Shown here one piece after another: positions 1 through 64,000 of a stretch of DNA of 64,000 nucleotides (its first letter is position 1; each line of letters opens with the position of its first letter). Location: assembly GCA_004369045.1 (NCBI GenBank), contig ML213512.1:1049510-1113509 (forward strand), read 5' to 3'. The notes under the pieces are model-generated. The model worked only from the letters and a program-made list of their open reading frames with translations, had not been told where the DNA came from and did not search any database. Source of the DNA: Heliocybe sulcata. Taxonomy: Eukaryota > Basidiomycota > Agaricomycetes > Gloeophyllales > Gloeophyllaceae. Made by a program: the position numbers and the translations under genes.

Positions 1-2
1 GG

Positions 3-161
3 ATAGTGGTCAAGAACATGGAGATGCCACCGGACATTCGTTCCAATGAGCTGGATTTGTCGTCTATTGTGTTCGATGATTGTCGAGGAGTCGTGTATGC
101 GCGTCCGGGGCTTAAAGCTCTTCCGGAGTATGGCCAATTAATTGCCATACCCTACGCCTAA
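3..161 (+). CDS. C-terminal fragment of an unidentified protein
   Basis: An open frame enters from the left edge and ends at a TAA at 159-161, giving 52 residues. The fragment reads as ordinary coding sequence, with a mix of hydrophobic and acidic residues and ending in ALPEYGQLIAIPYA. The style resembles the end of the F-box/WD-type proteins common in mushroom genomes, but that is only an impression. The rest of the gene lies outside the window, so no function is assigned. Confidence 0.45.
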   Translation: MVVKNMEMPPDIRSNELDLSSIVFDDCRGVVYARPGLKALPEYGQLIAIPYA

Positions 162-630
162 CAGCATGGAACGAAGAGTACTTTACAGGTGATCGACGGG
201 TGCAGGCTTTGGAGCGCAAACTAGTCCCGACTGACTCGAGAAGGAAGTACGTCCATGGGCTGAGATACCGGTAATACTATGGCAAAATGACAGTGCGAGG
301 GGCATTGATACAACACGTACACTTCCTCACGGCACCTTGCAATCTTCGTAATACCTGCGCAGTGCTCATCACTTCATCCGCCTGCCCGTCTGCAATAAAG
401 CTGCGCAGGTCATGTATGCTTCGTAAATATGCCGGTCGGCGCCGGGTCAATCTCCACCTTCCTCTGAGAGCCGTCAGAGTGGAAGCACCGCATGCGGACG
501 CGGTAGAGTGGTGTGCTCGAGGCCAATCTCTCACAAGAAGACCCACTCAGTTTCATTATACGGTGGTACACTATGAGAAGGTATTACAGTAGGAGAGACA
601 ATACAACTACCATCACAGCTTGCTCCAAAT
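162..630. other. Intergenic, no gene seen
   Basis: This stretch lies between the 3' ends of the fragment at the left edge and the SnoaL-like gene, so it should hold two terminators. Open frames of 90-100 codons exist on both strands at 277-592, but they overlap each other antisense and show no recognisable motif. I see no gene. Confidence 0.4.
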
Positions 631-1582
631 TCATTCCTTCTCGAACGCCTTGCCATCCTTGTACGTAGTCGCGTCATTGCCGCCGGCATGCCTGTCCCCT
701 TCAAACATCTTCACCTCTGGCATCGACATCCAGTCCGAGACATGGTCCGCCTGTCACACCGTAGCATCAACAACGTGAGTCGTTTCCGACGAAGCACAGA
801 AAGAGTTACTTGCCTGCCACTGTTTGAACCAGAACCCGATGCCCTTGTGGCTGTAGTCCTTTTCGTTGGCCTGGTCCTTGTGATATTTGACCTGCGAGAC
901 GCGCATACACCCATGGTCAATATCGTTACAATCTATCACATGTTCGCTCGCGAACCTTGATGAAATCCGAGTCCTTTGTATCCGGGTCCAGGGACAAAGA
1001 GACCAACGCGTTAATTGTAACCGACTTCGTCAGAGGGGGCAGGAAAGTCCAGGTCTAAAGACATAGCGGATTTGAGACGTAAGCGCAGAGGGCCAGCAAT
1101 AGAGTGCACCTGTTCGTTCTTGAACTGGATGAGTCCCGGGTCGTTACGAGTAATTTCGTAGCCTTCGTTCTTCGAAGCCTTGAACAGCTTCGGAAGGCCG
1201 AACCACTGACCAGCCTAAATGTGCACTCAGTACATGCGCCTTGGCAACTGGAGCTTGGACGTACCATCTTGTACCGGTTGTTGGCATAGACAAACTGGTC
1301 ATCATACACGCAGTCGGGCGCTACACGAGAATCTCGTCTCATCTCCTTGCGTTACTCACAACATAGCTTGCACTCACTGTACCTCTTCACCCTCTCCACA
1401 GTGGGCTGCATGCTATACAGCGCAATAATGTCGTCAATCAGCCGCTGCCTGTTGGGAGGCAGAGCGATCGACTTTGAGGGGTCTGGCTTCCAGTCGTCGT
1501 TGCTGGACACGTTGCGCACTTCGAACGCCTTGCCGGGCAAGGACGAGTCCGTCGGCAAGTTGTGATCGGTCTTGGTAGACAT
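631..1582 (-). CDS. SnoaL/NTF2-like domain protein
   Basis: Six exons on the minus strand join in frame (1378-1582, 1265-1320, 1110-1214, 956-1054, 814-891, 631-750) into a 220-residue protein starting MSTKTDHNLP and ending KAFEKE. The size, the early helix around NRQRLIDDIIALYSM and the following mixed strand pattern with YDDQFVYANNRYKM fit the SnoaL/NTF2-like alpha+beta fold, a small ligand-binding or cyclase-like scaffold of unknown substrate in fungi. This assignment is an inference from pattern. The last intron (751-813) has a GC donor, GCAAGT, instead of GT; no nearby GT donor keeps the frame. An in-frame ATG at 1666 would add 28 residues; I prefer 1582 because the protein then begins with a typical acidic and polar leader. 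Confidence 0.7.
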
Positions 1583-2614
1583 GTTACGGATGGCAAAGGG
1601 GAGAGTCCTGCTGGATGTAATGCGGGGTAAGACTAGTGCTGTATGGTGGGGAATCGAAAGGAACATGCGTTGGGGGCATTATATTGTCGTCCGGGGGGTT
1701 ATATACCTGCGAGCTGTGACGTTGTGAAGAGATCTGTCGCTTGCGTCATCCTGAGGAAACCAGAGATTCTAGTGTACTCGGTGCCAAAGTGTCCAGATGA
1801 AGTGGTAGAATGGCTTCTCGATCGCGTCATATTCGGGGCGCGATCGGACAGCACGTGCGGGTCAAGCTCTGCCACGTGATGTGGCCCTTTGACGCGGCCG
1901 AACGAGGACCAGTAAAGCACCCGGTATTTGACCCAAAGCCCTGGTCAACACATCATGAAATCACTTGCATGGGGAGATAGTGGAAAAGTGAGGGCATATA
2001 TGTAGCGTCTCTTGTTTATATGCTTGAGCAAGATTGAACTGCGGAGAGAAACGGGTATCGACTCTTCAACATCTCATCACAGACGCCCACAGTACTAATT
2101 GTAATACTCAGAACAAAAAACCTGGCACCAGGAGCGTGGCCCTATGTTTGCAAGGAGAGACAAGAAATGACGCAGCTACTTACGACAGCCTGAATGAGGC
2201 TTATAAGAAGGAACGGGGGAGGCAGAATGAATAGCGCCTCGCTCAAGCCACAACTATCGTGACTAACGAGAAAGAGTTAAAGCATGTTAACAGAAAAGAA
2301 AATATAACTGGAGATGATATAGCTAGGTAAGTGTGCTAGCATTTAAAGTCCGGACCGGTTTTGTAGGAAGGGGGTGAACTTGAAGCTTGATCATCGTGCT
2401 TGTCGCGCTCGGTCAAGTAATAGAGCAGCTGATAGTCAACTGGAGCTGGTCCAGTAAATATTAATATTACGGATTTGTTAGCATGTACGCGGTCGGCGGG
2501 CCACGTGCACAACATCCTCGGCCACGTGACGGGAATCGCGAAATCGAAGCGCAGAGTCGGAGCGCTGTTCTCATCAGACTTGGGTGCTTAGCGCTATCCA
2601 TCCAGCAAGTAAAC
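1583..2614. other. Divergent intergenic region
   Basis: This 1 kb separates two genes that point away from each other, the SnoaL-like gene and the NAD kinase gene, so it should contain both promoters. I see no convincing TATA box close to either start. A 66-codon open frame at 2034-2234 has no recognisable features. Nothing else is supported. Confidence 0.35.
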
Positions 2615-4793
2615 ATGCCTCTTCCCCGCCATCGCTCACTCATCCTCCGAGCATTCCCGGCGACCAGCTCTTCTCTCCGTTTCTCCCGACTGCACTCCAG
2701 CCCATGTCCGCGCTCGCGCCCGTTCTCAACAACACCTCGCCGCCATGACTCCAGCCGCGGAAACACCCTCTGCGTCCCCGACCCCTCGCCGTCCCTCCCG
2801 CCAGCGTACGTCTCCTCCTCTATCACTGCCTTCTCCGCCATAACCAAAGAGCAGAGGCACCCCGGACCCGCTGCACACGCCCTCCCGCCCGCTCGAGTCC
2901 ATCCTCATCGTCAACAAGCTACGCACGCAGCCCGTCATCGAGGCCATCCACATGTTTCTGAACCACTTGAAGACACACCACCCGGGGACGAAGATATACG
3001 CGGAGGACAGGCCGGATATTCCGCCCGGCGTGGAGGCGTGGAAGCCCGGTGCGTCCTGCGCTCTCTCATTGTGTCGTGGCTCGCTTATGATTTGTAGGCC
3101 CAAACTCGCCGCCGATCTCGCTCATCATCACCCTCGGCGGCGACGGCACCATCCTCCACGCATCCTCCCTCTTTCGCTCCGGCGCCGTCCCGCCCGTCCT
3201 TTCCTTCAGCATGGGCACCCTTGGCTTCCTGCTGCCCTTCCGTGAGTCGTCAGTCTTTCCACCCCCATTTCCTCGTCCTTTCTCCTACGCCCACGCCCAA
3301 GCTGCCCTTACTAACCCTCACAGATATTGACGACTTTGCGCACGCCCTCTCCGCCGTGACGACCGGCTCCGCGACCGTCCTCTACCGCATGCGTCTCTCC
3401 TGCGAGTTCAAACACCACCAAAATCCTAAAAATGAGGAGGAACAACGTGCGTGTGCATGTATTTTATTCTATCTGTGCTACGCTGACTGAGTGATCCTGT
3501 CCGTCTCGCGCTGTGTTTCTCATGGTGTCCCGTGCTGTCCTTCCCATCTCGCTGCACTGCCCACTCTTGTCTTCTTTCTCTGCGCTACCTCGTCCCGCAC
3601 GGACTCCCTTATGGTCGTCTGTGGTTTTCTCGTCGCTCCCCTGGGTTTTCTGGGCTGCTCTGATTCTTCAATTCTTTCCACGCTTCCTTGCTTTCGTGCT
3701 TCCGCGCCCCTACTTCCTCGCTCCCGTACTCACTTCTCTCCGAACTGTCTCCTTTCCGCGCTTATATCTCCATCTGTCCTGTTTCTCCTTCATCCTTCTG
3801 CAACCCATGTTGGTTTTGTGTCGGTTGGGATGTACTGGCTTATACGCGCCTAACGTATCGGCGTCCTGCTCTCTCTCGCACCCCCACATTCTCTTCACCC
3901 TCCCTCCCCACGCACAGACGCCCCCTGGCAAGTCATGAACGAAGTCTCGCTGCACCGCGGGCAGTCGCCGCATCTCAACACTGTCGACCTGTTCGTGGAC
4001 GGGCAGCACCTGACCGAGGCGGTGGTGAGTAGCTATATGCGTTCTGCACAGGTGAGATGGCTGACTGATTACCCTTCCCTTTTCCTTTTCCTTTTCCTTT
4101 TCCTTTTCCTTTTCCTTTTCCTTCTCCCTCACTTGCCTCTCCCTCTTCCTCTTCCTTCTTCTCCGGATTTTCACTCTATCCCCTCTCTATGTAGTCCGAC
4201 GGCCTCATCCTCTCGACGCCCACGGGCTCCACCGCGTACTCGCTCTCCGCAGGCGGGCCAATCGTACACCCCTCTCTCTCCGCACTGGTCCTCACCCCAA
4301 TATGTCCGCGAAGTCTGAGCTTTAGACCAGTAGTCTTCCCCGGGGGCCGCGTCGTGGAGATGAAGGTGCGTGCGTTCTCTTTTATATCTGGCTGGGGAGG
4401 AGGTGGGGAATTGACGGCATATTACGCAGGTCTCGGCACACTCGCGCGCGCCGGCACATGTGTCGATGGACGGGCAGGTGGCGAGGGTGCTGTTACCCGG
4501 GGAGGCGGTCGTGGTGAGGGCGAGCGAGTACCCGATTCCGTGTATTAATCGGAGCAGTCTTGCGAGGGAGGGGGCGCAGGTGAGGTTTCTGCCTTAATTT
4601 ATTTTTCTGGCTGTGGTCATGTATCTCTCCTGGTGTTGAACTTTGAGGGAGGCATGTGCTGATTGGATTGGGTTTGTAGGAGGGCGAGGGCGCGCCGCCG
4701 GGGAAAGAAGACGATTGGGTGCGGGATATTAATAATTTGTTGCAGTATAATGCGACGTTTAGGAGTAAGGCGTTGTTGAGGCATGATAGGTAG
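2615..4793 (+). CDS. NAD(H) kinase, mitochondrial type (POS5-like)
   Basis: Eight exons (2615-2805, 2855-3048, 3098-3241, 3324-3446, 3918-4024, 4195-4365, 4430-4579, 4680-4793) join in frame into 397 residues. The enzyme phosphorylates NAD(H) to NADP(H). The family signatures are all visible: GGDGT at residues 142-146, the NE pair of VMNEVSLHR near 225, and [15 protein letters not shown] at 261-275. The first about 50 residues are rich in Arg, Ser and Pro with almost no acidic residues and include RPFSTTPRR, which looks like a mitochondrial import signal, so I place the protein in the matrix like yeast Pos5. The start at 2615 is chosen because its frame gives the phase needed by exon 2; the ATG at 2745 does not. 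Intron 4 is unusually long (471 bases) and pyrimidine-rich, and intron 5 carries a hexamer repeat. Confidence 0.93.
4078..4123 (+). repeat. TTTTCC hexamer microsatellite
   Basis: About seven consecutive copies of TTTTCC lie inside intron 5 of the NAD kinase gene, upstream of its acceptor at 4194. The run extends the polypyrimidine tract of the intron and is likely to vary in length between strains. Confidence 0.9.
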
Positions 4794-7614
4794 TTGTGGA
4801 GGGGAGGTGTGGGAGGGGGGGTGTAGGCGGAGGTGAGATTGGAATGTGTATTTGTGGTTTGGGAAGATGCGTGAGTGGGACTTGTGTGTTTGGTGAGGAG
4901 AGTGGGACGGTAGGTGTGCGGGCTTGGCGGGCTGGAAAGGAATGTCTTTGGTTGCTGATTGGGGGTTGGTGAGGTGGTTGGATGGTCTTGCGCTGATTTG
5001 GGAGCTCGCGTGGGGTGCGATTGGGCAAGGTGTAAGGGCGGCCAGGTCGTTGTCTTGTGGGCGTGAGGAAGCCGTCTGTCTGGCATTTGCGGCAGCTCTT
5101 GCGTTAACGGATTGGTAGTTGAGCGGAGATGGGGTTGTTGGCGGCCTGTTTCAGGGTTTATTCTATACTGAAGGAAGCTGGTCTCGGGCTGGGTTGGTGG
5201 TTGCGCCCATGTCTGCACGTTCTCTGCCGGGATGCATTGAGACGTCCCGCTGGGGAGTGCAGTCTTTGGGAGTTTGGGGTGTAGCCGACATGTCATGAAT
5301 GTAGATGTTAGTGGCTAGTCGACAGAACTGCATCTGTCCCGGATAACAGGTGCTGGAGACTTTGCGGTGCGCGATGTTGGCTCTTGTAAACATCGGACGG
5401 CCTGAAGATATTCCTGAGTTCTGCGTTTTTGATCAGTAGGCGGGGGACTCACTGTTGTTCTTCGTAAAGATATTCTTTAAGCCGGGAGCGTACGCTATAT
5501 AGCGCATATATTCCGTCTTCGCCCCGAGGTCGTCAACATTCTGGCTGAAGATTGTTCACGCGCATCCTCGTTGATGCAGCTCAGGGATCCACCTGGGACG
5601 ATGTTGAGCAGGATTCCGGAGACTTCGTTGTAGGCCGGCTACTGCGAGAGGAATTGCGAGCATCGGAATGGTAGTAAGGACCAGTCATGTTCAGTTTTAT
5701 ATTCTACCCAAGCTTCGGATCGCGATGTATAAATTGGTTAGCATGAATCATGGTGTCCTCCCCGCCTTAAGATTGCTTGTCCAAGACGGCGTGAAGCAAC
5801 TTGAAGGCCTAGGGGAAGATTGAGGTTGTGCAGTTGAAGCAGATCCGGAAGGAAGCAAGGCGTGGTAGGTAATTTTCCGATGATCTAACTATAGGATAGG
5901 TGGAATGGGACGGGTGAACGTCGCAGAAAGGCCAGTGACTTCACTTGGGACGAGCTAGGTCCAGATCAGACGTCCGCAGAAGTAGAGCGGGATTTGAGCG
6001 TTCGGAATGATCAGAGGCTGCATATAAGTTTGGTATAGACTCACGAGTAGGACGCGAACGACGAAAATATGCCCGAGCATCTGAGCCGAGTCCTGATTGG
6101 CAAGTAAGGTAGAGGCAGAATAAGGCACTCTGGTAAGTTTGCGTAGAATATAGAGCTTATTGTGAACGGACTGACCAATGCATGCGTATAATTACTCTAG
6201 GGGATTTTTAGACGAGGACATGTACATCTGTGTCCGATAGAGTAGCGCTTCTGGTTCCACGTCTGATGGCTGCAGCTTCGTTCCCGCTTCCACCATCCTC
6301 CTGATCGCTTCTACGTAGAACACCAGCCGGCTCCGCAAAACTGTTCCTGCTTCTTAAAATGTGCTGGACTTGGATCGGCACAAGAGACGGGAATTTGACA
6401 AAGATGGTCCATAAATACAGATGATCCGCGAGATGGTCAGGCTGCATAGATTCGTCAGAACGCGGCTGCCGCATTGCAAACACACCTTACAATCAAAGTT
6501 TTCCCTCTATCTGCAGCTGGCCAGTGCACACTTCGAAGAGTGTCGGCGTGGGCGCTGTCCTGCAGGACATCGCTTTTCGGACTCGCTTTTTGTGGGTGGA
6601 GGTCAACGTTATGACTGGGACTGAGTTCCGTCATTTGCTAGTGCTTCAGATGGTCCAGAGGTGAGTTCTGCCGTCTGACTGATCTATAGAGGATCGCATG
6701 AGTGTATTCATCGGAACCAAAGAGTCCTCGAGGCCAGTGATTGGTGCAAGATGCCGGCTCCGGCTCGAGCACGGGCCGCAACCCGCGGCTTTCTTCCATT
6801 CAACTCTCCTGCTGCTATTATGTACGACCTTTCAGTCGGGGACTGTCAAAGCCAATACGCAGAAGGACAGTCCAAGGCTCACAAACCCCATTAGCGAGAT
6901 CATCTAGTCAGTCCCATTGCCCACTTGACCTCGCTCATTGTCGCGCATGACGCGAAGAGGCCGTAAGCAATGGACACATGACCTAGTTTAGCGGATACGC
7001 GACGAGCGCCCTCATGAGGAGGGAACAATGTCTCGAATCATCCTGAAGCCGAGTCCGCAGAGGACCAGGTATCGTCAGACAGACGAGGTACATTATCGCC
7101 TCGAGGACTAGTACTTCCACGCCATCGAACCGTGTCCCAACTTCTACATAGGCTTCCTGGAGCTTCATCGTATCAGAAGCGCCAACCGGTCGTCCTCCGA
7201 GCTCCGTTATCCACCCAGCTATGGTGCGACTTGACTTTGGTGAGGATTCTGTGCTATGTTTAATCTCACCTTGAAGTTTGTGCCGTTGACCTCTATCTCA
7301 CCACACAGGATGAATAAGAGAGGAACGGATGTACAATCAGCAAAAGACCATCTAACTATGGACCGGAAGATACACGCCAACGAGACCATTCACATAAACG
7401 TGATGTCTCGTTGGCAGCGCGTCCCGGAATCTTGCTTCTTTCAGGAGACTGCGACGGCTCTCCGTTGGCCGTCATGCATCTTAAGATCTGAAGTAAGCTA
7501 GGCGCCTGTGTACTGTGGGGTAAGCGAGCTTCTTTCCTATACTTGGCGGCGGTCCCTGTCACGAGGCCGCGGTGTGTAGGAGAACGTTGGAGGTCTATCG
7601 TCACTCCGCGCGAG
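4794..7614. other. Gene-poor region of 2.8 kb
   Basis: No gene can be supported here. The first 600 bases are strongly G-rich on the + strand and carry long antisense open frames (for example 4493-5296 on the minus strand) that are low-complexity proline and threonine runs, not proteins. Between about 5420 and 7170 the minus strand shows short patches that look coding-like, but I could not join them by splice sites or match them to a family. They may be remains of a decayed gene. Confidence 0.4.
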
Positions 7615-7620
7615 TATAAA
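7615..7620 (+). promoter_or_regulatory. TATA box of MFS permease 1
   Basis: TATAAA lies 49 bases before the ATG at 7669, within a GC-rich surround. The distance fits a short 5' leader. Confidence 0.5.
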
Positions 7621-7668
7621 TGCGCGCGATGGGTGGAACGCTAACCGTACCCTGTGCCGACTGCTACA

Positions 7669-10264
7669 ATGGCCAACGCTGTCACCCGTCGCCGGAGCGA
7701 CTCGGACGTTTCCGAGCCTTCCACGCCCATCAGCAAACCGGAGGACTCGCAGATCGAGGTTGTCGACACCGATGCGCGCTTGGCAGCCAAGGACGCTCCA
7801 GTGAGGGACGACGATGGCCGGCTGTTGAGTGACGAGGAAAGAAAGGCGGCGGAGGCGAGGATCAAGCGGATGCTGGATATGAGGCTGATGCCCATGACCA
7901 TCCTCATCTTCTTGATGAATTATATTGATGCATGTATTCCCCCTTGAACGGAGTCTGGTCTTGGTGCTAAGAGTTTGCACTACAGCGTACTGCAGTCACT
8001 TCGGCGCGACTGCAGGGTATGCAGACGGACCTTGGGTTGACAGGTACGCTGCTGTGGTACACTATGGCGTTGATCCCGCTCACCGTGATCGCAGATATTC
8101 AATATGAGACGGTGATAGCGATCCTGTACGCGTCGTACGTGCCTGCCCAGATCCCGTCCAACATGGTATGACGTCCGTCTCTCCGCTGTTTGCCAGAATA
8201 CTAACACGCTCGTAGATAATCAACAAAGTGCCGAGGTGATTTCCGACCAAGTAACCTGCGAGGGCTGCTTCTGACCTACGTATTGAAAAGACCTTCACTG
8301 TACATCGGCATTTGCATCATTCTCTGGGGATTAACGAGTGCTTTGACTGGGGTGAGTGGCCCTAGTTATGCTACCCTGTCCGTAGAAGCTCAGCTTTTAT
8401 ACACAGGTCACTCATAACTTTGCTGGCATTCTCTGCTGTCGTGTCTTCATAGGTCTTCCGGAGGTACGACCTTCTATTAGGTGACGTGACATCCCGCTCA
8501 TATAAGGCAGGCTGCCTTCTATCCCGGATCGATGTATCTCTTGTCGAGGTGGTACACGAGAAAGGTACAGCTCACTCTCATTCAGTGCTAGGATGTGGCT
8601 TATATAGGGCCAGGAACTTTCATTCCGAGGCGCTATCCTGTACGGCGGGCTCTTGATATCCAACGCTTTTGGTAGTGTGAGTGGCCGCCTCTTCCCTGGA
8701 TGCTATCAGTAACATTGTAACAGCTGATCGCCGCTGGTATACTGGAAGGCTTGAACGGTGCTAGAGGAATCGCAGCGTGGAGATGGTAAAGCCGTCCTGT
8801 ACCCATGTGTCGCATACCTGCTCACTCTCCCGCTACAGGTTGTTCTACATCGAAGTACGTGTCCATACAACATATATGCGCTGTATAGCTGACTCGCTCT
8901 AGGGTTCAATCACCATCTGCGTTGGTTTCCTTGCCATGTGAGTCTACGTTCACCATACTGCTTCACGACGCTGAATGCAATTCTACAGGTGGGCTCTGCC
9001 CGACTACGTGAGTGCAACCTTCTGGATAGCCGAGATCCATCATGTTTGATACGCTATCAACAGCCGCACAACACCCGATGGATGACGCCCTCCGAGCGCC
9101 GCCTAGCGCAAGTGCGACTGGCGGAGGACGCGGGCGAGGCCGACGAAGACTCGGCTTCCGAATCGTACGTACCCTCGGATTGTGATGATGATGATGGCTT
9201 TGTGATTTAGTGGGTTTGCAGCGCCTGGCATGGACTGCGCCTTGCGTTGAGGGATCCGAAGGTGTATATCTTGGCTTTGATGACGTGTTCGCAGCTTCTT
9301 GGGCTGAGTTTCGTCAATTTCTTCCCGACGTGGGTGGTCCTATAACCCTACCAGGCCAATCATTAAAGTCATCGCTAGGCTCACGCAGACGCTTGGATTT
9401 AACAATACCATCAGTCTGCTCCTTGCTGCGTATGTTCTACCTTTCTCCTTCTCTCATCGATTGCTCATCGTGCGCTCTGCAGACCTCCCTGGATCCTCGC
9501 TACGATCGTGACTTGCGTGATCGCCTGGAATGCGGGTACGCTTGTCAGCATACGAGAGAGATAACGATATCCTCACCCCTAGTGACGTACAGATCGAACT
9601 GGCGAGCGGTACTTCCATATCAACGCGCCCTGGTGGGGCGTCATTGTAGGCTACATCATCGGTCTCTCTACAATGTCGACTGGAGGTCGGTATGTCTGCA
9701 TGTTCTTGATGGCGAGTGGGTATGCAGGTACGGTGTCCTCACTTGGTTTCTATGACCGTCTTTACTGATCGTTGGTCGCGGAATAGGCTTCGCGTTGACG
9801 CTGGTGTGGGTGTCGAATGCGATACCGCGGCCTCCCGCTAAGCGCTCGGTGGCTATGGGAATCGTGAATGGGTTCGGGAACATGGGGAATCTGTAAGTAC
9901 CTGCTGTTCTTCTCACTGAGTATGCGTTCATGAGCGTGTTGCAGTATCGGCTCGTTTGTCTGGAAGGCGAGTTGGGGGCCTGAGTACCACCCTGCGATGA
10001 TCATCAGTCTTGCGTCTCTTGCATTCGCGTCGTTCTTGGCCTTCAGTACGTCATCTCTACTCTCCCGCGTCAAGGAAGACTGACCGATTGGTGGTGCTAG
10101 TTGTGAGGTGCATGCTTATTAGAGATAACAAGGCGCTCGAGGCGGAGATGATGGAGAAGATGGACGAGGGGGAGAAGGAGCGTATAGCCGACGCGGCGAG
10201 GTTAGAGGGCATCACGTTCGAAGAGGCGCTGGAGAGGAAGAAGGGATTCAGATATTTGTATTGA
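7669..10264 (+). CDS. MFS permease, allantoate/Dal5 family (copy 1)
   Basis: Twenty exons join in frame into 531 residues. The protein is a proton-coupled plasma-membrane carrier of the anion:cation symporter group, whose fungal members carry allantoate, nicotinate, pantothenate or biotin; the substrate here is unknown. After a charged cytosolic N-terminus come MRLMPMTILIFLMNYIDRTA (first helix), SYVPAQIPSNM, HNFAGILCCRVFIGLPEAAF, the Arg-rich central loop RWMTPSERRLAQVRLAEDAG, and a second bundle with FGNMGNLIGSFVWKASWGPEY. It ends KKGFRYLY like its two paralogues. Intron 1 (7930-7985) has a GC donor, GCATGT, where copies 2 and 3 have GT. Apart from exon 1, the exon lengths equal those of copy 3. 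It converges with copy 2, with only 187 bases between the stop codons. Confidence 0.92.
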
Positions 10265-10451
10265 TCGTCAAGTAAACGCGCGACCACGCGTGTCATTGTA
10301 TTTCTAGGTTGAGAGCATTTGTACCATGTACGATCACTGCACCCGCGTGCAATGTATGTTGGTGTATACTAGACCGATCGGCTGACCCTGCTGACGATGG
10401 CTCAGACGTCCCACCGATGGCAACCCGTGCGGATAGAGTGAAGATAGCCAT
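10265..10451. other. Shared 3' region of two convergent MFS genes
   Basis: Only 187 bases separate two convergent stop codons, so both transcripts must end here and their 3' ends probably overlap. Confidence 0.5.
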
Positions 10452-12990
10452 CTAGTACAAGTACCTGAACCCCTTTTTCTTGTTCATCGCCTCTTCGAAC
10501 GTGATACCTTCCAGTCTCGCTGCCTCTTGAACTCGCTCGCGTTCTGCCGGACTGATATTCTTCAACTCCGCTTCCGCTAAGAGCCGGTTCTCCCGTATGA
10601 GAATGCACCGTATGACTGCAAAGGGCTGAGCATGCAGAAATAAATACACTGTGATCCTCTTACCGAAGGCGAGAGTACAGCTAAGGGTCAACGTCGCTAT
10701 TCCAATGATCATGGATTGATGGTATTCAGGACTCCAGTTCGCCTTCCACACGAAGGACCCGATGCTGTGAACGCCCGCATGAGCAACTCTCAGAGATCAG
10801 ACAGATGGAGTATGTTTTATACAGGTTCCCGATGTTTCCGAAGCCGTTCACAACGCCCATTGCTATGGAACGCTTTGCTGGCGGACGCGGGATCGCATTT
10901 GAGACCCAGACCAATGTCAAGGCAAAACCTGGTGCGACGGATCACCATCTAGAAAAGATGGGCAGGTCCTTGGACGTACCGGTATACCCGCTGGCCATCA
11001 GAAACAAGGACATATATCGCCCGCCGACGGACATTGTGCTCAGACCGATGATGTAGCCGACGATGACGCCCCACCACCATCCCGAGACATGAACGAATCT
11101 TTCACCCGTCTTGTCTGCTTAATCCGTGAGATTGAGTTGTCCGTAAGACACTGGGTCGTACGTACCTGCACTCCAAGCCGTAAGGCAGCACACGATGGTT
11201 GCCCATATCCAGGGTGGCCTGGAGAATGTTGATAGATAGAACACAGAGGCAACATGAATTTTGCTCACGCAGCCAGTAAGAGAGTGATAGTCGTGTTGTA
11301 TCCAAGAGTAGCCGTCAACCTGTACATTCCAGTCAATCATAAGCGGCCAAGAAATGTTAACCGCTTACGTGGGGAAGAAGTTGATGAAGCTCAACCCGAT
11401 CAGCTGAGAGCAAGACATTAGCGCAAACAAGGGGACTTTGGGATCCATGAGGGCAAGCTTGAGGCCATGCCAGATACTGAACAAGACAAGAATAAGGACC
11501 GGCGAAGAGGGCTAGTCGACAGAATAGCTTACGATTCGTCAGTGGCATCTTCGTCTGCCTCGCCAGCATCTTCCGCCAGTCGAGCTTGAGCCAACCGACG
11601 TTCTGCAGGTGACATCCAGCTTGTGTTATGTGGCTGAAACTATGGTCAGCAATCGCACCAGTATGTGCTTATCTGCGACTTACGAAGTCGGGAAGGGCCC
11701 AACTAGAAACACAAGCTTAGTCTGATGACAATCCCGAGCCATAAAAACGTACATTGCTAGAAATCCAAAGCATACGGTTACAGCACCCTGGGGACCAAGA
11801 CGTGTAACGGATTTGATGAGTTCGTATGGGAAGCACCATACCTCGATGAAGAACAGCCTAGATGCCGCAGTGTTAATCTAGGCATAGTCCACGACTTTTA
11901 GTTTGCTTACCATCTCCAAGCTCGTATTCCCCGAGCGCCTTCCATGTTAGATAAGATTCCTGCAGCAATGAACTGAGACGAGCATTAGGAACAGTCCAGT
12001 GTGGTGATGCCATGACCTACGCTACCAAACGCGTTCGAGATAAGCAGTCCTCCATATAGGATTGCCGAACGGAAAGACAGCTCCTAACTCTAGAGCATCA
12101 GGCAAAGTGCATAGGATATAACTTGGGATTGGCTGTACCTTCTTGGTGTACCATCTGGATAGTAGATACATAGCTCCGGGGTAAAAGGCGGCCTAAAGAA
12201 CCGCGTATGTCGGTGTTAATAACAAGGATTACGTTCTACTTACTTCTGGGAACCCAATTGCTATGCGAACCAGCACCATTCCAGTAAAGTTTTGCGTAAG
12301 CTTTCCAGAGATCAGCCAAAAATCCCCAAGCCGTGGTGACATCCTACATACGCCAGTCATGGCACTGCAGAGGCCCCATAGGATCACGCATGCTCCCATG
12401 TATACGGACGGCCTAAACGCGGTGTTAGATCCGTTTCTGGCAAAAGGGTCAGTATCGATCTGACCTTTTCACCTTGTGTATAATCTATATAGATGAAGCA
12501 TTTTTGTTAGAGGGGCTGAGGACAGCAGACCAGCAAATGGACGTACCATGTTCGAAGGAATCTGGGCAGGACAGTATGAGGCGCAGAAGATAGCTATAAC
12601 AGCTTCATATTGAAGATCTGCGTCCAGTTCAGCGTCGTCTGAACGCTCGTCTTGTCGAACGACTGCGTACCCGAAAGATGCAGGTCCTGCTCGAGACCTT
12701 TCAGCCTGGCTGATGTGATACCGATCCGCTACAACACGTAAATACGCTAAAAAGAGACTTTTAGGGATTAAGGTGCTCACATCAATATAATTGAGAATAA
12801 AGATGACGATCATAGTTGGCATCAAGCGCATGTCCAGCGCTCTCTTGATTCGAGCTTCAGCCACCTTTCGTTCTTCATCGGATAGGAGCTGCCCATCCTG
12901 CTGCTCTGACGTGTCCTTCGCCAGTATTTCCACCGCGGAGGGATCAACCTTTTCTTCTGAGATGTCGGGGATACTGCCGTTGCTTGACAT
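10452..12990 (-). CDS. MFS permease, allantoate/Dal5 family (copy 2)
   Basis: Twenty exons on the minus strand, beginning at 12990 (MSSNGSIPDISEEK) and ending at the TAG at 10452-10454, join in frame into about 514 residues. Exon 1 is 12781-12990, followed by RIGITSARLKGLEQDLHLSG. The exon order, and the lengths where I checked them, match copies 1 and 3. Recognisable stretches are MRLMPTMIVIFILNYID in helix 1, AAFYPGAMYLLSRWYTKKEL, the loop SWMSPAERRLAQARLAEDAG and GFGNIGNLIGSFVWKANWSPEY. The family carries small organic acids or vitamins with protons across the plasma membrane; the substrate is not known here. It lies tail to tail with copy 1, which suggests an inverted local duplication. 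Confidence 0.91.
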
Positions 12991-13770
12991 CGCGGACGAA
13001 GAGCCAAGGTCCAGCAAGACGCGCTCCGACGTTTTAATAATGCACTGATCGATGAATACTCTCGTGACCAAGTGGTTCCGAGAATAGCAGAGAAGAAGAC
13101 TAGCTTCGCCGAAGGAGTAGTGCAATAGTTCTATTCTCTCGCTGCTGGAGCACGGAAGGCCGCGCCTCGGGCCATAAACGACCAGAGGAGATACTGCTCA
13201 GAGATCTTCCGTCAAGCGCATCCTAGACACCTCCCTGTACGAGCGTTAAGTGAGATATCGAGCAGAGCAAGAGTTTGAATGCAAACCTTCTATGCGTGCA
13301 ATCTCGAACGTAATGCAGCCTTCACACAGCATCACGAAAAGCCGCAATATCTCCACCGTGACTGCCGTGGTCGGAATACAAGCACGTAGCACAACGAGAA
13401 AGGTGAAAGTCTCGTCGAATTGGCTTTAAGTCAAAAATCACTCTCGGTCGCAGCTACTAGTTAGCTATTAACTGGCTCCCACTCAGTCATACTTATTGCT
13501 TATCGTATAATGGCCACTCCGACATCGAGACGGATACTCGTGTCGTCGCCGGTAGAAGCACAAACAGCGACTTTAGCAATTGAAGACGATAGTTCCAATC
13601 GATGAAATGCTGTGGAGGAACCAATATCGTGCCAGAGGTGTGGCATAGCTATTTGGTCCAGCTTGAATGTCGGAGTTTGAACCGTCGTCATATAAAGCAC
13701 CGCAGCATAGGACGCGTCGCTTCACCGACAACCACGACGATAATTATCACGCGATACTGACGAGGACGAC
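12991..13770. other. Divergent promoter region, MFS copy 2 and PARG gene
   Basis: The two flanking genes point away from each other, so this 780-base stretch holds both promoters. A TATA box for the PARG gene sits at 13691. Short open frames here have no recognisable features. Confidence 0.4.
13691..13696 (+). promoter_or_regulatory. TATA box of the PARG-like gene
   Basis: TATAAA lies 75 bases before the ATG at 13771, a usual distance for a fungal promoter with a short leader. Confidence 0.5.
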
Positions 13771-15132
13771 ATGGCGAACCGTAAAAGCAAGCGTTCGGCG
13801 CCGATCCCTCGCAGGCAGCGCTCAGTAACCCCTACGCCACCGCACAAGCAGGCTCCGGAGAAGCATCGCGATAGCCAGAAGCGGCATATGAAGAAACAGC
13901 AACAGGTCCAGATTCGAAAACGGAAGGCTTTGGCAGAGGCAATGAAGAAGAAGCGCGAAAGGTGGGCACAGATCGCTTCGGAGACGCAGAGGGTTGTACT
14001 CGGGGATGGCAAGTATGTTGAAGAGCGTGATACCTCTTCTGGTACGCCTAATGTGACAGGCCAAGGTCTTGGTTCTCATACGATCACGCCGTTTGATTTC
14101 CAGACGCTGGGCGTCGTACACGATATTTCTGGACAGATTCTACTCAGCAAACAGCAAACCGTGTTCTACCCTCACCAGTCCGAGTTCCTGGCTGGTTGGG
14201 TTACATCTCAGCCCCCTCCTTCGCACCCTCGACCGTCTACTGTCATCGAATTTACGAAATGCTCCGCGCTAGCCGCAGCCAAGCGACTCCACACAACCTT
14301 CCCTCGCCTCCACGATCACAACCCGTCCACCCTGGATAGAACGAGCATAGGTGTCCTGTCCTTTGCTTCTCCGAAGAGACCTGGGGGAGGCTATCTTAAT
14401 GGCGGAGATGAACAAGACGAAATAATAGCGAGGTCTAGCTCTCTCGTGGCAGCGCTCAGCACTCCTCAGGCAGCTGAGTTCTATCGGACCCATCGCCAGT
14501 TCAAGAACGAGGACGGCAGCGGGCTTTATGATCACGCTGTGCTCTACTCTCCGGGTGTCGTTGTTTTCAGGAGAGAAGACGAGGAACTCGAGGAGCAACC
14601 AGAGACGCCTCTTTCTGGCCGCCGGCGAAAGCGGAATCGTGCAACTGCGGCGCAGAGCATGGATAGTTGTGGTGCCTTCATCGAACCATTCTTGGTGAAC
14701 GTTGTCTCTGCCGTTCCTGTGAATGCGGCTGCTTTCCTTCAGAAGAACACGGTGGCTCCCGCTGATCAGGAACGTGTATATCAGGAGATCCGGCGGGCCA
14801 TGCGAGACCGCATGGGCCGCGTCCTGCGCTGCTTTGAAGAAAGAGGCGACAAAGCCATCGTTCTAGGCGCCTTTGGCGGCGGGTCCAACCAGTGCGACCC
14901 AGAGATGATCGCAGACGTATGGGCCGAGCTCTTTGTCACTGGCGACAGGACCCATTTTACGGAGATGCCTAAGCGGGCGTACGCCCGGTTCAAGGACGTG
15001 TTCGAGCGTGTCGTGTTTGCAGTCCCTGGCAAGTGGTTTACCGAGTTCAAGAAGTCTTTCGATATGAGGACGCTGGAGATGGAGATCGAGGAGGCGATGA
15101 TGGGGCCGCGGAACCTAAACGATGAGTCTTGA
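13771..15132 (+). CDS. Microbial-type PARG domain protein (TIGR02452 family)
   Basis: A single uninterrupted frame encodes 453 residues. The family hydrolyses ADP-ribose chains or ADP-ribosyl links and binds them with a macro-domain fold. The signature is FASPKRPGGGYLNGG at about 199-212: GGG is 205-207 and is followed by QDE at 215-217, where bacterial-type PARGs usually have QEE. Glu217 would correspond to the catalytic second Glu. A further match is VLGAFGGGSNQCDPEMIADVW near the C-terminus, typical of this family. The first about 70 residues are strongly basic (KRHMKKQQQVQIRKRK) and look like a nuclear or nucleolar signal followed by a helix. The lack of introns is unusual beside neighbours with 5-20 exons and could reflect retrocopying or horizontal origin, but this is inference. 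Confidence 0.88.
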   Translation: MANRKSKRSAPIPRRQRSVTPTPPHKQAPEKHRDSQKRHMKKQQQVQIRKRKALAEAMKKKRERWAQIASETQRVVLGDGKYVEERDTSSGTPNVTGQGLGSHTITPFDFQTLGVVHDISGQILLSKQQTVFYPHQSEFLAGWVTSQPPPSHPRPSTVIEFTKCSALAAAKRLHTTFPRLHDHNPSTLDRTSIGVLSFASPKRPGGGYLNGGDEQDEIIARSSSLVAALSTPQAAEFYRTHRQFKNEDGSGLYDHAVLYSPGVVVFRREDEELEEQPETPLSGRRRKRNRATAAQSMDSCGAFIEPFLVNVVSAVPVNAAAFLQKNTVAPADQERVYQEIRRAMRDRMGRVLRCFEERGDKAIVLGAFGGGSNQCDPEMIADVWAELFVTGDRTHFTEMPKRAYARFKDVFERVVFAVPGKWFTEFKKSFDMRTLEMEIEEAMMGPRNLNDES

Positions 15133-15382
15133 ACGTTTCGTAGATGTTAGGCTCGATACCTGATATTGTTGCTGTGCGGTTGGAGGTTATCATTATTTTT
15201 CTTGCTTCGTCCAACTGTATATTTCTCGTCGATGGAGTGTACCTTTACTGTATTCGTGCCCTCCTTTCAATTGTGCTCACGCTGACTCATATATCTGTCC
15301 GTGTATTTGTACAGAACGCGGCTCGTAATGATCATACATTGTCCGGCAAGCCATACATTGTTTTCGCCTAGAGACCCATCGA

Positions 15383-16623
15383 TCACAGGTTGACACGCAC
15401 AGTACTGGCGTCGCCAGTCCGGTCAGCGCCGGCAAGAGCGGGATCGGACCCTGCACCATCTACAGCCGCCGTAGCAGCCTTCTGGTCCCCATCGAAGCTG
15501 CGGGAGTCATCAGAGTCGGGCTCAACCACCATCAAATAGGATTTGACGCCTAGTATACCTGCCCGTCAGCAAGGCAGAACGTCTGAAATAATGAGGATGA
15601 CCCCTCACCGATGTGAGACAGGAATCTGTCCAGGTTGGCTTTCCAAGAACCCTGGACGGGCAGTCCGTAGTCAGTCAAGAGGAGGCTCATGCGATTCTCT
15701 GTCCAGGCGTGATAAGCGGGTGTTGCTACGTCTCACATGGTACAACTTACTGTCATATCCGCAGAGGGCCTCCAGGTTCTCCGGCCACCACATGCTCTTT
15801 GCCCCGTCCTCCTTCAGTAGAGGCTCCAGGGGCAGCAGGAAGTCGTCCTGTTCTATCATGGAGTTCATCCTGAGCGCGTCTCTGTTGGTGTCCACGTTAG
15901 TCAGCTTTATCACGCTGCGATCAATGCGATTTAGGTGACTTACGTATTTTTGATCGTGTCCTTCAGTTTCCGTAGGTGAGCCTGGCTGTCATGAATCTGG
16001 TCCTTGAGCGTCGGCTTGAGGAAGCTTCCGATTTGGTCGTTGACTTCTCGCTCCACCTGCCGAGCGATCTCCTCTCGGATCTTTACCTGGATTTCAGCCC
16101 TTTCGACGAGCGAGACAGATGGAATATCAGAGCTCGGTCTCGACGAACAAGGAGGCACAACGTACTGCATTTTGCTGACCGCCTGCTTCGGAAAGTCCTC
16201 CTTGACCATCCTTGTGACTTCGCCGAGCCTGACCTTCTGCTCCTCGGCCTGTGTCTTGATGATCTGGTCCACAACTTGCAACTCCTTCACCGTGCCTTCG
16301 CCAGTCTCAACATGCAAGTTAATCACGGACACCACTCACTCAGAATCAAACGCGACTCACGAATGTGGGGACTGCCTTTTCGATCTTGGCGATCTCCTCG
16401 GCGTCTCGCCTGGTCTGCTCGTTGCTGCGTCCGCAAGAGAGGAATCAGCAAGGAGCACAGCAGGAAACTCGCTGCTGAGCGCTGATCAGTCGCGAGTCGG
16501 TCGTAGTGATACCTACATGGCTTGCTGTATGGCGGTCCATCCGTCGGCGATCGTGGAGCTGCTGCTGGGCGCGGCACCCTTTGCAGCGTCGTTCGTCTTG
16601 GTTGTCTGAGGTTTGGGTGCCAT
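15383..16623 (-). CDS. Coiled-coil protein of unknown function
   Basis: Seven exons (16517-16623, 16361-16424, 16166-16305, 15944-16099, 15751-15881, 15609-15698, 15383-15549) join in frame into 284 residues, starting MAPKPQTTKTNDAAKG. I do not recognise the family. The middle, from about residue 40 to 150, is highly charged and almost free of Gly and Pro (for example KIREEIARQVEREVNDQIG), which predicts a long helix or coiled coil. The second half holds MWWPENLEALCGYD and LTDYGLPVQGSWKANLDRFL, then a disordered Asp- and Ala-rich tail. There is no signal peptide or membrane segment. Agreement of phase at all six introns makes the model reliable even though the role is unknown. Confidence 0.75.
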
Positions 16624-16902
16624 CGCTTCCGAGGAAGGGGAAGAGTTAGGCTCAAGGGAGGAAGTGCTGTGAGCGACGAACGGCTCCTCGGTTTTGCTGT
16701 TATCTAGGTTCTTGGGCGCCTATGGATCACGCACTTACCTCGTGCAGTGTATATTTGGTTGTCGGGATTCTCATCTGCAAAGCCTCGTCCACCACGCGTT
16801 ATAAACCTGTCTGTCTTGCAAAAGAACGTCTTGTATACATCTAGGTATATCCGCACCTATTCTATCGATACATTCAAAAGACTTCTCTCGATGTGATTGC
16901 GA

Positions 16903-18198
16903 TTATGCCATCTCGGGAACAAGGTCCTGGCCTTTGCCTGTCGTGAAGTAGTCCCTTACGTTCGTGAGCGCACGGATCTCCATCTTTTTCTGCGAGTCGC
17001 GCGTCTCGGTGCCCATGTGCGGGAGCAGGGTGATGTTGGGGAAGTCGAGCAGTCGAGGGTTGACCTCGGGCTCGTCGGGGAACACATCCAGGCCGACAGA
17101 GGACAGCTGAGATAGGGTAATCGGACAATTGGCTCGTAGAATTAATCTGCATCACTTACATGTCCGTCCTCTAATGCCCGGATCATCGCTGCCTCGTCGA
17201 TCACCTTCCCCCTCGCCGTATTGATAATAATCGCGCCCTTCTTCAACTTCCTAATCATCCCCTCGTCCACCAGCCCCTCCGTCTCCTTCTTCAGCGGCAC
17301 GTGCACACTGAGCACATCCGCCTGCGCGAGCATCTCGTCTAGCCTCTCCGGGCCGTAATACTCGCACCACTCGGGCACGTCGGTGCGCTTGCGGCGGTTG
17401 TGGTAGAGAACGCGCATGCGGAAGGGCCTGGTGTACTCGGCCATGCGGAGGCCGATGCCGCCGAGCCCGAGGATGGCGAGGGTCTTGTCTTCGAGGTCGG
17501 CGGCGGCGCCGGCTTTGTGCGCGCGCTTCCAGGTGCCGGCGCGCAGGCTGCGCTCGGCGGCGGCGTATTTGCGGAAGGCGGAGATCATGAGGTAGAGGCC
17601 TGTCGTGGCTGTCGCGTCGTCGACGGCGCCGGGAGTGTTGGAGACGTATATCCCTGTGCATGGGGCTGTGGGATGCGGTTGGGGATCTTGGAGGGGAGGA
17701 GGACGTACCTTTGGCTTTGCACTCATGGACGTCGATCTGGTCGTAGCCTGCGCCGTTGTGCGCGATCCATTTGACGTGCCCTGCGATGCCGTTCACGATT
17801 TCCTTGTCGAATATGCCGATTCGGTCTGCTGAGATGTTGTGGCGGTACACGCCCTCTACGCCTTCGTACTTTCCGCCAGGCTTGAACCCCGCCAGGAAGT
17901 CAGCGCGGTTGGGCGAGTCCATGCGCTGTGGACGTCGATGAATGAGGTCTGGTGGGCGGTAGGGTGCGCTGTAGAGCACCTACGACGATCTCTGCGATGC
18001 CTTTGAACATTTCCTTTGCCTCCTCGTTCGCCCACACCAAGTCTCCTGCATGAGAGTCAGTGCTCTCGTAGTCACCGCGTTGATCCAGATGCGCTGACCA
18101 CAGATCATAACCCGCTTGCCCATGGTTGAATACTGTCGACTGGTCCTGACCGAAAACGAGCGAGAGATAGCGGATAGACGAGTCGCAGCCGCGTTCAT
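16903..18198 (-). CDS. D-isomer 2-hydroxyacid dehydrogenase (glyoxylate reductase-like)
   Basis: Five exons (18099-18198, 17984-18045, 17709-17925, 17160-17653, 16903-17106) join in frame into 358 residues. The enzyme reduces 2-keto acids such as glyoxylate or hydroxypyruvate with NAD(P)H. The Rossmann motif is LAILGLGGIGLRM. The catalytic triad positions are visible as the Arg of NTARGKVID, the Glu of DVFPDEPEV and the His of LLPHMGTET. WIAHNGAGYDQID and SNTPGAVDDATA are standard family segments. The basic residue after the Rossmann loop (HNRRKR) suggests a preference for NADP(H). The first 25 residues (ISRSFSVRTSRQYST) look like a mitochondrial targeting peptide, while an in-frame ATG at 18123 (MGKRVMICG) would give a cytosolic form, so dual targeting is possible. 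Confidence 0.92.
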
Positions 18199-19119
18199 AC
18201 TTTAGGAGATTGCCCAGAGTTTCTACATTTAAGTCGTCATTGCGGACCGTCGTCTCCGGCGTCGCTGGTCCGGTGATACGTCGGACAGCAAGCATATCGT
18301 AAAGCGGGGACCGTGGTCAGCTATTACCAGAGAAAGAGTGCCATGCGGGTGCCCGTACGCGGAGGGCAAGAGACGTCGGACCGACTGCTGTTCAGCGCTG
18401 CAGCGATGGGCTCACTGTTCGTATGGACCCTGGAAACTCCGCGCAGTGTGCGCATACAGCAATCACCACTCAGCATATATACCAGTCGAAATCAGAGCTT
18501 CAGGTCTTATCTCAACCATGGTATGCTACGCAGACTGTAATGGCCTATCATATCAAATACTCTTGGTATCGCGCTCTAATTGCAGCAACAGTTGAACCAA
18601 AAGGAGATGCAGAGATTCAAGAGAGCAGGAATCACGTGACCGTGACGCGCTCAGTCAATTGCCTCAATTACCTCTTCAAAGGGGACTTCCACAACCACTT
18701 GCCCATTTTTGTGGCCGTCTTGACCAACGCTGAAGCATTCATGAACTACTCAACTACCTCCCTTGCTCAGTGATATCCGTCAGCTGGGGTCGAGGTCACG
18801 ACTGTCTGAAGTAAGTGCCCGGCCTTCCCCCTAACTTATTCCTGACAAGTGAGTGTACTATAGGGCATGCACATGTCGGAGAGTCTTACAAGCGTAACGG
18901 GGCTTTCCCGTAGCATCCTTCACGACTGCAGGGTGATAACAGCAGAGGCCGTGCGTACTAGGAAGGCTCTTGGAGTGAGCGACACACTTTCGTAGCGATT
19001 CTCATGATAACAAGGCATACCAACGCCTTTTTCGTCAATGGAGCACATTTCAATTTCCAGTAGTCTCCCGTCCATCTTACACCTTCCAGTACGCTGACGG
19101 CAAGCACACCTTCGCTCGT
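18199..19119. other. Intergenic, no gene seen
   Basis: This stretch contains the upstream region of the hydroxyacid dehydrogenase gene and the 3' flank of the first repeat-protein gene. Overlapping + strand open frames at 18313-18773 have no recognisable motif and no clear splice continuation. I see nothing else. Confidence 0.35.
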
Positions 19120-19567
19120 CTAGTATCCTCCACCGCTATATCTCGTCTCATCACGACCCTGGTCATACGAGTTCTCGATACCATCGTCAAACCGCTCGAC
19201 GTCTCCCACCTTCTCTCCGGCCCAGCCAGCCGCATCGTCCACGCCGCGCCCAATATCTTGGGGGATATCCTCGACGCCCTGGATGGCACCGTCTACCGTG
19301 TTCTCGACGCCATACTTGGCCTGGTCATAGTCGTTCTCAACGTTGCACTTGGCCCGCTCATAGTCATTATCCACGTCCTGCGGGATGTTCTCGACGTCTC
19401 CGACTGCCTCGCCCGTCCAGCGGGCGGCGTTGTTCGGGAACTCTTCGACGTTGTTCACTGCCGTGAGGACACGTCAGTACATGACCCTATGGACACTGGT
19501 ATATGGCGGTCAGTCACTCACCGACTTTGTCGAAGCCCTCTTCGACGAGTTCGCCCAGGAAACCCAT
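19120..19567 (-). CDS. Small acidic IPQD-repeat protein A
   Basis: Two exons (19522-19567 and 19120-19457) join with a phase-1 intron into 127 residues starting MGFLGELVEEGFDKV. The protein is hydrophilic and acidic, with no Cys-rich, signal or membrane segment. A roughly 30-residue unit recurs: GDVENIPQDVDNDYERAK, then GVEDIPQDIGRGVDDAAGW. It ends with VERFDDGIENSYDQGRDE. The pattern suggests amphipathic helices like those of LEA-type or membrane-associating stress proteins, but I cannot assign it to a named family. It heads a minus-strand array with proteins B, C and D, all sharing the short first exon, the phase-1 intron and the C-terminal motif. A TATA-like TTATAA lies upstream near 19651. 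Exon 2 is exactly as long (338 bases) as exon 2 of protein B. Confidence 0.75.
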
Positions 19568-20113
19568 GGTTCGTGGATGCGGAGGTGGATGGTAAGTGTG
19601 AGGTCGGCGGTAGCTGAGTGGGTGCACGATTGCAAACAGCCGGTGCGGGTTATAAGGCCATGGCCATCCACTTAAAAGGCTGTCCCATACATCGGTCGGT
19701 CACCGTCTCCGGCGCCAGGAAACAAGGGTTGTTACTAGGTGCTATTATTAGATGCTTCCGATGCATCACTTCGCGAAGACGTTGGACGCTCGGATAAGTC
19801 GGATTGAATCATCACGATGGTGTCAGCTTGAATGAACACCGACCTGCGCCGACATCTCCAGGGAACATTAAACGATGCTCAGCGTCTCCACCTGCACTCA
19901 TCACGGTAGACTTGGGCTGGGAGGAACAATACTGCTATCCTTCGATCAGCCTGAATTGTCTAGACTCGTTTTCTTATCACTACACTTGCTGCTGGAGACT
20001 GCTGGTACCTGAATTCTTCGTGATCTGGTGGCCCTCATGAATGTATTCTCTGCGACTCAGGCGACAACGCTATAGATGCAACGACTGTGTCCGTACACCA
20101 ATCTCCCGCCGAC
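19568..20113. other. Intergenic between array genes A and B
   Basis: The upstream part of gene A and the 3' flank of gene B. A short open frame at 19804-20040 has no support. Nothing else is seen. Confidence 0.35.
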
Positions 20114-20940
20114 CTAGTAATACCCCCTAGACTCGTCGCGGCCCTGGTCATACGAATTATCAATCCCATTATCAAACCTCTCGACATCCCCAACTCCGTC
20201 TCCCACCCACCTCGCCGCATCGTCCACACCATCCCGGAGATCCTGGGGAATATCCTCGACATCCTGCACCGCATTGTCGAATCTGTTCTCCATGCCGTAC
20301 TTGGCCCTGTCATAGTCGTACTCGACATCTTGCGGGATATCCTCGACCTCCCCGACCTTGCGCCCCGTCCATTGCGCAGCGTTGTCCGGGAAGTTCTCGA
20401 CGTCGTTCTCGACGCGGTACTTGTCGCGGTCCCAGTCGTTCTCTGGGAACCCTCGGTCAGCCCACGTCTCTCACTCCGTCGGGAATGGTAGATGGTCGCA
20501 GACCCGGCGGAGTGCTACTCACCGACATTGTGCGCCTCGTGGTCTAACAGAGCGCCACCAGCCAGCCCCGCCGCGGCACCCATCGCACCGTACATGAGCC
20601 CGCTGTGGCCTCCACCCCCCGAGCTCCTGCTTGGCTGCTCGTAGTAGTCTCCCCCACTACCGTAACCCTGCCGTCCGCCTTCATAGTACTGCTGCGAGCT
20701 CTGCTGGCCCTGATAATACCCGCCTTGCCCACCAGGGTACTCGAATGTGCGCTCGCCCGTCGCCTCGTTGATGTATATCCACCGCCGAGCGGGCTCGTCC
20801 CACCGCGCCACCCATGGCGGGGACACTTGCGGCGCGCCGCCTGCACTGTTGTATCCGCCGCTCTGCTGGAACTGTTGTTGAGGCTGGGAGTGCTGCCCTT
20901 TGTGGGTGAATTCTTGGACGAGCTCTGAGACGAAATTCAT
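20114..20940 (-). CDS. IPQD-repeat protein B with WW-like N-terminal domain
   Basis: Two exons (20523-20940 and 20114-20451) join through a phase-1 intron into 251 residues. After MNFVSELVQEFTHK and a Gln- and Gly-rich linker there is a WW-like domain at about 41-69: PPWVARWDEPARRWIYINEA then TGERTFEYP. The second signature Trp is replaced by Phe66. A Tyr-, Gln- and Gly-rich stretch follows, then a small hydrophobic segment LMYGAMGAAAGLAGGALL near 126-143, which could dip into a membrane. The second exon encodes the IPQD repeats (VGEVEDIPQDVEYDYDRAKY and DVEDIPQDLRDGVDDAARW) and ends FDNGIDNSYDQGRDE. Prolines around WW domains bind Pro-rich partners, so this member may link the repeat module to another protein; that is inference. 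Confidence 0.75.
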
Positions 20941-21668
20941 TTTCTGGAAGAGATATGCGCTGATTGAGGATTGGAGGGTGTGGGTGTAGTGAAGAAAGAG
21001 CACGCTTGCACGTCAGCCTGATTTAAAGAGCTGCGTTACCCGAGCAGATGGCCCCGGGTGCACTTTCCGAGATCTGACGGGATAGGAAAAGACAGCTTTG
21101 CGCTGTATTGGGGCTATATTTAGGTGCAGGCGAGGTGTCTCGGGCTTTTTTGACCACTCATCATCCGATGCTCAGCGCTCACCAGTCGTAGTATTGCCTC
21201 AGAGCCACCGATGAGCTTCCTGGACCGCCTTCGCTGGACGCACTGGAATACGTCTTGTGGCTGGACCTTCACCGCAGCGGACTATTTTATTTTCATTCCC
21301 TTCCACGTATCGGTCTGCTGATAGCCTTTCTAGGAACGCCGAATCACCATAATGGAAAAGGACGATGCGCAGACGCCACTGTCTACAATGAGATGGCAAC
21401 TATACCCCACTGCTCCTGGAAGTTGACCACGGCTGTACGGATCTGCACTTTCGGAGCCTCCACTCCACTTGAGACTGCGAATGCAGCGAGGGCGCTGTTC
21501 ACACAGACTCGCTGCGAACTCGAAGCTGGAAACTTCCAGGGCTGTGGTCCATCAAGTTATCTCACCGTGCGACATGAGCCATGTCTGGCTCTCCCTTCAA
21601 CGAAGCATACTTTGATATTGGTACATTCAGATTATCACAAACACCCCCTCCCGGTGCGATCCTGTTAA
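20941..21668. other. Intergenic between array genes B and C
   Basis: Upstream region of gene B and 3' flank of gene C. The + strand frame at 21255-21668 is unsupported. No motif was recognised. Confidence 0.35.
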
Positions 21669-22013
21669 TCAGTTCCTGTATCTGCCGTCATTCCTTCCCT
21701 GGTCATATGAGCAGTCGACACCCTGGTCGAATCTCTGCGCGTCGCCCACTGCATCTCCGACGTCCGCGGCGGCGTTGTCTGCGCCTCTGTCGACGTCTTG
21801 CGGGATATCGTCGACGTCCCGCTTGGCGTCGTTGTAATCGTTGTTCAAGTCCTGCGGGATTCCCTCGACGTCGCCGACGCCCTCGCCGACGCCGCGCGCA
21901 GCGTCATCGGGCAAGTTGGAGATGTCGTTCTCTATGCGAAGATGTCACTGTCGATCTAGCCGAGGAGCTGCGCGTTGTGGTGAAGGCTTACCAAGGTTGG
22001 ATAAGAAACTCAT
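21669..22013 (-). CDS. Small acidic IPQD-repeat protein C
   Basis: Two exons (21992-22013 and 21669-21931) join through a phase-1 intron into 94 residues starting MSFLSNL. Two IPQD units are present, GDVEGIPQDLNNDYNDAKR and DDIPQDVDRGADNAAADVG, and the C-terminal motif is FDQGVDCSYDQGRNDG. It is the shortest clear member of the array and contains a single Cys inside the conserved motif. Upstream, TATATATAT at 22083-22091 serves as a probable TATA box. The 22-base first exon is also seen, damaged, in copy D, with a similar promoter, so C and D are recent duplicates. Confidence 0.72.
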
Positions 22014-22580
22014 GGTTGCGTCACTAGGTGCGTTTGGTATGCAGGGGCGTCTGCGGAAGAGGAACAAGGTGCGCAGCGATCTATATATATACAGGAGAGT
22101 CCTGAGAGATCAGCTCGTCATACTTCCCTTGTGGGCATTGTTACCGCCAGGCGATTGTGACGTGCTGAGTTCCCTCGGGTGTACCTGCTCTATACTTAGA
22201 TACTTGACGAAGCGAATGGCTCACCACGCGATTGTGTCTAAGCAGATCAATTGGACGCTTCGTCGGATTCGACTGCAACCTCTGTATATCTTTACCCTCC
22301 ATTGGACCTACGGGAAATGGGCTTCTAGCGCGACTTGCACCACAAGGGATCGTTCTCACCGTCTCATGCACTGCCCTATGATAGCCTTACCAGGCATCGC
22401 TGCTTGGATTTATCCGCAGAATTTGATCGCAGACGTGGCTGGAGGCATCTTCGCTCTGGTATCACCGAGTCTCGCGGTTGATAAATCGAAAGCTATGGTT
22501 CCAGGTTCAGAACTTCGTCTTATCGGTGTCAACGAAGGCTCTCTGTACTCGTACATTCCAATTCATACATCACTTCCCTA
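22014..22580. other. Intergenic between array genes C and D
   Basis: Upstream region of gene C and 3' flank of gene D. A long + strand open frame crosses this stretch (21841-22722), but it is the antisense shadow of the repeat genes at both ends and has no family features in the middle. Confidence 0.35.
22083..22091 (-). promoter_or_regulatory. TATA box of repeat protein C
   Basis: An alternating TA run 70-78 bases upstream of the ATG at 22013. The equivalent position in copy D (about 22956-22963) has TATTTATAC, so the promoter spacing is conserved in both copies. Confidence 0.45.
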
Positions 22581-22891
22581 TTACCCCTGGTTCTTGCCCT
22601 GGTCGTATGAATTATCAGCACCCTGGTCGAACTGCTGCGCATCGCCCTCTGCATTTCCGACGTCTCGTGCGGCGTTGTCGACGCCTCTTTCAGCGTCCTG
22701 CGGGGCATTGCTGACGTCTTGATCGGCTTTGTTGACATCGTTGCTGATGTCGCCGACACCCTGGCCGGCAGCTTGCGCAGCGTCGTCAGCGAGATTGGAC
22801 ATGTTGTTCTGTGGACGGAATGTAAGCCTACATTCCGCCTTGATGCTGCAGGTTCTACTGGAGACGTACCGAGGTTAGAGATGAAACTGAT
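22581..22891 (-). pseudogene. IPQD-repeat protein D, start codon lost
   Basis: This copy matches C in layout: a 22-base first exon (22870-22891), an intron and a second exon ending at the TAA at 22581-22583. The position of the ATG in C reads ATC here, so the first exon has no start, and the intron acceptor at 22809 would join the exons out of frame. The second exon is open from its own ATG at 22802 (MSNLADDAAQAAGQGVGDIS) through 73 residues to FDQGADNSYDQGKNQG. The IPQD motifs have drifted to NAPQDAERG. It could still make an N-terminally shortened protein from 22802, or be an early pseudogene. I favour the pseudogene. Confidence 0.6.
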
Positions 22892-23305
22892 GGTGGCGTC
22901 GCTAGTGTACTTGGGTATGAGGGGTTGTTTGCTGATGACCAGGATGCAGGCTCTCTATTTATACAGGTGATTCCTCTGCGACCATCTCGTCATAGTTTCC
23001 TTGCAGGCATGGCCAGGAAACTATGACGTGTTGAATTTCCAGGTATCCGTGTTCTATACTTAGATACTCTGATGGGGCGAACGGTATGCGTCTGCGCATG
23101 GTGCTGATACGTATGCCTTGAATTGATACCCGGTGGAAATGCAGGTCTTCCTGACGGTAGAAGCTGTCAGTAAATGTACCCAGAATATCGACATCTGTTG
23201 GGTCGCTCGTTAGCTCCGCAACATATCTATTGAGAGGGCGCGTAGTGCGTTTGTCGCGTTGTCCTGGTGACGGATGACGAGGTTCTCTTTCCAGTGTCAC
23301 ACGTA
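22892..23305. other. Promoter side of copy D and left flank of the TIR element
   Basis: Contains the TATA-like TATTTATAC near 22956 and otherwise nothing recognised. The left TA target-site copy of the inverted-repeat element is at 23304-23305. Confidence 0.35.
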
Positions 23306-23330
23306 CTATCATTTGTATAGTTTTGCAAAA
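23306..23330 (+). repeat. Left terminal inverted repeat
   Basis: Twenty-five bases that match the right terminal repeat perfectly in inverted orientation. Confidence 0.85.
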
Positions 23331-24121
23331 TCTGCAAAACTACCACAGGGTGCTGCAGCGCCTTCCATACTCAAGAAAAAAAATTGAGGCTTTGTCAGGG
23401 TATAGAAATACACTGTTGGACACCCTCTGTGAAGTCCGATTGCAAAAATCTTGTCGTGGTAAGAAATACGAGCAGAAAGACATGAGCGAAGGCACGGCTT
23501 AAGCAGCATATCTGTCAGATCTCGTCTCTGGGATTACTTCGATCCATTCCATTTAGCTTGGCCAATACTTATACTCTCTGAGATGCTCCGTCCGCGTCAT
23601 GGCCGATAAGCATTTTGACGATGTCATGAGTTTCTGTGAAGGCATTTGCATGTTTATGCGCGCCGAGCGTGACATCGCGTTGAGGTCAAATTCAAGCTCC
23701 GCTTGTTGACGCGCCGACGCCTTTGCGGTGTTGTTCAGCAGCCTCAGTGGTTCTGCCTTCGACGAGAGCTGGGCTGCATTCACTTCTTGTTCTTCTGTTG
23801 TAGTATAGACACCTATGTATGCATTGTTTGGAACGTTCAATTACGCGAGCGTGGAGGCCTGAGGTGCGAGTGTGCCGAATCAGGCAACCTGCCATGTACG
23901 GCTATTGCCGCGTCGGAGATTGAGTGTGCCGTGTGACACATGTGTGACATAGTTTTGCAAAACCCCATGCATGTTCCGGCAACGCTCCTGCAGCACGTAC
24001 AATAGAGATTAAAATATGAAAAAAACATGGGCATGTACAGAAGAGTTCAATACATGATGCCTAGAAAGAAAACGGGCAAAAGGTCTAGTGTAGTGGACGG
24101 GAAATGTCGATTCTCTACATT

Positions 24122-24146
24122 TTTTGCAAAACTATACAAATGATAG
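24122..24146 (-). repeat. Right terminal inverted repeat
   Basis: Reverse complement of the left repeat over 25 bases, followed directly by the TA at 24147-24148. Confidence 0.85.
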
Positions 24147-24148
24147 TA

Positions 24149-25016
24149 CAGCGTCGTAGCCTGGGTCCGCTGGTGGTGCTCTAGCAGACCACGACTCGCA
24201 TGAAGCCCATAAGTGTTACGGAAATTGCTCCACGGAGTGGGTCGACCAAGGATTTCTCAGATCTCAGACCCCGTTGGTTCCAGAATTCAACGAGAATAAT
24301 GACGCTCTAGTAGACCACGGGACGCACGAAGTCAGCAAGTGGATTACAAATGTCGCTCCACAATGCTATTGAGCATACTTTGGTCGACCGAGGACTTCCG
24401 AGAGCATGTCTGAAATCGCGAGAAGTGAACGATGTCGAGGGTTTCCCGGGTTGTGGATCAGTCGCAGTTCCCCATGAGAGCCATGATGAGCCATCGGGCA
24501 CTTTGTAGAGTATGGCGGAGCCAATCACCGACAGACTGAATGAGCTATCCAGCACACGGGAGACGTTCCTTAGGATTCACGCAATGGCCTCGATCATGCG
24601 ACCAGTTAGGTAGGGAGTGAAGTTAGTGACACTGAATTTGGCAGCAGTACATAGAGACCTTGTAGTCAGGTACACCACAGGCCTGCTAGACGTAGGAATG
24701 GCTGGGAGGCACATTAGTCTATGGGTAGCTTTGCTGTTGGGTCCCAGAGATGATGCGCCAACCAGAGGGTCACCTCTTCCAGGTCAGGTGTGAATGTGTC
24801 GCCATAATAACGGTGTCTGAGATCTGAAGCACAGAGCATCCACAATTGTGGACATATTTGAAGCGATACACGAGGAAGTTGCCGGAGCCACAGTGCAAGT
24901 CACGGCGTGACGATAACCACGTGCTACTCTCACACGGGGCGGGAAATCCAAGACAGTCCTCTCGATCAGCCTTACTCCTCTACTTGCCTGCAACGTTGCT
25001 AGTAATCCGGTTTGCT
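24149..25016. other. Intergenic with an imperfect tandem duplication
   Basis: Two related blocks of about 100 bases, starting near 24178 and 24303, share CTCTAG(C/T)AGACCACG, then GTCGACC and a GATTTCTCAGA/GACTTCCGAGA stretch. They may be remains of a duplicated gene segment on the minus strand. No intact gene is seen; the rest is the promoter side of the G-patch gene. Confidence 0.4.
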
Positions 25017-26356
25017 ATGGGTCTCTCTGGAAGAAAAGAAAAGCAGAGGATTCCTCACGACCCAAGGAACCTCTCATGGGCGGACAGTAAGTTTTCGCAG
25101 CGCTTCAGACGAATACGATCTCAGTAGCTGTTCAGACGCAGCCAAGTTCGGTCAATCGTATCTTCAAAAATTTGGCTGGGACACTTCCAAAGGTCTTGGT
25201 GCAAACTCGGATGGCCGGACGTCGCATATCAAGGTCACCCAGAAACTGGACATGATGGGCATTGGTGCCCAGCACCAGAAGGATCCGAACGGTATTGCAT
25301 GGAAGCAGCAGAACGAATTTGAGCGGCTGCTGCGGAGACTCAATGCTGGGAATGGCCAGGAGGAGAATTCTGATGCTGAGGAAGGTACGGATACGAAGGT
25401 GAAAGGGTTTATGAAAGCGGGTAAGTCGAAGGAGGACGAGAAAGCGGGAGAGAAGCGGAAGGAGCGGGAGGAGGAGGGAGAGGAGGGGAGACGGAAGAAG
25501 AAGAAGAAAAGACGGGCTGTTGAGGAGGATGCTGAGAAAGTGGAGATGGCTGTAGATTCTGAGGCTGGCGCCAGCGACGATGAGAGGAGTGAAAAGAAGG
25601 AAAAGAAGAAGCGGGATAAACGCGAGAAGTCTAGTAAGAAACGCAAGGAGAAGAAGATGGAATTGGCAGAGTCTGACGAAGAGACGGTCGAGGTCGAGAC
25701 GAAGGTCGAGGCAAAATCTCTCTCAGAGTCAACTTCTGCCCTTGCCGCAATTACTGTAACTGAGAAAAGGATTGTCTCCGTTCGACCCATGGCGTGCGTC
25801 TCCATCTCACTACCGCGTTATACTCGTCTAAACATACGTTGGCAGGCATCGAGCGCGTCTCATCCGCTCCAAGCGCATGGCCTACCAAGACTCCGCCGCC
25901 GTCTCCGAAATTCTCGGTCTCTCTCGCTCAGCCAGCCAGACTCCTGCCATGTCTACGCCGGCCGAAAATATCCTCACTTCCCCTGGCGTCGATACCCTCC
26001 ACCCACTCACGACCTCATCGAAAAGCGTCATGGACTATTTCAAGGAGAAGTTGCTTGCGAAATCGTCCTCCGGGACGGCGACGCCGACTGAGTCTGGCTC
26101 TGAGACGCCCGCTGCTCCTGGTCTCGGGATGTCGAGGTGGCGAGGTGGTGATGAAGGTGAGGAGGCGCCGCGGATGGGATTGGGTGCTAGGTCGATTATG
26201 TCTACGTTCATGACGCCGTCCTCCGCTGAGAGGGAGTCAGCACCACTGGAAGACTCGCTGGATAAGCCTGTGGGGGATGACGAGGAGAAGTCGGCGAAGC
26301 GAAAGAAGGAGAAGAAAGAGAAAAAGGCGAGGAAGGAGAAGAAGAAGGAATCATAG
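25017..26356 (+). CDS. PINX1/Pxr1-like G-patch protein
   Basis: Three exons (25017-25086, 25142-25793, 25846-26356) join in frame into 410 residues. The start MGLSGRKEKQRIPHDPRNL matches the conserved opening of yeast Pxr1 and human PINX1. The G-patch at about 24-65 reads KFGQSYLQKFGWDTSKGLGA then SHIKVTQKLDMMGIGA. These proteins activate the helicase Prp43/DHX15 in ribosomal RNA processing in the nucleolus and can inhibit telomerase. The rest is dominated by Lys/Glu-rich blocks (KKEKKKRDKREKSSKKRKEKK), typical nucleolar tails, and a short conserved helix HRARLIRSKRMAYQDSAAVS. It ends in a Lys-rich tail KKEKKARKEKKKES. The identification is firm from the N-terminus; the telomerase role is knowledge of the family only. 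Confidence 0.9.
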
Positions 26357-27328
26357 TTAGTCATTATCATGCGCTCTTTTCCTGCTGTGCTTGCTGCTTC
26401 TTGTTTTCCTTCGAATGACAGCGTTCAGTCGCGACTCTCGTGCCAGCATGGCGTTGCGTTGAGTATGCTTTGCACTGTGATTCCAGCGTTGGAGCAGTGG
26501 CCAGTCATCATCCTTTGTAAAAAGGATTGTTTGTAGAATGGTAAGCGACGTTGTCCTCAGTAGTGTGCGCCATTGGACCTGGAGGGCAAGCTTGGTGGTA
26601 CAGTTCATGTCTCATCCGCGGCTCTGCCCAGGTAAGGTGTCGCTCTGGATTGAACCGGCGTGGTCAGGCCTTGCTATGCACTGCCTCGGTGCCTACAGCA
26701 TATATTCACAAGATAATGCATGCATGCATGACAGTATACACGATCGACACTTAGGACATCTTGGTATCGCTCTATGGTTCCACCTCGCATTGCAATGTGC
26801 CCTGTGTCAAGGACAGGTGAGTACACAGCTCGTTGGACCTTTCCTGGTGTACGGATCGTTCCGCGTGCAGCAGTCACTTATGACGAACAACTTTCGTCAA
26901 CTCTGTGCTCGTTTCAACGCAACAATGTTTATTGGATCTACTGATAGCATCTCCGTAGCGGTGTTTCTGAACGTGCTACAAAAGACCGTTGTTGCAGCTC
27001 TGCAGCGAAGACGTACGATATCGCTACCAACTTGAAAGGGCGATCACAAGTAAGTATGCGGACCCTATACGACTTCAAAGGACTCCGTTGACATCCAATG
27101 TCTTTGTCCGGAATTGCCTGTTCAATCATCTTAGACTGCCCATCAAGCAACGCCGAGGCCGCCGCTGTGGGCGCAAAAGTAGTACAAGAAGTACTCTATT
27201 GTGCGTCCCCGAAAGGTACCCCCGTGACGTATCCCGGCACCGCCGAGGTGCTTTGAGTTGTGCCTTAATAGCAGCATGGACCCCACGAAATGCTGCAGTC
27301 CCTTGCATCTCTCCCCTTGCCAAACGCA
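26357..27328. other. Intergenic, no gene supported
   Basis: A 165-codon + strand frame at 26538-27035 and a 126-codon frame at 26989-27369 have irregular composition, no motif and no splice logic. I treat both as chance. The upstream region of the GNAT gene is in the last part. Confidence 0.35.
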
Positions 27329-28304
27329 ATGGCAACTATAAGCATACGCCAGCTAGTCAAACCCACTAGTCAGTTTCCCCTCTTTTTGCGACTTACTTGG
27401 CTATCCTGACCGTGGTCCTGCATTTAGGTGAAGAATTGGACGCAGCAGGAGCGGTCGTTGCCAGCGCTATGGAGGATGGTGCGGACACTGATCCTCGTTC
27501 ACCAGCATACCTAGCACTTCTCACCCTTACATTGCGACAGATGCCTTCACCGCCGGTTGCGTGGGTGGCGACAAGAAGTTTGTTTTCCCATTTCATCGAG
27601 CGACATGTGCAGCAGCAGCGATCGGTGGACAGCTCTGGGTCGCGAGCTGCGGTGAAACCGATATCGCAGGCGTGGCCGCTTGGTTCGGCCCTGGTCAAGC
27701 TTTGCTGTACAGGTATATCACTTCCCCAGCTCTGGCCCGAGATCCGCTTGCTAACAGGCACGTTTTCCAAGCCCAGAGCAAGGTGAAGCTGGCTACAACG
27801 ATTTATTTCAGGCATTTTCTCCAGGATTGACGAAATGGTGGATGGAATATGTACGCCCCGAATCTCTCGGTCGTGCTTAATTTGCAGCATGGAGTAATGG
27901 CTCGCACAGTTTCTTCCTAAATACGAAGAGCAGACCACCAAAGCTCTCGGCGAAAGGGTGAAGCTCGGAGCTTGGCATCTCCAGTTGTTCGCTGTCTTGC
28001 CGGAGCTTCAGGGCAAAGGCCTCGGATCTGCGCTCGTAAGGCCCGTGCTGGAAAAGGTATGGCAACTTGACCTTTGTCCATCTCTGTCTAATACATGGCA
28101 TAGGCTGCCGCAGAACGTAAACCGATATGCTTGGAAACGGAGGCTGCAAAAAACGTCCGTGGGTTTTGCTGAGTTCTATCGCGATGCTTACATCCCATCT
28201 AGCTTCCAATATACGAGCACTGGGGATTGGTTGTCAAGTCAGAGGAACGCTATGAGAGCTCTACCGGTGGATTCCCGATGTGGGTCATGTACAAGCAGGT
28301 TTGA
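27329..28304 (+). CDS. GNAT-family N-acetyltransferase
   Basis: Seven exons (27329-27368, 27428-27478, 27541-27712, 27772-27850, 27910-28056, 28104-28154, 28203-28304) join in frame into 213 residues starting MATISIRQLVKPTSEELDAA. The acetyl-CoA pyrophosphate loop is QGKGLG at 148-153, inside LQLFAVLPELQGKGLGSALV. The C-terminal beta bulge region reads ICLETEAAKNLPIYEHWGLV. The group transfers acetyl from acetyl-CoA to an amine; the substrate is unknown. The last intron starts with a GTCCGT donor, which is weak but required for the frame. A damaged relative lies tail to tail about 280 bases downstream. Confidence 0.88.
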
Positions 28305-28587
28305 TTCAACTACATCTCAACCGTGAGTGAAAGTCGTCGTGCCTAGTGTTCCATACTCAGCACTGCATTGCGCTGGTCCCATCCAATTGCCCAGATCTGA
28401 GATACTGTACTGCCAAGTTCCCAGTTTCTTATGCGGCGGCCTTCTTGCTGCAGCACAAGTGCGTCAGCACGTAGTGATTAGATGTTGAGGCCCAGGGCTT
28501 GACTGGGACGATGTCCAGAATTTCTCTTACCTTTGGGTCGCTACCTGGAGATACCAATAACTGACCCTGGACTATGAATAATCGACT

Positions 28588-28800
28588 TTACACCTTGGTA
28601 TGTTTAACGAGGCATATGAAGATCATATCGCCACCCTTGGGGCTCTTACCCGCGGGGCCGGTTCCTGCTTTGGTGAATCCCATGGACTCGTATATCTGAA
28701 CCTGCGGTCGGAGAGTGAACGATTAGTGGCAACCATATCATCCTGGGTGGCACTCACTGTTGACGCGCCCATTGTCTCCAAACACAGGGAGTCACCCTTC
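28588..28800 (-). pseudogene. C-terminal GNAT fragment
   Basis: Two exon-like pieces (28758-28800 and 28588-28701) read KGDSLCLETMGAST and then VQIYESMGFTKAGTG and MIFICLVKHTKV before a TAA. They align by eye with the C-terminal part of the intact neighbouring gene (KPICLETEAAKN followed by IYEHWGL). The normal splice pair GTGAGT/GCAG is preserved between them. Upstream on the minus strand I find no acetyl-CoA loop or N-terminal half, so this is a 5'-truncated copy or a remnant of an inverted duplication. It may also be part of a divergent gene whose first exons I failed to see. Confidence 0.5.
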
Positions 28801-29107
28801 AATCTCGCATCCTCACACCGTCCTGGGTGCGACTGTGGTCAGAAGCGCGATGTCAGGATGTCATCAGTTGAACTCAGTGCCAGAAGAGCAGTAAAGCTCT
28901 GATCAGATCATGGTCCCGGAATTAATTGAACCAACACCGACGTGCGCTGAAGCTTTATGAAAGACCTGGGCTGGAGACTCCCGATTCCTTGACCTGGGGC
29001 CTTGGGCAATTTAACTCGTCGACTTCTGCAACAAATTTGCCTGCACAGCGGTAATGGAGCTAGAACCTATCAGTGACCACGCATGAATGCCATGTAGTCG
29101 TTTTGTT

Positions 29108-29145
29108 CCAGTTGCGGTACCCAGACCCAGTTGCGGTACCCAGAC
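29108..29145 (+). repeat. Perfect 19-base tandem duplication
   Basis: The unit CCAGTTGCGGTACCCAGAC occurs twice in a row without mismatch. Confidence 0.9.
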
Positions 29146-29808
29146 GGGCGAGTTGCGGGCGCGCCTGGAAGCGATCCAGGCAGTAGTAATTCATGTGACC
29201 GCGCCAGGACTTTCGCAAGCATGGTGCCAGTACAATAGAATAGTCTGTGTTCGACGTTCAACCAATAGGATAGTCTTTGTTCAACGTTCAACGTTCAGTA
29301 CTCAGCGTGATGGTAGAGGCTCTATGATCGCGCCTAGACGGCAACTTGCGGCACGTGGCTTCCCGAACTACGTTGCCCTACGTTGTCTTACCACTTGCTT
29401 TTAAATCAGCATGCGGAGAATATTATCTGATGCTGGCTTGAATTTTACTCGAGAAATTCGACCGCACTTTTGCGCCGTGCCGTCGAAGGACACAGCTGGA
29501 AGCATTAACGGATCCCTAGGCCATCCTTTTCTTGCGCCACTAGGGAAAAAGCTGAAAAAAGACTGGCCCTTTGCCCTCCGTGAGCTGCCCCCAATTGTAC
29601 TTCGAGGTTCACCCCGGAGTTGGCTTACAGTGTCTCCTCGCGTAGCTATACCACATAGCTCATCATAGTCTCCAACTCACGACTGGGTACCGCTGGACCG
29701 GCTTGTGTCTCTTAACTGCAACTCGTCGGTCCCACGGTCAAAACATGCCATCTGTCGGGGACTGTCAATCGGGTTATATTGTAGTCGCCGATACAGAGTG
29801 GCATCCTG

Positions 29809-29854
29809 TGGCATCCGGGTCGCAAAATCAGTGGCGTCCGGGTTGCAAAATCAG
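29809..29854 (+). repeat. 23-base tandem duplication
   Basis: Two adjacent 23-base units, each beginning TGGC(A/G)TCCGGGT and ending GCAAAATCAG, differ at two positions. Confidence 0.85.
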
Positions 29855-30802
29855 CATCAATCATTAATGCTCTGACCTGTCAGGCCACCAGCCGATCCTG
29901 CCGGAGCTGTGTATAGACGTTTGCTCCATTGACTGCCGCTGGTTTTGCGTAGAATCTCCGTTCGGGACCGTGCTCAGGCCGAGGACGCTTGTCAGGGAAA
30001 GCCTCCGTGCCTCGCTCGGAGACCTACCCAGCTTCCATCAGAAGTACAACCCAATCAACCAGTAGAATCTGCTGATGGGTGAGTCTGAGATGTTTTAAGG
30101 TTTAACCTGACGGGCACTGTTCGCATTGTGAGACCAGAGAGTAACCTGCGTGCCAAGACCATATGGCTGGGAACAATTATGTACGGCAATGCCATCAACA
30201 AAACAGCTGTGCCGTGAGTACTTGTCGTCTTCCCAGGAGGCTTGACACCGAGGCAAGCTCGGCTGAGGCTTGAGGCCCTCGGGCACTGGCGCTCAGCGTG
30301 GGTGGAAAGACGTTCGGTATATGTTGATTGCCCCTGGGCCTCCAGGGCCGCCATCGCATCCTGTATACACTTCTTGTTCCTCCTTGCGACATGTTGTATT
30401 CCGGGGATCTTGCCAGGCACCAGCGGGCTTTAACCAGAATTCAGCATCGCGATATTAGTGATACTATGGAGCCCTTTCTGCTTCAAGGTATACTGCCGTG
30501 CACCGGCCCCGTAGTTGTACGTTTACGAGTAAGGTCCATCTTGAGCGAGTCTCGTACCTCTTCATAAGCACTGTTATCATCTATTTACTTTCACAACGTC
30601 AGCTCTGTCCGTGTCGATTATCAATTCTTGAGGTGTTGCGGGTCATAGTCCGACGACGGACCATGTTGGGCTCCGGAGGGGATGAGCCGGTTGGTGGATA
30701 TTCGCCGGCACCGCCACTCAACGAGTTTGATCCGCAGGCTGTCTCCCAGACCATCACGTCAAGGCGCGGACCTGTCTGCGGACAACGGCAGCCATGCCCC
30801 AA

Positions 30803-30808
30803 TATAAA
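30803..30808 (+). promoter_or_regulatory. TATA box of the O-fucosyltransferase-like gene
   Basis: TATAAA lies 57 bases before the ATG at 30865. Confidence 0.45.
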
Positions 30809-30864
30809 TGGAGTCAAGGCAAGTATAGCTCTCCCTTGCCTGTATGCCTCAGCGCTCGTAGCTC

Positions 30865-32517
30865 ATGGCAAATCTCTATCGCCTTATTCCAGGCTCTCAA
30901 GGCAGGCCTTACTCCTCATTCATGCAGCATCAGCGCCGAATTTTCATTTTCGTGGGCGCTCTGTTCGTCCTGGCGCTGTTCTTCAAGTTCTCAGGGCATC
31001 GCAAGAGCCTGCAGTTTAGATACTCTGGAGGGAGTCTTACCGGCGAACCACCAAGCTATGATGCGCTGCACGAGTGGGAGAAGAACTTGCCGCAGCATAA
31101 CATGTCGCTTCCCCGACCGGAGGGGAAGAACGGTCGATACGTGAAATTTTCTAATCAGATAAAGGCCTTGGGGTGGAATAACGTCCTTAACGAAATGTGA
31201 GTCTTCTGATCATTTGCTGTCTAAGAGTATTGCTGGGAGGAAAGACCCGATTTCATTCGAGCATGTGGGTCCCAGGCTAGCCGCGTTCATACTCGGTTTC
31301 GCGTATCATTGTCTCTGTAGCGGCGTAACTAACGACAGACTATTCTAGTCTTTTATGCACGCATCTTGCTTACGAGTCCAAACGAGCCTACGTCTTTCAA
31401 GACTATTACTGGAAGCCAGAGTATTATCCCTGGCGGATCACCATCCAACCCTGGGAGAATGGCCCGCGTTGGCCTCAGACCCCTATCAATGCTCTAATCT
31501 CTGGCCCTACTGCGGGTGGACCTTGGGACGACGGCGACTCCGCACCGCGATCAGTCAACGAAGCGTACTTTGACCAAGTTTGTCCCCCTGAGGACCGTGA
31601 TATTATCGACACCGACACGATCAAACCTGACCTCCAAGACGCCGAAGGCGACGTGATTCTGAGACGGTGGACCGAAGTGATACGGGACTCGCCGAAGCGA
31701 TGTGTGGAGGTTGTGCCCGGGCGGAACGACAATTTCCCGCAGACTTTCGATTTGTGGTTGATCGGGTACAAGCGCCTTCTCTCGCTTTGGCCCGTCTTCA
31801 AGGATTCGCCTACGTCAAGATTGTTTGGGACTGCACCGCTTGTCGCGTCCGCGGTGGACAGGAACGAGTACCTATTCATGCCTAGGGGGTCCCGACCGGC
31901 GCGGTATGGGCCACACGACCCATATGAGAGGATGATGGCGCTGCATGTGCGGAGGGGCGACTTTGAGGAGGCGTGTTACGGGCTGGCGAGGTGGAACTCG
32001 ACGTTCTATGGGTGGAACCAGTTGCCCGTGCATTTGGACAAGTTCACGCCCCCGCCAGGTGGTTCGTGGGGCGAGAACATACCCGAGAATATTGCGTTCT
32101 ATCTCGAGCACTGCTACCCTAACTTTGATGCGATCGTGCAGAAGATCCAGGACACGAAGAACTCGTACATCAACAACGGAACCAATCGGGTGCTGGACGT
32201 GATGTACCTGCTGACGAACGCGGATAATCAGTGGGTTAACAATTTTAAGGATGTGATGATGAGTCAGGGGTGGTCGACGATTGTGACGAGTAAGGATCTG
32301 GTGCTCGACGACGAGCAGATTGGGGTCAATATGGCGGTGGATATGGAGATTGCGCGGAAGGCGGCGGTGTTTATTGGGAACGGGGTGAGTATCCTGGCAT
32401 GTCTTTTCGTCTCGCTATGACTGACATATTGCAAATCAGTGGTCCTCTTTCACGAGTAACATTATCCATAGGCGTCTTGTCGACGACAAGGAGCCCTTTG
32501 CGAACAGATTCTGGTAG
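30865..32517 (+). CDS. O-fucosyltransferase-like type II membrane protein
   Basis: Three exons (30865-31196, 31349-32384, 32440-32517) join in frame into 481 residues. A single membrane anchor IFIFVGALFVLALFFKF sits at about 28-44 after a short cytosolic tail, the layout of Golgi glycosyltransferases. The lumenal part opens with GRYVKFSNQIKALGWNNVLNE and contains MMALHVRRGDFEEACYG near residue 311; the HxRxGD core is the sugar-nucleotide binding signature of the GT-A/O-FucT-like group. It ends VFIGNGWSSFTSNIIHRR, which matches the usual closing GNG-SSxTSN segment of these fungal proteins. The donor sugar and acceptor are unknown. Large numbers of such genes occur in mushrooms, so a role in glycosylating wall or secreted proteins is likely but inferred. 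Confidence 0.82.
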
Positions 32518-34489
32518 CACAGCCCTTTCGTGAACGTTTTACACATATTCTTGGTTTTCATGTTCAGGTCAGAAACACGATTGGACACGCGTTTGATTGC
32601 GCTCACGGACTGTTCTATTAGTACTGGTACTATGGCGGGGTAGTTTGCATAGAATATGGGATAGCGTATGTAAGTCATAGATACCACTAGTGTAGTCGTA
32701 TATGTTTTCTTGGTATATGCATCGTTAGTGTGGCACATTCTATTTGGGCTTATTTGTTCTATAGGTCGATGCTAGCGCTCAAACGTTGCTCCCTCTAGAT
32801 CTCGTACCCGCTCCTTCTCTGAACTTGCAAAGGGTTATGATATTCAACATTCAAGCCTAAGACCATATTATTTGCCCGTCCAGCGGAGATGCTCATACTG
32901 CTCGGTCGGAAAGGAACTCGTCTTAACAGGCGGACCCTCGCATGTCGGTACGCACGCGTGAAAGCAGAGTGCTGCTTGTGCATGCCGATGTCCGTGTTCC
33001 GACTGGCAATGCCTCCGGATCTTCGTCCTGGTGTGTACGTTCTCACAGGCATCTCGGCGCCGCCGTCGTTTGCTGGTGTATTCACGTAAGTGACTCGCCG
33101 GTCCCGACGTCGGCCCGGCCGCGGTGCTGGCGTGGCATCTCTGGGTCAGGCTCGCGCTCAAAGGATCCTCGGTGAAGGGAGAAATTAGGTTGTCTCATTG
33201 TGAGTGGGATGTGTTCTTGGATATGTTGTTTGGAACTCGCAAGTATAGCGTGTTCGTGACTGGAGGGCGCATGTCGCTCTCCTATGACGCTTCTTTTGCT
33301 TTCGAAACGAGTCCACTGAGGTGAGAGCAATAGTTAAATATGGAGGCACGGAACTCCGTAGGAGGTTGGCAGGTGAGAGCATCGCATCTTGACTGCGTTG
33401 ATCCCATGATTTAGGCGTTTGCAGTGGTGTCAAATTGTGATTCGCTCGCTTCTGAGAATTCAAGAGTATGTCGATCATTTCAACCTAGTCAACCTAGTAT
33501 GGTCCTCTGTCAAGGACGGAACGATGCGACGAGTCCGCTCTATCTTTGTACTCGGGTGATTTCTTCTGCAGTCTCTCTAATGAAAAGACCGTTACTGCGC
33601 CTTCTGTCTGTAGATGGAACTGATCCGAATTTGTTGTAACCACTAGCGTTGGCCTCGTGCGCCATGCATGTTCCGATACTATGAGAAGCTCTGACCGTGT
33701 GCAGCGGGGTCATCCCGGCCGACTGGTATGTATGAGTTTCTAGATTTTCCGCACTACGATCCGACCAGCTTACTATAGAGTCTTAGCCTGGCATTAGCGA
33801 ATGGGCCTGGAAGTACCTTCATTCATGTCGAGTATGGTCCCCAATAGAAAGACGCCTGACTCTTGGAGTCGAATAACTAAAACGAATGCAACTACCGGTT
33901 CTTTCTGGTTCAGCGGCATCACCACCTTCGTCATTGTCACCATACCTTTGGAATGGAGTCTGCGCTACTAGAATCGTCACAAGATCGCTTCATAGCTCCG
34001 AAGTTTACTCGTTCCACCAGACAACATCGCACAGCTTTATGTGAGAGGACGCGCTGTTAGTATAGGCTCCTGCTTTCCACGGGCATGTATGCTAGTTCTG
34101 TCTCGCCTGTAGGTGAATATCTCCTCAGCCTTGGCCCAACTCAGTCCTTTTCAGATAGATTAAAGTGGCTATAATTGTGCGCACCAAGGCTGTGTGGAGC
34201 AAGATGCGATTCTACAGCCTTTATTCATGTTCGGACGGCTTTAGGACGTGCTTCGTTCGATCCGCGATTGCCTGTACACGGGACGCACGATCTTTCGGCG
34301 CCCGTACCAAGCATCTGTCTTTGTATCCCACTTCTTCTCCCGCGGCAACGGTTGATCTTTGACTTACCATCCTCAGTCAGATGCAGTTATCACAAGACCC
34401 CATTCGTCGATGAGAATTCTAAGCAAAGCACACCGTGGCCCTGTTCCAATCCTGTTGCCGGGGCGGCACCATGATCCCGGTATTTATGC
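32518..34489. other. Intergenic, no gene supported
   Basis: Nearly 2 kb. Short frames on both strands around 32795-33640 overlap each other and share no motif. A splice-like GTAAGT follows an open + strand frame at 33089, but no downstream exon could be tied to it. The end of the stretch is the promoter of MFS copy 3. Confidence 0.35.
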
Positions 34490-37131
34490 ATGGGTATGAC
34501 AAACACTGACGATGAATCCCTCCCTGCACTGTACGAGGCTATGGATTCCAGCCACAATTCCGTGTCCGAGAGGGCCTCGAAGAACAAGGAGAGCATCACA
34601 CCTACTGTCGAGGAGAAGGAAGCGGAGGGTCCCGTGAAGCAGGACGATGACACTCGCCTCTTGGCGCTGGAGGAACGAGCGGCAGCGGAGGTTCGAATCA
34701 AGCGGATTCTTGATTGGCGGCTTATGCCTGCAATGATCCTCATATATATTCTGAATTACATCGACGTGAGTGAGAAAGGTGTTATCATCCAGTTCTGCTC
34801 AAAGCTTGCTCGAAGCGTGTGGCAGTGACAGCTGCTAGACTGCAGGGTTTAGAACAGGATCTGCATCTAACAGGTATAGATTCTAATTCTCAAGCTATTG
34901 GTGCCGCGCTGAAGTTTCTCTCGCCTCAGACGTAGAATATGAGACCATTCTCGCTATCCTATATGCTTCTTATTGTCCTGCACAAATCCCCGGAAATATG
35001 GTGAGTCTTACAGACTGCCGTAGCGTCCTTGCTCTATAACTAGTGCACAGATCCTCAACAAGGTGACGAGGTATAACCCTTTTCAGATACGTCTCTCATC
35101 ATTGAACTAAGTAACATGCCAGGCCGTCGTTATTCATAGGCACTTGCGTTGTGCTGTGGGGCCTCACCAGTGCATTGACAGGGGTAAGTACCATCATTCG
35201 CTAAGGGTGACATGCCGATCGCCTTCCTCTAGGTCACCCACAACTTCGCCGGCATTCTGCTCTGTCGGGTCTTCATCGGCCTTCCAGAGGTAAGCTACTA
35301 CGTATAGCTACTGTGTAAAATATACTGAGCAGCACCTCGACGGCCTGCTAGGCGGCCTTTTACCCTGGAGCCGTGTACCTCCTCTCATGTTGGTATACTA
35401 AAAAGGTTAGACGCCTCGCAAGCCGTACTTCTATCTTGCCTAATTTCTAGTAGGAACTATCTTTTCGGGGGGCCATTCTTTACGCGGGCCTCCTAATCTC
35501 CAATGCATTCGGAAGCGTATGCCTTTGTGAATTTATACGACAGCCTCCTAGCTAACAAGTGATACAGCTGATCGCTGCGGGTATCCTGGGTAACATGGAA
35601 GGTGTAAGGCATATCAGGGCGTGGAGATGGTACGTTGATCAGTATGAACCTCGAGTTTTGTCTGTCTGACAACTAGACAGGGTTTTCTATATTGAGGTGC
35701 GTCAATGGATCGTGAACTCCACTTTTGACGGCAGCTCACGATAGAATGTGATCAGGGCGCGATTACCATCTGTGTTGGTTTCTATGCCATGTACGAGAAG
35801 ATTCATATATTCCCTCCGCTTTATGTTGATGTCTTGGTTCGCACATAGGTGGTCCCTCCCCGATTATGTTTGTGTAACAGAACTGGACGCAGTAAACAGG
35901 AACACTGACGCCTTTCGTAGCCACACAACACGCGATGGATCAATAAAGCTCAGCGCCGGCTTGCGCAGGTCCGACTCGCGGAAGACGCTGGCGAGGCGGA
36001 CGAGGACAGTGCGGGCGAGTCGTGCGTTATCCTTCTTCCTTCATGGTCCTCTGCTAACTTTGTCCGTCGTTATGCAGAATATGGGACGGTATTCGACTGG
36101 CTTTGCTCGACCCGAAGGTGTACATCTTCTCGCTAATGGCGTGCTCGCAATTGCTGGCATTGAGTTACGTGAACTTCTTCCCGACGTAGGTGCTTAATCT
36201 TAGCGTTGCAGACAGACTCTGATGTCGCTCTCAGGTTGACAGCCACACTCGGATTCGGAACAACGGTTAGCCTGCTGCTTTGCGCGTATGTCGATAGATC
36301 CCTGTAGGAGTTCAAGCTTTGATACTGTTTCGTCTGCTAGGCCTCCTTGGATTTGGGCGACTATTGCTTGCTTAGTGAATGCATGGCATTGCGGTATGTA
36401 CTCCGCAGTTGGGCACTCTTCCGTTGACCATCCCATCTCATCTTACGCGATTGTTCTTGAACAGACCGTACTGGGGAACGCTTCTTCCATCTTGGTGTTT
36501 GGTGGTGGGGAGTTATGGCGGGATATATCATCGCTCTATGCACGATGAACACGGGTGCGAGGTACTTGAGCTTATTCCTCATGGCAAGTGGGTACGCTGG
36601 TGAGTAGAATGTTCCTCGCTCCTATTGTTTCAGAAAACATAGTTTGTCCCCAGGCTTTGCACTGACAGCCGTGTGGGTGTCCAACACTATAACACGCCCG
36701 CCGGCGAAACGCTCCGTAGCCATTGGTATTGTGAACGGGTTCGGGAACCTGGGCAATCTGTAGGTCCTATCCTGTACTGTTCCCTGCTGAGTGCTGACTC
36801 GGTTCGGTGGTGGGCAGTATAGGCTCGTTCATCTGGAAAGCGGAATGGGGCCCCGAGTATCATCAGTCCATGATCATTGGCATTGCGAGTATGGCATTGG
36901 CTACTGCATGTTCAATGGGTGAGTAGCGACAGTCCGCGTTGAATTAATGGCTCATTAATGTCCGTAGTCATGCGCACCATACTGAAGCGTGAAAATGCTC
37001 GCCTGGACGCTCAGGAACGCGAGGCGCTCACGGAAGCGGAGAGAGAACGCATTGAGGACGCTGCCAAATTGGAAGGCATCACGTACGAAGAGGCACTGGA
37101 GCGCAAGAAGGGATTCAGGTATCTTTACTAG
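34490..37131 (+). CDS. MFS permease, allantoate/Dal5 family (copy 3)
   Basis: Twenty exons join in frame into 536 residues from the ATG at 34490; ATGs at 34496 and 34541 are also in frame and would shorten the cytosolic tail. Exons 2-20 have exactly the same lengths as in copy 1 (58, 71, 20, 61, 57, 54, 63, 62, 16, 35, 19, 101, 108, 51, 53, 135, 106, 101, 164). Helix 1 reads MPAMILIYILNYID, the central loop RWINKAQRRLAQVRLAEDAG, and the end KKGFRYLY. Intron 1 has a normal GTGAGT donor. The family carries small carboxylates or vitamins with protons at the plasma membrane. It lies 541 bases upstream of a beta-galactosidase gene in the same orientation. Confidence 0.92.
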
Positions 37132-37672
37132 AGGTGCGTTCCCCAGCGAAGCCGGTGGTTATCAATCTGATCATAGTTAGACGATAAATTGCTGTAACAG
37201 TAGATTCGTCTCCGGATGGTTGTCTCTGCCCTGGGGAATCAGTTGCGTCGTGCTTCGAAGTAGAGAGGAGCTTGGGGAGGACTCTGGAAGTCTACAATAC
37301 TCACCTCTGCACCAAGATCACTCACGAGACTGGCGGTGTCATATGGAAGCCACGCTTCATGTTTTAAGAATCGTTTCAGATGCTTGGCAGAAGTGCCTCC
37401 GCTGAACGCGTGACCGAAGTCCGGCCTTTCGCGCCTGACGTCACGCGTCGCGCTCTTCCTCCGCGCTACAGCCAGACGGCCCGCCTTGAGTGCTTCTTCG
37501 CAGTTACGGGTCCGCAGAAGAACACATTTTCCTTCTCTGCATCAGTGAGATGATCGCATACGCTGGTCTTGTGATTCTGCAACCTCGCTCTCAGGTACAC
37601 CTCGCCATCGCAATAAATAATGCGTCTTAGGTTCGTGCTCTCAGCAACCCCAAGTTCTGGGGGATATACGCT
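37132..37672. other. Promoter region of the beta-galactosidase gene
   Basis: Includes an AT-rich AATAAATAA at 37612-37620, about 55 bases before the ATG, as a possible TATA element, and the 3' flank of MFS copy 3. A 61-codon frame at 37220 is unsupported. Confidence 0.4.
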
Positions 37673-40600
37673 ATGCGGTGGCTAGCATCTGCATCAGCGC
37701 TCAGTGGAGCTCTACTCGCCACCCAGATTCAACGCGCTCTGTCGTACGTGGTGCCTCCCGGCTCGCCAGGTTTCTACCACGGCAACTCTTCGGAGGCCGT
37801 GACATTCGATGAGTACTCTCTGTTTCTCAATGACAAGAGACTCTTCGTGTTCAGCGGGGAAGTCCACCCATGGCGCCTACCGACTGGCAAGCCCGGGTGG
37901 AAGGATATATTCCAGAAGATGAAGGTGAAACGCACCCACTTTGCTCTGTTCCTCTCGTTCTGAACTGTTTGTAGGCGGCTGGATACAATGCTGTCTCAGT
38001 GTATCTTCATTGGGCCCTCTCGGAGGGGAAGCGCGGGGAGCTCGACTTCAACTACTATCGATCGCATACGGACGTATATGAAGTCGCCAAAGAGGTTGGC
38101 CTACTGGTCATCGTTAGGCCCGGGGTATGTACGTCTTGCTTGTTACTCCGAATAGCCGACTGATTCCTATTTTTTCCAGCCCTACATAAACGTAAGTCCA
38201 AGATAATCAGTTATTCCATGTTTGCACAAACGAGTGAATCATCATGTTTTTGCTCCAGGCCGAGACTTGTGAGCGTTCTACTTCTGTACGTACTCAATGA
38301 ATACTGATGTCTTGCAGATGGTGGAGGTTTCCCTGGCTGGCTTACGAACGTTCCCGCATTGGCGAGAACCAACGAGACGGGATACACAGAGGCCTGGACT
38401 CCGTTCATCGATGCTGTGTCGCAATTCGTCGAACCATATCAGGTGCGCGAGCGTATTCTTCATGAACAATATCCACTGGTACTAACATGATAGGAAACAG
38501 TACCCAGACGGGCCTGTCATCGCTATCCAATCGGAGAACGAGTTCTTCGAATCGACACCCACCAACCCTGGACGCTCAGAGTACATGCAGCTCATCGAGG
38601 ATACATACAGAGCTAACGGGCTCACGAAGATTCCCATGTACGTTCTCGTCGCTGGTATTTCTCCGTGTAGTCAGCTAATAGCGTACATAGTACGCACAAC
38701 GAAGCGGGGCGGACGGGCGGTGTATACGCGCCCGGCAGTGGACTCGGCGAGGTGGATTTGTACACGTGGGACAACTATCCGAACGGGTTCGACTGTAGCA
38801 ACCCGACCAGATGGAACGAGCTCGATACGCAGCTCGATGCGGACCATCAGGTGCGTTCGCCCGTCAGTAGTGATAACCATTTGCTGATTGCGCGAGCCAC
38901 GTAGATGATTGACCCCGATTTACTCTGGGCGTCTGGGGAATTTGGTGGTGGCTCGTTCGATCCCTGGGGAGGCGTGAGTAGCCATGCCCCTTGAATGTGG
39001 CCTGCTGACGAGATAGTTTGTTTAGAGCGGGTATGATCAGTGCTATATACTTACAAATGAGCAGTACGCCAATGTGAGTGATCCCATCTTTCGAAGCGGA
39101 AAGTCGTAGTCTAACAGGGACGTCAAGGTTTTCTACAAGGTGAATCTTTAGTGGATGCAATAGACGTCTGCCGTTTCTAAAATAGGGCTCACATGCAGAA
39201 TAACTATGCCGCCGAGACGCACTACCAAAGCCTATACATGACGTTTGGCGGTACGAACTGGGGCAACCTCGCCGAGCCGACTGTTTATACTTCGTGAGTC
39301 TCTTAAGCTTATTTTCTACGACTTTTGCTCACCTTCTCATGTAGCTACGACTATGCCGCGCCTATCAGAGAGGACCGCACGCTTTCCACCAAGTATTACG
39401 AGATCAAGCTCCAAGCCGGCTTCCTGCACGCGTCCCCGGACTTTCTGCTCGCAACTCGCGTCGGAAACGGCACCGTCGGCAGTGGTACAGCGTACTCGGA
39501 CAACGCAAAGGTCTATACCACTGCGCTGAAGTCGGAGAGCGGCGTCAGCTTCTATGTCATCAGGCAGAATAGCACCAGGTGACCCTACTATATCCGTTGT
39601 CCTGCGGCCTCGCTTAAGCCTTGTCTTGTAGCTACCTGGATCCAGTCAGCTTCTCTTTGCGCATCAACACCACTGAAGGAGAGGTTACGGTCCCGCAATA
39701 TGGAGGCAACATCACGCTGGATGGTAGGGAGAGTCAGATCTTGGTATCCGAATACCCCTTCGGGAAACATACTCTGAAGTATTCGACGGCTGAGGTTAGT
39801 GACAGGTCAATCGATAGCTGAAGTATAGACGCTAACGCTTCCCGCAGGTATTCACTCAGACAACAATTGACGGAGTGGACTACGTCGTGTTGTACGCACA
39901 GGCCGGGCATTCCATCGAAGCCGTGATCCCCAGCTCCTCGTCACCGCAAGTTATCGGCTCTCCCTCAGTCAAGGCTACGTCTGTGAACGACTCCGTCGTC
40001 ATCACTGGCACCCCGTCGGGTCTGTCTGGAGTCGTCCTCGATGGGGCCGCTGTGATTATCGCCGACAAGCACACGGCGCTGTCCTTCTGGAATATTCGCC
40101 TGCCGAGCACGAACAATACCGTATACGACGTTGCTCCCGATGCGCCCAGCGTACTCGTGTCGGGGCCTTATTTGGTGCGCAATGCCACGATCAGTGGGTC
40201 TGCTCTCGAGCTGTACGGAGACATCAACGCTACGACTGTGTTGGGTGTTATCGCGCCTGCGTCAGTGAAGAGCGTTTTGTGGAACGGGAAAGCCGTGGAC
40301 GCGCAGAACCCTGCTCCTGGCGTGTTCAACGGCACGCTGGAATTTGGGATTCAGATCAGCCTGCCCAGTTTGAAGGAGGCGGAGTGGTACTGTGCGGATT
40401 CGCTGCCTGAGATTGGTTCTTCGTTTGACGACAGCGAGTGGGTTACGGCGAACAAGACGAGCACCGAGCGACCTTACCAGCCCTTCGGTGGCAAGGTGCG
40501 TGTTCCTCTGTGGATGAGCCACTGTCAGCAGCTCTGATTGAGGTCTACTCCGTAGTACATTCTGTACGCGGATGAATATGGATACCATCAAGGTGAAGTC

Positions 40601-41859
40601 GTGTTCCGATCTGAACCGTAGTCCTCGTAGTTGACTCTGCACATCATCCAGGCAACACCATCGCTCGAGGGCATTTCACCGGCAACAACGCTACTGGCGT
40701 CAAACTGTCCGTCCAAGGGTGCGTTGGCTAGTGGCTTCCGAGCTCCGGCGCTGACTGTCTCCTCTTCTAGAGGTTACAATTTTGGCTATAGCGTCTGGCT
40801 CAACTCGAAGTTCTTGGGCTCGAGTCAGGGGACTAACCAATATGGAACTATGATTGATATGACCAACGATACCTGGACGTTCGACGCTACAGACTTGAAT
40901 GCAGGCGATAACGTGTTGACGGTTGTGGTCGATCAGACTGGTAAACTGTGTCCTGATGCACGGTCCGGCAGTGGACTGATATTTTATGCAGGGCTAGAAG
41001 AGGATTATGACGGTGATGACACTTTCAAGGTATGTTCATTATGAGACCATGTGAAAAGATAAGGATACTCAAGACCACGCTCCTATTCAGACTCCAAGGG
41101 GGGTCAGAGGCTATACGCTGTTGGGCGGAACCGACTTCGACTACTGGAAACTGCAGGGTAATCTCGGAGGGGAAGACTTCCCAGACAAAGTTCGCGGACC
41201 ACTGAACGAGGGTGGATTATTCGTGGAACGCCAAGGTATGTCGATTTGTCAGACTTCTTCAAAGTAGTTTCCGACATCGCGACAGGCGCTCATCTGCCCG
41301 GCTTCCCCGTCGCGTCCGCTTCGGGTTGGAGCAAGTCCACAACCGAGGCTCCGTGCACGCCCTACGATGGAATCACTTCCGCAGGCATCCACGCATATCG
41401 CACTACGTTTGAGTTGGATGTGCCGGAAGGCAGTGACATCCCCGTGTCATTGCAGTTTGAGCGCACGGCCGACAGCAGCTACAGAAGTCTTTTCTACATA
41501 AATGGATGGCAATTCGGGAGGTTCAATTCACGAGATGGACCCCAGACATCGTTCCCTGTGAGTGCTCGCTCAGTCCTTCTAGTGTAATCAGTCTGAAGGA
41601 ACATGAACGTATAGTTGCCTGAGGGTATCTTAAATCCGAGAGGATCAAATGAGCTACTGGTAACATTATGGTCTTTGGGTGAGTCTGCGCCACTATTGCG
41701 CGGGTGGTCTACGAGCTGTGTCCTGATAATGTCGCAGATGCAGATGGCGCAAAGGTGGCCGATGTGGAGCTCTCTCATACGGCGTTACTGCAGTCGAGCA
41801 AGGAGGTCGTCGTGGGTGGTACTGTGGAATCACCGGCCTACGAGGAACTCAGGGGTTAG
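37673..41859 (+). CDS. GH35 beta-galactosidase, secreted
   Basis: Twenty-two exons join in frame into 1009 residues, the usual size of fungal LacA-type enzymes. The N-terminus MRWLASASALSGALLATQIQ is a signal peptide. The GH35 barrel follows: FSGEVHPWRLP, VSVYLHWALSEGKRGELDF and IVRPGPYIN. The acid/base is Glu197 in QSENEFF, and the nucleophile is Glu294 in LWASGEFGGGSF. Then MTFGGTNWGN, the all-beta domains and the jelly-roll ends (GRFNSRDGPQ). Many NxS/T sites fit an extracellular glycoprotein. It cuts terminal beta-galactosyl residues from galactans or lactose. Exons 3, 4 and 10 are only 12, 10 and 12 bases long. The gene sits between MFS copy 3 and a GMC oxidoreductase, all on the + strand. 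Confidence 0.95.
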
Positions 41860-42448
41860 TCTGTATGTAAGATTTCCAGGATTCATCGGATTCTCTACGC
41901 AGCGTATGCCAGTGGTTCAGGGATGGATAGACGTCTCCGAACTTGGGCCTTGGTGGTCCCTTCAGCAAGATTTTGGCAGCGCGAGCAGTGTGTCTAGGTA
42001 ACGAGAACTGATGCTCAGTTTCCACTTGGATCCGCGGTCATTTGGCTGTAGCCAACTCAGATGCATCTCCCGACTTGGATCCTCCGCAAATCACCAAGCA
42101 TAGGAAGTACCCAGCACCAAAGTCAACCGTCCGTCTTCCAATGTCGGATATGCAATGCCCCCGCAGCATCGCCGATGTCGGACCTGGATGCCTGTAACAA
42201 TAATCGACTTCGTATTGGATAAGCTCTTAATGAAGCGCCTATATGAAGTCCATCTCACTATGTGAGCCTCGTTTCGTATCAAGGTGATTGAACAGTCCCC
42301 GTGCCTTATGTCGTGCTGATGGGTATCCCAAGCCGGCTCGGATGAGCCAGAGGGTATTTAAACAAAGTCTAATTCAGACCACCGTAAACTGGGATCGCAA
42401 CTACCGAAAGACTGGCTGCTGAAATAATCTCCCACCGAGCCTACTCTA
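41860..42448. other. Promoter region of the GMC oxidoreductase gene
   Basis: Carries the 3' flank of the beta-galactosidase gene and a TATTTAAA box at 42355-42362. No other feature was seen. Confidence 0.4.
42355..42362 (+). promoter_or_regulatory. TATA-like box of the GMC gene
   Basis: TATTTAAA lies 87 bases before the first ATG at 42449. Confidence 0.45.
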
Positions 42449-45082
42449 ATGATGAGTTTCCGGGCCTCTAGGCTTGTATCTGATCCATCACGGATATTTG
42501 ACCACGGCAAATCTGGGTACGATACTAACGAATCAGACTCCTACGACTATGTTATTGTGGGAGGTGGTATGTTCCATGTTGCGGATGATTGTTTTCAGTG
42601 CTGAGTCGGTAGTTCTCTATAGGTACGGCTGGATGCGTGCTTGCAAGCAGGCTCACGGAGAAGGCCGACCTGAACATTCTGCTCATAGAAGCAGGAGAAA
42701 CGTATGCTTCATTCAGCGGTGCCAAAGAATGTCTCGTGATACTTTGATGCAGTAATCAAGGGGTGTGGAATAGCCGTATGCCACTAGCGTTTACAAAGCT
42801 ATTCTCCTCGCAATACGACTGGGACTATGACACTACGTGAGCCTCATGTGATATCCTGCGGTATTCACTCTTCCACTTTCTACAGACCCCAGGTCGGCCT
42901 GAATAATCGGAGAACGCACTGGCCTAGTGGGAAGATGTTAGGGGGCTCGAGGTTAGCATTCTGCCCGTTGCGACATCTAATATTCATCAATGGGATGTTG
43001 TAGTTCTATCAACTGCTGCGTTCATCATCATTGTGCACCAGAAGGTCGGGGCTTCAAGTTCCCCAGTTGGTTTTGAGACTTACACTAGGCAGACTTCGAT
43101 AACTGGGCCAAGCTAGGCATGACTGGATGGAGTTATAACAATCTTCGTCAGTACGTCTTGTCATACAATGTGTCCAGACTGCAACTCTACAGCACTGCGC
43201 ATAGGTATTTCCTCAAGTCAGAGAAATATAGTCCTGGCGGCTCCACTAGCAATGTCGATCCCTCTCTCCGCGGAGCCTCAGGCCCATGGCGGACCCGTCG
43301 TTGTACCACGCTTGTAAGCCCGATTCTTTATCTCGATACCTGACCAGCATGCCAAGCTCTTGCGGATTCTGGAAGCCTATATCTCAGGCTATTATACGCA
43401 GCTGTGAAGTCAACGGCATCCCCATGAAACAGTGAGTCACTGTATGTGCCAGTTTACGTCCTGACTATATCTATCTATCTTAGTGACTTCAACACGAAGA
43501 GCGGTACAGCCGGTGTCGGCTCTCTGGCGTGCTTTATTGATCAAGCCGGAGAAAGTACGTGTACAGTTTCTCGTATTTGGTTCGTCTGTTCAGTTGGCCT
43601 AGGAAGTTCGACTGCCACTGCGTATCTCACTCCCGACGTTCTTTTACGGCCAAATCTGACGGTCCTGATCGGCTGCTCAATTGAGAGAATACTATTTGAG
43701 GAACAGGGTGGGTCACAGAGGGCTACAGGTGTCCAGGTATCCAAGTCGCCGGATACCCTTAGCTATGTGATCAGGGCCAGCAAGGAAGTCATCCTATGTG
43801 CTGGCTCGGTCGCCACACCTCAGCTCCTCACAATCTCAGGGATTGGTCCACACGAGGAACTTGAGAGACTGGCCATTCAGCCTATCAAATGTCTAGACGC
43901 TGTAGGCAAAAATCTGTCTGATGTGAGTAGCCTTATTTTAGCCGAGGGTCGATTTCTCAATTGATTTCTTAGCACATCTGTACCGGGGCGCTTCATTTTC
44001 CTTGTAAACCTGGCTATAGCCTGGACTACCTTTCGCATCCGCTCTCTGCCGCAGTCGCTGCCGCAAGATGGATGGTCACAGGCGGTGGGCCTCTCTCTTA
44101 CCCGCCGATGCCCGGAGCTGCATTCTTCAGGTCTGGTGATGCAAAGTACGCAGATGACTTCGAGTGTTGAACTCCCGACTTATACAGTGCTTCTGCTTGC
44201 TCGTAGTCTGCCTTTCGGGACCTCGACAGCGTATCCGGTGGAGGACCTTGCAACAGGCCCGGGAGCACCTGATTGTGAGCTGGTATGGTTCCCGCTACTC
44301 ATACAACCCAGTGGGCAAGTCAAGCAGCCTAGAGACAGGCATGGTATCACATTGGTATGGCGCTCACTTTCACATATTGGCAGACGCCTGGTGGGCTCTG
44401 ACGCATTTTCTAGTCCGTTATTGCCCTGCAGCCGAAGTCAAAGGGCGGGATCACATTAGCGTCCGGGAGTATCTGGGACAAACCTATCATCAATGCCAAG
44501 TGAGCGCTGTAACCGCTACCACGTCTGGGCTGCCCTTTCTGAATCTGGTGATCCACAGCTATCTACATCAGGAAAGTGATCTAAACCTTCTGCTCCGGGC
44601 TATCCACCTCCAGCGTGCGATAGCGCGTACTCCACCTTTCAGCGAGATACTGGAATTAACCGATGCCGTAACCGACAAGAATGACATGTTCTGGCCAGGA
44701 GATGCGCATCCCAGCACAGTGAGTTCATTCAGCGGTACATGATGATCCAGAGCCAACTCTTGAAAATAACCAGCTAACAGAGGACGGTCTTCGAGACTGG
44801 ATCAGGGCAAACTCTACAAGTGCGTGGCATCCGGTACGTGGCCTACTAAGCATCAGCTGAACTCATATCTTATCAAGGCCACGCTATGAGGTTTCTACCG
44901 CCCGAATGGGCCTTTCGCCAGCGGACAGCGTGGTTGACGTTAGTTTGCGTGTGCACGGAGTAACAGGTCTCAGAGTGTGCGACGCATCGGTCTTCCCTAC
45001 GCAAGTTTCTGGACATCCGTGCGCGACGGTGGTGGCTATCGCAGAGAAGTTGGCTGATATGATTAAGGAGGAGAGAAAGTAG
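42449..45082 (+). CDS. GMC-family FAD oxidoreductase
   Basis: At least a dozen exons join in frame into a protein of about 590-600 residues. The FAD fingerprint is [16 protein letters not shown] near 36-50. The second GMC signature region reads [25 protein letters not shown] and [18 protein letters not shown] follow, then [19 protein letters not shown]. The active-site histidines lie in TSAWHP and VSGHPCATV, with [20 protein letters not shown] between. The family oxidises alcohols or sugars and makes H2O2; the nearest relatives in mushrooms are aryl-alcohol oxidase and glucose oxidase types. No clear signal peptide precedes the FAD domain ([17 protein letters not shown]), so it may be intracellular. 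The acceptor after 43312 and the donor GTGTTG at 44162 are weaker choices. Confidence 0.88.
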
Positions 45083-45394
45083 GATAAAAAGTAGGATATG
45101 CGAAGGTTTTGACTCATCTACCCTGCGTAGGAGTTGGTCCTTGAGATCTGAGAGTCGGTTTTCAGCCTAAGCGGCGAATAATATCGGGATTATCTCTGAT
45201 ATTAACTCTAGCCATCGTCACGAGTGCGTCCATCTATGCGCATACTTGCGTGCTGGTACCCAATGTAAAGGTTGGAAATGGACGAACAAGCCTTCATTGA
45301 TTACGGGTATACATTGCAAGTGGGTGGCCTGGTATCAGTCGACATCCAACGAAGCGCTCAAAAGATACTGGCACCTCTGAGTCGACTCGACCTC

Positions 45395-46660
45395 TTATAC
45401 AAAGGCTGATTTGACAGTGAGCCTATGCCATTCAGCTGCGCTCGTCGGGCTAGTGATTGCCTCTGTCTCGTTACTAGGAGTTTCTGGTTCCGCACGCGAG
45501 GCTGTGCCTCCCCTGGACTCGATGCCCGAGCCGGGGAGATCATGCAGGTGGATGGCCGTGCTCCCGGGCGAAGCCGCGGCGTTAAAGCGAATGGTAGGCA
45601 TTGTCTCTGAGAGCCTTGTATCCTCCGACAAAGCTCTGCCTTGTGCCACTCGCAGGATAATGAGGAGTGGTGAGATGGACTATACGCATGGATAGCACAA
45701 TCAGATCGAGGGGTGCGTCTCGAACGTAGGGAGTCGCTCACCTCGGTTTGCCCCATCCATGTAAGAAATGGATACTGCGCGGGGTTATTTTGGGAGTAAC
45801 AAATGATGAATATCAGACCTGTGACGGAGTAGAGCGCCGCGGACTCGACGATCATTGTTCCCACCGACGTGTAGACGCTCGCAGCGCCCAAGCCCATGCG
45901 CAAGACTTGCTTGCGGAGGTTATAAAGCCGGCAGAGGATGAACATGGTGACGATAACGTTGAAGGAGATGGAGAGGCTCCAGTACAAGGTACCGAGTGTA
46001 ACGGATTTACGGTCGTAAAGGTCGAGGGACATGGATACTTGCCAGATGAAGGCGATGGACGTGGCTTGGCGGGATATGAGGGGCAGTTTAGGGTGAAGGG
46101 CACGTAGGAAGCTTACCTACTGATGCGAGGAAGACGGCTGCCGGGAGGGCTATAACACTCCTGCTTCCGGCGTAGAGAAAGAAGCAGCGATAGAGCTAGT
46201 GTTTGATGCGTAACTAGAGGCATCGACTTACAGCAGGCAATACTTACAAGCAGCCCGTCCTGGAGCCAAGTACAGATTGCGTAGACACACACGCTGACCC
46301 ATTCGGGCGGCGCTTGATATCCCTGGTTGTAATACTCGATTGGATCATCGAGACCTTGGCCATGCTCCACGTAAGAGGCTGCTTCGGCGACGATGTCCCG
46401 CCACAGTCCAACGGAGCTCAGCGAGAACTGCAGGCATATATACGCCAGGAAGGAGTACGCCCGGCTCATTGATTTGCGGCGGGCGATTAGGAGGTTTGCC
46501 GTCATCACGAATAGAGTGAAGTGAATACCTAAAGCGTAAGGCCACACATGTCAGCTTAACCCCAGATGCACACTACTGCGGACCACTGACCGTAGGCCAT
46601 GAAGCCGGACATAACGCCTATGAGTTGGGCATACTCGCGTGTTGTGTTAGAAGACGTCAT
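45395..46660 (-). CDS. Multi-pass membrane protein of unknown function
   Basis: Five exons on the minus strand join in frame from the ATG at 46660 (MTSSNTTREYAQLIGVMSGF) to the TAA at 45395. Several hydrophobic helices follow one another: IHFTLFVMTANLLI, FLAYICLQFSLSSVG, WVSVCVYAICTWLQDGLL, SVIALPAAVFLASV, LGTLYWSLSISFNVIVTMFI, MIVESAALYSVTGLIFIICY and LLIILRVAQG, which gives about seven membrane spans. The C-terminal tail is polar and Pro/Ser-rich. The layout is that of the large set of receptor-like membrane proteins found mainly in Agaricomycetes, none with a firm function. The gene converges with the GMC oxidoreductase, about 310 bases from it. Confidence 0.75.
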
Positions 46661-48048
46661 GCGTGGTCCCTTGCAAGCTCCAGAGGTGAGCTAGCACGAC
46701 AAGGGGAGCAGCAACATGCGCGAGCGATCCAGTAAGAGCTGGAGGAGGTCCTCGCTCGACGCAAGCGTCAACGCTTGAGGAAAGCTGGTCGTCTGGGTCA
46801 GAGTCGGCAACAACGTCCGGGGCATGAGGAAGAGGATGACTATGACGCCGGAAAAGAAGCAAATAACACAGAGTCAGTTTATAATATTGCCTGACGGAGT
46901 AGCTTACCACAGTAAGCGTTTTCCAGTAACGTAAGACTTCCGATATGCGCGCCGATGTGAAGGGATAGCCCATTCTGTAGGACTCGTACAGCCAGTCGTA
47001 GACAATGGTGAGAACCGTTGCTGTAAACTTTCTTCTCGGCTACTGCGCGGGTTGCTATTCTTCGGGAGAATATGTGCTCTAACCTGGGAACGGCTCATGA
47101 TCTCACGGCATGAGCACCCGCAGCATCACCAAGCCAAAGTCCACAGCGCCAGCGAGAGTTCAGACTGAAGATATAATTCTTGCATTATAGGAGAGCAAGT
47201 CACTTTGTCCTGAGGTGAATCGCCCATGAGACGCGATGCATGCACACCTAAGCAGTTGTTCTGAAGTGTTGGGAGAAGAACCACGCACATTTACTGCACA
47301 CAAGCCGTCATCCTTGTATTCCTGGGAGTATAACGTCGAGAAAGAACTTTCTGGGAAGAATAAGAGGAAGAGCAGTCGAACACCGGGCCGGCCTATAGAT
47401 CACGTGATTATTGCATTATTGCCACAGGGGCAGCTGTGGCAGAGCATGATACACCTGAGAGACATCTGATAGAAGATCACTGAGATACTTACGATCCATT
47501 AACGATTGTTGTTCTTGTCCCTGTTACCGAGAGAACGGTGTCTCCGAAGAGGAGACCAAGCAAAATTGCCTGGGCCTGCCACAAACACCACTACTCTTAA
47601 TGATCAAGCAGGAATGTAACGGCAGTACAGAGACTGGACCGGAAACGAGTCAAATGTTGCAGACGTAAAGATAAACCGGATGATGGCAGCACGACGGAAT
47701 ATCAGCGCTCAGCGACCGAACCAGTGCGCGGGAGCACGCATCGACTGACAACCATAAACCGTGAACCGGATGATCTGTGGAACGTCTCGGGTCAATCAGG
47801 GCTTTTCAGTAGCAGTCAGTATGTATTATAGTGAACGTTCGACAGGGCGCTTTTTCAAGCCCTCGGAGGTAAGCCCACACACGAGAGGGATTATAGCGCC
47901 GAGCACGCTTCGACTTATACAAATTCAGGTATCTAGGAACCAACGATGAAACGGATGCAAAGTACACAATAATGAGAGGGCGACCAAGAGAGGATAGCGA
48001 TGAAAGAGCCGGGATTGTCATAATTCAGCTGGGAAGGGGAACGGAACT
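46661..48048. other. Intergenic with a possible gene fragment
   Basis: On the minus strand at about 46890-47035 a stretch reads VYDWLYESYRMGYPFTSARI and SEVLRYWKTLTV before a GTAAGC donor. An acceptor-like TAG and ILFLMPRTLLPTL follow near 46850. These may be exons of a small gene or a remnant next to the membrane-protein gene, but I found no start that fits the frame. The rest shows nothing. Confidence 0.35.
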
Positions 48049-49407
48049 TCAGGCGGCGGCTGGGGCATTGGAGGCGGTATAGTCCTATACGACAGCATGT
48101 CAGTCCGGCAAAGGCGGCCATCTGTACGTGCGTGATTCACCTCCATCTCAGCGTCGAGGTCAGCAGCAGTCTTCGGCTGCCTAGGCTCGGCCTTCTTCTT
48201 GGGGGCCTTCTTAACAGGCTGCTTTTTCTTCTTCTGTACAGCCCTACAGGAGGTTGAGCAGTGAGTTGAATATTCCCGACTGCGAGCCGACTCCAGACAA
48301 ACTTCGGTTGTGTAGCAGCAGCAGGTGCTGGTGCAACGCGAGCAGCCAGCGAGGGCGCCGCGACGGGCGCGGACATGACGATTTCGACCTTCATCGGGCG
48401 TTCTTCAGAGCACAAGGGAGAAGGGACAGTATCAGTTAGCGTCGGCCTGTCAACGAGGACGCAAATACGGGGAAAGCCAAGACGATGCCTGTGCCTGGTG
48501 TCGCTGTACCGCCGTGCGCATGGCTGCTCAACGATGTCTAGGTCTTCTCACATACCCCTGCCCCCTCACCGTCGGATTTAGTTTGACGGATAGACGTCGG
48601 TCTTGCGAAGCCGGCGACCCCACTACGTTGTCCATAGGCGTCGCCGACGGGCCAGGACCTATCCCACGATGTTGGGCAGCGCAGGAAGCTCCGACATGAG
48701 GCAACGATGTCAGAGACCTCCACGCACAGTCCATACTGCGGCTCGACGACGATGTTATGAGGTCAAGCCTTCGAGGCTCAACAACATCGTCGTTGGTCAA
48801 GCCTTCGAGGCCCACCATCGCACGCAGCAGCCCATCGCTTGACTTTGCCTCCTCCTTTAGCCTCGACTTGGCAAGATTCAGACTCAAACGTCCAGCGCAC
48901 GGCAGCGAACAAGCAAGCCAAGCTAGAAAGGGAGAAGAAGTAGTAGTCGAGACGGATACTAACTTCCATCGATGAGCCGGTTATTGTACTGCTGGAACGC
49001 TTTGGTACCATCTCCATGTTTCTGGAAGTGCACCGTGGCGATACCCTTCGACCTGCCAGAGGCATCGTAGCTGAGCTGGATGGCACGAAGAGGACCGACA
49101 GTGGAGGCGAAAAGTTCCTATGAAGATGATATTTGTCAGTAACCCGTTGCTGAGCCATCAAGCGCTGGATACTCACCTTGACTTGAGCTTCGGTCACATC
49201 AAGGGGGAGGTTGGAAACTATGATCTTGTCGGCGGGTTGGGCAACAGTCTTCGGCGGGGCTGCAGCTGCGGCCTTGCGGGCGGCTTTAGCAGCAGGCTTC
49301 GCCGCTGCGGCAGGAGCAGCCTTCCCAAGCAAGGCTTGCTTGACGCCACTGCTGCGACGACGCTGGGGCTTCGCCTTCGGCTTGCTCTTCTTGTTGGTTT
49401 TGATCAT
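48049..49407 (-). CDS. ALYREF/Yra1-type mRNA export factor
   Basis: Five exons (49177-49407, 48964-49117, 48299-48402, 48141-48233, 48049-48084) join in frame into 205 residues. A Lys/Arg- and Ala-rich N-terminus is followed by one RRM: KIIVSNLPLDVTEAQVKELF (RNP2 region), then SKGIATVHFQKHGDGTKAFQ (RNP1 region) and RPMKVEIVMSAP. The C-terminus is basic (KKKKQPVKKAPKKKAEPRQP) and ends KTAADLDAEMEDYTAS, the conserved C-terminal box that binds the helicase Sub2/UAP56. The protein couples splicing and transcription to nuclear mRNA export in the TREX complex. Intron 2 is 561 bases, far longer than its neighbours, and contains a repeated GGTCAAGCCTTCGAGG. Long introns in this gene are known in yeast, where they allow self-regulation; that role is only inferred here. 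Confidence 0.88.
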
Positions 49408-49890
49408 CTGGAAAGGCCAGAAAGAATCGCTCGTTGAGTGGCGCTACTTCGACCTATCGAGGATTTCGCCAACCTCATCGAGACTCCGGTCCATATTGGC
49501 TGCAGTGCTAGTTTCGGGGCAAAGGCTGGCGCGCGGTCGCAGGGGTTGGTGGTGGTAGGAGAACAAGAGGTGCAGACAGACGGAACACAGCATCGGGCCT
49601 CGAATATTGCGCCACGCGCTACTACCATAATGGGATACCTGGTATCATCCCCCTAATCGCGCCTTTGCAGTACATCCCACAGCTCTGGGAGTGGCTCGCG
49701 CTTCCTGCTTGAGTCCTGAGGATACCAGTCTTTGGGATAAATTCCACTGTATCTCTCTGGCCTACCCTTGCTCACGACCTGTAACGACTTGCACGAATCT
49801 TTACGAAACTTCAAACGTCGGACCACCTACAATCCACGGCCTCCTGCTCTCTATCAGAAGGGTCTCGAGTCTTGCTCGTGAATCAAGAGA
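49408..49890. other. Divergent promoter region
   Basis: Between the ALYREF gene (-) and the TMEM184-like gene (+). A + strand frame starting at 49691 runs through to 50020 and could be an alternative 5' end of the downstream gene; see that entry. Confidence 0.4.
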
Positions 49891-52800
49891 ATGGCAAACA
49901 TCACTGACGGAAGATGTTGGAAGGAGTTGGCTCCGGACACATCCCCACCTCTATTCCAGCAAGGTGACATCGCGTTCCAAGGTAAGCGCAGGGCTCTTCG
50001 AATCGCAAGAAAAAGTCTAACGTACAACAAGCCCACCACGTAGGAAGCATGGTTGATGCAAACGAACCAGTCGCTGACAGTCTCTATATATTAGGTCGGA
50101 TGGATCATCTGCGGGTTCTTTACCATCGTAGCGGTGATCGCGTCCTTCTGGCTCATAAATAAGCATCTGCAATGGTATACAAATGTGCGTTGTAAATGTG
50201 TCCAGTCTCTCATCTCTCTGACTTCGTTGTAGAAACGGGAGCAACGACGTAAGGCAAATAGTTACCGCCCTCTGGCCGCTCACCAACCAGATTTTCGACT
50301 GCAGATATCGTTCGCATTTTGTTCATGGTGCCCCTATACGCCGTCATCAGCCTCGCCTCATACCTGTTCTGGGTGCGTCGGCATTTCTCACTGTAGCGTA
50401 TGTCATTCTCATGAAATGGTCCGTAGAATCACGCAACGCCCATCCTTTTAATTCGGGATTGCTACGAGTCCACAGTCCTTACTTCCTTCTTCTATCTCCT
50501 TTTGATCTACATTTCACCAAACGTGGAAGAGCAGAAGGAGGTGTTCAGGAAGGAAGGGCTGTCTCAGCAGTATGACCGAGAAGCCCTGAAACGCGGCGAG
50601 CCAGGGCGAAAATGGGTGTTCCCATTTGGAAGTGTAAAGTGGAAGCCTGCGGTAGGTCATTCTTATGTTTCCCAATAATACGCATCGAGAATAACACCGA
50701 ATCAGGATGGGATGTACTTCATGCAGCTGATGAAGTGGGGCGTCCTCCAATATTGCGTGCTTAGACCACTGTAAGTCTATTCCCCGCGACGAGAAGTTAT
50801 ATCAAACTTTGTGATGCGCAGAACAACTCTAATCGCCGTGTCGCTAAACTATATCGGTCTGTACTGCGAAGACTCGTACTCTCCCGGATGGGGCCACATC
50901 TACGTATGTGTTGATATATTATCTAACTCCTCAACGATCTCACAAAACATCTTTGCAGATCACGGCTATAGTATCCATCTCGGTGTCGGTCGCGATGTAC
51001 TGCCTCCTCCAGTTATATGTCTGTGTCTCCACGGAACTCTCGCCTTACAAACCGATCTTGAAGCTATTCGCCGTCAAGGCCGTCGGTAAGCCGCCCTCGT
51101 TCATCTCGGGTCTTGCCCTTGCTCATTCACATTTGTCAGTCTTCCTGACCTTCTGGCAAGCCACTGCGCTATCAGGTCTGAGTATGCTTGGATGGATCAA
51201 GGACGTGAGTTCGACAGTCCCGTTATCCCGAGCTTCTCTGATTTACTTTCGTCAAGACTAAATATATGACGGCCAATGACATCAACAATGGCATTGCTGC
51301 GATACTAGAGACGTTCGAGATGATGTCCGTTCTCCTCGTGTCTCTACCTGTACTCTTTAACTAACCTCACCACCAGGTGCTTCGCGTTCCTCCACTTCAA
51401 AGCCTTCACCTACAGGCCATACAAACCCGAGGGACCCTCACGCCAGCGTACGCCGCGGCTGCGCTCCCTCGGGAACGCCATGGACTTCCGCGAGACCTTC
51501 CGCGAGCTTTGGGCGGGAACCGTCTACATGTGGCACCGCATCCGAGGCAAGGAGACGGACATGCTCACCAGGAGAGCGGCAATCATGGAAGATATCATGG
51601 GTCGCTCGCGGTTCCAGGCTCCCGCTGAGAAGGGTGTCCGGGTGGAGGTTGAAGAGACGGTACATGTGGCTGGGGAGAGGCAGTGGTTGGGGACTGGGGA
51701 CGACTATGGGTACGGGCTGGGGTATATCCGGCGGGAGAAGAGCGAGCCTTTCGAAGACCAGGTCGAGAGAGAGCTGCAGAAGAGGGGGTATACTTACAAG
51801 AATGGTTGGTGGCCCGTCTTGCGTTTCTATGTTATGGCTGACCACGGTATCTTGCAGAGGTAAACCATAAAGATGCGCCTATGGAGCAAGGACATGAGCG
51901 CGGCAAGCGCTCATGGTGGCGCCGCGCGTACGAGCGCGTCTCCCAGTCCGGCGTTGATCACGACGACGCGCTGCTCTCCCCTCCGCCGAGACGCAGATCA
52001 CGCTCGCGCTCGCGGCACCGTTCGAAGAACTCGGAAGCACGGCCGCTTGTGACATACGACGACCCTCCTCCGCCTTCCGTTATACGGACGTATCGCAACA
52101 GCAGGAATCACCGCCGCGCCAGCGCGGGGTGGGAAGGGACTGTGCCCGAGCTGGTCAGCCCGGCTGTTCAACCGCAGTCTCGGAAGGATTCGCTATTGAC
52201 CCCGGAAGGCGGTCAATCTGAGCGGCACTCTGAAGCGGCGCTGGCTGTTCCCCCGAGCGTCAACCGGTCAGATAGCGTGCTGGGCCGTTTGTTCCCTGCA
52301 AATTCCAGATCCGATGTCTCTTCCGTTAACACGAGGACTGTCGGTACGCCGTCGACAGAGTCGTATCGCCCGCTCGAGATACGGACGCCTGTGGTGAAGG
52401 CCCCAAGGGAAGGTTTACGTGGCACAGGAAGTCTGGGTCCTACGCCGCCTAGGTCCACTGAAGGCCAGATAGGGGAAACATTACATTCCAATCATTCGCG
52501 CTCAGTTTACCTGCATGCACAGACGCCCAATAGTCGAGCGCCTCCACCCGAGCAGACGAGTATCACTCAATTCTCGTCGATGGTCCAGAGCCCAGCTCGA
52601 CCTGGTCCTCTGGATGGGCCCCCACCTTCGCACAGGCCTCGACCGGACCAGATCGTTCTCCCTGCCCCACTCTCCCCTACCCAGCGCGCTAGCGGACGTC
52701 GCTGGAGTGCGGAGTACGGCGCTGGGGACAGCCGCTCGAGCTCGCCGCCTGACCCGCGTCGCGCGAGACCGCTGCGAAGGTGGTCGCGAGGCGAGGGCCC

Positions 52801-53110
52801 GCTGCAGTCACCGCCGTCGCGCAGTCGTCGTACGTCCGCGCCGCCGAAGTCTCTCCCGACTATTCCGCAGGAGGACACGGTGAACGGTCGTCGAGATCTT
52901 CGCTCTCCTAGGAGTCCGGTGACGGCGCGTATGATGCAGCCACAGCCTGTCTATCCTTCGCGTCGGTCTAGCCGGCATGATGGGTACTCGCCTGGAGGCA
53001 GCCCTTTGTCTCCCCAGGCTCCCTTTAACTCTAGCCCAGTCTCGCACAGCTTCGGCGACTCTCCTTATCCGCCGCACCAGCCGGTCGGGGTTCATCGATA
53101 TCGTTCATGA
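49891..53110 (+). CDS. TMEM184/OST-alpha family membrane protein (DUF300)
   Basis: A run of exons encodes VGWIICGFFTIVAVIASFWL, IVRILFMVPLYAVISLASYL, the family core LIRDCYESTVLTSFFYLLLI, the loop PFGSVKWKPADGMYFMQLMKW, and ITAIVSISVSVAMYCLLQLY, giving seven membrane spans. Relatives are yeast Hfl1, a vacuolar-membrane Atg8 partner, and animal OST-alpha. A cytosolic tail of about 500 residues follows, ending in a Ser-, Pro- and Arg-rich disordered region (51881-53110); an intron at about 51805-51861 joins the two. Homology favours the ATG at 49891 (MANITDGRCWKEL, then PPLFQQGDIAFQ), but that exon ends in phase 1 while exon 2 at 50095 needs phase 0. A frame from 49691 has the right phase but an unlikely sequence. 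The 5' end is therefore uncertain. Confidence 0.82.
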
Positions 53111-54231
53111 TTTTTTACGAATGTAATGACTTGATGAGTGTTGGTATCTTTATTGGTTATATTATTTATTGTGCTGGTGTTGGTCCTACAGACAACGATG
53201 CTTAATTACGACATTTTGATGGTTTGAATGAGATGCTGGCTTCCGTCGGACCTCTTCTGTCACGATAGGACCCAGGTACGTATCGATTTGACCCCCCAGG
53301 AAACAGAGCACTCGCTTCTAATAGTCCCGGTCCATCATAATGCTTTAAAGTGCATCTATCACATGAATATCGTGCTGGACCGTCACGCGTCGAGTACGAA
53401 TACGTACCTTCTTGGCAGATATTGTCGAAATGCATGTCTTGGCGCCGCCGCCCACCTTACGACAGCAACAGCTGCACACTAGAAAAAATCGCCATGGACT
53501 TGAGCAAAAGACAGCAATTGCAAGGGACTCCTCTTTCCTTTACTACCTGAGTAGAATTATACATAAGTAATAGATATCAAGCGGTGCTTAGTCTTACGGT
53601 CGTGGAGCACAGCCACTACCGTCTTTAAAGAGGGACACATGGGATGCTCGCGGGTAGATAGATTCCAAATCGATGTACGTGACTATCCACATCATTTCCA
53701 GACGTATGAATAACATCCAAGACCAGTTCATTACCGTAGCTACATGACCGCGCAGGACCGCGACCAGTGGACAGCGGGCGCTTCTCCAGTCTGCATGCGC
53801 TGACGGCGAATATGCATGGTCCAACTGTTCCTGTCGAACATGCTCGTACTCGAAGCTCGAAGCCCCAGACATGCTCTCCGTACAACATCTAGAAGTGCTG
53901 TTGTAGCTTTATGATGAGTAACGAGGCCTTGAGGACTGGGTACCCATCATGACCAACTAATGTGCATCCTGCTCAAGAATCTGATCACCACCAGCATCTA
54001 CCCTGCGTCCTGGTCGCTACCGCAGACGGAAATGTCTCCGATCTCGCTTGCGCTCGTGATGGGCAACAGCATGGTGATACTGACTTCTTACAATATTGTG
54101 AGTTAGGATCGCCTGGACAGTCCGGCTGCGGCACTTTTGTTCCATCTTTACTTAAAGCCGACTGGGAGAAGGATCAGCATCATCCTTCATTCCCCTCTAA
54201 TTTTTAATTTTGGTCTGGTCACTCGGTCAGG
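53111..54231. other. Intergenic, no gene supported
   Basis: The first part is the 3' flank of the TMEM184-like gene, and the last part is the promoter of the DUF1996 gene. Open frames at 53228-53888 are on both strands, short and without motif. Confidence 0.35.
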
Positions 54232-56203
54232 ATGTTGCGCCCTGCCTTCGTTTCTCTCCTCGCCATCCTGAGTGTCTCCGGAGTCGCGAACGCTTGGTTC
54301 CGTGTCGCTTGCGCAAGCCCTCTTGTGCAAGAACGGTGACTCCCATCTACAACCATCTAACCGAATTGTGACTGACCTACGACGCCAGGATTGATCCCAT
54401 CCGAAACCCCGGACAGACTCCTTCCCAGCATACTCACACCGTACGCCTCCCTGATCCCACGAATCCCACGTCGCCGTACTGACCCCAATATCTCAATAGG
54501 TCCAAGGAGCCTCCAGTACACCCTTCCCATCTGTCTTCGCTTTCCCCGCTTACCCTCGCTCTAGACTTCAATCCGAGCTACGACTACAATAATCTGCGCG
54601 CCTCCTCCTGCACCTCCTGCCAAGTCGCGCAGGACATGTCGAACTACTGGTACCCGAAGCTCTACTTCCACGACCGCAAGGCCAATACGTTCACAGCTGT
54701 GGACAACGGCGGGCTCCTGGTATATTACCAGAACCGCGGGACTGACGATGCGGTATGTGCAATTGGTCCATCTACGCACAGAAATTGGTCAGCTTACAAA
54801 TGGTGTGCAGATCAACGGTGGACCTGGCTTGAAGGCAAGCGTTGCTCCATGCTCTACGACCAGCAGCACACTGACATTCGGTCACGTATGATAGGCATTC
54901 CCACCGGGTTTCCGGATGACCACTGGTAACCCAGCACGCCGATCGAAGAAGTATGCAGTCGGCGAAGGGAGCCAAGGTTGGCTAATGCGGATACATGTTC
55001 AGGAGTCGTATACACGCTGACGGTCGCTATGGTTTGCAGGAGAGCTTAGTGAACGAGCTGCCCATTGGGTTTGTCTCCGCTATGGCGCAGGCAACGAAGG
55101 TCGGTCTGTGCGAAGGCGTAAGAATGCGGTGTGAGTTCATGAAGTGTCTTTAGGGTATGACAGCACGAACGGCACTGGCTTCCCCTGGACTGACTGCGAA
55201 TCTGGGCTCAACGTGAGAGACTAGTCCCTTTCTCTCAAAGACGTCCATCATACTCAGTCGCACGCGATCTTCTACTTAGGCTCGCCTGCACAGTAAGTCC
55301 CTGCCCGAAAGGATCGCCCTGCACCGTGATGGACCGGCTTGTTTACTACAGTGCCTGCATGCTGGGACGGTGTCAACCTCTACAAGGAGGACAACTCACA
55401 CGTACGTGCCTGCTCGTCGCTCATCGCATGCCGTTAACGCGTTCGTTCTGTGATTGTACAGGTTGCGTACCTGAGTGAAATCGACAATGGATCCTGCCCG
55501 CCTGGCTACCCGGTCGGGCTGATGAAGGTCCGTGACCTGTACCTCTGAATAGACTAACTCTCAAGTACTGACTCTTGGCCATGTCGCGCAATAGCTCTTA
55601 TACGAGGTCCGCCAAATCTGGTAGAGCACCGTTGAGACGTCGAGGCTGACTGAGCCGCAGGTTACATGGAACGTCCACGAGTTCGCCCACCTATGGGACC
55701 CCAACACCGAGAGCTGGCCGTTTGTCTATGCTACCGGGTACGCCTCCACCTCCTTCTCCTATGTCCATCCGTTGACACTGCATCTGTCTGTGCAGTGACC
55801 CGACCGGCTACTCCTGGCACGGAGACTTCCAGAACGGGTAAACGAGTCCCCATCTTGACTCTCCGTCGACCACTGAGCCTGAATGCTATTATACAGCTGG
55901 GACACCACCGCCCTCCAAAACGCCATCGACCATTGCAACAACCCGAACGACCAGACCGGCAATGGTGTCACCGAGGCGTGCTCGTACCTCACTGTCAACG
56001 CTGCCGCGACTGCCAACGCGTGCAAGATTGATCCCATCGTGAACGTGCGTTCTCGTGCGTCTTGTAGGGCGTGAACGGATGCTTATTGAGTTGCACAGGA
56101 ACAAGTTAACGGGACGCTGACGAAGCTCCCGGGATGTAACCCGCTGCAGGCGGGTCCCGCGGACGCCACGATGTACAGCAGCTCGGACTGCCCCTCTTCT
56201 TGA
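54232..56203 (+). CDS. DUF1996-domain secreted protein
   Basis: About a dozen exons join in frame. The N-terminus MLRPAFVSLLAILSVSGVAN is a signal peptide, followed by AWFRVACASPLVQERIDPI and HTHTVQGASNFNPSY, the usual opening of DUF1996 proteins. Further family segments are DMSNYWYPKLYFHD, GGLLVYYQNRG, FPPGFRMTTGNP, MPACWDGVNLYKEDNSHVAY, IDNGSCPPGYPV and GDPTGYSWHGDFQNGW. The function of the domain is unknown; members are secreted by many fungi, often together with plant cell wall enzymes. The protein ends with a Cys-containing tail ATMYSSSDCPSS. The intron at 54835-54894 has a GC donor (GCAAGC), and a 13-base micro-exon (55280-55292) restores the conserved ARLHMPACWDG. Confidence 0.88.
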
Positions 56204-56752
56204 GAGGCCGGACAAGGCAGGGCTGTGGTGTGCCGATTGATGGGTATTTATTTATTATTCCCTTGGGTTTGTGTTGAAAAGCCGTTCTTTATAACTGTCA
56301 TTCGTTTCCAGTCATTCGTTTAGGTGTCGACGTTGCGTTGCTGTAACGACTGCTGTTGTACTCGTTAACTTATTAAAGGGTGATGATTTATCGGTGAAGT
56401 TGACTTGATATATTGCACGGGGAGCGAACGACTTCTCCTTGAGACTTTGCGGTAAGTCGTAGTTACAAGAGAGGGAGATAAAGGTCTGTGTGCATGTGGG
56501 CCCTAGGACGCGATATGTTATGTGGTGCGCATGTCCACGCTGCAGTGACTTGCCTTAAGTTGTGCATACAGTACGTGCTAGTATGCCACAGACACAAAGA
56601 TAATCTTAAAATCACGGTACGTCTCGGTCGTAGATACATACGAGCCGGCGTGTCCGATCCATGAGATAGTCTGCAGAGTGTATAACCTCGAGTTCAATGT
56701 TCGCAGTAGCGGAGCCGTTTCGTGGATGCCACTCGGAAGTACCTAGCCCACA
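56204..56752. other. Convergent 3' region, no gene seen
   Basis: This lies between the stops of two convergent genes. Nothing beyond AT-rich stretches suitable for transcript ends was seen. Confidence 0.4.
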
Positions 56753-58301
56753 TCAGTCGCGTAGAGCATGCGCTCTCTCGGCGTTGTAATCCCGATAGTC
56801 TTAGAGCGGGTAGCAGATGAGAGACGACAATGCCAGACAGCCATGCGAGCACATACCGCGAGTCCCGAATAGCATCATCATGGCTGCGTTTGCGCGTGCC
56901 TTTGGGGCAAGTTTTGGGTCGCGCGCTTTCGCCTCTACCAAGCGGAACTCTGTGTCGGTCAGGCCATCTTCTGCCGGGGATTCGGGGGCCTCCGCTGGCG
57001 TATCCACAAAGCTGGTGTTGTCACCCGGTCGTGGAGTTCCTTGCCTGCTGCCGGGCTCGTTTTCCTCATCCGGAGATTGGTGCATGGTTTGGTCAGGAGG
57101 TGGAGCACCAGCCATGCCCGCATCCTCAGCAGAGCCTCGTCGCGGGTACTCTTGAGCAGCCACATTTGGCCTCCCCTCGGGCACAAAAAATATCTCAGTC
57201 ACGAGATCCGACATCAGCTGAGAGTATCTTTGGATACGAGGAGTGGCAGTTGCACCGTGGTCCCGCATGAATGCATCCAGCTTAGAGTGCGCGTTGATGA
57301 CCATTGCCAGAGAAGAGATCGGAGGCTCGAGTACCCTGTCGCGGATATCTGAGGCGATGAAGGGAGCGAGGGGCTCGTGAGGTGCGGAGGCGGCGACGAG
57401 GTGGTCGCCGGAGGCGATCCAGGAGGTCCATGTCACTCGCGGCTCGGGCGACGGCTGACCTTGCTGATGGAAGGTTCGATTCTGCGCGATGGCGAGTGGC
57501 TGGCCTTCGGGGAGCATGGCATAGGGATGAAGGAGAATGACGTCCCACATGGGTCTGTTGTAGGGCTCTGCTGTTACCTGTTGGGATTTTCGTCAGTGTC
57601 ATTCGAATGCGGGTCTAAAGAACTTACATCGAGAGGACGACGTAGGAACGGATTAAGTCTAACTAGATGCTCCCAGTCTTGGTTTGACTGACGTAGAGCC
57701 TCCAGCATATTGACGGCATTCGCTTCAGCCGGAACAAAACAGAAAGTACCGTACGTGTCCCACTGGACATGAAGGCTAGCTTCCACTACATTGGTAATGT
57801 TCATCCGATAGAATTTGATGAAGCAAGGCGAGATGGGAAGGCTTACAAAGAATAGCATTGATGGGTGCATCCAGGTCGAATGTTATATATGTTTGAGGAC
57901 TGAGGCCCTGCTGTAAGAGAAAGCTCTCCTAGAAGAAAGACGTCAGAAGCTGGTGTAGTGAGTGTAGAGCGAGGACTCACCACTCCCTGCTTTCTGACCG
58001 AGTTCCTGCGAACAGCATTGAGTATATGAGCTACCTGAAGGTCAGGCACCGCAGAGCCAGTGAGAAAAGACCGCTGGTCGTGGGCAAGAAGGCGGTGGCG
58101 AAGACGCTTCAATGAAGTAGACTCAGTGGGCAGCTCGCTGTCCGCTTGTGCACTCTCCGACGGCGGTGCATTCGCGCGAGCCAGGGCGGCGTCCTTAGCA
58201 GTCGGCGCGTCGTATATGTGAGGATTAGGAGGTAATTTTCTGAGGCGGGGTAAACCGACGCGGTATTGTTGCGCGTCGCGCTCAAAGACAATTCGAGACA
58301 T
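56753..58301 (-). CDS. Unrecognised conserved-looking protein
   Basis: Five exons on the minus strand join in frame from the ATG at 58301 (MSRIVFERDAQQYRVGLPRL) to a TGA at 56753. I do not recognise the family. The middle reads WDTYGTFCFVPAEANAVNML then EHLVRLNPFLRRPLD, with regular hydrophobic spacing that suggests a folded domain. The second half holds SLAMVINAHSKLDAFMRDHG and then a disordered acidic and Pro-rich stretch. The last intron (GTATGT donor) leads to a short final exon, DYRDYNAERAHALRD; reading through the donor instead would end at 56801 in CYPL. No signal peptide or membrane span is visible, so an intracellular, possibly nuclear, role is likely but not shown. Confidence 0.65.
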
Positions 58302-59655
58302 TTGTCGGGCGGCCGCCGCTTGGTAGAGGGACCGGATTGGAACACTGGCGCGTAGGGAGATTCAGTGCTCAGACGGAGCACGTATATATCTTGCTAACAA
58401 TTCTTCAAGTCCGGGTGGTGTCTTGACAAGAAAACGTTAGAAGTTACCCACGTGCGCGGTACCGGCAAATATGGCCCGCTCGAGTCGGGTTGTTGGTATA
58501 TTCAGCTGATGTTATTTATTTTGTTGTTTTTGTCGTGCCGGTGCAGCTTTTTGCGAGAGTGCTCGCTGAATTTAATGAGAACGTAGTCTTGTGTCACGAT
58601 GGGATCTCCGCTGGTTCGATCTCCACGCGATTATCTGATCTATGCGGCGACGGTGAGGCTTGCCTCGTGCATGATTTCGTGATTTGTTCTGGGGAAACTC
58701 TCCATTGTAGTCGGTAATTCGTCGCTTGGAAGCCGCGAAGATCTTGACCTTGTAGGGCATGAAGTTATCCCGGGTGCTGGTAGCGTTCGCCTAGATTCCG
58801 CCACCTTCTGCGGGAATCGTCCCAGAACAGTCCGGATCGTCGCTTCTCGGGTGATCTCGCAAACGGCCTGTGAACGCAAACTCAATCGTACGTCGCTTCT
58901 GGGACCGTTCCCTGAGAGCGGCGAGGCAGCAGACCACGATTAATTTTACGCCTAGGCTGCGGTTATACGCGCTCCGAAGCATTTGTATTGCCTGGTCTCT
59001 CAGCAACTCTGGGCGACTACCGTCAGCATACCCACAGTGTCACTTGGTCTGCCTAAGCTTCATAGCTCTGCCCTCCGATGCGTTCACGTTCGCGTCATTG
59101 GCCGGGAGCAAATGCGAGAAAGTCGGGGAAGAGGTGTACTACGAGAGGCGAGTTAAGACTTTGCTCGCTACGGAAGAGTCGCTGCTCGTCTAGATATGGC
59201 TCTGTCCTATCCCCTTTTGTATAACCTTCGCACGCCACTTGACTACTTTCCTCTACGTACGTCAGATTTTTATTTCCTGCATGCTTATAAGAGCTGAAAA
59301 ATTCCAGCCTGTTGCTCCTCCCATCCCCTCTCGATCCCCCTCTGTTGCCAGCGTCGCAGGCTTGGGACTTCGAAGCCTGCGGTGCAAGAAGTCACACAGC
59401 CATCCGTAGCCGTACCCCGCGTTTCCCAGGTACCCCGGACCGGGGTCTGGACCGCCCCCGTTTGGAATTTCTCTCCATCGGCTTCTTCCATCACCAACCG
59501 CCTGACTGCTTATTACCCCAGCCAACACCACCCTGGCTCCCATCTTTAAGCCCACTCGCCCTGCGCCCCTGGCAGCAGGGTCTCCCATCTCTCTCTCAGC
59601 CCTCACCACTCCACTAGACTCGTACATCCCTCCTTAATTATTCTCTCTATTCACA
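58302..59655. other. Divergent intergenic region
   Basis: Contains the promoters of two genes that point apart. A + strand stretch open from about 58680 to 58953 (KLSIVVGNSSLGSREDLDLV) looks mildly protein-like but has no start or splice partner that I can support. TTATAA at 59285 is far from the kinase start. Confidence 0.35.
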
Positions 59656-61089
59656 ATGCGCGCAACGCTCAGACTGTTCAAGCCTCTGCTCAAGGCACCC
59701 ACGACTATCCCCCAAACCCCGCTCTCCGCCCATGTCTATAGATCAATACCCCTGCTGGGCTCCGATGTCCCCGTCGAAGAGGAGGGCGCTCCAGACTACA
59801 GCCCACGTCACTTCTACCCCGTCCGTCTAGGCGAGGTCTTTCAGGACTCGTACGAGGTCGTCGCGAAGCTCGGGTTCGGAGGCAACTCGACCGTCTGGCT
59901 GGCTCGCGACCTGCTTCGGTGCGTATCACTGTTATCCCACGTCTTCGCTGGCTGACCGTCCGCAGCTACCGTTTCCCCCAGGACCGCTACGTCACGCTCA
60001 AAGTCTGCCGCAACGACCCGGGCCACCAGGCCGCCGCCCAGCGCGAGCTGTCGCTGTCCCAGCACATCGCCTCCGCCAACCCATGGCACCCCGCGCTGCG
60101 GTACATCCGGACGGCCAAGGACTCGTTCGAGGTGGACGGCCCCCATGGCCGCCACACGACGCTCGTCTACGAGCCGATGCGTGAGCCGCTTTGGCTGTTC
60201 CAGTACCACCGCCTTGGCGGCGTTTACCCCGCCGCCCTTCTCAAGACCACTGTCCGCATTCTCCTCTACGCGCTCGACTACCTCCACACCCAGTGCCGCA
60301 TCATCCACACCGGTGAGCCTTACCAATCCACGTTCTATCTTCCCACCACTAACTGACCCGCTTCCATAAGACATCAAACCCGAGAACATCCTCCTCGCGC
60401 TCGAGTCCACCGCCGTCCTCGACGACGTCGTCCGCGACGAAGCCGCGTCGCCCTCGCCGCGCAAGATCCTCGCGGACCGCGAGATCTACCTGTCGCGCAA
60501 CGACTTTGGCGCGCTCCGCGCGCTGCCGAAGTTCCTGCGGATCAGCGACTTTGACGTCGCCGTGCGGGGGGACGCGAAGGCGCCGCTGACGCATGTCATC
60601 CAGCCGGACGACTTTCGCGCGCCGGAGGTGACGGTGGGCGCGCCGTGGTCGTACTCGGCGGATATCTGGAACTTGGGGGTCATGGTGAGTCTCGTGTCGT
60701 CTTTCCCTCCGTGGTGACAGAATGCTGGTTTTGATGGATGTTGGCAGCTGTGGAACTTGCTGGAGGGCGAGTCGCTGTGCTGTGGCCGCGACGAGCGCAC
60801 AGACGCATACTCCGCGGGGCGGCAGCTGGCGCAGATCACGAGTCTCCTGGGCCCTGCGCCTCCTGACGTGCTCGCGGGCGCGATGGACACGCACGTGTTC
60901 TACCACTCCGACGGGAGGTTAAAGGCCGACTATGGTGTGCCCGGGCGGACGAAGCTCGAGGATACTGTTACGTGTGTGGAGGGGGAGGAGAAGCGGCTGT
61001 TTGTTGATTTTGTGAGGCAGATGCTAAAGTGGCGGCCGCAGGAGCGGGCGACGGCGGCGCAGCTCCTTGAGCATCCTTGGCTGCATTAG
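59656..61089 (+). CDS. SRPK-like protein kinase
   Basis: Four exons (59656-59918, 59966-60312, 60371-60684, 60748-61089) join in frame into 421 residues. The opening [20 protein letters not shown] and the glycine loop [14 protein letters not shown] (72-85) are typical of SR-protein kinases, followed by the ATP Lys100 in VTLKVC. The catalytic loop reads HTDIKPEN (Asp204, Asn209), with Thr where most kinases have Arg. The metal-binding motif is DFD at 263-265 in place of [24 protein letters not shown] is the APE region, and the end is [14 protein letters not shown]. The usual split of SRPKs by a long spacer is absent; only about 40 residues lie between the loop and DFD. Such short SRPK-like genes are expanded in mushrooms. 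The key residues are present, so activity is plausible. The N-terminus could be a mitochondrial signal. Confidence 0.9.
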
Positions 61090-61838
61090 AGTTTTCGGAC
61101 ATGAATACGCTGAAGTGGCGGCCGCGGAGCGAGCACCCTTGGCGACCTAGAGACGTGGTGTTTTTTGAGTTAACTTATTCGCTTTTATGGTATTGGTATG
61201 AGTTGGAGTAATACTGGACAATCTTTTTTTTGCAGATGATACGTATAGAGGATTTGTTTCGATAGACATGATTTTTGTATTTCGTAGATAGACTGGTTAT
61301 GCAGTGGTTAATTGGCTGTGTGGTTGTGTCCATACGGTGACGTGTCCCAACGATATTCGTCTTGAGAGTCTAGACAGACTGTTCTGAGTAAAGCGACGTT
61401 GGTTGCGGACACAGTACTTAGTACTCAGTACTCAGCTCGGGCGTCATAATGATGATGTCTGCGTCGAATGTTCTTTCCGTTACGCTTCAAGTATCCAGTC
61501 CTAGCGAGCGCATTGAGAAGAAAAGGTGCGACAAGGAGGCTTCCAGAACTGCTGGGTACTCTGGTTCGCTGACCGTTAGCGCACTTGAGGTTGTCTTACA
61601 GCTCCAGTCTTGCCCTGAGAAGATGGCTCTATCACATCTCAATGTGTATGAGAAGTTTCAGTTTAGCTGAATGATGTGAGCGGGATCAATGAGATTTGTG
61701 AGTCGCCGTATAATGGGCAAAGTACTCCCGACTGCGCGCATCTTCCGGACTCGCCTCTGTTATTGGAGGCTCTCAAGCTTCGCCTGAATCGAAACCCCCA
61801 TTCTTCATATATCAATACACCACCGGTCGTACGTGATA
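61090..61838. other. 3' flank of the kinase gene, with partial duplication
   Basis: Just after the kinase stop, 61112-61150 repeats in shortened form the coding segment at 61025-61086 (AAGTGGCGGCCGC and GAGCA(T/C)CCTTGGC are shared). The remainder has short frames without motif. Confidence 0.45.
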
Positions 61839-62903
61839 TCAAGGATTCACGAGCGAGGCACCTCCGTCCAGGGCAATCACTTGTCCGTTGGTGTATCCAG
61901 ACGCCACCAGACTCAGGACCGTGATACATAGCCATCTCCTCCTCCATGCAGAGCCGCGCCAGTGTGCCTTGCAGAGTGCGCTAGTGTGCAGTGCGTTACC
62001 TTTCAGTGCGTTTGGTAGGGAATGGGGAGAGAGTGCCAGGCAGGGTGACGCTGTTCTTGAGGGCCTCCTCCAGCATCGGGGGAGCGAGTTCCGACTTGAA
62101 AGGGCCCGGAGAGATGACGTTCACCCTGACGGGCACCTTTTGCAGGGCAAAGTCCGTCGCGAGCGTGACGGAGAGGTGGTTCAGCGCGGCCTTGGTGGTG
62201 AGGTAGCAATACTGTACACGTGTGCGCGGTGAGCGGGGCGCGTGCGGGGGAACGGAATGCGCACCCTTCCGACGGGCAGGTGCAAGAGGGCCGCGATGCT
62301 GGAGATGTTGACGACGCTCGCGGTCTCGCTTCGAGGAGCGCGAGGAAGGCGTGGGTGAGGAAGAAGATGGCGGAGACGTTGGTTTGGTAGGTGGCGTTCC
62401 AGTCGGTGAAGCTTTGGGATTCGAAGAGGTGTTGGGAGTAGGCGCCGATGTCCGAGGGCGGGTGGTCGGCGGGGCCTCCCGCGCCCGCGCTGTGGGTGGG
62501 TTAGTCGGGACGGGGGCGGCGGGGCGGGCTCACTTGTTGACGAGGATGTGGAGCTTGCCCTCCTGGGTCTGGACGGTCTGCACGGCGGCGCGGATCGCGT
62601 CCTTGTCGGTCACGTCCATCACGAGCCTGCGGGGTTGTCAGCCTGTCTACGCGGAATCGAGCTGGTGGACTCACGGGACTGGCGGCGTTGTCGAGCACTT
62701 GCTTGCGCCGGCCGGTGATGTAGACCTTTGCGCCGTTGGCGGCGAGCGCGCGCGCGACGACGTTGCCTCTGTGCAGGCGGGCGCTCAGTCTACGAAGATG
62801 CGGGTATGGGAATGAGGGATGCGTACATGCCAGTCCCGCCGCCGGTGACGAGGGCGATGCGGCCGGTTAGGTCGGCGAGCTTCGAGGCGTGTAGGCTGGA
62901 CAT
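61839..62903 (-). pseudogene. Short-chain dehydrogenase/reductase, apparently frame-disrupted
   Basis: The minus strand from the ATG at 62903 reads MSSLHASKLADLTGRIALVT then GGGTGIGN across an intron (the TGxxxGxG cofactor loop), KVYITGRRKQVLDNAA, LHILVNNAGAGGPADHPPSD, TYQTNVSAIFFLTHAFLALL, NISSIAALLHLPVGR, YLTTKAALNHL (the YxxxK pair), RVNVISPGPFKSELAPPML and, near the end, SGYTNGQVIALDGGASLVNP before the TGA at 61839. All SDR landmarks are present, so the gene was intact recently. Two frame breaks are apparent: one near 62337, between FLALLEA and ETASVVNISS, and a second near 61930, between EEEMA and the ITVLSLVASGYTNG frame. A splice model hiding the second break is possible; I found none for the first. 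Confidence 0.7.
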
Positions 62904-64000
62904 TTGGGAGAGGATTTTGGCGGCGAAACGGACGTCTTTTGTACTGCGAGCGGCAGGCTGACGCGTCAGTGCTCCCTTGCCAAGATTATGAGCCCTGTAC
63001 CGACACCACCTTAAGCTTTAGGCGACGTTCTCTGTCCCAGGACCTCCGTCGCCGTCCCCTACTGTACTCCACGTCTTCTCCCCCGGCGACCGTCACCTAA
63101 GATCCCTCCGCCAAAGATCCAGTGGAAATCGAGTATAGATTCGAATATGTCTCCAGTGTACATTTGGCTGTCTGACTGGGCCTCGGTTATCGTCTTTGAT
63201 ATCGAGTGGAATAAGGTCACAGTCTGCATTCCGTCGATCTTACCCGGAGCAGCCACAACAGCCTCATGTGGCCTTGTTCCCACGCCGGTGCAATGATATT
63301 TCCGTGTGGCTGTGCGTGTTTTGAATATTCTTCCGGCTCTTGGGTAGGCAGTGCAGAGGCTTTTGATACTTGGATGCTATGTTTCTCTTACCATTAGTAG
63401 ACTTGTACCCCCTCACCTTCTTACAGCTCCAGTCTCACCCAGTGAAGACGCCTCGGTAGCCGGCGCTCTGCTTGCTGTATCTTTATTCGGATGATTTTAG
63501 CTTGGATATGTATGTCGGGGTCTGTCATATTTATGAAACGCTGGTCGTCTGTGATCTCTCCCTATGTTCTACTCCATGTTATTCCACTGGCTTGCCTGAG
63601 CTGTCTCTCGGAAACGCCCTATACTATCCCGAGTCATTAAGATGGTATCCTTGGCACTGAGCGATAGAAGGCGGCTGTGTGGGTATACCCATACTTGTGT
63701 CTATTCTGAGCTCTTGACAGATTGCTTTTAGAGGCGGTGGGCGCTATGGGAAAGACACGAGGCACCGCGCTCGAGGAATTCAATTTCGTAGTATGAGATC
63801 CACTCAAATTGTGCCCTCGTAGCAGAGAGCCCAAAGACCATGGCAGCCGGCACCAAAGGGATGCCATCAATTCCTTGGACAGGATCGGTGATCAGAGGCG
63901 GTGGCTATGCTGGTGCTGTGCATTGCCACGTGGGATCCATCGATCCCATCTTGCGCGCCGGCGATATAACAGCCTGGGCGGTCGATAGGGCCACAGCACC
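62904..64000. other. Intergenic to the right edge
   Basis: An in-frame extension upstream of the SDR start (STKDVRFAAKILSQ) suggests the SDR gene may begin further out, near 62960. Beyond 63000 only short frames are seen. Close to the right edge the minus strand holds GIDGIPLVPAAMVFGLSATR, which could be the start or part of a gene cut by the window. Confidence 0.35.

Follow-up and report, generated by a model that had tools for sequence, protein, structure and literature searches.

Four related genes form an array on the minus strand of contig ML213512.1 of Heliocybe sulcata, and the tails of their products share a hydrophobic stripe of constant period, prolines in phase with that stripe and length differences in steps of 11 residues. 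The array lies exactly at positions 19120-22891 of the window, i.e., of the whole 64,000-nucleotide stretch that was analysed, and its coordinates match the sequence-based gene models; the four-gene array proposed in an earlier, sequence-only reading of this DNA is thus borne out. We favour, with somewhat less than even confidence, an interpretation in which the array encodes an amphipathic-helix protein that would fold on a lipid or drying surface, with three soluble copies (D, B and A) and one anchored copy (C).

Gene models, kinship and copy A

Gene D (19120-19567, minus strand), modelled from the sequence and from its similarity to the other three, consists of exon 1 (19522-19567) and exon 2 (19120-19457), separated by a 64-nt phase-1 intron (19458-19521), and encodes an acidic product of 127 aa. 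Gene C (20114-20940, minus strand; gene model and BLAST) has exons at 20523-20940 and 20114-20442, a phase-1 intron of 80 nt (20443-20522) and a product of 248 aa, in which a sub-threshold WW domain and a glycine zipper precede the IPQD tail. Gene B (21669-22013, minus strand; gene model and BLAST) is the shortest intact gene, with exons at 21992-22013 and 21669-21931, a 60-nt phase-1 intron (21932-21991) and a product of 94 aa. Splicing of all four copies was modelled from the DNA sequence alone; in these models the phase-1 intron is indeed shared by the three intact genes (D, C and B), while the short first exon that had also been claimed holds for D (46 nt) and B (22 nt) but not for C (418 nt). 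The hydrophilic and acidic character noted previously can now be quantified, the four proteins having GRAVY values of -0.88 to -1.12 and computed pI values of 4.05 (D, B and A) and 4.35 (C).

A BLAST search with D retrieved C (6.5e-34), B (4.6e-11) and A (7.3e-8), and pN/pS was below 1 in all six gene pairs, even at the upper bootstrap limit; because of these two results, we consider the kinship of the array genes to be beyond chance. No further copy was found by BLAST elsewhere in the 31.6 Mb genome. One repetitive frame (E 0.31 in the own-genome search) was judged unrelated by eye and rejected. As the sequence-only reading had it, IPQD blocks are repeated, occurring twice each in D, C and B, with one looser block upstream of each pair (FPNN, FPDN and LPDD); copy A carries a single APQD block. 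The C-terminal FDxGxxxSYDQGR motif lies outside the 11-residue repeats and ranks with the best conserved stretches of the proteins. It had been ascribed to all four, and this stands for D, C and B (SYDQGR in three of four), but A reads SYDQGK.

Copy A (22581-22891, minus strand; gene model and BLAST) comprises an old first exon (22870-22891), an intron-like segment (22809-22869) and a frame at 22581-22802. The old first exon starts with ATC, the original start codon being lost, and removal of the 61 nt between the old splice sites leads to a stop after 14 residues. However, an ATG at 22802 opens a 73-aa frame running to 22581, which retains the stripe. Further upstream, on the same strand, 22952-23068 matches 22080-22204 of B, TATA box included. 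When neutral drift was simulated from the B frame, open frame and stripe were both kept in 32% of cases at 15 mutations, in 12% at 29, in 5% at 45 and in 2% at 66; A-B amino-acid identity, for its part, is expected at 29 mutations even without constraint (probability 1.000). Overall, the simulation leans against a long neutral decay of A and is compatible with a recent one. The intact 73-codon frame and the preserved stripe weaken the previous description of A as decaying, which is an interpretation. A may instead be a re-started gene.

The striped tail and the predicted WW-like fold of gene C

The hydrophobic moment of the tails peaks at 100.0-101 degrees per residue in all four copies, and none of 500 shuffles of any tail reached the observed strength (observed values scanned in steps of 0.5 degrees, shuffles in steps of 1 degree). 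The term "amphipathic", used of these proteins from the start, is therefore borne out as a straight stripe. At 98.18 degrees the moment is weaker in all four tails, and at 102.86 degrees it is much weaker in D and C. Among background ORF windows, the stripe strength was reached in 0/1240 cases for D, 0/1268 for C, 7/1525 for B and 0/1675 for A. The background maxima of 0.381, 0.389 and 0.485 are nevertheless close to the values of D (0.383), C (0.390) and A (0.492), and the stripe of B (0.398) is below the maximum of 0.435 for its length. Autocorrelation lags of 4, 18, 29 and 36 rank within the top eight in every tail, but the strongest lag differs between copies: D alone has 11, B and A have 18, and C has 4. 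IPQD-type blocks are spaced by 18, 29 or 40 residues, that is, by 18 plus whole 11-residue units, and gene D contains three tandem units at 33-nt (11-residue) spacing (19267-19371, minus strand; repeat search), 62%, 100% and 77% identical to the reference copy. Tail prolines fall on one side of the stripe, +42 to +53 degrees from its centre. As for the other residues, Lys/Arg show no significant bias toward any helix side in the tails, and neither do Asp/Glu in the tail of A; net charge ranges from -11 to -19, glycines number 9 to 15 per tail, and Trp, Phe or Cys are present in places. The charge-hydropathy relation puts all four tails on the disordered side. The structure model built from the four tail sequences has a mean pLDDT of only 43.8 and, at such low confidence, does not confirm helix formation.

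Exon 1 of C has no match in its own genome other than itself. Its residues 41-69 (20734-20820, minus strand) correspond to a putative WW domain, proposed from a sub-threshold Pfam match and AlphaFold. Against Pfam WW (PF00397), C scores 22.5 bits, under the curated cut-off of 26.9, and 25.4 bits in the genome search; AlphaFold models the stretch with two strands plus a short bridge (block pLDDT 91, 92 and 86). The fold search, which took in only the exon-1 model of C, gave 185 PDB matches, none of them at E 0.001, yet the best 50 are mainly WW structures (best E 0.092). We thus regard C as having a predicted WW-like fold that is sub-threshold by profile. It differs from WW proteins of PF00397 by Phe at residue 66, the position of the second signature Trp of WW domains. 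Downstream, residues 114-132 read as a glycine zipper, GxxxGxxxG (20545-20601, minus strand). The genome WW search yielded 21 matches, C among them; the frames of 11 others, two of which are one gene, were translated and nine others were left out, and in none of the 11 was a layout like that of C found, nor any likeness beyond the WW stretch. A literature search combining WW domain, glycine zipper and fungi found nothing. Residues 6-144 of C also match DUF2076 (PF09849) below threshold (23.9 bits, cut-off 38, E 5.1e-5), which may reflect composition because the match spans the Q/G-rich stretch and the glycine zipper; Pfam describes this family as bacterial, and the tail of C is hardly within the match. 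The label "fusion", given to C earlier, is an interpretation of its layout.

Proposed role and competing explanations

In the scenario that we favour, the tails would be disordered in water and would fold as a long amphipathic alpha helix when they meet the surface of a membrane or lipid droplet, or when they dry, presenting a straight hydrophobic stripe kinked one way by the in-phase prolines. D, B and A would be the soluble copies, while C would be held at a membrane by its glycine zipper, through insertion or oligomerisation, and would draw in a proline-rich partner through its WW domain. Computation bears out the period of the stripe, the prolines in phase with it and the steps of 11 residues; that the tails are disordered, form helices, bind lipid and are kinked, and that C is anchored and recruits a partner, we infer. 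The net charge makes anionic membranes a disfavoured target, and the many glycines would weaken the helices and thus count against the helix reading. The unbiased placement of Lys/Arg, and of Asp/Glu in A, likewise speaks against this scenario.

An array protein of this kind may resemble group 3 LEA proteins or apolipoproteins in its mode of action. With the former, the tails share 11-residue units, an amphipathic pattern, hydrophilicity and predicted disorder; they differ in having units such as VENDYDQAKYG along with IPQD blocks, and steps of 18 and 11 residues that give about 100 degrees per residue instead of 98.2. According to PMC6559209, the 11-mer motif of group 3 LEA proteins is TAQAAKEKAGE, and the domains built from it lack order in buffer but become helical once glycerol or TFE is added. 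The resemblance to apolipoproteins and perilipins would consist in long amphipathic helices (predicted in the tails), 11-residue steps and prolines on a single helix side, and the array tails differ from them by strong acidity and the lack of a Pfam match. Exchangeable apolipoproteins and perilipins have helices of 11/22 residues, partly punctuated by prolines.

Molecular shields of a purely LEA-like kind, soluble stress proteins that have no lipid target and would prevent other proteins from aggregating under drying or heat, are a possible but rather improbable alternative. The 11-residue units and the hydrophilic, acidic, predicted disordered tails agree with it, as does the behaviour of LEA 11-mer domains in solution; the authors of PMC8670023 further suggest that structure and charge pattern outweigh sequence identity. 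However, LEA_4 (PF02987) is not among the Pfam matches of any of the four proteins at E up to 10 (a search in which HMMER filters drop most matches above ~0.1), so the earlier LEA-like assignment holds for the physics of the tails but not for membership. Residues such as Trp, Phe or Cys, as well as the WW domain and glycine zipper of C, would be unexpected in a free shield. In the 546-600 nt upstream of D, C, B and A, STRE (0, 0, 1 and 1) show no clear excess and HSE-like sites (1, 2, 0 and 0) do not exceed two per gene, the chance expectation for these counts being 0.2-1.0.

We deem it unlikely that the tails are a helical-bundle or coiled-coil module whose stripes pack against each other, the soluble copies regulating or extending a C-based oligomer. 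The stripe period, which falls between the 98.18 of a hendecad and the 102.86 of a heptad, where a straight bundle would place it, and the presence of the tail in both long and short copies would fit such a module, and so would the eight PDB matches of the tail profile, none of them significant, five of which we take to be helical proteins. Prolines at the flank of the stripe, abundant glycines, charge-hydropathy disorder and the lack of a confident tail model speak against it. Still less probable are low-constraint repeat proteins, in which slippage would grow and shrink the repeats and the stripe would be a by-product of the 11-residue unit. The tandem 33-nt copies in D and block spacings in steps of 11 are in keeping with this, along with the B-A pair (pN/pS 0.45, interval 0.29-0.67; 27 of 58 differences at third positions). 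On the other hand, the D-C pair gives a pN/pS of 0.23 (0.15-0.33, synonymous sites being close to saturation), the four tails align with 26 invariant columns, and the conserved C-terminal motif is not part of the repeats.

Searches for known relatives

None of the four tails matched Pfam or NCBIfam above cut-off, and perilipin and apolipoprotein families were likewise not among the Pfam matches of the four proteins at E up to 10, where the HMMER filters mentioned above apply. The four-sequence alignment gave 104 pattern-matching stretches in viral contigs and 593 in prokaryote genome contigs, protein C gave 31 in viral contigs, and not one was confirmed; protein D had no match in plasmids up to E 1. 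These collections are non-fungal and have no bearing on spread among fungi. The suggestion that the family is unnamed fits these results. SHERP (PDB 2x43), which came up at E 0.6, was set aside for lack of significance. Of three motif strings looked for in the literature, only IPQDV was found, in one Mycobacterium proteomics paper, and none of the literature matches listed dealt with the family, judging by titles and abstract openings.

It is tempting to suppose an undescribed fungal family in which a membrane-anchored WW/glycine-zipper protein and its soluble paralogs, encoded in a tandem array, form an apolipoprotein-like surface coat that evolved in fungi, through a shared proline-punctuated helix with a straight stripe and a length that varies by whole units of 11 residues, but we give this full picture only a small chance. 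If it were true, the block spacing of 18 + 11n together with FDxGxxxSYDQGR would be a handle for a family absent from the searched curated libraries, and the natural series of 18, 29 and 40 residues between proline blocks would suit tests of how helix length and proline phase affect surface binding. It would also be a case of tandem copies differing by an anchor. Should the function prove LEA-like, a fungal stress factor would have been overlooked by LEA_4 profile searches.

In genome searches with LEA_4 and perilipin profiles, none of the 14 control genomes matched, so that absence is not inferable from them. A search of the genome for class II peroxidases, as a sign of lifestyle, gave no match, but neither did its control genomes, and it was left out of account. 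Elsewhere in the genome, separate from the array, there is a sub-threshold perilipin-like stretch.

Composition and surroundings of the array

The array is a real and constrained small family, fairly ordinary in kind, and its main points of interest are the 11-residue rule followed by tail lengths and the split between short proteins and a predicted anchored one. The sequence-only reading had placed four related genes on the minus strand at 19120-22891, and these coordinates were recovered exactly; the genes are D (19120-19567, 127 aa), C (20114-20940, 248 aa), B (21669-22013, 94 aa) and A (a 73-aa frame at 22581-22802, with an old exon at 22870-22891). Each of the intact genes D, C and B is modelled with one phase 1 intron (64, 80 and 60 nt, respectively) directly ahead of the shared tail, an acidic part carrying IPQD-type blocks and the C-terminal FDxGxxxSYDQGR motif. 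The proposed common intron appears in all three models; the short first exon proposed for all genes does not apply to C, where it spans 418 nt.

The surrounding genome (31.6 Mb, 51 contigs) contains 28 matches to DUF6533, a family typical of Basidiomycota and above all of Agaricomycetes. In this genome, a protein search with D matched the second exons of C (E = 6.5e-34), B (4.6e-11) and A (7.3e-8); up to E = 1, with match counts being lower bounds, the remaining matches were only the two exons of D itself and locus L009 (G000:C15:626084-626293) at 0.31. The latter is a repetitive frame of EALVEAAV(H/Q)G(V/I) units with a weak likeness to D, and it looks either unrelated or like the wrong strand of another repeat. 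Other frames of the window encode a microbial-type PARG catalytic domain (13744-15129, plus strand; PF10021, E = 3.3e-26), a D-isomer 2-hydroxyacid dehydrogenase NAD-binding domain (17145-17792, minus strand; PF02826, E = 9.8e-43) some 1.3 kb beyond the array on its 3' side, a G-patch (25006-26088, plus strand; PF01585) and beta-galactosidase domains 2/3 (39836-40534, plus strand; PF10435, PF13363).

The tails and known families

All four tails have a strong hydrophobicity period of 100.0-101 degrees per residue, matched in strength by none of 500 composition-preserving shuffles for each tail (the observed periods were scanned in steps of 0.5 degrees and the shuffles in steps of 1 degree). In D, the moment of 0.374 at 100 degrees drops to 0.240 at 98.18 and to 0.059 at 102.86, and in C it goes from 0.403 to 0.177 and 0.176; with a best angle of 101, the drop is milder in B (0.413 to 0.242 and 0.309) and A (0.430 to 0.282 and 0.339). 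In every tail, the eight strongest autocorrelations include lags 4, 18, 29 and 36; lags 11 and 40 also rank among them in D, C and A, 25 in C, B and A, and 7 in D and A. As background served 114 further ORF peptides, each 150 aa or longer, taken in all six frames from the window and fetched loci after removal of ten loci overlying the cluster and of any peptide containing IPQD. The stripe statistics of D, C, B and A (0.383, 0.390, 0.398 and 0.492) were reached by 0/1240, 0/1268, 7/1525 and 0/1675 background windows, respectively, the background maxima (0.381, 0.389, 0.435 and 0.485) lying near the observed values and, for B, above.

The local phase of this stripe, i.e., the hydrophobic face of the tail drawn as a helix, shifts by tens of degrees along the tail, with no abrupt change at the IPQD blocks, and turns over the final ~25 residues. 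Successive block spacings are 18 and 40 residues in D, 18 and 29 in C, and 18 and 18 in B; these spacings differ by steps of exactly 11, in agreement with 33-nt tandem copies in D, and since such a step rotates an ideal helix by just 20 degrees, changes in tail length leave the stripe roughly aligned. Prolines lie at +42 (D), +48 (C) and +53 (B) degrees (resultant 0.95-1.00), with random-placement p of 0.044, 0.009 and 0.0005, values which are not independent, the genes being paralogs.

As had been supposed, no named family emerged for D, B and A, whose Pfam and NCBIfam matches (LPP, Chlorosome_CsmC, PHA granule protein and similar) all fell far under cut-off; a profile search of the tails against PDB gave eight sequences to E = 10, none significant (best 0.18). 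Judging from motif and term searches of open-access literature, the family is probably undescribed. Group 3 LEA proteins have 11-residue units that are disordered in buffer but become helical in the presence of glycerol or TFE (PMC6559209), and they are considered to make amphipathic helices (PMC8670023). The suggested LEA-like character holds in part: the tails likewise have 11-residue units, and all four fall in the disordered zone by charge-hydropathy, but the Pfam membership test against LEA_4 failed. Genome-wide, nothing exceeded the LEA_4 cut-off (best 16.2 against 51.1 bits), but the control genomes were equally without a match, so this result does not establish absence. By analogy, the array proteins may work like group 3 LEA proteins, although the profile does not support membership. 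AlphaFold modelled tail helices at low confidence only (mean pLDDT 43.8). Elsewhere, locus L032 (G000:C15:185323-185655) matched perilipin at 25.7 bits, under the cut-off of 33 (E = 7.1e-5); with one TGA and one TAG inside, it may be a stretch of a perilipin gene that spans both exons and introns.

The first exon of C and a putative mechanism

Exon 1 of C contains a WW domain scoring 22.5 bits in Pfam, below the 26.9 cut-off, and 25.4 bits in the whole-genome profile search; Phe stands in place of the second signature Trp. In a single-sequence model, block pLDDT was 91, 92 and 86 across residues 41-70, the rest of exon 1 being poorly modelled (overall mean pLDDT 58.4). PDB fold matches, among the best 50 of 185, were mostly WW domains, e.g., Pin1, Itch and Nedd4L, with 0/185 at E = 0.001 (best 0.092). 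Read from the sequence, a Q/G/Y-rich stretch follows, then a 19-residue glycine zipper with GxxxGxxxG. Searched against the whole genome to E = 10, the exon found only itself. The N-terminal pattern MxF(L/V)xELV(E/Q)E is common to C and D, so the WW and zipper block was either gained by C or lost from D, B and A; given that WW plus glycine-zipper proteins are found in other fungi, loss would be favoured.

The strong stripe together with low mean hydrophobicity makes a disordered-then-helical tail the simplest reading: it would be disordered while in water and would take up a helix on a surface or upon drying. The in-phase prolines would bend this helix to one side, as in apolipoproteins. Lys and Arg have no significant bias toward any helix side in the tails, which, along with their acidity, makes neutral lipid, lipid droplets or protein clients a better candidate target than anionic membranes. 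C would contribute an anchor and a recruiter.

Selection and the fate of copy A

Nei-Gojobori counts with intervals put pN/pS, including its upper limit, below 1 in all six gene pairs. The D-C ratio (0.23, interval 0.15-0.33) clearly points to purifying selection; the case for B-A (0.45, 0.29-0.67) is weaker, with 15 first-position, 16 second-position and 27 third-position codon differences. At synonymous sites, B and A diverge by 0.72, and the other five pairs by 1.3 to beyond saturation. The upstream DNA of A and B, TATA box included, matches strongly (score 105 vs. shuffle maximum 24); the C-D upstream (26 vs. 24) and A-B downstream (25 vs. 23) comparisons are marginal, and none of the other flanking pairs or six intron pairs exceeded its own shuffle maximum. 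On our reading, A-B is the younger pair.

Copy A had been considered to be decaying. Its old first exon begins with ATC, and splicing at the former sites leads to a stop after 14 residues. However, a frame of 73 codons bearing the tail starts from an ATG at 22802. No ATG occurs in 91 nt of leader (22870-22960), and the sole ATG inside the intron is directly followed by TAG; provided that the intron is still removed, the ATG at 22802 is predicted to be the first of the message. Such an arrangement suggests that A was possibly re-started rather than left to decay. Simulated neutral drift from B is suggestive only on this choice: the share of runs that kept an open frame together with a stripe at least as strong as that of A fell from 32% (15 mutations) to 12% (29), 5% (45) and 2% (66).
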